This document shows, piece after piece, positions 1-64,000 of a stretch of DNA of 64,000 nucleotides. The stretch spans positions 7,737,291-7,801,290 of the forward strand of contig CM037872.1 of NCBI GenBank assembly GCA_021292105.1. Reading direction: 5' to 3'. The stretch is from Anadara kagoshimensis (lineage: Eukaryota; Mollusca; Bivalvia; Arcoida; Arcidae). The position numbers and the translations under genes are program-made. Each line of letters starts with the position of its first letter. Position 1 is the stretch's first letter. The notes under the pieces are model-generated. The model worked only from the letters and a program-made list of their open reading frames with translations. It had not been told where the DNA came from and did no database searches.

Positions 1-135
1 AGAGGTGCTGTGATCCATAAACACTTGCTATAGACCATTCGGACAAATAAGCCATCTGAAATTGTATGAGCACCAACCTCATAAGTCTTTATAAAAAAAA
101 TCAAACACTACATCTGGAGTTAAATAATTACTTAC

Positions 136-3100
136 TTGGAAGCTAGATCATTTTCTACAGTAGCATCAACTTTCCCAAGAGCAACTGGATGTTTTACGTC
201 TTTCAGTGCTGTGGCTGCCTTGGCATATTCTGGTGCAAGACTCTTACAATGCCCACACCTAGAATGGATAAACCGATGTTAAACACTGGCATCTATCAAA
301 TGATTAATTCATTTTTTAAAATATCTACAAAAATTACTCAAGGTTTTTTTTCAGGAGGTAATATTCGTGAGATTTTCCTAAACTTAAATTTAGTAAATTA
401 AAATTTTTTTTTTTTAAACTACGAATAAAAGTTTTTGACAAAACATAAACACAAAACAATGTTACAGTTTTGAAGTGATCTTCAAAATGATTCTTGAATA
501 CTTGAGTATCTTAAAACTTTAACAATATCATAATAATTTCAAATTTACAATATTTAAGTTAAAAAAAAGACTAATTAAAAAAGTTTGTAATATTAAGGCC
601 TCGAATTAAAACTTTGGATGGGAGCTTAAAATACAGTGTTATGCGTCATGGTAGGTGTCAAACCCTGCTGTATAATGCCATTAGTGCAATGCACAGAAAC
701 AATTTCTGCACTTTCGTTGATAGCTTGACTGGGATGTTGAACACCATTACTCAACTTGAAGTAAAACTTTTAAAAAGTAAGTTTTTCTCTGAAAAAGATG
801 AATATCACTTACCATGGGGCATAAAACTCTACAAGTAAAGTCTCATGAGCAGCGACCATTTCATCAAAGTTATCCTTAGTCAGAACTATAACATCCTTCT
901 CTGCATCATCTTCTTTATCTTGAGACTCTTCTTCTGTGTCATTTACTGAAATATTGAAACATAAAGGCATGGAAATCATGGATTGCTTTATTAGCATACA
1001 GCCCCCAGTTTCAAAATCATTTCTTATTTATGATTTTTCCTTAAATCTGACAAAAGTTTGAAAAATGCACTAATACGGGAAATGTCCCGGCGCAAAGCGC
1101 CGGGAATTTCCCGTCTATAGGTAACACGTATGTATTATGACGTCATAGAAAACTGTGGAAAATTTCTATAGACCGTACGTCCAAATCATTTGACGCCGCG
1201 CGTGCACCACTTTTCTCACTTTTCTCAAGGCCATTGAAGGGGTCAAATCGACAGGAAGTGAGCTCCATATGGGGGAAAATCTCGCCCGTCTCGTACATCA
1301 GAAATGAAACCAAGAAACGATTATCGTGAAAATAATTCATTGAAACAAGTAATAATTTAAATAGGTTGATCGAATACCAAATATTTACGTTTCTTTCGCC
1401 ATTCTGGCTGATCTCCAAGTGTAGCGTTTCAAGATTCGCGATGACGTGATTTCTTTTGATCGGGTCAAAGTTCAATTCAGATCAATAACCACTGTAAGCC
1501 AATCAGCGACCGACTTTCCCACGTGCATCAACCATGATCACACAGTATACAATGCGGGAAGATACAAAATTTGCCGATTTCAAGTTAGATAAATCGATAA
1601 CCATAGTTACCTGACACAAAACTATTACGAGGTTAGCATAACCACAGTATACGACTTCTACGGTAACTCTTTTTCACATATTATTACTTAATTGAATCAA
1701 AATTTTGAGTGCATCTGTGACCCTCGCTGAATGCAGTGTAAACAAAAATGGCGTTCGTCAGGACGGGACAGACGTTTTCACAAACGATCGATTTTTAAGA
1801 AAAATAATAAAATGCGTTTTTCAAAAGAATTAATCAACAGTTCGTCCCAATAATCATTTTTATGAAAATACAGATAAAATTTATTGAATTTATTCCGAAT
1901 TTAATGTAAATATTGACAAATCCTCTTGTTTGTTTACATGTGACGTGGATATCATGATCTGAGCTGATCGAGCTGGACCAGTTTGACTTTAAGGTGCTGA
2001 CTAGAACTGACTTCAACTACAATGACTGCACTCATCAAAAATCTAACTTGGACATAACTAGTACTGATGAGGAAACTGTACATGTTGTGCAATGAGATGG
2101 ACCGCTGTCCCCAAAAGTTGTGATGAAAATAACAATAATGAAGCATTCATGTTGAGTTTAGCAGCTGACTGTAGTTGAGATCCACTTAGGTAAGGTCTGA
2201 ATTGACTCCTTGAAAACCTCCAGGGATGGCGACTGGACTACTGATGCTGGCAGGGGATTCCAATAATTTAGTTCTCGAATTGAATATAAATTTTAACTAG
2301 GGTAAAATCAACATTACCTTCTTCAATATCCCAGACTTGATTCTCGAAAAAAAAGTTGGTATAAGTGAATAAATGCCAATCCACATAGGCGACCATTTCA
2401 ATATAAATCTTAAAGCACCATCTTTCTAGCATATCATCCCAGAACGTTTCATTTCAATTTGGGTGAATAATGAATACTCTTGACTGGGGTAAAAAAAACT
2501 CCAACCCATCATCCTAGAATTAACCGTCTCGATTTAAGTGAAAAAGCATTTTCAACTCGCCGGGGCTGGGGCTCTTCATGCAGTGAAACTTAAAGGGGCT
2601 GGGCTAAAATTAACATTATTTCGGTACAAGCCTGTCAAGTTTTAATCATATCATTTGTCACTTGCAATGGTCTGTGCTTTAGAAAATTCTCATCATGGTA
2701 CTATATGCCTGTGAATGTTGAAGGTGTAAGAGGAGCTTACCCTCATACCACTGTATTAATATCGGGTTGTGGGTTAAAGGTGCTGCCTAACAGAGTCACA
2801 GACAAGCATTCCACTCCCAATTAATATAATTCTATAACCAGTCGATAATCTATCCTTTAAGCCAAATGTGGCTTGCAAAATGAGGAAGCAGTAACCCAAA
2901 TTTTGAAGTATTGTCATGTATCACACAAGTCAGGTTGGAACCAAAAACCTTCCACTCTCCAAGATGATGCTATACCATTGAGCAACCAAGGCGGTCACAA
3001 ACAGAATAGATTGTTGACCAAGGGATATTGCAAGCCTAGGCTTATCAGGGCCTTCGGCAAAAAGTTTAATGACCATCATCACTGTATTGTTGACAAGTTT

Positions 3101-3706
3101 GATGTCTCTGTGTCCAATATTGACCTGGATGTTTTAGTTCCATGTTCTCTTCACTTAATATTGATTACACACGTGGCCGGTGTAGCTAGCTAACAGAAGG
3201 TGCTTACTCTTCCAGAAAACTCGGTCTCGCTTCCCTGGTGGAAGTTCGCGTGTTTAACCTAACTTGTCAGTTTCAAAGTTTTTTTACTTTACTCCCGGAT
3301 TGTGATTTGGACATGGATTAGTATGTTTGTTTTTCATTGGTATAACTGCTTCATTAATTGAATGGGGCAATTTTGAACTGTGATATGATACACATCTTGT
3401 TTTAAGAAACAGGAGTAGTTATTTATGCAATCCATAAATCAGTAGATTAAATTATTCACATAGTATGGTAAAAGGTGATTTAAGATGAGAAGACATTACA
3501 ACGTGGGAATGTTGTCGTGATATGGATTAGTATATTCACTATATTGGGTAATTGAATCGCCTTTTGTGTCCCTAAAAGGTCATACCAAAACTCAGTTCTG
3601 TGTGACAGAACATGATTGAAAGATGACGCAAGAACTTGGCGGTAGTTAACTATAGTCAGTCCCACTAGTATTTGGTGAGACAAAACAATGTGTACCATTC
3701 CTTTTT

Positions 3707-3749
<43 letters not shown>

Positions 3750-4280
3750 ACAATAACCCGATAATAAATTTGGACATTTCCCGGGATAGGCAATGCCTAT
3801 TTTCATATTATTATAAATAATTTTTTCACAAATTAAATGACAGATTCGAAGCAATCTACTAAATATGTATAAAAATAATAATAACTTAAGAGAAATCTTA
3901 CAAAAAACAACCAACACAAATAAACAAATTAAAAAAAATAATAATAAAATAGTTTACTGAAAGATTTTGAGATATCTTAATTTTGCAAGTATGTATCTTT
4001 TTCACTTGTTTGTTTGTAATATTTATTTTGCATTTTAATTGACTTCCGAAAAAAAACCTTGAAATTACTGAACAAACAAAATTGGAAAGATTATTAGGCA
4101 AAGGAAGAGTGTTCTCATCCAAGTAAAAAAGTAAAATGCAATCAATCATTGTTATTGTGCATTTTTAATGTCATCTCAATATTTACCATCATCTTCTTCG
4201 TCAGAATCTTCACATCTAATAAAGGGCGCAAAGGCCAAGAGACCAATGCTTATAGCTAAAATATAAATGCTAATCTTCAT
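136..4280 (-). CDS. PDIA4: Protein disulfide isomerase A4-like (ERp72), 5' part of gene
   Basis: Three minus-strand coding exons are visible: 4187-4280, 813-945 and 136-258, joined in phase 1 and then phase 2 with GT-AG borders; the gene runs off the left edge. The start at 4278-4280 gives a hydrophobic signal peptide ([19 protein letters not shown]), then a very acidic stretch ([22 protein letters not shown]). Next comes a thioredoxin-type a0 domain with [11 protein letters not shown] and [20 protein letters not shown]; the WCGHC redox site is split by intron 2. The acidic N-terminus before the first CGHC domain is typical of PDIA4/ERp72 rather than PDIA1 or PDIA3. Family knowledge: it forms and isomerises disulfides in proteins folding in the ER lumen. 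The rest of the a0 domain and the other thioredoxin domains must lie outside the window. It is head-to-head with CAPN7, with about 4 kb between them. Confidence 0.9.
610..765 (+). mobile_element. SINE-1 fragment in PDIA4 intron 2
   Basis: 5'-truncated copy of the commonest SINE here. It has the body (gatgggagcttaaaa, catggtaggtgtcaaaccc, ctgctgtataatgccatta) and the tail (cttgactgggatgttgaac, accattactcaac) but no tRNA-like head. The intron is 259-812; nothing else is recognised in it. Confidence 0.7.
1074..1114. repeat. GC-rich palindrome in PDIA4 intron 1
   Basis: A long hairpin: gggaaatgtcccggcgc, an AAA loop, then gcgccgggaatttccc. Arms pair over about 17 bases with minor mismatch. It is strikingly GC-rich within an AT-rich intron (946-4186). 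A 110-codon minus ORF at 1143-1475 lies just beside it and resembles nothing I know; it is probably chance or part of the same repeat. Confidence 0.7.
2640..3010 (-). mobile_element. SINE-2-like element, diverged
   Basis: Read on the minus strand it begins with a tRNA-like head (ggttgctcaatggtatagc, then ggttccaacctgac as B box). The body matches the clearer SINE-2 copies at 30410-30785 and 61527-61893 (cctaacagagtcacagacaa and the following blocks). It is old and degraded. The remainder of PDIA4 intron 1 holds the palindrome above, a short dispersed repeat at about 3165-3260 and a TG repeat. Confidence 0.55.
3165..3265 (+). repeat. Dispersed 'cacgtggcgggtg' repeat, copy 1
   Basis: A block running from acacgtggccggtgtagct through ggtgcttactcttccagaa to ccctggtggaagttcgcgtg. 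Relatives lie at 11815-11890 (minus), 34140-34225 (minus), 36435-36525 (plus), 43280-43370 (plus) and 43768-43840 (plus). This is an interspersed repeat of unknown class with no coding potential. Confidence 0.6.
3710..3748. repeat. (TG)n microsatellite
   Basis: About 19 uninterrupted TG dinucleotides in PDIA4 intron 1. Confidence 0.97.
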
Positions 4281-5870
4281 TATCTACTGAACACGTAAAC
4301 TGCAAGGTACTCCAATGTGTAGCCTAACAACGAAGCCGGTAAGTTTCAAAGGAAATTAATACGCACCAAATAGTTCAAATTAATTCTTCTCGAGTTCACT
4401 GTATTTACGCAATATGTAATAAAATTATTTTATCTGATAATATAAAGAGCTTTTATTATAGAGTAAATTTATTTAAATGTGCAAAATCAGGCATTTGTAT
4501 CAACTGCGGCAGAATATTTTGACTTGAAAATATTGACCAATCAAATCATGCCAGGTTCTTGGTGAACGAACCATCAAGTAAAATATACGAACAAAAATTA
4601 AAAATATTTTTCATGATCTTGAATTATTTGTTAATTTCAATTTTTATTTTTGTATTTTGAAGTATAAGGGCTACATAAAATAGTTAATATAGTTCAAGTG
4701 TTGTTTAAAATGGTGTATAATATTGTAGATATACATGTTCGTTTACATTGTTTAATATATTTATTCTAGAAAATATATCTACCGAAGGAATACCTACTTT
4801 CGCTTTCAAGACAAAAATTCAATCGGTACATTGGTGAACGCCTACTGCTTGAAAGAGTTCCTTCTATTTGCATACTTTTTAATTAAATAATAATTTTGAA
4901 ACGAAAAATTCTAGAAATTCTGTGAAAAACAGTTATTCAACTTTTTACACAAAAAATTAATGATTAATGACTAAAAAAAAATGACCAACTCTTTCCATTC
5001 ATCATAAGGTGCATCTTAACATTAACTAACAGAAAGTATCCTACAACAAAAAGCCAAATTCTTTGTTATTTCAAATTATTTCAAAATAATGTAGTCCTAT
5101 AGATACAAATAGATATGCCAATTTAGAAAATGAGTATAATCTTTTTTAAATTTTAATTGACATGTCCAGGTCATATTTGGGATGGAACTATTAAACAACA
5201 ATTAAAATTAAGTGTAACGGCCAATTACCAAAAGGATCAGCATATGCACCAGTAGATAAAGGTTTGTTATAAGTTTTCTTAAATCTGCACAATTTATGGC
5301 CTTGAAATATGTCAGTCTGCACAATACCAACCCTACTTCTATAATCACTAATCAGTCAGCTGTGCCCAGGTGTCATAAAATCGGGTATTTTTCTTTCTTA
5401 ATTGGGCGTCATTGTGGGAGGAAGTTTCGAATACATGTAAGGGATAAGGGGTGAATAATATGATGAATAGTCCAAGAACCTAAAAGTTGAAAAAAAATAG
5501 TTAGTCATTCATTCTGGTATATATCATATCATGTAATTTTGGAACAATTTGTCAGTCACGCACTATATAAAAGAATAGAAGGTAAAGATGATTTCACTTA
5601 GATCTGGATAGTACGACTACTGCCACCGTGCCTACGACACAGACATTTATAAATTTAAACTTAGTTCCACTAAATTCACTATATTGATTGGATGTGGTTT
5701 GACGTCCCAGTAAAAAAAAATCACTTACATCAGGCCGTTACCAGTTGTTAGGGAAGTGGCAAAATTTTAACCATTGCAGTATTGCACAGGAAGGGTTCTT
5801 TAGTAGGTTACGACATGCTTATCATGACAGGTCATGTATTGTTTTTAAAAATCTCTTCTTTCTTTCATTT
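4281..5870. other. Intergenic / PDIA4 5' flank
   Basis: AT-rich sequence upstream of the PDIA4 start, expected to hold its promoter and 5'UTR. A CCAAT pentamer lies at about 4539-4547, but I see no convincing ER-stress element with the CCAAT-N9-CCACG layout. No gene or clear repeat is recognised. Confidence 0.4.
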
Positions 5871-5874
5871 CTAT

Positions 5875-6002
5875 TGCAGAGTGTTTAGCGAAAGATAAGG
5901 CATTAACTTTTTTCAAGTCTTGCTCAGACTCGACCAGGGTCCGAACCCAACCTCCCACTCACGAAACAAGTACTCTACCAAATGATTTATCGTAGTGGTA
6001 CC
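5875..6002 (-). mobile_element. SINE-1 head, minus strand
   Basis: The reverse complement carries A-box-like and B-box-like motifs of the SINE-1 tRNA head (plus strand shows actctaccaaatgatttatc and gtccgaacccaacctcccac). A second tRNA-like stretch (gtgggaggtctcgagttcga) follows at about 6135-6185. From 6190 to 7140 there are only weak, diverged repeats (several 'gagacatcaccag'-like blocks at 6700-6890). Confidence 0.6.
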
Positions 6003-7140
6003 TAATGATAGAGAACATGCCATCATGTTTGAAACATCTTGAATTTATGAATTTTAATTGACAGTTTAGGTGTACTTTGATGTAAAATTATTTTTGCCTT
6101 GAAAACTAAACAAGAGATAAAATAAATGTAATTGTCTGAGTGGCATGTAGTGTGGGAGGTCTCGAGTTCGAATCTCGGTACGCGGTACTACCCTGTATTT
6201 TTTCTCTTTGTAGTTAGTTTGGTGGCCAATGTCGTCTTCGGAAGGAAAGTGGTGAACTAGCATTTTAGGCCATATTGCCATCTGGTGAAAATTTACTATG
6301 AGATTTCTCACTTATGCTGGTAGCACTCACCAACTGTGTGAGAGATCCCGGACGGCCTCGGTACTCCGGTTCCGACCTTGCTTATTTTTGCAAATAAAAA
6401 GGAGATGCACATATAGGGAAAAGTTGTGTTAAAATATTCTATGGTGACGCCAATTAGACATGGAAGTTACGGGTCCTTCTCGGAAACCTGATACCCTTAA
6501 ACATGACACGATAGGCTTGCCAGGCAAAAGCCTAAAGAGCCCTTTTTGCAGATTGCCCTTAAGTAGTACACCTTTGGTCAAATTAAAAAGTCTGACACTT
6601 CAACTATATGCAAGTGAAATATTCTTGACTGGGGCCCAATATTCGGACATTTTTTAACACACAACACAATTCAATGAAATGGATGATTTCAAGCGTTCAG
6701 CTAGCTTGTATTGAGACATCACCAGCAATTTAGATGTAGTATTGTTTGATGAAGAAGTTTGGTTAAGGTGCATTGAGACAACACCAGTTACTTGGTATTT
6801 TATCAAAGTGAAAATTGGTTCACTTAATTGTATCGAGACACCAATGAAATTTAATCTGTATTAAATGTCGCTGGAGACACTAACAGCTAAAATGGCATAA
6901 TATCATTTTGAATCAAAGGTTAGTTCACATTACCAGTTTTAAAGTTACTTATGAAAAGGCGTTTTTCATCGATCCAAGGCAAGATAACATGTCGAAGAAG
7001 CTACATCATTTAAAATGGTTTACATTTAAAATATATTTTGGTCCTTTTGAGTATTTTTTCAACATCTTGAAAACAATTTTGATTTCATAATTTCGGTCCG
7101 AGCACTACTGATGAGGAATTGTATTCCGAAACGGCCGTCT

Positions 7141-7625
7141 AGTGAATGAGTGAGTGAGTGAGTGAGTAAGTGAGTGATATGGTGAGTGAGTGAGTGAGTA
7201 AGTGAGTGATGTGGTAAGTTAGTGATGTGGTGAGAGAATGAGTGAGTGATTGATTGATTGATTGAGTGAGTGAGTGATTGAGTGAGTGAGTGAGTGAGTG
7301 AGTGAGTGAGTGAGTGAGTGAGTGAGTGAGTGAGTGAGTGAGTGAGTGAGTGAGTGAGTGAGTGAGTGAGTGAGTGAGTGAGTGAGTGAGTGAGTGAGTG
7401 AGTGAGTGAGTGAGTGAGTGAGTGAGTGATATGGTGAGTAATGTGGTGAGTGAGTGAGTGGTGAATTATTGATGTGGTGAGTGAGTTATGTGGTAAGTTA
7501 GTGATGTGCTGAGTGAATAAGTGAGTGAGTGAGTGAGTGATGTGGTGAGTGAGTGAGTGAGTGAGTGAGTGAGTGATGTGGTGAGTGATGTGGTGAGTGA
7601 GTGAGTGAGTGAGTGAGTGAGTGAG
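7141..7625. repeat. (TGAG)n satellite block with TGATGTGG interruptions
   Basis: Roughly 480 bp of TGAG tetramers, interrupted periodically by tgatgtggtgag-type variants and a short TGAT run. A purine-rich GGA/GAGG tail continues to about 7690. It lies 0.7 kb upstream of the CAPN7 start codon, outside any recognised exon. Confidence 0.95.
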
Positions 7626-8263
7626 ATCTGGAGGTTGAGAAAAGGAGGGATGGAGGGTGAGGAAGGGAGGGTGAGGAAGGGAGGGTGAGGGGGATGAGTT
7701 TTAATACTGGATCGCCAAAAACAAAGGGTTTATGTGTAACGTGTGGAGTGAGTGGGAAGAATGAGAAGTATTTTTAATTCAGATGCTCCCAGAAACGGAG
7801 AGAGGTACCACACAGTGATTGTAATTGTGGACCCTACAGACACTAACATTTTAATAGCAATCATAGTTCCTTTGGTTTAATTTTAGTTTCATGGCCACAT
7901 GTATTCCTAGTGGATCCATGGAAAACGCTTTCAGGGGTTCACCTGAACAAAGGTGGAAACTACACAATAGAACAGAATTTGTTACCGGAAGTAACTGATG
8001 TGGATAGGTCTTCAAAACATAAACAATCAACTTCACGTGATAACTGTCGAATAGTTCTGATTTTAAAGTATGTTATTTGGTATCATTTATTATCGGACAA
8101 AACAAAATAAATTCAGTGTTTTACAAATCGCGTAGAACTGTCATTAGTGATTTTTTTCTATTTTGAAATTTACCCCCCCCCCTCCCCCAAAACAGTTTCC
8201 TGAATTCTTACAAATTATGTCGGATGTTAAAATTTGAATTCAAATTTTTCTTTTGTTTTGTAG

Positions 8264-8318
8264 AAACCTGATAATCATGTAATGTAGAAGTCTATCTAGT
8301 ATTTCCCAAATAAAGACC
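8264..8318 (+). other. CAPN7: Probable CAPN7 5'UTR part of first coding exon
   Basis: A pyrimidine-rich stretch ending in ttttgttttgtag at 8263 looks like a 3' splice site, implying an upstream non-coding exon, probably within 7700-8060. The segment 8264-8318 would be leader. This is inference from the splice-like sequence only. Confidence 0.4.
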
Positions 8319-11041
8319 ATGTCCGAACCAGGAGGAGGATACAGCGGTGTCGATCCAGTGGTGCTGGAGAATGATGGAGTCCATTTTGCCAACCAAGCTG
8401 TGGAACATGACAAAACTGGAAGATATCAGATGGCAGTCTTCTACTATAATGTAAGTGATACGTTCATGACTTAAAATTTGTATTTATTGCAATCAAATAT
8501 ATCATATTAGAAAGTGAAAGTAGGAAGTTGCCTGGTTGGTGTGTAGGACCAGGTTTGATAAGTAGCTCAGTCAGTATAACATCCAACTAGTATTTTGAAA
8601 GTCCTTGGTTCGATGTCCTGGTTTGGCTGCTCTAAAAATAGTACCATCCAGAGAAAATTATAAAGAAGCATCACAGAAGCAGAACTGATTACAACTATGT
8701 CTGAAATCCAATTTTGATTCAACCAGGTTCTAGTGACTAGAACCTGGTTGTATCAAAATTGGATTTCAGATATTATCAAACTATAGCATTTCTGCTATGA
8801 AAATCCTAGCTACTATTGTCATGATGTCGTATTGCAGTTTGCTAATTTAAATATATCAACATCATGTAATGGTAGAAGGGCAGATTGACACATGTGATTT
8901 AATTTTTGGCATTTTCTATTTTTAGGAGGCGGCTCAGGCACTTTTATCAGCTGCCTTGGCAGGGTCCAGAATACCAGGCATAGTAGATAAAGCTAACCAG
9001 TATATGCTTAGAGCCGATGCTTTAAAGAAAGGTTAGTTATATTGACTTTATAGACAGGTGGTCTTTATGTAGAGGTTTTAGGTTGTAATTTGAAGGAAAT
9101 GTACCTTTAAATGGACAGATGGTCTTTATATTGAGGTGGTTGCTATAACAGGTTTTTCTGTAATAAGAAAACAGAGCATGTGACACTTATATTTGTGTAG
9201 TGCCCAAGATAACTTTTAAGGTAAAACATGTCAGTTTCAGTTTTAATCCAGTTTTTGATAAAAAGGGTATTTTGTTTTAAAAGATTTCAATATTAACCAC
9301 ATATTAAAAACTCCGTCGCCTTGTTTGACAAAGAAATTTCTTGGGGTGACAATATGGACTGTCACCCTATCAGAAATGTAATATTTATATAATATACCTT
9401 TAACATCTTTATAAAATTCAAAATACATCTGACTTTTATGCTCTTTTATCTTCTAGAGTTAACTGGTATCCAGACATTACCTACACATCATAAACCACAG
9501 GAAAAGGTAAAACATCACAGTGCTCAATCTAGAAGGAACCCTTGTCCCATTGGCCACCAGATAATAATTTGGTCCCACAAAACACTGTCTGTGGGCAAAC
9601 CCTGGTCCATCTTCTTAGTCTTTAGTTGAGTTTTGAATAAGTCCAGTTCTAACTCTTTATGGACAACTGCGCTAGCTCAGTTGGTAGAGTGCTCGTACCA
9701 TCAGTGGGAAGTCATTGGTTCCAACCCCTACCGGGCCTGACCCAAGACTTGAAAGTGGGTAGTAACTGTTCTTTCACCAAGCACTCAGTATTAGGAAATG
9801 GAAGTCACAGTTCTTTCAAATGGAAACTTAAAATAAATGAGGCCCATGTCGTGGTAGGTACGATAAAGAACCCTGCTGTATAATGCCATCAGCACAACAC
9901 ACAGGCAAATATTCTGCACTTTCACCTAAAGCTGGCGACATCTTGATATAAGTGAAATATTCTTGACTGGGACTTTAAACACAACTCAACTCTAACTCTT
10001 TATGTTATCAGTATTATCCATTTGTCTAAAGTGTGAATTCATTGATGTCTAAAAGAAAAAATGAACAACTGAACTTAAATTCAAGTTCATGTTATGGTAA
10101 ATTTACTACATTTCATGTAGAAATATATGTATGCATCAAAAGTTTCTTATGGAGAGTTTACAGGGTATATTGAATCTAATGATTTCAATTCATTTTATAA
10201 AAAATTTAATACTATCATATTTTACAGCAAGATTTAGAGAAAGCCACATTTTTGCTAAATCAAGCTTTTGATGAAGATGAAAATGAAAATTATGCAGAGG
10301 CCAAAGAGCTGTATATGGAAGCTGTAGAACTTTTTATAAAAATTGTAAGTATATTTTGTTAATGCTGATTAACAGAAGCTTTATAAAGGAGATAATTTCC
10401 AAAAATGTTGGTATAGGAACTTTTTGGTCTTGTAGGAGCTTTGATGTCCGAATGGTCGAAAGTGTGTGATAACAGCACCTCTAATAACCTTAATTCCAAA
10501 CCTACTTGGACAGATCCTTGTGTGAGGACAGATTCTAGTGTGAGAAAGTTTGGTAGTTCACTTGTCAAATGTTGGTGGTTTTCTCCAGGCACTCTGGTTT
10601 CCTCCACCATTCCTGAACTGACAACCTTTATATAAGTGTAAGAAACTTGACTGGGGTTGATAACTCCTGTATTCTACATGATCTACTCTTTGGCTTTGTA
10701 AGTCAAAGGTAGAGGAACACATGTCAGGATCAGGACTGTTGATCTGCTTAATTTGGGGCTGAGAATGGGTCTCATTCTCAATGTTCAACATCTAAATTTT
10801 TATCAAACAATTTTGTGAAAATTTTGTACAGAATTGTAATGTCTGCCATGTTAGGTTCTGTCTATTTTTTACAATAGCATTAACTATGGTACATCTCATA
10901 TGATATTATGTGTTATGTTATGTAATGTTGAATGTAAATTGTAGAGAAATGGAACACAAGATAAAACCCTGGAGCAGAAAGTTAAAAATGGCTGAACAAG
11001 CTCTTGATAGGTAGGATATACATGGATACAAGCTTATTATA

Positions 11042-11098
<57 letters not shown>

Positions 11099-11248
11099 AA
11101 ATGTTATTAGTTTCTGTAGTTTCTGAGAAATTCTTTCAAAAAGTAACAACTTCGTTCAGCAAAAGAATACTTTCACAACACATTTTCGAAATTTGCCTAA
11201 TTATAATTTTAAATTTGTAGAAACTTAGCTAATCTCCCTCCTTCCCCC

Positions 11249-11293
<45 letters not shown>

Positions 11294-14200
11294 AAAACCT
11301 AATGCCTTTGTCTTACATTAGGGCTGAAGATATAAAGAAGAAACTAGAATCGCCAACAAGAGCTCCAGCTAGTCCGAAACCACCACCAAAACACACTAAT
11401 GAAATAAGGCGCCCAATGGGGTATGGTGCTTTCTTCGACGAGGATGATACAAAGAAAGGTAGCCAACTGTCTGCCCAGGTAAATACAAGTGCTCCACCTA
11501 AAGCTAATGCTGCTCCTAGGAATGTGGTGAACGCCAATGGTCTGATAAATGTGGGTCCGTCCAGTTATTCAAAGGAAGAAATAGCGGTTTTGAGGTAAAT
11601 ATTTTAGATTACAATTGAATGTCTTTACACATGTTAAACCACTTCTCTTTTTTTCAAACATGTTTGTTTAGATGTGTTCACTAGATAGTTTTTTTTCTGT
11701 CATATTCAAACACAAACGTACTGACCCATACCAAACCACAATACCAAAAAATCAAAGTAAAAACTTTGAAAACTGACAAATTAAGTTAAACATGTGCACA
11801 TGCACTTTTAACAGGAAAGTGATGCTGGGTGCTCCAGAAGGGTAAGCACCTCCTGTGTAGCTAGCTGCATCCTGCCCATGTGTGAAGTCAAAACATAGTG
11901 TAGAATAGTAATTAGCTTTACCATGTTTACCGATTGATCTCACAAGTGTTCTTACACCAGGATTTGTTAAAGTGGAATTTTAGTCCAGACTGAGAGAGGC
12001 ACATAATCATTACTCTTGTCACTTATCACTGCTTGGCCACTAAGACTGCCTCTATACAGTGTAAACCGCTACTCAGTTGACAGATAGCAGGCCACGCCCA
12101 CAATATTCCAACAAAGGCCCAGCATGCTTGAATTAGACGCAAAAAAATGAAAACTCAGCCAAAATTGTGCCATTTAATAACATCACTGACACTTTACGTC
12201 ATAAGTTGCCTTGACGCTGCTTTGGTACTGTGATGGCGGCCAGTGTCGTAACATTGTGGGCGTGCTCGGCGAAAGATCAGTTGGAGTTGAGTTGAGTTGA
12301 GTAAAGGTGTTTAACATTGTCAATACCGATAATCTATTATTTGGCTATAATTTATAAACCTGTATTTAAAAATTAATTGCTGCTGTTGTGCTCAGTAATT
12401 AGTATAAAATCTTTGAATCCAGCATTTTCACAAAAAATAAAAACAGAACATCTTTCTGATAATTATATGTATAGGGATGCAACTCAGATCCAGTAAAAAT
12501 GTGTCAACTATTTGATGACATTTTTAAAAATGATCTGAGCAGATGGAATGATTAGTAACCTTGTTACAGCTCACAAAAATCATGATTTTTACCTCACTCT
12601 GTAAGATGAGTATTTACTAAACAATGCGTGAAGTTACCTACCATCCATTAAGTTGTGATCCGTGATACCCATTGACCAAAATCATTTTCACCTACAACTG
12701 TCCACTATTTAATGAATGGTTATTTAAAGCTGTATTTTATTTACACAAAAGAAGTGCAATGTTTTAAGTTAGAGAGAAGCCTCAAACTGTTCATTCTGTG
12801 AGAGAAAAAATTAATACAGTCAAACCTGTCTATAAAGGCCACCCAATGAAACCAGTAAAAGTGGCTTTATGGACAGATGGCCTTTATATACAGGTTAAAA
12901 TGACATGAACAAAGAACAATTGGGATACAGTTTAACTGGCCTTTATAAGCAGTTGGTCCTTATATAGAAGTGACCTTTAAGGCTGGTTCGACTGTATTGG
13001 CACTAATGCGCCTCTATTAATTCTTTCTCTCACAGAATGATCAGTTTTCGGCTTCTGTATAACGTAAAAGCCCATTCCATGAATCCAGAGATGGTTCAGT
13101 GTACTTGTATAGCATTGATGATGTTTGATTTATTTTCTTTTGTAGGAAAACCTCGTTTGTAAATGGTCGTGAATATGTGCCTTTCATGAGTGTGGATACA
13201 AAAGAAAGATTTGCTTTTCCCATTCAATACAGGTAAATTCTTGGGTTTGTTTAATTTTAATACCATGAAAAGATTTGCACTCTAGATTGACAAATCCATC
13301 AAAAGATCAATGAAAGATACTCCATCATTGCCTCTGATGAAGAATTAACAATTCCTTGCATCCTAGATAGAAAAATCCATAAAAAGAGAGGTGCAAGATA
13401 TCTCCATCTTGTACCCCCTGTGCAAGATAGCCTACATGCTGTTTTTCCCGCAAAATTTTATCAACAAAATCAGAGGTGTATTGAAAGTTGAAATTGATTT
13501 TAAATTGAAAAATTGTACTTTCTGATGCAAGAAATAGAATCAATCCCTACTTGTAGTGCCAGATAAGGAAATCTCAAGCCTCGTTCTGGACCAAATATTT
13601 TATATCTCGGGTTGAGATTTCCCTATCTGGCACCACAAGTTGTGGTAGATTCTATTAATCCGAAACCAATCAGGCTATTTATATTACAGCTGTATTAAGG
13701 CATATTGTCAGCCCTATTGTATCCTAACAGTGAACCAACTTGTTAGGTATCATCCCTTGATTAAACTGAACATGACTTGAATATGCTGAATAGTGATTAT
13801 CATAATTTACCAGAAATCTTTATTCTTGGTTTGGATCAGAGAGCAACTAGCTGTATGACCTTTGACCTTGTAAAACATAATTAGAAGTTGTGGTGTTTGT
13901 ACCCAAACTTCAATACTAACCTGTACAAGTAAAAAATAATGATCATTGCAGAAATTAGTGATTTTGTTTGCCTAAAACGACTAAACTTTCCCAATTTCCC
14001 AAAGCAACAGTGATATACCTGCAAATTAGATCTTGTTCTTACCCACAAAAGATTAGATAATGACACAATATAAAATCTTTGGAATGAGGAAGTTATTGCA
14101 AGCATACCATTATGCAGTTTGCTGTATTTCAGAAATTCAAATTTTTCACAATTTAAAAGGCAGAAAGTAGTTTTTAAAAAATATGTAACAAAATCTCTGG

Positions 14201-16143
14201 AAATGGAGTTACGAGGGGACTCAAATTAAAGTTAATTATAGAAAGGTGACAAGGGATTAACTTCTTCACTTGAATTTTTTGGCAAGGTCACAATATGCTG
14301 CTAAACTAATGTTCATTTTTTTCTTTACAGTGATAAAGATGGCAAACTTGTCTTGTCACCTAAACAAAAACAGAAGATATCTCAGTGGGTAAGACCTGAG
14401 GATTTCTGTGACAGTCCACAAATTATTTATGCTGTATCCTGCTTCAGTATCAAACAGGTATGTAAAAAAAAGAAGAAAAAACCACCAAGGCATCTTTTAT
14501 ATATTCAATGTCACACACATTCATTTTAAGCTATTTGCAGCAGCGGGCCTTGCTGGCTGAGTGGTCTAAAATGCTGGCTTGCATGACAACACTACACTCA
14601 ATTGACGGATCGCCGGCCACGCCAACAATGTTCCGACAAAGGCCTGGCAAGCTTGAATTACACACAAAAAGAATGAAATCTCGACCTGAATTGTGCCGTT
14701 TAATGACACAAATACGTCATTACTTGCCGTGGCGCTGCTTTCGTACCATGATGGCGGCCAGTGTCGGAACATAATAGACATAGCCAGCAATACATCAATT
14801 GAAATAACCAAATCATGCTAGGGCTCTCACTGTGCCCTATTTGGGGGTCCCATTCAGAATTAAAAATTTTATGGTTTAAAAAACAAAAAATTGACTAGAT
14901 CTATAAAAATGGTAAAATGAATTAAAGCAACTTGTGTCAAAAATCAGTTAATTAGTATTTAAATTCAATAAACATGTTTTCATTCATTTTAGAGTTTGTT
15001 ACAATATTGATATTTAATGCAGTGTAAAAATAGGTTGTTGTTTTTTTAATAACTCTTTATTCTTTATTTCAGACTATAGTGTCAGATTGTAGTTTTGTGG
15101 CGTCATTAGCTTTTGGTGAAATAAATTAAAAAAACTTGTGTCAAAAATCAGTTAATTAGTATTTAAATTCAATAAACATGTTTTCATTCATTTTAGAGTT
15201 TGTTACAATATTGATATTTAATGCAGTGTAAAAATAGGTTGTTTTTTTAATACCTCTTTATTCTTTATTTCAGACTATAGTGTCAGATTGTAGTTTTGTG
15301 GCATCATTAGCTATAAGTGCTCAGTATGAGAGAAGATTTAAAAAGAAACTTATAACGAGGTATCATTGATTTATTTCAAATGTCTGATGTCTCACTTCAA
15401 ATTTATGTTTACATAACTACATTACTGTGAATTTGGAAATTTTGTATTTGATTTATTTTCAAAAATATTAATTTTGATACAATTCACTTGCATTTGTGCT
15501 CATTTTAAATTCCCCTAAATTCACGAAAATAACAAGATGAAAATATTTATTTTGATGCAATTCACTTGCATTTGTGTTAATTTTATCTTCCTATAACTTT
15601 GCGAAAATAACAAGATGAAAATATTCACATGCATTTACATTTGTTTTATTTTTGTGTAAATTTATGAAAGTAACATGGAGCAAATATTTTATTTAGATAA
15701 AATGCACATGCATATGCACTATTATCTGATGACTCAAAACTAGAAATGCATGAATAAATTGTAATGACTATTTTCCGAAAAATTAATTTCGGACTGATTT
15801 ACAATAGGTGTTGGTTTATATTCTGTAGAATCATTCAATGCCTTTCGTCACTGTTGCTGGGGTCTTCTTTCATGGTATTAAATATCTTTTTATTTCAAGT
15901 GTTGCATACCACATATACTGGCTAGGGGTCAAACACACAACCATGACTTTTAAACACCCAGTTTCATGTCCCCATATGGAGTCATATACATGCATTTAAT
16001 ATTTGATGTTGTATTTATTTATTTATTTTGTTGCAGTATAATATATCCACAGAACAGACAAGGTGACCCAGTTATAATCCTTGTGGGAAATATTGATAAA
16101 ACTAAATATCAATGGTGTTAAAAGAAAGGTAAATTACACACTG

Positions 16144-16176
<33 letters not shown>

Positions 16177-18064
16177 ACACACACGCACGCAGAACAGACA
16201 AGGTGACCCAGTTTATAATCCTTGTGGAAAATACATGATAAAACTAAATATTAATGGTGTTAATTAATTAACCCCCCCCCACACACACACACACACACAC
16301 ACCAACCCATCCAAGGTGTCTCACACTGCTGCGAATGGGTTTGGCCCTGGTTGACTGCAAAGGTTTTTTCCTTGCTATAGGTCTTTACTGTGCACAGTTT
16401 TCTTTCATGTCAATTCTTAATAAATGAATTAAAAATAAGTATTATTATGTAATTAAACCAATTTTATATTTTTAGGAGTAATTCCCTTGTAACTTCATTA
16501 GTATGTTCTGTCTTGAAGTCCTTTTTATACCCTGGCGTCGAAGCAGAGTGGTATACTGGTTTACCTCTGTCCATCCTTCTGTCCGTACCAAAGATTTTGG
16601 TAATAGTTTTCTCAGCAACTACTAAACACAGCACTTGTTTTTGTTTGCGACTCCATTACTAGGTACCATGCCCCAAATACTGATTTCAAGTTTGCCAGAC
16701 ATCTACTTCACATTTTCTTTGTATTCTAACTTATGTTAAAAGCAGGGCTATACTGAGCTAGCAGTAGCTCACAGATGTCTTGTTAAATTAAAATTTGGTA
16801 GTTAAAGTCTAACAAGCATTTTGTATGTTTCAGGTGATTGTGGATGATTTTCTACCAATGGGACAAGACCATCAACTATTATGTTCTTTTTCCAATAACA
16901 AAAATGAGTTATGGGTATCGTTGTTAGAAAAAGCTTACATGAAAGTGATGGGAGGCTACGACTTCCCGGGATCAAATTCAGTGAGTTGATTTACCATTAT
17001 TAATATTCCTCATTTAATACTGAAAACATCACATGATATTTTTTTGTATTTTGATTGGATGACTACATTATGTATATGCATACTCTAGATTTCCACTATT
17101 TTAAAATTAAGTACTTTTTAAGTAATTTTTTCAACTAATTTGCTGAAACAGGTTGCTGAAAGTGTTCCAAAAGTCATTGTTTTCTCTGAGCACTCCAGTT
17201 TCCTCAGCCATTCCTGAACTAATTGCCTCAACAGTGAAATGATGTTAACATGTGCATAAAATTTGAATACATTTACGAACACAAAGCCAGTGAAATGGTG
17301 TTATGATTGCTGTGAGAAATTTGCTCCATCCTGGCCATTAGGCGAGCAAGTTGCTTTAATGTCTAGATTGGTTGTTACTCTAATGTTTATTCTGTTTCCT
17401 GTTTTGTCTATCAGAATATAGATCTGCATGCATTGACTGGCTGGATTCCAGAACGAATGGCAATTAGACTCGGATCTCAAGAATTTGACCCCGATAAAGA
17501 ATTCAGAAGAATCGTGGAAAGATTTCACAAAGGTCACTGTTTAATCACCATAGCAACAGGAGAAATCTCAGAGGCAGAAGCTGATAGAGCTGGCTTAGTG
17601 CCAACACATGCTTATGCAATGTTAGATGTTCGAGAAGTCAAGGTAAATATACAATTTAGTAACTTTAGCAAGAGGATAACTTTCAGAGGGATGTCTGTGT
17701 TTGTGACAGTGAATTAGGCTTTATTTTCATAGAAAATTAAATTAAGTTAAACAAAGATTGATATTGCTCACTTACTTGTACCTAGTCTTAACTGAAAATT
17801 TGTATGTGTATCTGCGATTATGCTAAAGTATTTCTGTAAAAAGGAAAATGTTGGCGCTTTGGGGATTTTACATGGTGAAAATGACAATGTTTATACAGCA
17901 TTGCACAGGAGTTAATGTCCTTGGTGATGTTTTGGGTTATATGCGCAAAGGTTCGCCATTTGCCTGCAGATATATTCTAGGCTAATTGTGTATGCGCTTA
18001 CATATTTGCTGTTACATCTAAGTACAAGTAAGTAAAAAATATCAATCTTTATTAAAGTTTATTA

Positions 18065-18099
<35 letters not shown>

Positions 18100-21000
18100 T
18101 GGGGTTATGTCAAAGTCAAAAATATTTCACTTAAATTGAAATGTCACCAGCTATAGGTGACGTGGCAGAAATGCAAAAAGTGATCAACTGATCTTATCAT
18201 ATATGACTGCATTGGTGTATGAAATTAAATTTTACACTGACTTTTTTTCAGGGTAGACGATTATTTATGTTAAAAAATCCATGGAACCATTTAAGGTGGA
18301 AAGGAAACTTTTGTGAGAATGACATGGGAAACTGGACCCCTGAAATGCAGAAATTACTCAATTATGACCCAAAAAGTGCTCAAACTTATGACAATGGTAA
18401 GTTTGTTATAATTTACTATGAGAATGAGATAAGGGGGAACTGGGCCCTTGAAAACTGAGGACCAAACAACTGAATTCTAGTAGGCCAATGTCATTACTAC
18501 CACTGAGGTAGCTCAGTTGGTAGAGTTCTTGCTCCTCAAGTGGGAGGTCATGGGTTTGAACCCTGACCGGGTCTGGTAAAAAAAAAAGTGGGTATTGATG
18601 GTTCTTTTGCCAAGAACTCAGCATTACAAAATGAAAGTCATGGTTCTTTTGGATGGGAACTTAAAAGAAATGAGGTCCTGTGTCATGGTAGGCGCGGCAC
18701 GATAAAGAACCCTTCTTCCAATTATTCTATAACTAACACTTCACTTTTCATATACTCTCATGTTCCTTCCAAGAAACTTTCGATAGGTGGATTTTAAAAA
18801 CGATTTGTCATTGATACAAGTAGATCCCTTAATGTTTGTGTGGAATGTTTTAGAAAAAATTTACATCACAAATTCCTAGAATAAAGTTGTTTTTATTGTA
18901 AAATACCATCTCATGCATGAGATTCTATATCCAATAGAAATAATGTTCCACACAATTATTCTGGGGTGTCATGTGGTATAAGGGCTCTTTCTTGATCATT
19001 TTGGGGCTGATATTCTGCCCATTCACAATTCTAAATCTTATGGGTTTTTTTCAGAGTGACTCTGCCAATTTTCACGATTTTGGAAATTTCAGCTTTAAAA
19101 CAAATATATTTAGAGAATTCTTTTTGACAATTTTGTCTATTATGATGATTATTTTCACAATTCAATGGGCCCTGGTCCCATTCACAACAGGTTGAGGGTG
19201 ACAGAGAGAGAGCCCTAGGTGTCACAGGAAACTTTTTATTGTCCTGCATTATATATTGATTTACTATTTTTGATAACACTATTAATTTCTTTTACTTTAT
19301 TTAAGGTGTATTTTGGATTGACTACGAATCACTGATGAAATTTTATGATGTTATATACATAAACTGGAACCCAGAATTATTTAAATATACTCACTGTATT
19401 CATGAGTAAGTAACACATTATCATTTCTCCCATCACGGACAACCACTATGGTAGCACATTTTGTAGAGTGATGGTTCCGTATGCGAGAGGTTGAGTTTGA
19501 ACCCCAGCTAGGTCTGGTACATCAGACAACCACTATAGTAGCTCAGTTTGTAGAGTGGTGGTTCAGTATGTAAGTGGTTAAGTTTAAACCCCAGCTAGAT
19601 CTGGTACATCAGACAACCACTATAGTAGCTTAGTTTGTAGAGTGGTGGTTCCGTATGTTAGAGGTTGAGTTTGAACCCCAGCTAGGTCTGGTACATCAGA
19701 CAACCACTATAGTAGCTCAGTTTGTACAGTGGTGGTTCAGTATGTAAGTGGTTAAGTTTGAACCCCAGCTAGATCTGGTACATCAGGCAACCACTATGGT
19801 AACCCAGTGCTTACTTCATGGGTTTAAACCCCTGTCAGGATGGACCAAGACTTGAAAATAGGTACTGATTTATTTTTTCACCAATCACACAGCATTTAGA
19901 AATGAAAGTTACAGGGTTCTTGGGAAGAGACCTTAAAAACTGATGCCACTTGCCAGGGTAGGTATGGCATGCTAAACAATTGTCCCTGTACATTGCCATG
20001 AGTGAACTGCAAAGTTTATTTGTTTTCTCTAGGCACTCTGGTTACCTCCACCATCCCAGAACTGACCACCTTAATATAAGTATGAATTGCAATATTGTGA
20101 TAAAGCTTTGTTCAATTCAGAATAAAGGTTGTTCAATTCAGATACATATGTTTCTTGATTTGATTTTGTTTAGCCATTTTTGATATACACATTGAGATCA
20201 ATAAAGGACCATGTTATTCCCAAAATTGGTGCTTTCCAAAGTTTGCATTTTAAATCTGCATTTTCCAAAGCATTTTAAGTTAATAACACGGTTGTGCTTT
20301 GTTTATCATGACTGGTGCATAAAAACCATTACTGCACTCCACCTTCATCTTTTATTATCCCCCACCTTTCAAAGAAAGATATTTAATTTGAGTTTCTGTC
20401 CTCCCGTATGAAATTCTTGTCTGCGCTAATTCTCAAAAACTATGAAGCGCTATTTCATGAAACTTGGTGCAAAGCATCAACATTGATAGAATAATTCACC
20501 CGAGCTGTTTTGCTTATTTTCTTGGGAGTTATTGCCCTTTGAACATAAGTGCAAATCACAAAAAGAGCCTGCTGGCGGGGAATCCAATTTCATTGAATTT
20601 ACTTGTATTTAATCAAAATTAAAGGTTAACATTTTCTTCTTGCTCTCTTTATGTAGTTCCTGGGCAGCTAAAGAGGGACCAAAGAAGGACTCTTACAATA
20701 TTAGTGATAATCCACAATACAGACTGGAACTCAAGGCAGCTCAACCATCAGCAGTGTGGATTCTCTTAACAAGACACATCACAGACAAGGTAAAAACACA
20801 AAGATTTCTTTTTCTTCTTTTTTTCTTATGTTTGAGTAGAGATTTTCGCTTGAAGAAACAATGGTAGAAATTTCTATCTTCACCTCCATGTGTGTTTATC
20901 TATCTCGTACCACTGTTTATTTTCACCTACATTTGCAGATTTTCAGTGATGTCACGATCAAAGGACAATTGAATGACATCATATCGTCTTGCGGAAAAAT

Positions 21001-24000
21001 GACACCAGAGTCTCCAAAATTTAGAAATTTCCACTGTGTTATAAATTTTTATTTTGGGAGATTGAAATAAATGGCTTAGTTTTCTAGTTTATACTTATTG
21101 TATAAACCAAAATCAGGTACATTCTGTCCGATGGTCATAAATAACAAAGTTAGATTTGCAAAGATGGCGTCTATGTCAATGTAACTGATACTTCAAGCCA
21201 AAAATTGTCATCAAAATGGAAGAAAAGAATCAATCATGAGTTTATCCATCTAGGAAAGGGAAATCTAACCCTCGGGGTTGAATATTTCTGTCAGAGACTC
21301 AGCAAGCCTCGTTTTTGACTGAAATATTCAACCCAGAGGGTTGCATCCCAGATTGAAAAATTCATAAAAATGGTGGTGAAAGATTTCGCCTCTTGCATAT
21401 CATCCCATTTAGAACTGATATAAATTGTGTGATATTATATAATAAATAACTCATGCAAGGCCCTCTATGTATAATACCTTTTGTGAATTCCTACCTCAAA
21501 ATTGGGTAGGTTGATGAAAATATAGGTAAAATTAATGTCACCCTGTGATTAAAACATAGTTAAGAAAAAGAAACCTTGTATCACAGGGTTATATAATACA
21601 CACATGCAATGTTTGTCTTGCTTCCTTCGTTAATGATGTCAAACAACTGTTGTAATTATGACAACAGATATTAGTTGGCAGGTCTATTATAGCTGAGACA
21701 ACACTTTACAGATATAAAAAAAATATTGAGTTTTCTTATATTACACTAACTATACTGTAAACATTTAATTTTGCATGTATTTATTTTCGGGGTATAAATT
21801 TAGACATATCTGTGTAGTTAAATTTTCGTGTTTTTGAAATATGCACTATAATACAATAAGCATAATATAATTCTGGCTTGGTTTTGATTTTTGCGCAAAA
21901 CCAAACGTTAATGCAAATTATTTTGTTTTTTAAAGGATGATTTTGCAGATAACAGAGAATTCATTACTGTACTTGTGTATAAAACCGGTGGTAAAAAAGT
22001 CTTTTATCCTTGTAAGTAAAGTAGAAGAAGGAAATGTATAACTGAAAATAACCAACCAAGGGGCTGTGATCCTTAAGAACAAGATTTACACCACTCTGCC
22101 GCTGGGGTCCTTCAAAGGGGGGAAAATAATTTCTTGTCATTACATGTATGTCCTCAAACAAAGTTGGGTGTTAACCCTATTTTTTCCCCCAATCATTATG
22201 TCTGCCACTTTTCTCGAAAACTTTTAACAGATCTGTATGAAACATAAACAAGTAACAATCTTTTGGTAGAATGGATGTGCCATTGGCAATTTGTATTTTG
22301 ATCATGCACATGATCAGGGTTTGTTTGGGATACACTTTTGAAATTGTTCAGTTATCAAGGACAGTCTGATGTCAATATTTACGTCAGACATGGGAGTTCC
22401 TGTCCAGCTGCTTTTGTATTTCATTTGCATAATAATCCTCAAATTGTGACTGCAAGATTGTTTTAAATGGTGCATTTATTTTAATGTCAAAGGACTGTAG
22501 GTAATCAGTTAAACTAACAGGTATATACACAATTAAAGGTGCTTCAAAAACTAGCAATCGATTTTTATAAAGCACAGAGTATTTCCGGACTTCAGTTTGC
22601 AGATCAGATTTCACGAAGTGTTGTACAAGAAAATTAAAATACAAGTAAACGACAATGGGAAAGATAAAATGACGCCAATAAATGCCAAGTGGTTTCCTCA
22701 CTAAAATTAATTGAAGCGAAAATTTCCCAATTTTCAGTTATAACTTGTAACTGTTTGATATTTCAGATGACCCACCACCTTACAAAGATGGTGTCAGAAT
22801 AAACAGTCCTCATTATCTATGCAAGATGGTTGAAAAAGGTGCTTCACAATATACCCTGGTTATCTCCCAGTACGAGAAAAATAACACCATTAGTTATACG
22901 CTCCGGGTCTACTCTACGTGTGAATTTCATATGACAAAAATCGTTGATTATTATAAGAAGCAGTATGAAAAAAGGGTTAGTATCACACACACACTCTCAA
23001 AAAATGAAAAATAACACCATTAGTTATACCCTCCGGGTCTACTCTATGTGTGAATTTCATATGACAAAAATTGTTGATTATTATAAGAAGCAATATGAAA
23101 AAAGGGTTAGTATCACACACACACACGCTCTCAAAAAAATGAAAAATAACACCATTAGTTATACCCTCCGGGTCTACTCTACGTGTGAATTTCATATGAC
23201 AAAAATTATTGATTATTATAAGAAGCAATATGAAAAAAGGGTTAGTATCACACACACACACACACTCTCAAAAAATGAAAAATAACACCATTATACCTCC
23301 GGGTCTACTCGACATGTAAATTTCATATGACAAAAATTGTTGATTATTATAAGAAGCAATATGAAAAAAGGGTTAGTATCACACACACACACACACACAT
23401 ACACACACACCTTGTATGGATTTCTCTTATAAATATAGCATCTATCAATGTTCATTCTAGAATGGTCCATGTTACATCATTTCCAAAAAACACTGTTTTC
23501 AGTTTTGTTCAGTCAGATTTTGGCATTCAAAATTGGTTTGAAATTACATTGAGTGAGGCTTATTAAGAAAAAACAATGAAAAAATTGATTTGGGAAAAAA
23601 TTATTAATATGGCAGTAAGCTAGATTTTATAAATGTAGTTATTGATAGCCATTATAAAAAGAGTTTTACTATACTGGTATGTATTTTACAGGTGCAAGGA
23701 CAGTGGAAGGGCAAAAGTGCCGGCGGATGTGGAAATTATAAAGACTCGCATGGAAATAATCCAATATACCAAATACGCATAGACAATAGCAGTTCTGATA
23801 ACCATATCTTAATAGAACTTCTTGGACCTAAGTAAGTTATTGGACTGTCTACTAGAGATAACCATATCTTAATAGAACTTCTTGGACCCAAGTAAGTTAT
23901 TGGACTGTCTACTAGAGATAACCATATCTTAATAGAACTTCTTGGACCCAAGTAAGTTTAATTAGACTGTCCAGCAAATGCACTAACACACAATATACAG

Positions 24001-25485
24001 TTTGCTTTGCACAGCAATAGAAGTTTGACAAGGTCCTATGTCATGGTAGGCATGGCACAATAAAGAACCTTGTTTTTGAATGCCATCAGTGCAACGCAGA
24101 GGCAAAATTTCTGCACCTTCACCTAAAGCTGGTGCCGTTTCAATATAAGTGAAATATTCTTAACTTGGACATTAAACACCATTACTCAACTTAACTCTCT
24201 TAGGACCAAGAGAACATGATTTTTCTCTTGGAGTATTGATAATTGTGATGAACCAGTAAAACTTTTCATAAATTAATTACTGTTTGAAAATTTGTTTTGT
24301 TTTGGACTAGTAGATTAATAAAATTACTGGTTAAGGACCATTGCAGACAAGAATTTTAGACCTCTTGAAGGGCTTGTACTGAGTAGATTGGTTGTTTACA
24401 TTCTTTTTTGTGTTACAGGCAATACAGTGTTGGTTTTGAAGTGACAGCAGTCAGCGAAAATGTACCTAATGCACCAGGATCATTTAAAAAGACTTCCTCA
24501 GGAGATTATAGGTAAGTAGGACTTTTATCCTCCGCCTTTCAAAGAAAGAGGGGACAATAAATTCAAAGTTTCCGTCCATCTGTCGGAAATTCTTGTCTGC
24601 GCAAATACTCTGATACTATGAAGCACTTTGTCATGAACTTTGGTGCAAAGCAGAGTTGATTTGCTCATTTTCCTGGGAATTATTGCCCTTTGAACAAATA
24701 TGCAGATCACAGAAAAAAAGAATCTGCTTGTGGGGGTTCCTAATTCACTGAATTTGCTTGTTCCATCCAAGATTTAGGGTAAAAATTCCCAATGAAATTT
24801 TTTTCTCATTTATTTAGCTATTTCCTCTGATTATAAGTAGGTACCTTTCATTTTATACCCCTACAAACGTAAGTTGGGATGCCTGTATATAGGAGACTGT
24901 GTCTGTCTTTCCATCAATCTCCATGTAAAACCATGTCTGCCCCTATAACTCTCACATCTGAGGATGGATTTAAATCAAACTTTGAATCATGTATACCAAC
25001 ATATGATGGCATGTTATGTACTACTTTGAGGTGTGTAGGTTAAAAGTAAAGATCTGGGGCAAGTTTAACACTAAGCTAATAGAAAATTGTTGAAGTTTGG
25101 CTGCAAAGTGGCAGAGGTAAGGGCAGCTTGTGTCCGAAAAACTGCATGATGATAGATGACTGCAGCAAAAAAAAAAAAAAAAATTGAGATAATTATGGCT
25201 AATGAAGGGCTGAGATAAAGTGAAGATTCAACACTAATTCATTAGCTTAGTGGTAAACTATAGACAGGCTTGTACTGTAATTATCAAAATATTTTGTACA
25301 TTTCACTTTTATATTTTTGTCTTTTGTTTATTTTGTTTAGATCTGGTTATTGTATTTTACAATTGGACAATATATCAGGAGGTGTGTATAATGTTATGCC
25401 AAGTACATTTTTACCCGCTAAAGAAGGGCCATTTTTCCTGGACGTTAGTAGCTCAACACAGATTTCTGTCACACAGTTACAGTGA
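8319..25485 (+). CDS. CAPN7: Calpain-7 (PalB-type cysteine protease)
   Basis: Twenty coding exons: 8319-8450, 8926-9031, 9457-9506, 10228-10344, 10945-11010, 11322-11594, 13146-13232, 14331-14457, 15274-15359, 16037-16128, 16834-16980, 17415-17642, 18252-18396, 19306-19405, 20657-20789, 21936-22011, 22767-22975, 23692-23831, 24419-24511, 25341-25485. All borders are GT-AG and phases match except at two indels (exons 5 and 10). The product is about 850 residues; vertebrate CAPN7 is slightly above 800. Two MIT-like helical repeats come first ([29 protein letters not shown]), then a proline-rich linker. The protease core has Cys in [10 protein letters not shown] (about residue 325), His in PTHAYAMLD (about 493) and Asn in LKNPW (about 513). 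C-terminal beta-sandwich domains end in [19 protein letters not shown]. Family knowledge: CAPN7 binds ESCRT-III proteins through its MIT domains and works on endosomes. The in-frame ATG at 11302 is not the start; that exon begins at 11322. Confidence 0.95.
8700..8770. repeat. Near-perfect 34-bp inverted repeat in CAPN7 intron 1
   Basis: The left arm 8700-8733 (tctgaaatccaatt through caggttctag) and right arm 8737-8770 are reverse complements with one mismatch and a 3-base loop. Transcribed, it would form a 34-bp hairpin. Confidence 0.95.
9035..9160. mobile_element. MITE-B fragment, diverged
   Basis: Matches parts of the MITE-B family (tatagacaggtggtcttta, tggacagatggtctttatat) but lacks clean terminal repeats. 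It lies in CAPN7 intron 2. Confidence 0.45.
9663..9990 (+). mobile_element. SINE-1, near full length
   Basis: tRNA-like head with A box (tagctcagttggtagagtg) and degraded B box (ggttccaaccc). The body is shared by all SINE-1 copies (gaaagtgggtagtaactg, ttctttcaccaagcactc, gataaagaaccctgctg) and the tail is gaaatattcttgactggg plus ctcaactc. It lies in CAPN7 intron 3. The cloverleaf is not intact, so it is not a tRNA gene. Confidence 0.85.
10430..10670 (+). mobile_element. SINE-like element with 'caggcactctggtttcctcc' core
   Basis: Contains a core block (ggttttctccaggcactctg, then cctccaccattcctgaac) and the SINE-1-like end aacttgactggggttg. Related cores occur at 17170-17235, 20020-20090 and 62800-62870. 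It lies in CAPN7 intron 4. Confidence 0.6.
10945..11010 (+). other. CAPN7: CAPN7 exon 5 with apparent frameshift
   Basis: Read in the incoming phase, exon 5 gives [14 protein letters not shown] and then hits TGA. The other frame gives MAEQALDR, matching calpain-7 (LARQALDR in the human protein). The shift falls in the AAAAA run near 10984-10988; one base fewer or two more restores the frame and meets exon 6 in phase. A single homopolymer indel in the assembly is the simplest reading, but a real allele cannot be excluded. Confidence 0.85.
11046..11291. repeat. Two (TC)n microsatellites and a C run
   Basis: (TC)n at 11046-11092, and a C run followed by (TC)n at 11245-11291, immediately before the exon 6 acceptor region. 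The acceptor that keeps the frame is tcttacattag at 11321, not the cag at 11293. Confidence 0.95.
11815..11890 (-). repeat. Dispersed 'cacgtggcgggtg' repeat, copy 2
   Basis: Reverse-strand copy (gctggatgcagctagctacaca... read from 11890 down) of the repeat at 3165. It lies in CAPN7 intron 6. Confidence 0.6.
12097..12261. mobile_element. MITE-C, copy 1
   Basis: About 165 bp with terminal inverted repeats: cgcccacaatattccaac on the left and tcgtaacattgtgggcg on the right. The interior is shared with the copy at 14619 (aaggcc, gcttgaatta, aattgtgcc, tgatggcggccagtgtcg). Non-coding; CAPN7 intron 6. Confidence 0.75.
12815..12996. mobile_element. MITE-B, copy 1
   Basis: About 180 bp with terminal inverted repeats, tacagtcaaacctgtctata on the left and ggctggttcgactgta on the right. 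The interior is built from repeated 'ctttatannaggccac' motifs plus the shared core gaacaattgggatacag. Other copies: 39480, 45318, 55781, 62474. CAPN7 intron 6. Confidence 0.85.
13549..13645. repeat. Inverted repeat / foldback element in CAPN7 intron 7
   Basis: Arms ttgtagtgccagataagg and ccctatctggcaccacaa are complementary, continuing inward through gaaatctcaa and ttgagatttc. Flanking sequence at 13325-13450 (gaaaaatccataaaaagaga, ggtgcaagatatc) resembles that beside the inverted repeat at 21255-21350, so both may be the same old element family. Confidence 0.7.
14545..14785 (+). mobile_element. MITE-C copy 2 beside a tRNA-like segment
   Basis: Sequence 14619-14775 is a second MITE-C copy (cgccaacaatgttccgacaa on the left, tgtcggaaca on the right). 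Just before it is a tRNA-Leu-like A-box stretch, ttgctggctgagtggtctaa. CAPN7 intron 8. Confidence 0.65.
14922..15311 (+). repeat. Tandem duplication covering the catalytic-Cys exon border
   Basis: A roughly 203-bp block of intron 8 plus the first 38 bases of exon 9 occurs twice in tandem. The first copy has an acceptor at 15072 and encodes [13 protein letters not shown] (15073-15110), then diverges into FGEIN and a stop. The second, at 15274-15359, is the complete exon. The copies differ at a few sites (for example ttgttgtttttttaataact versus ttgtttttttaatacctc). Confidence 0.93.
16037..16128 (+). other. CAPN7: CAPN7 exon 10 with apparent 2-base loss
   Basis: It has a good acceptor (ttgttgcag) and donor (aaagaaag/gtaaat), but the reading frame breaks after QGDPV and reaches TAA. 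Compared with the partial copy at 16191, one T is missing in cccagttataatcc and one base is missing near aaatattgat. Adding both gives 94 bases, as exon phase requires, and restores [10 protein letters not shown]. Confidence 0.88.
16146..16302. repeat. C homopolymer and CA microsatellites
   Basis: Poly-C of about 29 followed by aaacacacacgcacgc, and later cccccccccacacac...acac. They flank the second exon 10 copy on both sides. Confidence 0.95.
16191..16262 (+). pseudogene. Partial second copy of CAPN7 exon 10
   Basis: Reads [18 protein letters not shown] and NINGV with an open frame, then degenerates into ttaattaattaacccc without a donor. It also lacks the exon's 5' end and acceptor. So one copy has the splice sites and the other has the clean codons. 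The copies are separated by a C run of about 29 (16146-16174) and a CA tract, and a further C run plus CA tract follows at 16270-16302. Confidence 0.88.
18058..18096. repeat. (TTGA)n microsatellite
   Basis: About nine ttga/gatt tetramers in CAPN7 intron 12. Confidence 0.9.
18500..18730 (+). mobile_element. SINE-1, truncated at 3' end
   Basis: Head ggtagctcagttggtagag and ggtttgaaccctgaccggg, body to cacgataaagaaccc, then ends. CAPN7 intron 13. Confidence 0.8.
19440..20065 (+). mobile_element. Multi-head SINE: four 87-bp tRNA-like units plus one body
   Basis: Units begin at 19440, 19527, 19614 and 19701, spaced exactly 87 bp (caaccactat, gtagctcagtttgtagagtg, gtttgaaccccagctag). A fifth head at 19788 runs into a SINE body ending near 20065 with the 'aggcactctggttacctcc' core. 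Units 1 and 3 share ccgtatg..agaggttgag; units 2 and 4 share cagtatgtaagtggttaag, so the array is a doubled AB dimer. CAPN7 intron 14. Confidence 0.85.
20354..20600 (+). mobile_element. Dispersed element D, copy 1
   Basis: Starts near ttatcccccacctttcaaag and continues with aattcttgtctgcgc, gttattgccctttgaac and a tail near gaatttacttgt. Copies: 24528-24770 (plus) and 38281-38470 (minus). No terminal inverted repeats or coding capacity seen, so class is unknown. CAPN7 intron 14. Confidence 0.7.
21255..21350. repeat. Inverted repeat in CAPN7 intron 15
   Basis: Arms aaccctcggggttgaatatt and aatattcaacccagagggtt are complementary with few mismatches and enclose about 45 bases. It is akin to the inverted repeat at 13549. 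Confidence 0.7.
22384..22701 (-). CDS. Candidate nested antisense exon or small membrane-protein ORF
   Basis: A 105-codon open stretch in CAPN7 intron 16, opposite strand, ending in TGA at 22384-22386. The codon at its right edge is GTG, not ATG. It lies just after a splice-acceptor-like ttaattttag, so it may be a downstream exon. The translation has balanced composition: [10 protein letters not shown], a hydrophobic segment ([15 protein letters not shown]), then a polar C-terminus with [18 protein letters not shown] do not recognise the family. Chance is possible in AT-rich intron sequence. Confidence 0.3.
   Translation of the reverse strand: MRKPLGIYWRHFIFPIVVYLYFNFLVQHFVKSDLQTEVRKYSVLYKNRLLVFEAPLIVYIPVSLTDYLQSFDIKINAPFKTILQSQFEDYYANEIQKQLDRNSHV
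22976..23371 (+). repeat. Three extra copies of CAPN7 exon 17 3' end plus donor
   Basis: After the true exon 17 (ends 22975), the last ~100 bases of the exon plus the gttagtatcacacac intron start recur three times at about 130-136 bp spacing. Donor-equivalent ends are near 23105, 23240 and 23371. Copies keep [18 protein letters not shown] and [10 protein letters not shown] codons nearly unchanged; the last is the most worn. CA tracts at each junction grow through the array. No copy has its own acceptor, so they probably stay in intron 17. Confidence 0.93.
23797..23976 (+). repeat. Triplicated 60-bp block across CAPN7 exon 18 donor
   Basis: Three tandem 60-bp units (23797, 23857, 23917) each carry the last 35 bases of exon 18 ([12 protein letters not shown]) and the donor aa/gtaagttattgg. 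Copies are almost identical, so duplication or gene conversion is recent. Three equivalent donors are present; use of the second or third would insert codons of the intron. Confidence 0.95.
24015..24205 (+). mobile_element. SINE-1, 5'-truncated
   Basis: Body and tail only (catggtaggcatggcacaat, gccatcagtgcaacgcag, gaaatattcttaacttgg). CAPN7 intron 18. Confidence 0.8.
24528..24770 (+). mobile_element. Dispersed element D, copy 2
   Basis: Matches the copy at 20354 (cctttcaaagaaagaggg, ttcttgtctgcgcaa, attattgccctttgaac). CAPN7 intron 19. Confidence 0.7.
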
Positions 25486-26057
25486 TTTCAAGTACATGTA
25501 CATTTTTATCCAGTGAAGAAGGGCTGTTCTTCTAGATGTAAGCAGGTCAGCACAGATTTCTGTCACACAGTTATAGTGATTTCAAGTACATTTTAACCCT
25601 AAAGAAGGACTATTCTTCCAACAACTACAGCTTAACATAAATCTCTGTCACAGTTACAGTGATGTCAAGTACATTTTTAAAGAAGGGTCGTTCTTCCTAG
25701 ATGTCAGCAGCTCAGCACAGATTTTCTTCACACAGTTACAGTGATTTCAAGTACATTTTTACCCCACAAAGAAGGGTTGTTCTTCCTAGATGTCAGCAGC
25801 TCAACAAAGATTTCCTTCACACAATAACAGTGATTTCAAGTACATTTTTACCTAGTAAAGAAGGACCATTCTTTCTAGATGTCAGCAGCTCAACACAGAT
25901 TTCCTTCACACAATAACAGTGATTTCAAGTACATTTTTACCCGGTAAAAAAGGACCTTCTTCCAACAACAACAGCTCAATATGAATCCCTGTCATACAGT
26001 TACAGTGATTTCAAGTACATTTTTACCCTGTATAAAAGGGTCATCTTTCTAGATGGT
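25486..26057 (+). repeat. Seven degenerate copies of the CAPN7 last-exon 3' end
   Basis: Units of about 80-97 bp follow directly after the stop codon. Each reads cagtgatttcaagtacattt, ttaccc, taaagaagg, ttctagatgtcagcagctca and ttccttcacaca. They derive from exon codons [20 protein letters not shown]. The join always fuses the end of the exon (ttacagtga) to its own middle (aagtacattttta). The TGA at 25483 comes first, so none is translated in the normal transcript; they would form the 3'UTR. Confidence 0.92.
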
Positions 26058-27822
26058 TGGGAGTGGGGTGTTGGGGTCAATTTTCATGCATGTAATTAAT
26101 TAAAAAATATTAAGAAAATTTTCCCCACTTGAATTAAAACATTTTACACCTAGAAAGTACAAATTGAAATAAATCACAAAAATTCACCCATGGCCAATGA
26201 TCAGGATGACAAAGTTGTGACTGTTTCTGGAGAGAGTTTCATGATCTGCAAACCTTTGTTTATTTTCAAAACAATGTATATTATAAAAGCAATGTTTTTT
26301 CTGTTAAAAATTCTAATATGATTTGTTGACTTGTACAGATGTAAGTGTAATGTTTATACAGTAAAACCTGTTGTAAAAACCACCTGTCTTTTTACCTGTG
26401 TAATTTAAATGCTAGTTACAATTAAGTTAATTATAAAATTCCCTTCCCTTGACACCTGAAATCGAACCTGGGTCACCCATTTGAAAATTGAGCACTCTAC
26501 TGTTTCGCCTAAAATGTACCCCATACAATTAAATTAGTTATTAAATTCCCTTCCCCTGTTGCCGGGAATTGATCTCTAGGTCGCCCATCTGTAAAGCAAG
26601 TGCTCTACTGTTTCGCCTCAAAGGCACCTCATAGGAGAGACAGTAGTAACATCTCTTAGCCTGTACATAGTACATACTATACCATGTAGCTATGTCGCTA
26701 CACCTGTCTTGTCACGTGTGTACCTGTCTGTTTACCTGTCTTTCAGTCTGTCCCCTCTGTTAGATCTGTGAACTATCTGGTGATTGTTATTTCTTGTTGT
26801 CAGTCATTCTCTACAATTTCATCCAGCTAATACTATGAACTCACTATGAGGTGACATTACAAACAAATCAAGCCAGAGTTGCAAAATAATTTTCAGCCTA
26901 GCATCCAGCACCTTCATGGTCTCTTAATTTCTCTGTTGTTTTCTTATTCTTTTTTTAATTATTTTATTTTTTTATATTTTTATTTTATTTATTTTATTAC
27001 TGTGTGCAAAGTTGTCATACTGCTATCCTATATATCTGCTGTTACGTTGGCACAATTATACTCTGCCATCCAAGTTTAAAACTGATCATATCATTACAGA
27101 CAAAACCTTTCCACAAAATTAAATTGTTTAAAAAGCATCATGCTGCTTACACCTAGTGTTTTAAAGCTAAATTGAAAAATATATTTTCCACAATTGGACC
27201 TATTGTCTTTGTTAATTCAACAACTAACACCAACTACCACTTGGCCATCATTTAAAACCTAACCTATAGGCAGTGGGAATGAACCATCACCTTATTCAGG
27301 AACCAGGTGGTTTTAGGAACCATGGTCCCCCTTTTGCAGGTGATTTTTTGAACCATGGTCCCTCTATTGCAGGTGGTTTTAGGAAAAAATGGTCCCTCTA
27401 TTACAGGTGGTTTTTATTTACAGGTTGGACTGTATCACAAAGGTTTGTTTGATCAAATTATGATCTACTGTGATATCATATAATATTTATTTTATATTAT
27501 TTGTCAATTTAAACTTATGAAATGTATCAAAATAATAATAAAAATAGAAATTTGACTTTAATTAGAGTGGTTATTTTTGCATCTAGTACGTTTCTATGAT
27601 TATTAGCTAATAATTAACAGCCACCTGTCTAGAAAGACCCTTTTTTCTGGTTCCCTTAGGGGGCCTCTATGCATTCGAAATAAATAACAAAATAGTTTTA
27701 TTAAACACTTTTTTAGTCCTTTCTAATTCTTATCAAACCGAAGATGGTAAGTTATTTGGTTTACGTCTCAAGGGCAAAATTCATTATAAAATTAAAGTTA
27801 TACAGAGCTTTGGCAGGTTACA
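26046..27822 (+). repeat. 1.8-kb segmental duplication, unit 1
   Basis: Begins tttctagatggttgggagtg inside a last-exon-derived repeat and ends gcaggttacac. It contains two minus-strand tRNA-like SINE heads (near 26455-26500 and 26570-26615) and a 'ggtggttttnngaaccatggtccc' minisatellite of about four units (27298-27420). No gene seen. Unit 2 follows at 27866. Confidence 0.95.
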
Positions 27823-27865
27823 CTGATTTCAAGTACAGTTTTACCCTGTAAAGAAAGGGTTGTTC

Positions 27866-29720
27866 TTTCTAGATGGTTGGGAGTGGGGTGTTGGGGTCAA
27901 TTTTCATGCATGTGATTAATTTAAAAATATTTAGCAAAATTTCCTCACTTGAATTAAAACATTTTACATCTAGAAAGTACAAATTGAAAAAAATCACAAG
28001 TATACACCCATGGTAAATGATCAGGATGAGTAGTTGTGACAGTGTTTCTGGAGAGAGTTTTATGATCTGCAAACCCTTGTTTATTTACAAAGCAGTGTAT
28101 ATTATATAAGCAATGTTTTTCTGTTATAAATTCTATTATGATTTGTTGACTTGTACAGATGTAAGTGTAATGTTCATACAGTAAAACCTGTTGTAAAAAC
28201 CACCTGTCTTTTTACCTGTGTAATTTAAATGCTAGTTACAATTAAGTTAATTATAAAATTCCCTTCCCTCGACGCCTGGAATCGAACCTGGGTCACCCGT
28301 TTGAAAAGTGAGCACTCTACTGTTTCGCCTAAAAGGTACCCCATACAATAAAATTAGTTATTAAATTCCCTTCCCCTGTTGCTGGGATTTGATCTCTAGG
28401 TTGCCCGTTTGTAAAGCAAGTGCTCTACTGTTTCGCCTAAAAGGCACCCCATAGGCGAGACAGTAGTAACATCTCTTAGCCTGTACATCATGTACATAGT
28501 ACATACTATACCATGTAGCTATGTCGCTACACCTGTCTTGTCACGTGTGTACCTGTCTGTTTGCCTGTCTTTCAGTCTGTCCCCTCTGTTAGATCTGTGA
28601 ACCATCTGGTGATTGTTATTTCTTGTTGTCAGTCATTCTCTACAATTTCATCCAGCTAATACTATGAACTCACTATGAGGTGACATTACAAACAAATCAA
28701 GCCAGAGTTGCAAAATAATTTTCAGCCTAGCATCCAGCACCTTCATGGTCCTCTTAATTTCTCTGTTGTTTTCTTATTCTTTTTTAATTATTTTATTTTT
28801 TTATATTTTTATTTTATTTATTTTATTACTGTGTGCAAAGTGTCATACTGCTGTCCTATATATCTGCTGTTACGTTGGCACAATTATACTCTGCCATCCA
28901 AGTTTAAAACTGATCATATCATTACAGACAAAACCTTTCCACAAAATTAAATTGTTTAAAAAGCATTGTGCTGCCTACACCTAGTGTTTTAAAGCTAAAT
29001 TGAAATATATATTTTCCACAATTAGACCTATTGTCTTTGTTAATTCAACAACTAACACCAATTACCACTTGGCCATCATTTAAAACCTAACCTATAGGCA
29101 GTGGGAATGAACCTCACCTTATTCAGGAACCAGGTGGTTTTAGGAACCATGGTCCCCTTTTGCAGGTGGTTTTTTGAACCATGGTCCCCCTTTTGCAGGT
29201 GGTTTTTTGAACCATGGTCCCCCTTTTGCAGGTGGTTTTATGAACAATGGTCCCTCTATTGCAGGTGGTTTTAGGAAAAAATGGTCCCTCTATTACAGGT
29301 GGTTTTTATTTACAGGTTGGCTGTATCACAAAGGTTTGTTTGATCAAATTATGATCTACTGTGATATCATATAATATTTATTTTATATTATTTGTCAATT
29401 TAAACTTATCTTTTTGAAATGTATCAAAATAATAATAAAAATAGAAATTTGACTTTAATTAGAGTGGTTATTTTTGCATCTAGTACGTTTCTATGATTAT
29501 TAGCTAATAATTAACAGCCACCTGTCTAGAAAGACCCTTTTTTCTGGTTCCCTTAGGGGGCCTCTATGCATTCGAAATAAATAACAAAATAGTTTTATTA
29601 AACACTTTTTTAGTCCTTTCTAATTCTTATCAAACCGAAGATGGTAAGTTATTTGGTTTACGTCTCAAGGGCAAAATTCATTATAAAATTAAAGTTATAC
29701 AGAGCTTTGGCAGGTTACAC
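27866..29720 (+). repeat. 1.8-kb segmental duplication, unit 2
   Basis: Nearly identical to unit 1. Scattered substitutions and small indels are visible, and the internal minisatellite is longer (29128-29305, about six units). The joining sequence 27822-27865 (cactgatttcaagtacagtt, ttaccctgtaaagaaaggg) is again calpain last-exon sequence. Confidence 0.95.
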
Positions 29721-29978
29721 GGCCCCATGATCAATGTTCATGTACCCCGGCAGATTTCCGAACATGGTTCCATGTACCCCGGCAAGTTAACCAATCGCTA
29801 TGCGAGAAATTTCTTTGAAGGGTGACAAAAAAAGTTGTACTCTTTAAATATAACAAGGTTATTTTGTTTAAAGTTGCCCTTGTAGGGTACATTGTTGTCT
29901 ATCATATTTTGAAACTATTTAAACATTTAAAAAACTCTAGATCTTAGTGTAGTTCAATACGTCTACGTGACCTAAAAC

Positions 29979-30350
29979 ATTGATAAATACTCTGGAATCA
30001 TCCAATCATAGTAGGTCACGAGTTGATAAAAAATTCGTGGAAAAACCTATAAATTCCTTTTTAAAAATACCAGAACCGTAATCATACGTAATATGGTTAA
30101 TATTACTTCATTACAGTACAGACCTGTCGTAAATTTAACACTGAACTTAACGAGCCAACTAAACCATTGATAAATACTCTGGAATCGCCCAATCATAGTA
30201 GGTCACGAGTTGATAAAAAAAATTCGTGGAAAAACCTATGAATTCCTTTTTAAAAATACCAGAACCGTAATCATACGTAATATGGTTAATATTACTTCAT
30301 TACAGTACAGACCTGTCTTAAATTTAACACTGAACTTAACGAGCTAGGTT
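29979..30350 (+). repeat. Tandem duplication of a ~186-bp block with a TIR-A end
   Basis: Two copies of cattgataaatactctggaa through ttacagtacagacctgtc and ctgaacttaacgagc. The second half of each is the TIR-A left terminus. Nothing else is recognised between 29721 and 29978. Confidence 0.85.
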
Positions 30351-30409
30351 CCGAGATAAGCCACCGATTCGGCACCAATTCGTGAAGCTAGAATACGGAG
30401 GGTTGGGTG

Positions 30410-30785
30410 GTTGGTTGAATGTTGCTTAACTTTGCATTGGAAATTTTTTTAACTATTCGCGACGAGAACTATTTTATTAATCTCTATGGATTAATCTAAA
30501 AACAAGTTCGTGTATGCATGTGAAGTGCGAGTGTGTTTTATGGCCAGCCTTATACTAGCGCGCACTCGGGGCGATTTTAATGTGCTAGCTAACAGAGTCA
30601 GTACGCCGCAGACAAGCGAACCACTTCCCAAGTCACATTATACTGACACCGGGTGAACCAGTAAAGGCCAACGGCGAGGAAAATTCACTTTCTGAAATGT
30701 GGTTTGAGCGGGACCTGAACTCACAGCGGTGAGAGACCTGAATTTATAGACTCGCGACTTATCCATTATGCCCCCGCGGCCCGGT
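30410..30785 (-). mobile_element. SINE-2, full length
   Basis: Read on the minus strand: tRNA-like head (gcggccgcggg, ataatggataagtcgcgag, gtgagttcaggtcccgctc), a body with ttactggttcacccggtgt, and an end near gttaagcaacattcaac. It matches the plus copy at 61527-61893. Confidence 0.8.
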
Positions 30786-30864
30786 CTACAATACGTAAGG
30801 GCTGAAACATGAACAGCTAGTGGCCGAGAGAGACAACAGCAACAGAAAGGATGTCGTTATATAG

Positions 30865-31150
30865 CTAACGAGGGACCTATTACAGATGCCGAATGGGTCT
30901 GACCAAAGATTTGGAAGTGAGTAGTGACTGTTTCCTTCGTTAAGCACTCGGCATTACGACATGAAAGTCACGGTTCTTTTTAGGATTTAAAATAAACGAG
31001 GTCCCGTGTCACGGTAAGCTTGGCACGATAAAGAACTCTGTATATTGCCATCAGCGCAACGCAGGAAAAAGTTCTGCTCTTTGCCTATAGCTGGCGGCGT
31101 TTCGATATAAGTTAAAAATTTCTTGACTGGGACGTGAAACACTATCCTCA
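30865..31150 (+). mobile_element. SINE-1, head partly lost
   Basis: Starts within the head at gatgccgaatgggtctgacc. Body and tail follow (gcactcggcattacgacatg, cacgataaagaactctgta, cttgactgggacgtgaaac). Confidence 0.8.
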
Positions 31151-31428
31151 ACTCTTAACAACAGCTGTTGAAAAGATGTCGAGATATAGTAATTCAGATG
31201 CCGTTTCAGGCCAATTCGTTAGCTTAGTGCTAAACTCTCGACCGAGAACTAAAGTGCAAATACAAATCGCCATATTGGGTAACATTTCATTCAGTTCTGG
31301 AAAACCTATTGATTATATAAACAACAAAAATATCAGTACCGCACATAACGATGTACTAATAAAACGCAGATGAATAATAACGCTCTGGAATCTCTAAATT
31401 AGGTTACAATCCCAATCAATTCGGTGGA

Positions 31429-31429
<1 letters not shown>

Positions 31430-31516
<87 letters not shown>

Positions 31517-31517
31517 A
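31430..31517. repeat. C run, (TC)n and (TA)n compound microsatellite
   Basis: Poly-C, then about 25 TC and about 13 TA dinucleotides. A short direct repeat (cgctaaattaggttacactc type) flanks it at about 31390 and 31518. Confidence 0.95.
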
Positions 31518-31616
31518 TCGCTAAATTAGGTTACACTCCCAATCAATTCGGGGAAAACCTATATATAGGTAATGTTACTTAGAAGTGCAAAATAAACAAC
31601 TTGTTTCTTATCTTGG

Positions 31617-31722
31617 ACGATGACACAACCATGTAAAATGATAACCTTCAATCGATGACACAACCATATAAAATGATAACCTTAATTTGATGACACAACC
31701 ATGTAAAATGACAACATTCAAG
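31617..31722. repeat. Three-unit 36-bp repeat
   Basis: Three copies of gatgacacaaccatgtaaaa plus tgataaccttca. Confidence 0.85.
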
Positions 31723-31795
31723 AATTTTAAGTAGATAAGTTTACATTCTTTTTGTTAAGGTCAGGCGTACTACTGTATGTAGTTTTAAATATACG

Positions 31796-32757
31796 TACAG
31801 TGCAGATCTATTATGTGCTACTTTTGAATGTATTATTCATAAAAATTCAAAAGTAGCACATGCCAGATCTATCGAAAATTTAACACCAAAAAGAGTTGAG
31901 TAATTGTGTTTTACGCCTCAGTCAAGATTATATCGAGACGTCGCCAGCTATAGGCGAAGGTGAAGAAATTTTGTCTGCGTTTCGCTTATTTCATAATACA
32001 GCAGGGTTCTTTATCGTGCCTACTGTGGCATGGGACCTCGTTTATTTAAAGTTCCTATCAGAAAGAACCGTGACTTTCATTTTGTAATGCAGAGTGATAA
32101 CGCCAAAAAGGAGTCAAAGTTCGGCTGTCGAGTGACGGAGCGACCAATAGCTAGAGGTAGAGAAGCGACCAATAGCTTGAGGTAGAGGAGCGACCAATAG
32201 CTAGAGGTAGAGAAGCGACCAATAGCTTGAGGTAGGAGCGACCAATAGCTAGAGGTAGAGAAGCGACCAATAGCTTGAGTAGAGGAGCGACCAATAGCTT
32301 GAGGTAGAGGAGCGACCAATAGCTTGATGTAGAGAGCGACCAATAGCTAGAGGTAGAGAAGCGACCAATAGCTTGAGGTAAAGGAGCGACCAATAGCTAG
32401 AGGTAGAGAAGCGATCAATAGCTTGATGTAGAGGAGCGACCAATAGCTTGAGGTAAAGGAGCGACCAATAGCTTGATGTAGAGGAGCGACCAATAGCTTG
32501 ATGTAGAGGAGCGACCAATAGCTTAAGGTAGAGGAGCGACCAATAGCTAGAGGTACAGAAGCGACCAATAGCTTGAGGTAGAGGAGCGACCAATAGCTTG
32601 AGGTAGAGGAGCGACCAATAGCTAGAGGTATAACAGCTGCCAAGAGACAAAATACCTACTGTCAAAAAAAAACTATTGAGGTATAGCTAACGACAGATCG
32701 ATATGTGATGCAGAATCGGCGATAATTCGTTAGTTTAAACTTTCGACAGGCCCGTAC
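31796..32757. mobile_element. TIR-A element with ~25-bp minisatellite and nested insertions
   Basis: The left terminus (tacagtgcagatct, then atcgaaaatttaacacc) is split by a 54-bp palindromic insertion (31810-31863, 17-bp arms) flanked by a cagatct repeat. A minus-strand SINE-1 (31890-32095) follows. The core shows gttcggctgtcgagtga, then about 20 units of gcgaccaatagcttgaggta (32130-32632). The right end is ttcgttagtttaaactttcg through caggcccgtacg. Open frames up to 138 codons in the array are repeat artefacts. Confidence 0.85.
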
Positions 32758-32929
32758 GCATTGCTGAAATGCATTTTGAGATCCGATGATACTGCCGAGT
32801 TTATCCGTTGTTGAGAATCACATGGGCAGATTCATTATAAAAATACCAAAAGCATATTTTATAAAATCTGACCCTATGTGCTGTGAATAATATGCATACT
32901 AAAATGTAAAAGCTCTGTGGCAACGTTTT

Positions 32930-33780
32930 ATAATATATGCCACTGGACGGACGGCGCGTCGTCAACAACACCTGCCGTCGTCAACCTCCAATATTGTTTG
33001 AGACCTTTAATGTAAGAGGTCTGCGCGGCTCTCTGACGACGCATCGTCAAAAATATCTGCCGTCGCCTACATCCAATGCTGTTACAATAATGCTGCTCTA
33101 CTATACTGTAAGAGGCCTGTGACACTCGACGGACGCCAGCCATTGTTGTTGGAGTAAAGCCGCTCTTCTATACTGTAAGATGTCTGTGACACTCGACGGA
33201 CGCCAGCCATTGTTGTTGGAGTAATGCCGCTCTACTATACTGTAAGAGGCCTGTGACACTCGACGGACGCCAGCCATTGTTGTTGGAGTAAAGCCGCTCT
33301 TCTATACTGTAAGATGTCTGTGACACTCGACGGACGCCAGCCATTGTTGTTGGAGTAATGCCGCTCTACTATACTGTAAGATGTCTGTGACACTCGACGG
33401 ACGCCAGCCATTGTTGTTGGAGTAAAGCCGCTCTTCTATACTGTAAGATGTCTGTGACACTCGACGGACGCCAGCCATTGTTGTTGGAGTAAAGCCGCTC
33501 TACTATACTGTAAGATGTCTGTGACACTCGACGGACGCCAGCCATTGTTGTTGGAGTAATGCCGCTCTACTATACTGTAAGAGGCCTGTGACACTCGACG
33601 GACGCCAGCCATTGTTGTTGGAGTAAAGTCGCTCTTCTATACTGTAAGATGTCTGTGACACTCGACGGACGCCAGCCATTGTTGTTGGAGTAAAGCCGCT
33701 CTTCTATAATGGAAGAGACCTTTGGCGCTCGTTGGACGGCGCATCTACTGTTGTCAACCTCAATGTTGTTGGAAAAATGC
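32930..33780. repeat. 67-bp minisatellite, nine regular units plus diverged flanks
   Basis: Units recur at exactly 67 bp (gacactcgacggacgccagc at 33121, 33188, 33255, 33322, 33389, 33456, 33523, 33590 and 33657), each with cattgttgttggagtaa and gccgctct. Ragged, older units lie on both sides (32940-33110 and 33720-33785). Confidence 0.95.
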
Positions 33781-33799
33781 GGCTCCACTTCAAGTATAA

Positions 33800-34685
33800 G
33801 TGAGGTGAATAGGATCACACTATGAATCATATCTTTGCATCATTTGATTCTCAGGTAATTAATGCCAAACACCTGTTTTTCATATCTTGACTTAATTTTT
33901 TTAAGACTTGTTTGTCGTGAAGTTACATTTACCGTTACGTTGACTAATGCCAAAACATGCCTGCCAATGTCTTTTGTATAAAATTGTGAGGCACTTATAA
34001 GATGATTGATTCTCTGCATTAGATGATAACAGCAAATCGTGCGAATTTCAACAATTAAAAAGGTAAATAATCAAAATCAATCATTCCAATCCATATTCAA
34101 ACCACACTCCGAAAGCTGGTAAATTAGGTTAAAAACGTGAATCTCCGACATTGAAGTGAGGTCGGGTGCCAGGGAAGGGTAAGCATCTCCTGTCTGGCTA
34201 GCTGCACCTGCCACATGTGTAATGAAAAATTCGAATGAAAGGATCATGGAAATATGGGACATCAAATATATAAAGAGTAATTTTGGACACACACACTCAC
34301 ACACGCGCGCGGTTACTAGTAATTTAGTCTTGGTTTAGAACCTAATATTTATATTTATTTACATCTACGTGCTATTTTTAAATGGTAATATTTCATTAAA
34401 AGTTAAAAGTAGCAGACGGCAAAGGTGGGTAATGTTAAAATTTCTTCTTCCTTTTTTTTATAAAACTAAATTCCACTAATGTTACACTATATCGACACGT
34501 GTCGTGTTTATGGTTTTTCCAGATTACACGGGTAGTCATAGTTTTTATTGTCAACAATGTCGCATGCCTGTAACTTTATCCTGTTTTTAATGTTGTTGTT
34601 TCAAAATATTTAAAATTCCTCGGCCTGGTGTGCATGTAGATTGATTACAATCTTGTATTTCAGTTGGTATCCTACAATCGTCCTT
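33800..34685. other. Intergenic stretch
   Basis: No gene is recognised. A minus-strand copy of the 'cacgtggcgggtg' repeat lies at 34140-34225, and a short alternating CA/CG tract lies at 34288-34312. Confidence 0.5.
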
Positions 34686-34980
34686 CACAACACTATGGTA
34701 TCTCAATCGGTAGAGTGCTCGCTCCGTATGTGGGAGTTCGCGAGTTCGTCGGGTCTGACCAAGACTTAAAAATAGACAGCGACTAAGCACTCGGCATTTA
34801 GAAATGAAAGTCACGGTTCTTTAGGGTGGGAACCTTAAAACCGATGTCCAATGTCACAGCAGGCGTGGTACGTTATAGAACCTTACCTGTACATTGCCCT
34901 GAACGCAATGCAAAGGTAAAAAAATTGACATTTCATCATTTCTTGACTGGGGCATAAACCCTATTCAATCAATTAATCAA
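34685..34980 (+). mobile_element. SINE-1, full length
   Basis: Head ggtatctcaatcggtagagt, body (agcactcggcatttagaaat, gtacattgccctgaacgcaa), tail tcttgactggggcataaacc followed by a (caat)n tract. Confidence 0.85.
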
Positions 34981-34984
34981 TCAT

Positions 34985-36005
34985 TCAATCAATCAACCAT
35001 GACACTGGGAAATGTTTTAGTCGTTTCACCAATCACCCCCTACGCTATAAAAGTACTCGATACCATTTTTTCTTCCATGTCTGCCCATTAAATGTTTATC
35101 TTATGTTCAACATTTCTTTGCATTTTGTTGCGTCCTCCCTTTTCACTTTTTGTAGCTATTGACAAGGACAAGTTATTCAAACAAACAAAACGTTCTATAT
35201 TTAAGATTCCCTCATGGGTAGTGATTTGATTAAGATTTAAAAAATGACAGACAAATGTAGGTCCCTGTATCGAGTGATTATATCAATCAACAACACGTTC
35301 TCTACGAGTCAGTGACGCAAACTCTGAAATTTTGTTGCTATACCATAAAAGTCTACAGTACTGACATGTCGAAAGCTTAACAAATAAGATTAGAGATCAG
35401 TAATCAATGGAATTGCAGTATAACAATAAAATTAGCCAATCAGAAGAGGGTGTCTTCTTTCACGTCCGTAATTAAGAAATAAAAACCAATTGAAAGGATA
35501 ATATAACAAGACAATGTTCATCAGTTCAAACCTCTGCCGTTCGTCTTGGTCTTTCGATAGTTATATCTCGACAACTTCTAGGCAGCAGCTGCTGTTACGT
35601 ATCTTGTGGCACCTTTTCGGTATCTGGCTCCGGTTTCACAATCATTCCTTAAATAAGATTTTCTAACCTAAATTTTGGCAAGCTCTTTTTGGAATTTTGT
35701 CAAAACTAAAAACAGAAGCTTGGTGTAATCTTTAAAATGACACCTTACATTCCCCAATATCATAACTATTCACAAAACTATAAAGGTATTAAATTTGCCA
35801 GATTTACGCTCAGCGAAATCTTAATCAAGAAATGATTTGTAAAATCGGGGCCTGCTACCTCTTTCTCGGCACCTTTTCGGCCATTAGTTATCCATTATCT
35901 CGGCCATTCGACAGCCTGGTTTTGACTTCTTTTCGTTAGGTCAATGTTACACTCTTGACAAGACTATACTGTATAATGATTTTAAAAATTAGCCTTCAAA
36001 CCTAT
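34985..36005. other. Intergenic stretch
   Basis: AT-rich, with fragments like the TIR-A core (gcaccttttcggtatctggc and gcaccttttcggccattag). No gene is recognised. Confidence 0.4.
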
Positions 36006-36009
36006 TATT

Positions 36010-36330
36010 TTACCACTACGGTAGCTCAGTGGTAGAGTGTTTGCTCCGTAAGTGGAAGGTTGTGGGTTTGAACCTCGACCGAGTCTGACCCAAGACTTGA
36101 AAGTCGATAGTGACGCCAAGCACTCGGCAATACGAAATAAAAGTCACGGTTCTTCGGATGGGAACTTAAACTTAGTCCCGTGTCACGGTAGGCGGGGCAC
36201 GATAAAAAACCCTGCTGCATATTGTCATCAGCGCAATGCACAGGGAAAAATTCTTCACCTTTGCTAATATTTGGCGACGTCTAGAGATAAGTGAAATATT
36301 CTGACTGAGACGTTCATGCCCATTACTAAA
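36010..36330 (+). mobile_element. SINE-1, full length
   Basis: Head cggtagctcagtggtagagt and gggtttgaacctcgaccg, body (aagcactcggcaatacgaaa), tail gaaatattctgactgagac. A 'cacgtggcgggtg' repeat copy follows at 36435-36525. Confidence 0.85.
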
Positions 36331-37004
36331 ATCAACTTAAACCACTCATTTTGCCTGCACAAAATGCTTTCAATGATTCAATGGTAGAAACTTTGGGGAG
36401 AAATCGTAACGCTATGTTGGTTATATATTATTATTTCACACGTGGCGGGTGTATGATTCAGCTAGACAGGAGGTGCTTGCACTTCCGGAGCATCCGGCCT
36501 GACTTTCGTGGTGGAAGGTGGTGACGTCAAGAATAAATAGTACTTATTTTGTCGGGGGTTTACGAATAAAAAAAACGATCCAACAAGAATAATGTTTTTG
36601 AAAATAAAATTTCATAACATTGAATTTTTACTGACACAAGATGGCAAAAGCTTATCGAAAGTATCCTTTCGTCACAACTCGACTGATTCCATGACGACGA
36701 GAACGAGTTATGTCGAAGCTTGCCGAATGAAAACGACCAATCAAAATCAGATTAACATTGATATTTATTATAACATTGCACAGACAAACAGAAGCTCCAT
36801 AATATCACAGCTATAATGTATTATCATTTGAAATGGAAATGGCTATACGCGCCATAAATATCTTAATATAAGAGTGGAGATCAATGGCCGAGTAGTTTAA
36901 TGCTTCTTCTGCCCCACAACATGGCATTTTTCTCTTAGGACCACGGAAGTTAAAATGTCAACGAAATTGTGTATATTTACACGATATATACCTTAAGCGT
37001 TAAC

Positions 37005-37270
37005 GAAAAACCCATGTTTTTACCACCCCACAAAACCCCATGTTTTTACCACCCCATAAAACCCATATTTTTACCACCCCACAAAAACCCATCACAAAAA
37101 CCCAAGTTTTTACCATCCCACAAAATCCCTTGTTTTTACCATCCAACAAAAACCCATGTTTTTACATCCCCACAAAAACCCATATTTTTACCACCCCACA
37201 AAAACCCATGTTTTTTACCACCCCACAAAAACCCATGTTTTTACCACCTCACAAAAACCCATGTTTTCAC
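37005..37270. repeat. 27-28-bp minisatellite (ACCCCACAAAAACCCATGTTTTT)
   Basis: About nine units of aaaacccatgtttttaccac plus cccac, with small indels. No coding value; several chance frames cross it. Confidence 0.95.
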
Positions 37271-37429
37271 GACAAATGGACACAACGAAAATAATGATTT
37301 CAGAGACCAAAATCCTTGTCCTGTATCATAACATTGTCTACCGACAGCGTAACATAAACAGGAATTATATCAATTGAGTAAAGTCTCCCAGACCTGGTTG
37401 CAAACAATGACAAATAATACAACATCAGT

Positions 37430-38041
37430 GTTTAAACATGTTTGTAAAATTTGTCACTACGGAACACATTTTCTTCCCCATCATGTGAAATTTTACTGAG
37501 CGTCACGACGGTTTTCTGCGTGACTACAATTGTACTTTGAAGATGTTTACAATGCGTCACTACAGAACGCATCGTCTTCCATGTCCTGTGAAAGTTTACT
37601 GGGCGTCACAAATGTTTTATGAGTGTTTACTGTCCTAGAAGTACAATTGCTGTTTGAACATGTTTACAGTTTGTCTCTACAGTTTGTCTTCCATACCTGT
37701 GGGAATTTTACTGGGCGCCACAAAGGTCCTTGCTTGCTCATTGTGCTACAACGATCATATTTAAAATCGGTGTTTAAAGATGTTTATAATGAGTCACTAC
37801 GGAACACATCGTCTTCCATATTCTGTGATTTTTTACTGGGCGTCACGAAGGTTTCTACATGCTTACTGCGCTACAACGACTACAGTTTAAATCGGCGTGT
37901 TTAAAGATGTTTTACAAAGGGTCAAGTGCTACGGAATACATCGTCCTCCATATCCTGTGAAATTTTACTGGGCGTCACAAAGGTCTCTTGTCTGCTTACT
38001 GTGCTACAACGACTATAGTTAAAATCGACGTTTAAAAATGT
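37430..38041 (-). pseudogene. Five degenerate copies of the GPCR C-tail exon
   Basis: Units of about 105-130 bp lie directly downstream (minus sense) of the GPCR last exon. Each can be read as a variant of its end: TFVTPSKISQDMEDDVFRST, then TFVTPSKKSQNMEDDVFRSD (ending SL, stop), then a worn one (FVAPSKIPTGMEDKL), then TFVTPSKLSQDMEDDAFCSD (AL, stop), then a last worn one (TVVTLSKISHDGEENVF). Two units retain a possible acceptor (ttttaactatag, aaactgtag) before codons aligned with the exon. They may be dead copies in the 3'UTR or alternative last exons. Confidence 0.85.
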
Positions 38042-41000
38042 TTATAATGCGTCACTACTGAATACATCGTCTTCCAAATCCTGTGATTTTTTACTGGGCG
38101 TCACAAAGGTTTTCTGTGTGTTTACTGTTCTACAATTACCATTACTTAGCATTGACCTTGCTTCTGAAGTTCTGTAAAGTGAAGAACTGTGCGAATATCT
38201 TCCATCTAAAACAGAAAAAAACAAGCAAAATCAGTTAATTAGATCCCAAGCTAGTAGGTAGTTTTTGTGATTTGTACTTATGTTCAAAGGGTAATAACTT
38301 TCGGGAGAATTAGCAAACCAACTCGGGTTAATGGTATATGCATTACCTGTGAATGTTGATGCTTTGCATCAAGTTTCGTGAAATAGTGTAGAATTACTCC
38401 GGACAAGAAGCGTCTGGGCGAACAGAAGTTCAAATTTTCTTCGAAAGTTGGGAAAGGGGGGGGGGCAATCATACACCTTTAATTTGTAAAATATTGAATC
38501 TAAACTGGAACAACAGTTGACATCATTAAGAATCACTGGTTCAAGTTATCTGTATTAGAAATTTACCAGAACCATTTGTCAAACTTTCGACAGGTCTGTA
38601 CTGTAATTAAAATGTTGAACTCATACAGATGTATCCCTATAGTCTTTCATGATGGATTATAAGTGCATTTAAGTATTCAATAGCAAGAAACTAGATTCCC
38701 CATAGCATGACAACCAAAATAGCCGCGAATAGATGTAATAATGTTATCGTATACCATTTTTCATTCAACCATAAAATACATTAAAAAATGGTATATGAGA
38801 ATTCACTAACTAGTATGGGCAATTAGAGCAGACATTTAAAAAAAAGAAATGAAAATTCATTGAAGATTTTCTGTAAACTACATGCTAGGCAAAAATTGCT
38901 GAGGACGGTTATAGTTCAAGTGAATGTACATCCTTGTGTGAGGTGGCGGTGGGGCTGTAGGTGCAGTGTATACGTGCTTCATACCTATGAAAATATTGTT
39001 TGTTTTAATGATAACACAACTTCAGAAAATTGAATACCACCTTTAAAATGTATTGATTTGAAAAGGGGGATGTTTACTTCCTCCTTAGTGCATTAAATAA
39101 ACAGAAACTAGAATACAAATTTAAAATTGGGAGTTATAAATTAAATAATGAAATAGTCATACATGGCACCTGTTGAATTACGAAATCTTTGAATTAGTAT
39201 GGTACATGACTATCGAAAATTAAATAAACAGACTACAATATAAATTTAAAATTAAGATTTATAATGTAAATAGTCGTATAGGGCACTTTTGAATTATGCA
39301 ATGTCTTTAAATTGATATGGTAGATGCCTATCGAAAATTAAACAAACAGACACTAGACAATAAATTTAAAATTAGGTTTATACTAGCAACAAGGCCACGC
39401 AATGTCTTTAAAATGGTACAGTCAGACCTGTCGAAAATTTAACATTTAGCTAGTTGCCGTTTCGCTCCCGCGAAAGTTATACAGTCCAACCTGCCCTAAA
39501 GGCCACCTCTATATAAGGGTCACCTGCTTATAAAGGCCAGTATAATTGTATCCTAATTGTTCTTTATTTATATTATTTGAACCTGTATATAAAGGCCACT
39601 TGTCCGTTAAGGCCACTTTTATTGGTTCCCTTGGGTGGCCTTTATAGACAGGTTTGACTGTACTTCAACAGTTATCTACCGTTTTGCACCTTTTCGGCCA
39701 CTATCTATCCACATGTCAACAATTCAACAGCTGAAACACCTTTTCATCAGCTTATTGTTAAATTTTCAGCAGGTGTGTACCGAAAGTAAATACTAAACTA
39801 CATGTAATCCTTCAGTGTGTACATGCTTATTTCTTTTGAGTTACGTAATGTTAAACAAAACACTTGTTAAAGTGGTTTTCTATTTCAATTTAGATTCTTG
39901 TGTTGTCCAGACTATGCTAGATCAGATTTTGTAAAAGTGCATGGTTATGTACATGTACATATAAGAGTTTTGTTCGCCCTTATACAGTACAGAACTGTCA
40001 AAAGTTTAACATTGGGTTAACGATAAGAAGTCGAAGTCAGTCTTCTGAGAGGTCGAGACATGGATAGCTAGTGGCCGAAAAGCCGCCGAGAGATAGATGA
40101 CAGCTGACAAAAAGCCGTCGAGAGATAGATGACAGCTGACAAAAAGCCGTCGAGAGATAGATGACAGCTGACAAAAAAACGTCGAGAGATAGATGACAGC
40201 TGACAAAAAGCCGTCGAGAGATAGATGACAGCTGACAAAAAGCCGTCGAGAGATAGATGACAGCTGACAAAAAGCCGTCGAGAGATAGATGACAGCTGAC
40301 AAAAAAACGTCGAGAGATAGATGACAGCTGACAAAAAGCCGTCGAGAGATAGATGACAGCTGACAAAAAGCCGTCGAGAGATAGATGACAGCTGACAAAA
40401 AGCCGTCGAGAGATAGATGACAGCTGACAAAAAACCGTCGAGAGATAGATGACAGCTGACAAAAAGCCGTCGAGAGATAGATAACAGCTGACAAAAAGCC
40501 GTCGAGAGATAGATAACAGCTGACAAAAAGCCGTCGAGAGATAGATGGCAACTGGCAAAAAGCTGTCGAGATATAGCTAAGGTGGGGCTTAGATGAGGTG
40601 CTCATCGACACTAATTCGCAAAGCTCGACTAGGGAGAGGCTGAAATATGTATACAGCCAGTAGCCGCCAAAAAGCTGTTGAGGGATAGATGACAGCTGGC
40701 AAAAAGCTGTCAAAAAAATAGATGGCAACTGGCAAAAAGCTGCTGAGAAAAAGCTAAGGTGTGACCAAGATGAGGTGCTCATCGACACTAATTCGCGAAG
40801 CTCGACTTTGGAGAGGCTGAAATATGTGTACAGCCAGTAGCCGCCAAAAAGCTGTCGAGAGATAGATAACATACATTGTATAGCGGAAAACTGTAGACAA
40901 GCAGAGATGAAATACTCATTTGACATTAATTCGCGAAGTTCGACTACGGAGAGGCTGAAAACAGCTGACGAATAGTTATCGAGATATACATGTAGACTAG

Positions 41001-44000
41001 TTAATTAAAGACCAGGATAAGTTAGTCTAGTGTTAAACTTTCAACGGATCTGTGCTGTTCTATTTCAGTTTAAATTTTTATGTTGTTCAGACTATCGTAC
41101 AACACACTAAACAAAAATGCACATAACCTTAGTATGGATTAACCCCACCCCCAGTCCCGATTTGTTTTAAGTTGTTCACGCGTAATATTTATTTAATCGA
41201 TCTCATACAGAACAAACCTGTCTAACGTTTAATACCGAATTAACGCAAAGGAGACCAAGTTCGGCTGTCCGAGATATGGATTACCAATGACAATGGCAGA
41301 AAAGCTATAGAAAGTTTGCCTAACAGCTGCCAAAAAGGGTTTCGAAATGTAGCTAACGAGGTGACCGAGATGAGCTGCCAATCCGGTATAAGTGCCATAT
41401 ACCTTTTTTTTTTTTTTTTTTTTTTTTAAATTATCATTCATTACATTCACAAATAGTTTATGACACGAGAATAAGCTAGATTGGTGTTACACTTTAGACA
41501 GGTCTGTACTGTATGAAGATTCCATCATTTGTTAACGGACTAATTATACCCCCCGCTTAAAAAGTGTGTGTGTTGGGGGTCGGGTGGGTATATAGTGATA
41601 GGGATGTCCTTCCGTCCTTCCGTTACACCTTAGGGTACCTATCTCTTATCCGCAACTCCTCCTAAACCTTTTAATGGATTTTCATGAAACTTTCACACAA
41701 TCTTTATGATATAATGTAGATGTGCACCTCCTATTTAAAATGTTGATGCGATGGATTTTTGGGAGCGGGGGGTATTTTTTGTGAGCTTGTGGCTCACAGT
41801 TTTTCTAGTTTTAATCTGTATTTACTAGAATGAATATATTGCTTATTGGAAATCAATGGGACGCAGATTTCCTAGCAACATTATTTGACAACTATTAGAA
41901 CCATCAAAGTTCAATCTAGAAAGGGCCATAAGGCCTTGCATTGGCCCCTTATTTTGACAAATGATCCCATTGGTAAGGCCTTAGAGGGCCACGTTAACAG
42001 CGTTCAGTCTAGCAGAGGCCATGAGACCATTGGTCCCTTATTTTGTCAAATGGTCCCATTACAACTCGAAAGTTTAAGTTTAATACTCTCATGAGTACCG
42101 TTTGGAGGAAATAACAATATTTCATCAATGTATTAAATAATATTAATGCACTAGTAAACCACGCACTCTATTTAAGACGTATCACTTGATGAATAACACA
42201 TGCACTGTACAGGCATGAGAGAGTGTTATTGAACGTTAAAACTAGTAAACAAAAATAAAATAAAATAAAATAAAATAATAAATAAATAAATAAATAAATA
42301 CAACTAAAAAGTAACCAATTAATAAACAATAACTGCACAAACTTCATTTACAACACATGTACATGCGCCGATACAAAAGAAACCATTTTTAAGGTGATTT
42401 CCGTTTAAAACTGAATACAGAAATATGTACATATACATGCGCTTTGCAAAAACCAATGGAAACAAGAACACCATATAACTGATTATAAAACCCTAGATTT
42501 TGAGAGGCATTGCTAACACAATAACATCCAGTTCTTTGGACATATCAAAACTAATAGCAAACTATCAAACCAATTTCAGCATATCATCACAATACTACTG
42601 CGCACGCACTTGGTTTGACAAAAATATATCATTTGGAGTACAATCTGGGGGTTGAAAAAAGGCGCATTGCAGAATGAAACACTAAAATAAATAATGAACA
42701 TAAAACAAAAAATAAACAATTAACAACGAGCATAACCAAATGTACACTAACTCATATTAAATCTATGTCTAAACGACAATCGTGCAGATACTTCTGTAAC
42801 CATAGTTACCACCGGATAAAGACAGGGCCCCTGTTACTTTGCAACAGTCAAACATCCCATAGATATGACTTCACTATGGTTACTGGACCCTATAGAAACT
42901 CTTTGATCAGAAACGGAAGCTGAAGCTCTTCTGGGGTTCAGGCTAGCGACTGATCTCCGGGGCCTTATAACAATCCTGCCATCAAAACCTATAAAATTGA
43001 TTTGAGGAGTACAGCAACTATTTTTAAAATACTTATTGTATCAGCCATCGGTTTTCCCCGATGCATAATGGTGTAGCTTGATTACCTTATATTTATAATA
43101 ATATCCGATTGATGCTTTAAAAACTGAATTACTCAAAATCATCTCTGGTTAGTATTTGAGCTAGATTCCAATCATTCAAGATGTAACATACTTAGTGATA
43201 GTAGGAGCATTTAGAAATGTTGACTCGGGGGATATCTCATTTCGAGGCGTGACAAGGCCCTCAGGAGGTTTTATGACCGTCATCACGTGTGGCGGGTGTT
43301 GCTGTCTGAACAAGGTGTGCTTACCCTTCCGGAGCACCTGACCTCAATTCTCTGGTGCAGGTTCATGTGTCATATACCAATTTTGAATTTAATAATAAAA
43401 TGCAACTTAATTGCAAGTTTTCAGTGTTTGCTTTGCTTTTGGGATTGTAGTTTAGACATTTGTGTTTGATTGCAAAACGGTACCACCACCTTTCATTGCT
43501 TTTCTTATGCCAAATTATCAAGCAATTTTCCCACCTGAACGTTTTAATAAAATGTAGAATTACAATAAAGACTCATTATAATGCTACTCGATGACTTTGC
43601 CACCCGCTTATGGCCTCTGTATTTTGAAATCCCAAAATATATACTTCTATTTAATTAGTTTTCTCTTATGGTCCTCCTTCTAATTACCACCTAACCTCTT
43701 TATAACGCCAAAATCTGACTGAACAAATAGTTGCAATCTTTTATCAATAAGAGGAAATCACATGGCACGTACTTACCCTTCCGCAGCACTTGGCCTCATT
43801 TCCATGGTGGAAGTTAAGGCATTTAACCTAACTTGTCAGTTTCAAATTTTTTACTTTGGTTCTGGATCGTGATTCGGACATGGATTAGTATGCTCGTTTT
43901 TGATGGTATAGTCGTGACGCCAGTGTTTTTTTTAAAGCTATAACTAACCTCGTGTGACTTCGTAAGCGTTTTTATACCAACACAGCAGCTCTTTGTAACC

Positions 44001-47000
44001 CTTTCTAAAGTCTGGAAATCTCCAGGCGTATATAATCGGATTACAAGCACTGTTCATATAGCCAAAACAATACGCCTGAAATCAGAAAGAAAAACATAAA
44101 CTAGAGCATTCTATTTAGAGACAAATACCCCGTCCCCCACGGCCAAGCGGACGACAGACAGACACTTAATTTGTTATGCATATAGAATTTAATAACAACC
44201 ACTGTTCATATAGCCAAAACAATACGCTTGAAATCAGAAAGAAAAACATAAACTAGAGCATTCTTTTTAGAGACAAATACCCCCGTCCCCAACGGCCAAG
44301 CGGACGACAGACAGACACTTAATTTGTTATGCATATAGAATTTAATAACAACCACTGTTCATATAGCCAAAACAATACGCTTGAAATCAGAAAGAAAAAC
44401 ATAAACTAGAGCATTCTTTTTAGAGACAAATACCCCCGTCCCCAACGGCCAAGCGGACGACAGACAGACACTTAATTTGTTATGCATATAGAATTGAATG
44501 ACAAGCACTGTTCATATAACCAAAACAATACGCCTGAAATCAGAAAGAAAAACATACACTAGAGCATTCTATTTAGAGATAAATACCCCCGTCCCCAAAG
44601 GCCAAGCGGACGACAGACAGACACTTAATTTGTTATGCATATAGAATTGAATGACAAGCACTGTTCATATAACCAAAACAATACGCCTGAAATCAGAAAG
44701 AAAAACATAAACTAGAGCATTCTATTTAGAGATAAATACCCCCGTCCCCAACGGCCAAGCGGACGACAGACAGACACTTAATTTGTTATGCATATAGAAT
44801 TGAATGACAAGCACTGTTCATATAACCAAAACAATACGCCTGAAATCAGAAAGAAAAACATAAACTAGAGCATTCTATTTAGAGATAAATACCCCCGTCC
44901 CCAACGGCCAAGCGGACGACAGACAGACACTTAATTTGTTATGCATATAGAATTGAATGACAAGCACTGTTCATATAACCAAAACAATACGCCTGAAATC
45001 AGAAAGAAAAACATAAACTAGAGCATTCTATTTAGAGATAAATACCCCCGTCCACAACGGCCAAGCGGACGACAGACAGACACTTAATTTGTTATGCATA
45101 TAGAATTGAATGACAAGCACTGTTCATATAACCAAAACAATACGCCTGAAATCAGAAAGAAAAACATAAACTAGAGCATTCTATTTAGAGATAAATACCC
45201 CCGTCCACAACGGCCAAGCGGACGACAGACAGACACTTAATTTGTTATGCATATAGAATTGAATGACAAGCACTGTTCATATAACCAAAACAATATGCCT
45301 GAAATAAGAATATTCTATACAGTCAAACCTATATATAAAGGCTACCCAAAGAAACCAGTAAAAGTGGCCTTTATGGACAGGTGGTCTTTATACACAGGCT
45401 CAAATAATATGAATAAAGAACAATTGGGATACAACTCTACTGGTTTTTATAAGAAGATAACCCTTATATATAGGTGTTCTTTAAGGCGGATTCGATTGTT
45501 TCTAAAACTGATGGATTGACTGAATGGGGTGCAAGCGAACTAGTCACCTCGGCCCCTTGTCAGCTTTTCGAGAGCTGCTGTCTATTTTTCGACAGTTTTT
45601 CGTCCACTAGCTATCAATATCTCGACCATACGACATCCGAGCTTCGATACCTTTCCGTTAGCTCAATGTTAAACTTTCGACAGGTCTGTACTGTGCTGAC
45701 AAAAATAACTTCACAGTATCAAAGAAGAAACACTTACGAAGAATCGTGAACATTATCAACACACGTTTCACAAATTTTCCGCAACAAATCTTCAAAAGAT
45801 AAACTTTCGGTAATAAATCAAGGTTGTTCTTTACAAAATGTAAAAAGAACCAAACGAAAGATATAGTGATCTCATCTATCGGCTTGTGGACGAACACTAT
45901 AGTAGTTGAGTTGAGTAATGGTGTTTTACGTCCCAGTCAAGAATACTTCACTTATATCGAGATGTCGCCAGCTGTAGGAAGAGATGCAGAAATTTTGCCT
46001 GTGCTTTGCGCTGATTGCATTAAACAGCAGGGTTCTTTATCTTATCATGGTACCTCGTTTATTTTAAGTTCCTATCGGAAAGAACCGTGGCTTTCATTTT
46101 GTAATGCCGAGTGCTTGGCGAAAGAACAGTCACTACCAACTTTCAAGTCTTGGGTCAGACCTTGTTGGCGTTCGAACCCACGACCTCTCACTTACGGAGC
46201 AAGCACTTTACCAACTGAGCTATCAAAGTGATGTCCAGCACTATAGGAGAAGTTTCCCCTGGAGATGTCCATAAAAGTCAGTTCATAGACAATATTCGAT
46301 ACAGGCTGACCAATCAAATTAATTTGTCCAGATCGGTGCATTTTTAGTGCGCAAGGTTGCCATTTGGGTACTTTTTTATCGTTAAGTGTTTGATTTTGGT
46401 ACAATTTTCAAACAAAAGTTAGAATGTTTAATACTTTTACATGTAATTTATAAAATCCGTCAAAATGGGAAAAATCCAATAATTTCATTTTATCCGTCCG
46501 TTTTTTTCGTTTATATGGTACAAAACTGTCAAAAACGGATAAATCCGTCGAATTGATCAGCCTGTTGATATATTGACACCTCTGATACTTACTAAAGGGT
46601 TAAGATAGACGGGTATATCCTGTTTGTTTCGTATAACTGTAGCGAAGTTGATGTAAAACAGATACGGTAACCAGCACAGCAGAAAACATATCAAAACTAT
46701 AAATAATGTACATGATACGCCATTATCACGTGCCTGGATCTGATCACTGTCCCGGATGGAGTTGTTTCTTCGGAATGTCTCGCTTTTCTTTATCATCTTA
46801 AATATTTTAATATATGCAAACGTCATTATTCCGAATGGAATGACTAAATTTATCGTCAAGTTGAGCACGTGCAGTATGTAAGTTTTCAGTTCCGCTTCCG
46901 GATATGGCGGGCCGCATTGCATTGTCTTTGGTTTTATACAGCTTTTCCTAGCCCGTATGTTGTAACCACGGCAAATACTAACCCCCATGCCCATGCAGCG

Positions 47001-47494
47001 GCAATCATAATAAAGCACTTGACATTGGTGAAATGATAATTCATTCGAGACAGACATATATATTTATGGATAGCTATATACATCAGAGTGTGAATGGACG
47101 TCAGGAAACACGTGGTGTTTAGAAAACTGTTGAAAGTGCAAAACCAGGCGGGAAAAATCCATGTTCCTTTAATAAGAACAGTCAAAGAAAACGGAATCAT
47201 TAATATTCCAACGAATAAATCGGCTACTGCTAAATTACATAAAAATAAATTGGTTTTACTGCTGTCATCACGCATGCGCCGATTCTTAAGTATCACCAGT
47301 ATCACTAATAAATTTCCAAAAAAGGCGAATAACATAGAAAAAACTAACAGGCTCCCAAATCCGATCGTCATTGGTAGATTAAAGTAATGTATGTCGTTTA
47401 CGCCTGTGCTGTTAAGTAACGGTAATTCCGTGTATCCGGATATGGAACTATTTTCCATGTCGTTCCCGTATCCGGTTTGGGAACTATTTTCCAT
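38042..47494 (-). CDS. Class A (rhodopsin-like) G-protein-coupled receptor
   Basis: Three minus-strand exons: 46593-47494, 43949-44075 and 38042-38205, joined in phase 0 and phase 1, about 397 residues. Visible class A marks: N-glycosylation motifs before TM1, GNLLVILVI in TM1, NLAVADLF in TM2, Cys119 at the top of TM3, Trp in TM4, the loop cysteine TMQCGPP, CWLPY in TM6 and NPIIY in TM7. The DRY position reads HKY (143-145), which is unusual. The short N-terminus repeats itself (MENSSQTGY, MENSSISGY). The C-tail is Ser/Thr-rich and ends EDDVFSSDAL. Exon 1 has one apparent frameshift near 46936: GLGKAV meets TAA where KPKTMQC should continue. The ligand cannot be told; general layout resembles amine-type receptors. 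Without exon 3, exon 2 could read on to TAG at 43944. Confidence 0.9.
38281..38470 (-). mobile_element. Dispersed element D, copy 3
   Basis: Reverse-strand match to 20354 and 24528 (ttcaaagggtaataactttc; caagtttcgtgaaatagtg). It lies in GPCR intron 2. The stretch 38480-39420 beyond has a few degenerate repeats of gaaaattaaataaacagac type and no gene. Confidence 0.65.
39480..39662. mobile_element. MITE-B, copy 2
   Basis: Terminal repeats tacagtccaacctgccctaa and tttatagacaggtttgactg. Interior 'tataaaggccac' motifs and core cctaattgttcttta (reverse orientation of the core). Partial TIR-A sequence (acctgtcgaaaatttaac) directly precedes it. Confidence 0.9.
39983..41058. mobile_element. TIR-A element with 32-bp minisatellite
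   Basis: Left end tacagtacagaactgtcaaa, right end gtgttaaactttcaacggat through ctgtgctgt. Inside, about 15 units of gacaaaaagccgtcgagaga plus tagatgacagct (40082-40560), then longer degenerate repeats containing attcgcgaagctcgac. The 173-306-codon minus-strand frames are products of a 32-bp period that is open in all three frames, not genes. GPCR intron 2. Confidence 0.9.
41206..41513. mobile_element. TIR-A element, single-unit core, with poly-T
   Basis: Left end tacagaacaaacctgtctaa, core gttcggctgtccgagatatg and cagctgccaaaaag, right end gtgttacactttagacaggt through actgta. A run of about 24 T interrupts it at 41404-41427. Confidence 0.85.
41545..41815 (+). mobile_element. Dispersed element ending in gtttttctagtt
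   Basis: Starts ataccccccgctt-like and runs through gtccttccgtccttccg, aatggattttcatgaaactt and gcttgtggctcacag to tttttctagtt. Shorter relatives appear near 16530 and 24855. Class unclear; no coding capacity. Confidence 0.5.
42250..42300. repeat. (AAAAT)n/(AAAT)n microsatellite
   Basis: Tandem aaaat then aaat units in GPCR intron 2. The rest of 41820-43270 shows no recognisable feature. Confidence 0.9.
43280..43840 (+). repeat. Two copies of the 'cacgtggcgggtg' repeat
   Basis: 43280-43370 (cacgtgtggcgggtgttgct, cttacccttccggagcacct) and 43768-43840 (cttacccttccgcagcactt, tggtggaagttaaggcattt). They lie in GPCR intron 2, just downstream of exon 2. Confidence 0.6.
44076..45310 (-). repeat. 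Eight 153-bp units each carrying a truncated GPCR TM7 exon
   Basis: Copies of cactgttcatat recur at 44200, 44353, 44506, 44659, 44812, 44965, 45118 and 45271; the genuine exon has it at 44049. Spacing is 153 bp except the first at 151. In transcript order each unit has a pyrimidine tract and acceptor (tttctttctgatttcag) followed by AYCFGYMNSAC, then HSILYA and a stop in most units. The units at 44200 and 44353 have the acceptor altered to tttcaag and a different end. All lie upstream of the real TM7 exon. Confidence 0.93.
45318..45500. mobile_element. MITE-B, copy 3
   Basis: Left end tacagtcaaacctatatata, core gaacaattgggatacaactc, right end ggcggattcgattgt. It lies directly next to the last 153-bp unit. 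GPCR intron 1. Confidence 0.85.
45536..45694. mobile_element. TIR-A element, right part
   Basis: cagcttttcgagagctgctg, ctagctatcaatatctcgac, then the terminus gttaaactttcgacaggtct through actgt. The left terminus is missing. GPCR intron 1. Confidence 0.75.
45903..46237 (-). mobile_element. SINE-1, full length, minus strand
   Basis: Plus strand shows the tail first (gttgagtaatggtgttttac, cccagtcaagaatacttcac), the body, then the head reversed (gttcgaacccacgacctctc, ctttaccaactgagctat). GPCR intron 1. Confidence 0.88.
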
Positions 47495-47821
47495 GATGTT
47501 CAGATTTTAGGTGTACTTTGTAAAATAAAATCCGTTGAATACCGTTTGATTGTTTACTCTGAAATAGACAAACAAATCAGATAAGTGGAATGGAATTGAC
47601 AATATTTTTCCGAGTAGACTTTTTATATTAGCGAGGTCAGTGTGAAAATTCGGCGATAGTGGAGGAAACCGGAGCAAACCATCCCCCTGATCCTTCGGCA
47701 AGTGAACTGACAAATATTCTTAACTCAGTGTAAGATTTGGATTTGAACCTAGGCGGTTAGAAACGAATTTCAATTTAAAGACATGTAAAGACATTTTAAT
47801 AGAATTTGAATGCACATACAA

Positions 47822-47852
47822 CACAGGCACACACACACACACACACACACAC

Positions 47853-47902
<50 letters not shown>
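47822..47902. repeat. (CA)n(GA)n compound microsatellite
   Basis: About 15 CA then about 19 GA dinucleotides, upstream of the GPCR gene. A possible GPCR leader or promoter lies between 47495 and 47820, but no core element is convincing. Confidence 0.95.
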
Positions 47903-47905
<3 letters not shown>

Positions 47906-48039
47906 AAAAGCTCTTCTAAGCGTCAAACGTAAAAACTAACTATCGTTGTTGCCAACTGGGGGAAAGCTGACACATCTTAAGTAAAATATAAATGCAGTAT
48001 TGATGTTTCAATCAAAATAGAACTTTATCTTTCATTTAA

Positions 48040-49200
48040 AGAGGTAAAACGTTAAACAATTGCTTTCATGAAGGTGGCGAAATAAAATACCTTTATAACA
48101 CAGGTACGCATATATATATTAGTGTTTTCAACGAATTTTTAAACATGTAGGTAATTTGAGTGTCGGACTATTGTAGAGAAATGTGTATTGGCAAGTTTTA
48201 CATAAATAAATAAATACATGTTAATAAATATAAATAAAAAGTAAACAAATAAATATACAAATTTGAAATAAATAAATATTTGATTCAAACTTTACTACTG
48301 TTTAAAAAACAACAACATTCTTACCTATTATTAGAACATTTTACATAGAGATAACAGTGGTATGCCTTCTAATCTGTGAGGACGAGCACCTGTACAATAA
48401 AGAAGTTAAAATGTACTTGTTATATCTGTATAAATAGACCTGGGTTATTCCAACTCATCAATAGTACCTAGAAAGAAGAAATAGGACCGACATCAAGATT
48501 GTAGGCAAACAACATTGACCTGTCCGATTGACCTTTAATTTGAATAGTTATTATGGACAAGTTTATTTATGCATAAGGGGCACGGGTGTATATTTCGTCT
48601 ACGTCATACATTGTTCTTGTATTTACAGCAACTATTAACACTACCAACGTATTGTGTGGCTCCGATATTGATATTGTAAAGGGGTTCGCCGCTGTACCAC
48701 GTGATACCTTCTAACGTGTCCGTGAAACGCTTGTTTCCAATGGACATGGAATCGCACAATATGACGTTTTCCCGTAAAAACGACGTTATTCCGGGAATTT
48801 GTGACGTTGACGTTTTCCAAAATGTTCCGCACAAACGTTAAGAGGTATTGATCACGTGGTACGGCGGCGAACCCCTATTGAAAGGTCAAGCAGACAGGTC
48901 ATTGTTGTTTCACTAAACTTAGCATGACGTCATTAATTAGATACGTCCGCCATAAAGAAAAAAATAATGAGCACCATGTTTTTTAAACGACTTTTTTTAA
49001 ACAGTGTAATTGTGTAAGTACAAACGATATTTTGAAGTACACGCAATAAAGTACATGTATTGCAAACCAAAATTTCAAAATAAAGAATGACAAAACAGAA
49101 AACAAAGCAATCGAGAATTTGATATAATTAATATGTACTAATCAAGGAAAGCAACATACGAGTATATATATAATCGAAATAAATGATTAAATTTCACTAG
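48040..49200 (+). repeat. Roughly 1.1-kb direct duplication, copy 1
   Basis: Aligned blocks with copy 2 at 50430-51360: gtgaaataaaatacctt type start, cttacctattattagaac, ggtatgccttctaatctg, aataggaccgac, aaaggtcaagcagacaggtc and agatacgtccgccat. It contains MITE-E at 48681-48875, absent at the same place in copy 2. Position 49200-49980 has no clear feature beyond a LINE-like scrap at about 49650-49740. Confidence 0.85.
48681..48875. mobile_element. MITE-E, copy 1
   Basis: 195 bp with terminal inverted repeats ggggttcgccgctgtaccac and gtggtacggcggcgaacccc. Copy 2 at 51430-51624 has the same length in opposite orientation. Both have internal acgtt/aacgt palindromic character. A chance frame crosses it; no transposase. 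Confidence 0.92.
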
Positions 49201-49644
49201 AATTTAAAAAAAGAACTGGTCCCAGTTTCATAATGATTTTCCTTCACTTAAATCTGGGAGATTTAAAACTTTTAGAATTTTGTTAATTTGCAAGATATTG
49301 AACAATTTTAGGTGTTACTTTAAAAAAACATATCAAACTTGTAACATTTGTATCATGTATTTGTATTGTATTTTAGATAGAATGTTTATTCGTAGTTCCG
49401 AAAAAATTGTCAAATTTGCTAAATTTATGGAAAATTTTAGTTAAGGAATGATTGTGAAACTGGGAACTGGTATCTCTTTATTTTTACACAACTAGTTTCA
49501 TTGAAATTCATGAGCCTGTGTGTGTTTGTTTTTTAATTCTAGTGAAGTCTTATCATTTATTTGAATTAAATACTACTTTGTGCATGACTATGATGTTATT
49601 TGAAGCTATTGTGGTCTAATACTTTATTGAAAATAGATATACTA

Positions 49645-49745
49645 AAGGCTATTAGTGCCGCACGCAAGGACCAGCACTAACAAGTCCTTCCTGTCACGGA
49701 CCATAAGAAGCTGGAATATATAGTCTCCCAGTACAAGCCATCAGT
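49645..49745 (+). mobile_element. Possible LINE 3' scrap
   Basis: gcacgcaaggaccagcacta and cacggaccataagaagctgg resemble the block at 52575-52645. In one frame they read like the 'FP.T...WN.LP' end of non-LTR reverse transcriptase ORFs. Short and uncertain. Confidence 0.3.
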
Positions 49746-50054
49746 GCCACCCCCTGTTTGAGCCTTGCAGTGGCCTGTTAATAAGCTGAGAAACAAACAA
49801 TCCAGTATTAAGGTCGCAATTGTTTGTATGGGAATTTTCCTTTTTACGCATACAAGATATTTATAGCATCCCGTCTCAATCATTAAAGAATGTGAACTTA
49901 ATGTAAATTTAGCCAGAATAGACTGTAGTTTAAAAACATATTTTGATTAATAGATTGCAAATTCATTATTCACAATACTGAAATGGAAATTAGATTTTTA
50001 AGAAATATTTCATCAAACATTGAGGTGGTTATACATGTATATCCCTATACTAGG

Positions 50055-50071
50055 AAACAACAAAAACAACG

Positions 50072-50156
<85 letters not shown>

Positions 50157-50250
50157 AAACAACGACAACAACAACAACAACAATAACACTAACAAAACCA
50201 CCACCATCACAAACAACAATACACTACCACTAACAATAGCAACAATAACA
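50055..50250. repeat. (AAC)n microsatellite with CGAC and ATC variants
   Basis: About 190 bp of aac/aaca repeats. Poly-Gln and poly-Asn frames across it are artefacts. Confidence 0.95.
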
Positions 50251-50429
50251 ACAATATCGCCCCCACTGTTCTTTTCTGAAAGTCAATCGTATCGTTGCCA
50301 AGTTGGAAGATGTAAAGTATTGGTGTTTCATCCAAGACAGCTTAACTGATACAACACAAACTTTATCTTTTAAATCAAGGTTGTATTTGTTGCAATTAAA
50401 AGTTAAACAATCACTCCCAATACTCACTT

Positions 50430-51360
50430 TAAATGAAGGTGGTGAAATAAAATACCTTTCGAACACACGTACGCATATATACTTTACATCACATTTGTAA
50501 ACACTCAAGTAGTCCGAGTGTCAGACTATTGTACTGTACTATTAGTCGTAAATAAATAAATACATGTTAAATGATAAAAATAAATAAATAGATAAATAAA
50601 AAATAAAATAAATAAAATAAAACAAAATAAAATAAAGAATAAACAAATAAATAAACAGTAGCAAACAATAAATACACTTACCTAATATTAGAACATTTTA
50701 CATACAGAAAACAGTGGTATGCCTTCTAATCTGTTCTAACAAGCACCTGTACAATAAAGAAGTTAAAGTGTACTTGTTATATATGTATAAATAGACCTGG
50801 GTTATTCCAACTTATCAATAATACCTAGAAAGAAGAAATAGGACCGAAATCAAGATTATAGGGAAACAACATTGACCTGTCCGCTTGAACTTTTATTGAA
50901 TATTAATCATGGACAAGTTCATTTATGCATAGGGGACACAGAGGTGTATATTTCGTAAACATCATTGGAAACATACATTGTTTTTGTAATAACTGCGACT
51001 CCTACACTGTCTATGTATTGGGAGGTTCCTCCAATATGAATATTTAAAATGAAAGGTCAAGCAGACAGGTCATTGTTGTTTGCCTATACTTAGCATGACG
51101 TCAGTAATAAGATACGTCCGCCATGCAGAAAAAATAATGAGCTACTTGTTTTTTTAAACATGACCTATTTTAAACAGTGTAAGAGGAGTAACAGTCATAA
51201 CATGTAAGTACATACGACATTTAAATTTGAAAAGTACATGCAATAGTAGTACATGTATTGTCCATCAAAATTTATAAATAAAGAGAGACAAAAACAGAAA
51301 ACAAAGATATACATCAATCAAGGAGGAGCAACACACACACATATATAATCAAAGTTAATA
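50430..51360 (+). repeat. Roughly 1.1-kb direct duplication, copy 2
   Basis: Same order of blocks as 48040-49200. At the spot where copy 1 has MITE-E, this copy reads aatatttaaaatgaaaggtc, an empty site. It includes an (AAATA)n tract at 50570-50660. Confidence 0.85.
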
Positions 51361-51429
51361 AGACTTCGCTATATTAAAAAAACAAAACTTTGTATCACTT
51401 CATTATTACTTAACTAGTTTCATATAAAT

Positions 51430-51624
51430 GGGGTTCGCCGCCGTACCATGTGATCAATACCTCTTAACGTTTGTGCGGAACATTTTGGAAAACGTCAACG
51501 TCACAAATTCCCGGAATAACGTCGTTTTTACAGGAAAACGTCATATTGTGAGATTCCATGTCCATCGGAAACAAGCGTTTCACAGACACGTTAGAAGGTA
51601 TCACGTGGTACAGCGGCGAACCCC
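51430..51624. mobile_element. MITE-E, copy 2 (inverted)
   Basis: 195 bp, ends ggggttcgccgccgtaccat and ggtacagcggcgaacccc. It is the reverse orientation of the copy at 48681 and lies just beyond the end of duplication copy 2. Confidence 0.92.
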
Positions 51625-51743
51625 ATTCATAAGGAATATGAAAAAAAACTGATTGAATTTTTTGTAATCATAGTAATACGGTATGTACTTGTACAAGACA
51701 AATGTTATTTGAGTTTTGTGGTCAGTTATGTGATAAAAACTCC

Positions 51744-52437
51744 GTGTAATGTAATAAAACCAGGTATCGCGTTTTGTGATAAAATTTCCGTGTAATGTAA
51801 AGAAGAAATTTGGCCAATTAAAGGCCAACAATTTTGTTCCAACCCCTGACTTTGTCGTTGATATTTAGCCGACTAGCTGAGGATAAGTGTAGTCTAATCT
51901 TGACCATTGTCACTTTATATGATATGTATTTTAATGACATGGACCCAAGGGCTCCCGACATTACAGACTTTATTCACAATCAAGAAAAAATGACATTGCA
52001 TCTTTACTGACCCAAAATTATATTGATCTTGAATATCAAGTGACGTCTCCATTTTAATTTGTTTACCTGGTAGGGTTCATTCAACCAACAACAAAGAGTT
52101 AATATTGCTATTAATTCGTTATTTTGACTTTGCTTCAAGGACCCTTTATAAATATTTGAAATATTTTAATAACCTTTTTCTATATACTGATAGAACTAGG
52201 CCGTAGAACCTTCTTGGTCCATGTAACTAAAATACATGTTACATAAAGCGAATATGGCCTTCAACTTAGGTAAATAATAGTCTTCACTTATCATTTGCCC
52301 TTGACACCGTTGGCTCAAGGTCAACGTCAAGGTCAGTGGTTGGAACGATATCGTTGACCCTTAATTTGCCTAACATTACATGGAAATTTTATTACATAAT
52401 TACGCGAAATGTTGTTTTATTACATTACACGTCGTTT
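51744..52437. mobile_element. Possible TIR element of ~690 bp
   Basis: The left end (cgtgtaatgtaataaaacca, then ataaaatttccgtgtaa) and right end (ttacatggaaattttattac, then gttttattacattacacg) are imperfect inverted repeats over about 53 bp. The interior has no long ORF. Further 'attacattac' motifs follow to 52530. Confidence 0.6.
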
Positions 52438-52559
52438 TTTATTACATAACAGGTGTTATTACATTACAAGAAGAAAATTACCACACTACAAGATGGGTAT
52501 TACATTACTTGGCATTGCTACATAACACGGCGTGACACGGTCTTATACTTTAAATACTT

Positions 52560-52745
52560 TATACTAGAGGGTCATGATGGCTCACGCAAGGACCAACACT
52601 ACTCATCATTCCTTCCCGTCACGGTTCATAAGAAGCTGGATCAGCCTGGACAACCACCACCAGCAACAACAACAATTACAACAACAACAATTACAACAAC
52701 AGCAAAAACAACAACAAAAACATAAAACAACAACAACAACACGGA
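52560..52745 (+). mobile_element. LINE-like 3' scrap with (CAA)n tail
   Basis: Frame reads SRKDQHYSSFLPVTVHKKLD, similar to the fragment at 49650, and then runs into caacaacaac repeats to 52741. I cannot assign a LINE clade. Confidence 0.35.
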
Positions 52746-53244
52746 ATTTCCTAAATTCTACGCTTCAACTGATATTGAAGATGACTTTAAAACATTTGAA
52801 AAAAGAAAAGTATCGGATCGTACCAAATAAATAAACTTTAGTTTTTAAAGAAAAAAACCCGTAAAAATTGATAGTATATCACACTATCGACATACAAACC
52901 GGAACTTCCCAAACTTCCCGGAAAAACATAAAAAGTAGGACGATAAAAAATGTTTATACTTTAATAGTTTCTGAAGAAAAAACATAAAAAATAGAAATAG
53001 ATAGGGTGTGATATAAAAAAGATAAAACTGAGATAAATAACAAGATACGCCATGATTAATGGTGGTCCACACACGTGACTGATAGATACAGGCATGCGCA
53101 CAACATGTTTGTCTGAGAATGATGAAATGCTTCATTGAAACATATACAGACGTGATAGATAAGAAGGGGTTATAATTACGTCATTTGATAAAACAAGACA
53201 CAAATATAGTTTTAGTTCAAAGTATCAAAGAAGGCCGCGACTAC

Positions 53245-53282
53245 CAGTGTGTGTGTGTGTGTGTGCGTTTGTGTGTGTGTGA
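53245..53282. repeat. (GT)n microsatellite
   Basis: About 18 GT dinucleotides with one gcgttt interruption. The surrounding 52750-53530 shows no gene. Confidence 0.9.
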
Positions 53283-53533
53283 GAAAGAGGAGTTGTGGTG
53301 ATTTACGCTCTAGTCAAGATTAATATATCAAGGCGATTAGTTCTTGGATGGCGCAGGAATCTGGCGTTCCCGGAAAATAAATTAGACAAGCAAACCGACA
53401 AACTGTCTTACACTATATATACATCTAGGATGTCTTAGCGGGTTTAGAACCTAAGCAGTGAGCGGCTTTGTAATCTATAATAGAACTTCGTCAATGGATA
53501 CCTTTCGTCGAAAACGCTTTCTTTTTTCATTGA

Positions 53534-53952
53534 TACAGTTACAGACCTGTCTTAAGTTTAACACTTACCTAACAATATGTAGTCTAAGCTCGGCTATCAA
53601 GCCACCGAGATACGGATAGCTAGTGATAGAAAAACTGTCGAGAGATAGATAACAGCTGTCAAAAAGCAGTACAATTTAGCTAACGACGGGTCGAGATAAA
53701 CGTTAAAAATTTGTTCTCTTAATGTTTATAAACTTTCGACAGATATAGATCGGTTCTGTTTACTAACAAAGTAGTGTCGAGTCGACAGCTCACCTCGATC
53801 CCTCGTTAGCTATATCTCGACATTTTTTCGTTAGCTGCTGTCTATATCTCGGCAGCTTTTTATCACTAGCTGTCCATATCTCGATCACTTTAAGCCGACC
53901 TTCGCTACATTTTGTTAACTCAGTGTTAAACTTTAGACAGGTCTGTACTGTA
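53534..53952. mobile_element. Two TIR-A elements, adjacent or fused
   Basis: First: tacagttacagacctgtctt, a core with gccaccgagatacggatagc, end aaactttcgacagatatag (about 53762). Second: reversed core (gttagctatatctcgacat, gctgtccatatctcgatcac) and right end gttaaactttagacaggtct through gtactgtac. Confidence 0.8.
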
Positions 53953-54249
53953 CATGTAGTTTATTTACTGCCAGATAAGTTATGTTATTGTGTGTTTTTC
54001 TCGTCTAGCATAGTAACATTTTCAATGACCTAAAATATTCAGACTGTAACACAATTACCAATTAACACATAATTGAGTGATTGATATAGTTGCCAAACAA
54101 AAAACTAAAAAAAACTATTAACAGAAGTGTACTAATTCCTATATTTGAACGTATTAATTACAACATTAATGGAATCCATTATCATTGGAATTCAAAAACG
54201 GAAATTGGTTTTTTATTAACTACATTTTAAAATGAAATACACTAGAAAG

Positions 54250-54475
54250 GACCTATGGGCTTTAGATGTCCTTCGGAAGAGAACTTATAAAAACTGATGC
54301 CCCGTGTCCCAGCAGGCGTTACACGTTAAAGAATCTCCCCGCACATTGTCCTTAGCGCACTGCAAAGGTAAAAATTTCTGCTACTTCATCTATACGCGGC
54401 TAGTGACATCTCGATACAAGTGAAGTATTCTTGACTGGGATGTAAAACCCCATTCAATCAATCAAAAGTATCAAT
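54250..54475 (+). mobile_element. SINE-1, 5'-truncated, diverged
   Basis: Body and tail (aactgatgccccgtgtccca, gcacattgtccttagcgca, cttgactgggatgtaaaac) with a (caat)n end. From 54480 to 55780 no feature is recognised. Confidence 0.75.
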
Positions 54476-55780
54476 AAAAGGTATTTAATTCTTTCAAAAT
54501 ATCTCGGTTTTAACGAAGATAGATAACAAGAGTAAAACATCAGAGAGATTTTTTTTTTAGAAAAAAAGCGAAATGTAAATATAACTGTCTAGTATGCGTT
54601 ATTTCTCGACAGTTAAATGGTTACATTTACATTTTGCATTAAAAAAAATCTTATTTATTTGTTTAATCATGAAAGAAATTTAAAACGCTGCCTTTTGACA
54701 TGCCTGTTCAGTTGCTGGAACAGCCAATAAATGACGTCATGCAGAGATGCATAAGCATATGGAATAAGTAACGTCGCTTTATGAATGTTAATTATGGTCA
54801 TACATGTATATTATACCAACGCAAACTAGTTGGAGGGGTTATACACAATGTCGTCCAGTATAAAATCGCGTTCGGGCCATATCTTACAGCTGCTTTTAAC
54901 GACTGCCATAACATTTCACATTGAAAATCTTCATGGTCCAAAGGTGTGTCATGACCCTGAACCAAGGTCATATCGAAAAGGTCAAGGTCGTGGGCAAACA
55001 TTAAAAGTTTTGAATGAGGCTATTTGACTTTAAAGAGACAGTTCTAGTTACATGAGGTCTTAAACAGAGTTTTGTAAAACAGAAGCATTACACATTTCTG
55101 CACACCGCCGTATTATAAAAGAACATCAAGAGAAAAGTCATTTTTTACACTTGAGGTAAATCTGTTATTACTTACAGAAATAACTAACACATTGTTTGCT
55201 TCATCAACAAAAGAGAAAGAATACAGCAACTACTCGAGACTATTTGGAACACTAATGTTACCCTCCCATTTACGCTCTACTTAGATATAATACATTGTAA
55301 TTACGCGTCTAATAGACGAATAATAACATGTGTTAAAGCAATCAATCAATTGCATGGAAGAACACCCCGGAAAATACATATTACTAAACCGGTTTTAATT
55401 TTGCAGCACTAGACGGCCATTTCGGACCAAACTTGATGGAATCAAAATATTTTAAGATTTTTAAGTTTTTCCCCCGTCAAGGTTGGAAAGAAATGTAGGT
55501 GATAATAACACAGCCTCAGTTAAAATACAAGTTCTGCAAAACAATTTGAAAGTCAAATGCACGCGTTATGGAAGTCATGTGCACAAGTTCGAAATATATT
55601 TCTTCGTGTCATCAAAGAAAGGAGCCCCGTACCCCATCTGCACGTCAAATATGAATTTTACTGTCAAAACAAACCCCCATCACACCTCAACCTCCGGAAA
55701 ACTATTTAATTCACCAAACCAAACTTAACCCCCGCGATATAAATAAAAGAATACCCAAAAGTTTTTCTCAACCCCATATA

Positions 55781-55967
55781 TACAGCCAAACCTGTCTATT
55801 AAAAGCCACCCAAGGGAAACTTAAAGTAGCCTTTAAGGTTAGACGGCCGTTATGTATAGGTCAGGTTAAAATCACAAATAAAGAGAGGAATTGGGATAAA
55901 AATTTACAGGGCTTTAAAAGCAGGTGTCCCTTTTATAGAGTTGGCCTTTAAGAACGGTTCGGCTGTA
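55781..55967. mobile_element. MITE-B, copy 4
   Basis: Left end tacagccaaacctgtctatt, core gaggaattgggataaa, right end aacggttcggctgta. Confidence 0.88.
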
Positions 55968-56163
55968 TTATATGCCCCATTTTATACGACCTGGTATTCG
56001 AGCACTCGGAATTTTTTGTGGAATGTTTTACCCATCAATCATAAAAGCCGGCTACAAAAAGTGAACATACAGCGAAAGTGTGTGAATAACAACATAAAGA
56101 AGATGAAGATGTTCTCTGACAAAAACTGACTATAGAAAGCATGCACAATGCAAGTAATATTGA

Positions 56164-56979
56164 TGCGGACCTGCCAAAAGTTTAACACTTGGTTAACAAA
56201 AAAAGTCGAAGCTCGCTGTCGAGTTTCCGAGATATGGATACAAAAGCTGCCGAGAGATATACGGCAGCTGTCAAAAAGCTGTCGAGAGATAGAAAACAGC
56301 TGCCAAAAAGCTGTCGATAGATAGATAACAGCTGGCAAAAAGATGTTGAGAGATAGATAACAGCTGCTAAAAAGCTGTCGAGAGATAGATAACAGCTGCT
56401 AAAAAGTTGTCGAGAGATAGATAACAGCTGCCAAAAAGCTGTCGAGAGATAGATAACAGCTAGCTGCCAAAAAGCTGTCGATAGATAGATAACAGCTGCT
56501 AAAAAGCTGTCGACAGATTAGATAACAGCTGCCAAAAATCTGTCGAGAGATAGATAACAGCTCCCAAAAAGCTGTCGACAGATTAGATAACAGCTGCCAA
56601 AAATCTGTCGAGAGATAGATAACAGCTGCTAAAAAGCTGTCGAGAGATAGATAACAGCTGCCAAAAAGCTGTCGACAGATTAGATAACAGCTACCAAAAA
56701 TCTGTCGAGAGATAGATAACAGCTGCCAAAAAGCTGTCGAGAGATAGATAAAAGCTGCCAAAAAGCTGTCGAGAGATAGATAAAAGCTGCTAAAAAGCTG
56801 TGGAGAGATAGATAACAGCTGCTAAAAAGCTGTCGAGAGATAGATAACAGCTGCCAAAAAGCTGTCGAGAGATAGATAACAGCTGCTAAAAAGCTGTGGA
56901 GAAATGTTGTGGGGCCTAGGTTAGCTGCCGATTTGGCACTTATTCGTTAGCTTAGTGTTAAACTTTTGACAGGTCTGTA
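56164..56979. mobile_element. TIR-A element with 32-bp minisatellite (largest)
   Basis: Left end gcggacctgccaaaagttta, right end cttagtgttaaacttttgac plus aggtctgta. About 21 units of gctgtcgagagatagataac plus agctgccaaaaa at 56250-56900, with cgacagattag variants in alternate units. Long minus frames are repeat artefacts. Confidence 0.92.
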
Positions 56980-57055
56980 AGATAGTTTTACATACCACCA
57001 GCAGGCAAGAATGTGTCTGAAGATTCTGAAATTTATAATAATTCAACATCCACAA

Positions 57056-57195
57056 ATTGTACATGAAAGTTCCATACAAATCCAAATTATGAAACTAGAA
57101 AATAACTGCTGCAGTTTTGTAGAATACAAATCCAAATTATGAAACTAGAAAATAACTGCTGCAGTTTTGTAGAATACAAATCCAAATTATGAAAA
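57056..57195. repeat. 50-bp repeat, about 2.5 units
   Basis: tacaaatccaaattatgaaa plus ctagaaaataactgctgcag recur. Further diverged blocks to 57960 (tcatttatcgg, caggcatagtgtaaa, aaaccgcaaattttg) suggest an older ~130-bp tandem series. Confidence 0.75.
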
Positions 57196-58048
57196 AAATC
57201 ACAACAGAACTGGGAAACAACATCTATAATATCAAAGATCGCAGATTGTATTATACAATTTAATATCTTCGACTCTTTTTCATAAGCTAGTTGTCAAATT
57301 TTCGACAGGGCTGTAGTGTATTAAGAATTCCACGTTCACAGATAACACATGAAAGTTCATCGATTTCACAATAGATTCCAAATTATAAATAATTCTAACG
57401 TCTTATTTGTATCAAAGATTCCAGATTATATTATTTTCCGATTCCTTTTCGTTAGCTAGGTGTCAAACTTTCGACAAGACTGTACTATATGTGCGTTTTA
57501 GAATTCCATGTTAACAGGTTCCTCAAATTTTGAAGTATTCACAATACACGCAATATAGAACTCCAAATATTGAAGAAGAAAAAACCAAAAGAATTATGAA
57601 ACTTGTTATAATCTCTGCATGTATCAAATTTAAGTCAGGGTTTAAACTCTCTCTTCATTTATCGGATGTTTGTTGCAGGCATAGTGTAAATTAAAGATTT
57701 ATTTTTGAAGAATCGCAACAAAACCGCAAATTTTGAATATTCAACAAAAGAATTACAAAACTTTGTAATAAACTCTACATGTATCAAAGAATAATGATTA
57801 TATAAGTTACGGTTTAAACTTTATCTTTATTTATCGGAGAGAGTTTTTCGCAGGCAAAAGACTCAATTTAGAAAAATTCACAACAAAACCCCAAATTTTG
57901 AAAATTTAACAACAGAATTGCGTTCCTAATTACAACCTTTATATGTCTAAAAATTTTGGATTATATCTCATCTCTTCATTTATCGTTTGATTTTTGCAAG
58001 ACAGGCACAGTGTAAAACAAAGAAAAAGACTTAATTCTGAAGAATTAA

Positions 58049-58049
<1 letters not shown>

Positions 58050-58090
<41 letters not shown>
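58050..58090. repeat. A homopolymer (~41)
   Basis: Unbroken A run; a T run follows at 58182-58208. Confidence 0.97.
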
Positions 58091-58092
<2 letters not shown>

Positions 58093-58304
58093 CAACCTCC
58101 AAATTTCGAACATTTCACAACTGAGTTACGCATCTCATTGCATTATATCTTTATCTCTTCATTTATCGGAATGATGTCGCATTTTTTTTTTTTTTTTATT
58201 TTTTTTTTACTATATTTTTTGAAACACAGATATAGTGTAAAACAAAGAGTTGCCTTGACTATGAACTAAACAAATTATGTACTAACTGCCTACCATGTGG
58301 ACCC

Positions 58305-58810
58305 CCCCCCCAGGTAGCCCAGATGATACAGTGCTCGCTTCGTAAGTTGGAGGTCGTGAGTTCGAACCTCGGCAGGGGTCTAACCAAGACTCGAAAATAA
58401 GTAGTGACTGTACTTTCACCATGAATTATCAAATGAGAATAATAAAATCATAAAAACCAGCTTCGCACTTCATTAAATTTGAGCCATTATTATACACTCC
58501 ATAATCGTGGGTTCGAACCCCGACCGGGTCTGACTCAAGAATTGAAAGTGGGTAGTGGCTATTCTTTCGCCAAGCACTAAGCATTATGAAACGAAAGTCA
58601 TGGTTCTTTCGGATGGGAACTTAAAGTAAACGAGGTCCTGTGTCACGGTAGGCTTGGCACTATAAAGAACGCTAACCCTGTTGTATAATGCCATCAGCGC
58701 AACGCACAGGCAAAATTCCTGCATTTTTGCTTATAGCTGGCGACGTCTCGATATAAGTGAAATATTTTTGACTGGTGCTTGAAACACCATTACTCAACTC
58801 AATTCATACT
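58305..58810 (+). mobile_element. Two SINE-1 copies, head-only then near full length
   Basis: Head at 58311-58420 (gtagcccagatgatacagtg, gagttcgaacctcggcagg). Then 58500-58800 with gggttcgaaccccgaccggg, body and tail gaaatatttttgactggtgc. The second lacks the A-box half of its head. Confidence 0.82.
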
Positions 58811-58949
58811 CTTCCATAACCTCATGGTAGAACAAAAGTAAAATCCATTTCTAATATAGCAAATGCATTTGACGTCAAATATATTTCGAGAAATGTTCTA
58901 TTCTGTGCATCGTGTTTCTCTCTTTGTTTTTAATTCCTTAATTGCTAAA

Positions 58950-59150
58950 TACAGTACAAGCCTGTCGAAAGTTTAACACTCAGCTAACCAATTTGCGATT
59001 CATCTCACTCCCATTACACATATCATCTCAACAGCTCATTGGCAGCTGTTATCGGTATCTCGGTCACTAGCTATACATATCTCATCCACTCTGCAGTCGA
59101 GGTTCTCTTTCGTTATCTTAATGTTAAACTTTCGACAGGTCCTTACTGTA
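58950..59150. mobile_element. TIR-A element, short
   Basis: Ends tacagtacaagcctgtcgaa and ttcgacaggtccttactgta are inverted repeats. Core gctattcatatctc-like. About 200 bp with no internal amplification. Confidence 0.88.
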
Positions 59151-59298
59151 CAATACATTTATAGAAAGTAATTGTTCAGGAGTAAACCCTGGTGGTGTTG
59201 GATCAATAATTTGGTTAGATTATCCAGAGGTTTTATTTTACATAATTTAGACATCTTGTCATTTATTCAATATCCAATTTTGATAATATTACGCAATT

Positions 59299-59519
59299 TA
59301 CAGTACAGACGTGTCGAAAGTTAGAACACTTAGATTACGAAAATTGTCGAAATTCGGTTGCTGAGATATTGGTAGCTAGTCCCAATAAAGCTACCGAGAG
59401 GGAAAAAGCAACAACCGAAAACAGCTGTCGAAATATCGCTTTCGAGGGGCCGAGACGAGTTTCCGATTTGGCACAAATTCGTTAGCACTAGGTTAAACTT
59501 TCGACAGGTCGGTACTGTG
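59299..59519. mobile_element. TIR-A element, short
   Basis: Ends tacagtacagacgtgtcgaa and ttcgacaggtcggtactgt. Core ctgagatattggtagctag and gaaaacagctgtcgaaatat. The clearest unamplified form of the family. Confidence 0.9.
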
Positions 59520-59718
59520 CAGTAAGTGCTATGACTGAGGACTGAGTTTATCTAAAATGGCTCAATTATCTGAAAAAATGACCTTTTTGAGGACCACGCA
59601 ACGAAGGCGTATTCGAATTTCAACCCTTTATTAGCCAATTATCAGTTTAAATGTTTAAGTGTATATTATCAACTTAGGTATGATTGGTGGCTTCCGGTTC
59701 CGTTTACGTAAAATTTAG

Positions 59719-60047
59719 TATAGGCCTGTCGAAAGTTTAATACTGAGTTAACGAATTGGCGACTATCGGCATCTCATCTCGATTCCTCGTTAGTTAAATA
59801 TAAACAATTTTTTGACAGCTGTTTTCTATCTCTCTTTGACATCTTAAAGTTAGCTCTGTGTACAGGTCTATCGAAAGTTTAACACTGATCGAGCCAAGGA
59901 AAGAATCTAAGCTTAGCTGCCGAACGGCCAAAATATGGATAGCTAGTCACCGAAAAGCTGTCGAGAGAAAGTATACAGCTGCCGAAAAGCTGCCGATTCG
60001 ACACTTATTTGCTAGTTTAGTGTTAAACTTTTGACAGGTCTCTACTG
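59719..60047. mobile_element. TIR-A elements, one partial and one complete
   Basis: Partial from tataggcctgtcgaaagttt (59719). Complete from tacaggtctatcgaaagttt (about 59870) to gttaaacttttgacaggtct (60041). Confidence 0.82.
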
Positions 60048-60128
60048 ATTGTTATAATTATGGCGACAAGAGTTCTTCTCGATTATAAAGTTTTAGTGCC
60101 AAATTTTAATTTAATTTCTTGGCTGAGC

Positions 60129-60667
60129 TACAGTACAGTAATGTCGAAAATTTAACACCTGAGGCATTTAAAATTGACGGAATATGGATAGCTAGTGACC
60201 GAAAAGATCCCGAGAGATAGCTGACAGCTAATAGGAAGTTTTTGAGATATATTTAGGTAACGAAGAGCCGTGATGAACTGTGAACTGTTGATTCAGCACT
60301 TATTATACCACTGCGGTAGCTCATTTGGTAGAGTGCTCGCTCCGAAAGTAGGAGGTCGTGGGTTCAAACCCCGGCCGGTTCTGACCCAAGAGTTGAAAGT
60401 GGATAGTGACTGTTCTTTCGCCAAGCACTCGGCATTACGACATGAACGGAAGGGAACTTAAAATAATTAAACGAGACCATGTGTCACGGTGGGCTTGGCA
60501 CGCCAAAGAACCCTGCTGTATAATGCCATCAGCGCAACGCACAGGCAAAATTTCTGCACTTTCGCCTATAGCTGGCGACGTCTCGATATAAGTAAAACAC
60601 TATTACTCAACCCAACTCAACTTATTCTTTAGGTTTTTGTTAACTTTTCGACATGGTTGTACTGTAC
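60129..60667. mobile_element. TIR-A element carrying a nested SINE-1
   Basis: Left end tacagtacagtaatgtcgaa, core atggatagctagtgaccgaa, then a full SINE-1 inserted at about 60303-60625 (head gcggtagctcatttggtaga; gggttcaaaccccggccgg), then the right end ttaacttttcgacatggttg plus tactgtac. Confidence 0.88.
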
Positions 60668-60844
60668 AATGGCCGACTATGTATCAGTTATGATAATCTA
60701 CATTTTGTAACAAAAGTTCTTCCCGATTATAAAGTTTCTTAGCTAAATATTGATTTCGTTTCTTGGCTGAACTAAATTTGAAAGGAGATTTATCTGACTA
60801 AACGGCGTTATCAATTTAGTGTACCATTCCAAACAATAATTTTG

Positions 60845-61079
60845 TACAGTACAGACCTGTCAAAAGTTTCACACTAAGCTAACAGATTAACGACGAATAG
60901 TCAACTCACCTTGCTTGATCCCCTCCTTATTTATATATCCCAACAACTGCTGTGTATATTGGTAGCTTTTCAGCCATTATAGCTAACTACATATATATAT
61001 CGGACGCTTCTCTCTCGGTAGCCGAGATTAGACTTCTTTTCGTTAGCTTAGTAATGTTAAACTTTTGACAGGCCTGTAC
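60845..61079. mobile_element. TIR-A element, short
   Basis: Ends tacagtacagacctgtcaaa and ttttgacaggcctgtaca. Interior is in reversed-core orientation (cattatagctaactacatat, ggtagccgagattagac). Confidence 0.88.
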
Positions 61080-61081
61080 AT

Positions 61082-61525
61082 ACGGTATATTGCTATTTAA
61101 TTCAATGAGCGAACGAACAAAAAACCAAAACTTCACAAAAGAGATGTAAAAGAAAAATAATTAGTAAATATACCGTAAAAATGTTGGACTTGATTTTATT
61201 TTACCAACTATTTGGCGTGATATCAAGTAACAGAATGCTTTTAACTCTTTTCTACTCCGCAAAATTTCTGTACCCAGTCCCAATTAGGAATGTCTACAGA
61301 ATGTTTTAATCTTTGACAAGGATTACAATTAAATTCAATGAGTCGGATTAAAAAAATTACATTTTTGTAATTACTCCCGGAAATAAATTTGTATTGATCA
61401 CCCAACTTTGAAATTACTGGAATCCGATACAAACAATTCTTATAAAAATTATTAAAAAATACAAAAAGTACTATTGAACAACGTGTACTTTTTAGCATTA
61501 GCCATCCGCCTTGTAGGACTTCCTA
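61082..61525 (+). repeat. ~440-bp direct duplication, copy 1
   Basis: From tatattgctatttaattcaa through ttgattttattttaccaact, cccaattaggaatgtctaca and ttactcccggaaataaattt to cttgtaggacttcc. Copy 2 is 61978-62415. A SINE-2 follows immediately at the end of copy 1. Confidence 0.9.
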
Positions 61526-61526
61526 C

Positions 61527-61893
61527 TGCGGTGGCCTAATGGATAAGACGTCAGTCTACAAATCCGGGGTCTCTCACCGCTGTAAGTTCGAGCCCCGCTC
61601 AGACCACATGTGGGAAAGTGAATTTTCCTTGCCGTTGACCTTTACTGGTTCACCCATTGTCAGTAGAATGTGACTGGGGAAGTGGTTTACTTGTCTGCAG
61701 AGTACTGATTCAGTAAGCTAGCACCTTAAAGTCGGCCTGAGTGCGCGCTGATACAAGGCTGACCATAAAACACACTCCACATGCATACATGAACTTGTTC
61801 ATAGTATAATCCATAGAGATTAATAAATAGTTCTCTTAGCGAATAGCTGAAAAATTGCTGATGCGACGTTAAGCAACATTCAACAACAACAAC
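61527..61893 (+). mobile_element. SINE-2, full length, plus strand
   Basis: tRNA-like head (gcggtggcctaatggataag, gtaagttcgagccccgctc) and body (ttgccgttgacctttactgg, ttcaccca; ctgagtgcgcgctgata; gttctcttagcgaatagctg). The end is gcgacgttaagcaacattca plus (caa)n. Head and tail are well preserved, so insertion is fairly recent. A TIR-A fragment (61896-61978) follows. Confidence 0.9.
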
Positions 61894-61977
61894 TAGCTAT
61901 CCATGTCTCGTCCACCCGCGATAGCCAAGATACGACTCCATTTCGTTGGATCAGTGTTAAACGTTCGACAGGTCTGT

Positions 61978-62415
61978 ACGGTATATTGCGATTTAATTCA
62001 ATGAGCGAACGAACAAAAAACCAAAACTTCACAAAAACGATGTAAAAAAAGAGTTAGTATGTTTGACTTGATTTTATTTTACCAACTATTTGGCATCATA
62101 TCTAGTTACAGAATGCTTTTAACTTTTTCTCCTCCGCAAAATCTCTGTATTCAGTCCCAATTAGGAATGTCTATAGAATGCTTTAATCTTTGCCAACGAT
62201 TACAATTAAATTCAATGAATCGGATTAAAAAAATAAGTCTGTGTAATTACTCCCGGAAATAAATTTGTATTGATCACCCAACTGTGAAATTACTAGAATC
62301 CGACACTAAATTTGGTATAAAAATTAATAAAATACATTTTTCATAAAATACAAAAGTGTTATTGAACAATATACACTTGTTGGCAATAGCCATGCGCCTC
62401 GTAGGACTTCCATAG
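61978..62415 (+). repeat. ~440-bp direct duplication, copy 2
   Basis: Same block order as copy 1. It continues past cgtaggacttcc into catagcggagtac without the SINE. Confidence 0.9.
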
Positions 62416-62473
62416 CGGAGTACTAGTGTTCTAAACCATAATATGGTACTTTATAATTTTTATAATGATAATG

Positions 62474-62701
62474 TACAGTATAACCTGTGTATAAAGGCTA
62501 CCTCTATATAAGGGTCACCTGCTTATAAATGCCAGTAGAACTGTATATATTTAAATGATATGAATAAAGAACAATTGGGATACAATTCTATTTATTTTAT
62601 TCATATTACTTGAACATGTACTAGTATATAAAGGCCACTTGCTTATAAAGGCCACTTTTACCGGTTCCCTTTGGTGGCCTTTATAGACAGGTTTGGCTGT
62701 A
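62474..62701. mobile_element. MITE-B, copy 5
   Basis: Ends tacagtataacctgtgtata and tttatagacaggtttggctg. It carries several 'tataaaggccac' motifs and the core gaacaattgggatacaattc, with an internal partial repetition. Confidence 0.88.
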
Positions 62702-62704
62702 TAT

Positions 62705-63470
62705 TAAAGCGCAACACTTTCTTATTACATTGTCTCTCATCGCCTACGTTAGAATCCGACACAACATATTATAATGTGCATAGTTTGTCAGGTTGCTTGC
62801 CAAAGGTCGGTGGGTTTCGACAGGCACTCCGGTTGCCTCCCCACTATCCAAGAATTGGCCATCTCCTCAATATTTAAAAGATGGGGCATAGAACACAATT
62901 AATCTACCCCACCTAATAGAACACAAAAAACCAACCCCACTTAACTCCACTCCACCCCATTTACTCAACACACCTCCCCTTTCCTCTACTCCATACCCCC
63001 CTTACTCTACCCCAATTCACATCACTCCGCTTCCTAACCCCAAGCAAGGTGATAGCAATGAGACACGGTATAATATATTACAAACCCTCAAAGAATGATT
63101 CCCAAAACGCCGAGCTATCCGCCTATAGGAATATATACGCAAGAAACTAGGTTACACCCTTTTCAGGCCTCTATATATACCTGTACTACTTCGAGGCCAA
63201 GTCGAATAAATCTCTGTGTAAATATATACGCTGTATACAGTTTTCGTGTGGAAGCTGACTTTACTGGGTAGTTAGCTGTCTATATAATTTAAATGTTTGT
63301 TATTCTGCACCAAAGTGTAGCGCTAAGTACTGTCATTGCCATTATTTTGTTAGCACAAAAACAAAAACTCAGGTGTCACAATGACTTTTTTTGTTTTGCG
63401 TCATAATGCGTATATATTGTGTCTATTGACGGCACGTCAGTGTGATTTCATAGCAGAATACTTTGATTTA
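62705..63470. other. Intergenic stretch
   Basis: A SINE-core fragment at 62800-62880 (gacaggcactccggttgcct) and a pyrimidine/C-A-rich degenerate tract (62890-63045). A possible TATA-like gcgtatatattg lies near 63409, upstream of the ATG at 63478. Confidence 0.4.
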
Positions 63471-63477
63471 GGCCATC

Positions 63478-63597
63478 ATGACGGAATCGGTGATAGAAGG
63501 CATTCAAGAAACTCAAGTTGTTAGAGCCACCCGTGCTTCAGAGAGCATGCTTAACACCTGTGGAGCATTTTTCAGACAAAATAGTGCTGCATGCTAA
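63478..63597 (+). CDS. Short unrecognised ORF (39 codons)
   Basis: ATG in a reasonable context (ggccatcatgacgg), reading MTESVIEGIQETQVVRATRA and on to FFRQNSAAC, then TAA. Composition looks protein-like but no family is recognised and no donor is obvious. It could be an upstream ORF, a first exon or chance. Confidence 0.25.
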   Translation: MTESVIEGIQETQVVRATRASESMLNTCGAFFRQNSAAC

Positions 63598-63691
63598 GAG
63601 TTCATGATAAAGACCAGTTTAAAGCTTTGTCAAGAGCATTCCAAACGGAATGCTTTTAGACTTACTGCCGTGGACTTTACTGATATAACCT

Positions 63692-63997
63692 TTGTTACAA
63701 GATGCTAGTAGCTACGTCCAGTCAATGTATAAAAGTCATCATCAGAAAGGCCATTTGTATAATCGAAATCAATTTCTCTACTTTAATTATAAAATATTCT
63801 TATTCGACAAACCCCGCAGGTTCATGATATTCAGTCGTGTCCAGCCAGTGACATTCATCACATATGAAACCTACCCCGACTTTTTGTCTACGGCCTTTCT
63901 TCGTGCGACGAATGCACTTAGAAAAGTTTTTGGCATTTTATTAACTAGTACGTGTTCAACATACACGAAACACATGGGAAATGACAAGTGGCCTTAA
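63692..63997 (+). CDS. Unrecognised ORF at window edge
   Basis: A 101-codon open frame ending near the window edge. It contains FDKPRRFMIFSRVQPVTFIT and a hydrophobic stretch but no motif I know. It may be part of an exon of a gene continuing to the right, or chance. Confidence 0.2.
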   Translation: MLQDASSYVQSMYKSHHQKGHLYNRNQFLYFNYKIFLFDKPRRFMIFSRVQPVTFITYETYPDFLSTAFLRATNALRKVFGILLTSTCSTYTKHMGNDKWP

Positions 63998-64000
63998 ACT

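Follow-up and report, generated by a model that had tools for sequence, protein, structure and literature searches.

We characterized a 64,000-nt stretch of the Anadara kagoshimensis genome (contig CM037872.1, positions 7,737,291–7,801,290; hereafter the window), the minus strand of which carries a class A GPCR gene with an array of near-identical units ahead of its TM7 exon (Table 1). Exon 1 encodes TM1–TM6 and consists, as assembled, of two open pieces that both match Pfam 7tm_1 (E = 7.3e-23 and 1.4e-12); its best solved relatives in the PDB include the beta-1 adrenergic and histamine H2 receptors, in support of the GPCR identity that an earlier note on this DNA had read from the letters alone. 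The two pieces are separated by a frameshift within about 46935–46957, between the end of TM4 and KPKTMQC, where the window gene has 23 nt and four paralogous loci (L040, L041, L042 and L075) have 24. Exon 1 is open throughout in these four, and the assembled frame of the window gene closes in the second outer loop; the frameshift is either a recent lesion or an assembly error. Apart from it, the receptor appears intact, and its differences from L040 (0.41, 0.29 and 0.66 at codon positions 1, 2 and 3) have the pattern expected of a gene long under constraint. At what we take to be the site of the usual DRY motif (47060–47098), HKY or HKC is read in the window gene and in exon 1 of all five paralogues.

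Five paralogous TM7 exons lie on the same contig (69–74% peptide identity); the remaining matches to the TM7 exon, the units aside, are more distant GPCR-like stretches (35–50% identity). Exon 1 was recovered for the five paralogues; in each of them, an intron of 622 to 8,123 nt that opens with a GTAAGT donor (5/5) occupies the same position, and the corresponding intron of the window gene is 2,517 nt long. Donor and acceptor occupy the same place in all five paralogues, which bears out the exon boundaries given by the earlier note. The TM7 exon is 3 nt shorter in the paralogues (124 nt, computed for L040 and L041 and counted by hand for the others), and is followed by a donor in every gene copy (GTTAGT in the window gene, GTAAGA in one paralogue, GTAAGT in two and GTAGGT in two). 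Because this phase-1 donor is found in six of six genes, the TM7 exon is internal, and its reading as a terminal exon with a stop at EVTRG* was ruled out. Exon 3 of the receptor gene was not located.

One paralogous locus (L043; contig 16, 13727000–13736500) is a copy of the L042 receptor with a split exon 1. The second half is adjacent; some 30 kb away lies a matching first half (L067, about 13.76 Mb), which probably belongs to the same gene. The second half is preceded by large minisatellites of 30 and 33 bp, with 73 and 100 copies, the latter being those in the fetched stretch, to the end of which the 33-bp array runs.

Table 1. Features of the receptor locus and of the related arrays (window positions unless a locus is named; the slash marks the exon–intron boundary)
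Feature	Position	Strand	Evidence or location
Exon 1, TM1–TM6, ends ..VYLNPL, 1-nt frameshift	46593..47494	−	Pfam 7tm_1, PDB, paralogues
Donor TTA/GTAAGT, phase 0, intron before TM7	46587..46592	−	Sequence and 5/5 paralogues
Dispersed repeat abutting first unit	45317..45499	−	83–84% matches at 39481–39662 and 12814–12995 of window
Eight-unit array	44076–45298	−	
Unit 1, AG kept, differing intron end	45146..45298	−	
Units 2–5, AG kept, preceding 40 nt identical to those of the real exon	44534..45145	−	
Unit 6, AG kept	44381..44533	−	
83-nt terminal repeat fragment in the middle of each unit (example: unit 6)	44403..44485	−	Genome matches and alignment
Units 7 and 8, AA for AG, earlier stop NSGCY*	44076..44380	−	
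Real TM7 exon, 127 nt, AYCFGYMNSACNPIIYAWRFPDFRKGYKELLCWYKNAYEVTR and first base of next codon	43949..44075	−	
Donor GAG/GTTAGT after TM7 exon, phase 1	43943..43948	−	Matching place in five paralogues
79-bp donor arrays	L040:6782–8844; L041:6595–7460		Contig 16, about 13.26 and 13.78 Mb

The acceptor-side array

Tandem repeat analysis (TRF) placed the 153-bp array at 44029–45310, with 8.4 copies and 97% matches. Its head-to-tail, near-identical units, well above the unit size of about 10 bp from which such arrays are called minisatellites, stand ahead of the real TM7 exon in the number that the earlier note had counted, eight. A 25-nt core of the unit (up to three mismatches) occurs nine times in the window, once in each of the eight units and once in the real exon; 100 shuffles contained no copy. 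The unit length of 153 bp reported before holds for U1–U7, but U8 has 152 bp. From U1 to U8, counted from the side of exon 1, the first exon-like bases lie at 45298, 45145, 44992, 44839, 44686, 44533, 44380 and 44227. The full 153-bp unit was found at this locus alone in a genome search of 1.115 Gb (36-contig assembly, in which the window lies on contig 16), and none of the five paralogous introns contains the array (unit search of L039–L043 and TRF). The search gave one copy of the array locus in the assembly. An open reading frame through the array was also considered and rejected: although 153 is a multiple of 3, every one of the six frames contains 15 to 39 stops.

An AG acceptor is retained in six of the eight units (U1–U6), as had been stated, and is replaced by AA in U7 and U8, the two units closest to the real exon. 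The HSILYA-stop ending that had been ascribed to every unit belongs to U1–U6 only, which read AYCFGYMNSACHSILYA followed by a stop at codon 18; U7 and U8 instead read AYCFGYMNSGCY and stop at codon 13. The last 40 nt before U2–U5 match those before the real exon at 40 of 40 positions and those before U6 at 39, and those before U7 and U8 show two differences, the lost AG included. Over the last 20 intron bases, the agreement with the real acceptor region is 20/20 for U2–U6, 19/20 for U7 and U8, and 12/20 for U1, the intron end of which is strongly divergent because another dispersed repeat stops about 16 nt upstream of its AG. Unit 8 terminates in the real acceptor AG, and the array joins the real exon without a break.

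Unit composition and origin

Each unit combines the first 48 nt of the exon with an 83-nt end piece of a dispersed repeat and the last 22 nt of the intron. The earlier note had derived the unit from the exon itself, which stands for the exon start and the intron end, but not for the 83 of 153 nt that belong to the repeat. A genome query with two units gave 43 matches, of which 4 fell in this array, 1 in a paralogous TM7 exon and 38 in the repeat part (at least 38 places, 40 of the 93 candidates having been scored), some of the last extending up to 13 nt into the adjoining intron end. In a sample of 20 of the 38 places, all 20 repeat copies aligned to unit 6; 14 of the 20 alignments stop at unit positions 131–133 and 11 begin at positions 48–51. 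Three of the repeat loci, when compared with each other, are alike beyond the piece present in the window on one side only, and because their homology continues on that other side alone, the unit middle is identified as a terminal fragment of the repeat. An origin of the unit middle from the exon 2 tail, exon 1 or the early intron, for which the matches listed were short and none had an E-value below 0.5, was rejected because the unit middle is dispersed repeat.

Homology to the exon beyond NSAC, which had been claimed before, is genuine (12/18 nt, for which 200,000 shuffles of the tail of the unit itself give a p of about 2.5e-4), and ends at about exon nt 48, where the repeat fragment starts. 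A derivation of HSILY from the repeat was rejected, given that by eye the repeat does not align to the left of GCATAAC, whereas the exon does. The TAA stop of U1–U6 sits in the repeat part of the unit.

Homogenisation between units and real exon is patchy: they differ at 1 of the 55 nt spanning the splice site (22 intron and 33 exon) and at 5 of the next 15 nt (Fisher p = 0.0013), and the real exon has GGC at exon nt 13–15 in common with U7 and U8, against GGT in U1–U6. Both observations suggest that array and exon have exchanged sequence and that the exchange broke off near exon nt 33. We infer the following order of events. The terminal piece of a common dispersed repeat would have inserted some 48 nt into the TM7 exon, with duplication of a target of about 70 nt (the 22 nt of intron end with its acceptor and the 48 nt of exon) on either side of the repeat. 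The downstream duplicate would have retained the whole exon with an intact acceptor, and the upstream one would have become an acceptor followed by 48 nt and the repeat, with the stop supplied by the repeat. Unequal exchange between the 70-nt flanks could then have multiplied the 153-bp unit and also traded sequence between the array and the leading 33 nt of the real exon. Because 70 nt would be a long target duplication for most mobile elements and the repeat is of an unclassified family, a simple tandem duplication with later insertion or repair filler is just as possible an origin.

Predicted consequences for splicing

We infer the consequences for splicing from the positions of acceptors, stops and donors. 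The acceptors of U1–U6 are all in the right phase and each would yield the same end, HSILYA*; a predicted splice to any of them ends the protein inside the NPxxY region, in agreement with the earlier note. Its description of the units as truncated exons is not supported in that form. Since they pass into the real exon without interruption, splicing to a unit AG would mainly lengthen that exon, and the units would serve chiefly as alternative acceptors of one longer exon, not as exons that have their own end. The predicted length with a unit acceptor runs from 585 nt for U6 to 1,350 nt for U1, against 127 nt for the real exon. By an approximate donor table, the best GT inside a unit (ggg/GTATTT) scores −1.78, a value equalled by 18% of the GTs in the window, the donor after the TM7 exon scores 3.56 (1.5% of window GTs as good) and the exon 1 donor scores 0.0 (9.8%). 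The weakness of the in-unit GT is thus relative, the gene's own exon 1 donor being not strong by the same table. Use of the units as cassettes appears unlikely, and none of them is a complete open unit of the kind found in mutually exclusive exon arrays, given the stop at codon 13 or 18.

A stop more than 50–55 nt ahead of an exon junction usually directs a transcript to decay. Provided that exon 1 is in frame and that splicing uses the donor at 43948, the stop would lie 531–1,296 nt before the exon 2 donor junction for U1–U6, a placement that resembles that of poison exons, whose in-frame stop precedes a later junction by more than about 55 nt (here a predicted junction, exon 3 being unlocated). 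Conservation beyond one gene, another attribute of poison exons, was not found among the five paralogous introns. Because a donor follows the real exon in six of six gene copies, unit-spliced RNA is a predicted decay substrate, and use of a unit AG is predicted to favour mRNA decay over a stable short receptor.

According to a survey of alternative acceptors (PMC9225289), the upstream of two acceptors is generally preferred, but significantly less so between long introns, where the authors conclude that the sites closest across the exon are favoured. A tolerated array and a poisoned gene are both possible, since the upstream preference is general yet reduced with long introns; of the two, we favour the tolerated array. 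An upstream acceptor of identical sequence usually competes with the real one, and the expected outcome is lower use, not silence. By exon definition, the 127-nt real exon should compete well against exons of 585–1,350 nt.

A donor-side array in two paralogues and the minisatellite background

In L040 and L041, the opposite edge of the same TM7 exon is repeated, with a 79-bp unit that comprises about 34 nt of exon end, the junction CATGTG/GTAGGT and some 45 nt of intron. An alignment of the two loci covers 4.7 kb, including part of the array, at 98.6%; they are either alleles that were assembled apart or recent duplicates. Despite this near-identity, L040 has 26 GTAGGT donor motifs and L041 has 11; at the edge of an exon, the number of units thus changes fast in this genome. 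The donor-side array is independent of the acceptor-side array, and is no proof of function.

Arrays with a period of at least 30 and at least three copies make up 8.5% of the window (6.5% without the 153-bp array) and 4.4% of 94 kb across 30 other loci, which were chosen by receptor or repeat hits and not at random. Because minisatellites are common here, both splice-site arrays may be background. With roughly a dozen independent splice junctions, finding one or two such hits is, in our judgement, near expectation, and the recurrence of splice-site arrays was rejected as proof of function with 4–9% of the DNA in arrays. In a literature search that was not exhaustive, bivalves included, none of the titles listed named an array of exon-edge units.

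Rival interpretations

The reading that we regard as probable is that the array is a repeat-seeded intronic minisatellite in exchange with the exon, an unstable by-product and not a designed source of short receptors, any role in splicing being putative. What counts against this explanation is the position of the AG losses in the two units next to the real exon, where selection against competing acceptors would be expected to place them, though those of U7 and U8 look like one mutation that was copied once. A harsher outcome, in which the upstream acceptors capture splicing, most of the RNA carries the early stop and the gene is, or is becoming, a pseudogene, seems unlikely. It would agree with the acceptor regions of U2–U5, which equal the real one at every one of 40 positions and are nearer the donor, with the 1-nt frameshift in an exon 1 that is open in L040, L041, L042 and L075, and with the general preference for upstream acceptors in the survey (PMC9225289), but the same source has that preference significantly reduced between long introns, and the otherwise intact receptor, with its codon-position differences from L040, speaks against it. 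We consider it quite improbable that minisatellites have captured the splice sites of the exon twice and act as heritable, fast-mutating rheostats of productive versus decay-bound receptor RNA, a role that is conceivable because unit number differs between near-identical copies.

The earlier note had proposed that the units supply truncated receptors in an amount tunable by copy number, or that they act as a splicing decoy. In favour of this, six acceptors are kept, all in the right phase and all leading to the same HSILYA* end; an intronic tandem repeat is reported in connection with TERT splicing (PMC11830802), and dominant-negative truncated GPCR splice forms are known (PMC3477067). The observation underlying the proposal is sound, but its functional side is weakened by the continuity of the units with the real exon (with only a weak possible donor inside them), by the donor after that exon in six of six genes, which predicts decay and not a stable protein, by the absence of the array from all five paralogous introns and by the frameshift that, as assembled, lies upstream of the array; we hold it to be very doubtful. 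An assembly error behind the array, its number of units or the frameshift is likewise very doubtful. Near-identical tandem units are difficult to assemble and the frameshift amounts to one missing base, yet U1, U2, U5, U6, U7 and U8 each differ from U3/U4, as in a true array, and the locus was found once in the genome search.

Relation to known systems

Poison exons couple splicing to nonsense-mediated decay, and the array has in common with them an in-frame stop soon after the acceptor, ahead of a further junction; it differs in being continuous with the real exon and absent from the paralogues, and its use is putative. Arrays of mutually exclusive exons of the Dscam type likewise present tandem exon-like units after one donor, but those described here are incomplete, contain a stop and cannot take the place of the TM7 exon. 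Introners are elements that are spliced out and can use target duplications for their splice sites, whereas the only candidate donors in the fragment inserted here are weak. Intron gain by tandem duplication (PMC4974935) and introners (PMC9860276) resemble the array in the duplication of a splice-site-bearing exon stretch around an insert; in contrast to those systems, no new working intron is evident here, the donor is weak and the unit has been multiplied. Intronic minisatellites linked to splicing, such as VNTR6-1 in TERT intron 6 (PMC11830802), similarly consist of head-to-tail units able to vary in number, but each unit here bears an acceptor together with codons from the start of the neighbouring exon. 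A splice-acceptor minisatellite that appears to exchange sequence with a coding exon, and has a donor-side counterpart in paralogues, would be unusual.

If the acceptors are used, the locus would be a natural version of the duplicated-splice-site experiment, a classic design, in which as many as six competitors stand at set distances, five being matched in sequence, and for which the paralogous donor-side arrays of differing length offer a comparison. If they are unused, the exon is chosen despite an adjoining string of equally good acceptors, and the locus would document a coding exon that survived a repeat insertion and then exchanged sequence with the resulting minisatellite.

Other repeats in the window

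The intron between exon 1 and the array also contains an element at 45904–46230 that looks like a SINE, with a tRNA-like start (GATAGCTCAGTTGGTAAAGTG...) and related sequence at no fewer than ten places in the window (72–82% identity). Separate arrays at 40078–40576 and 56242–56902 have a nearly identical 32-bp unit, AAAAGC(C/T)GTCGAGAGATAGAT..ACAGCTG. The same series of A+T-rich and 33-bp repeats occurs at 26944–27414 and 28774–29306, about 1.83 kb apart, which suggests a local duplication.
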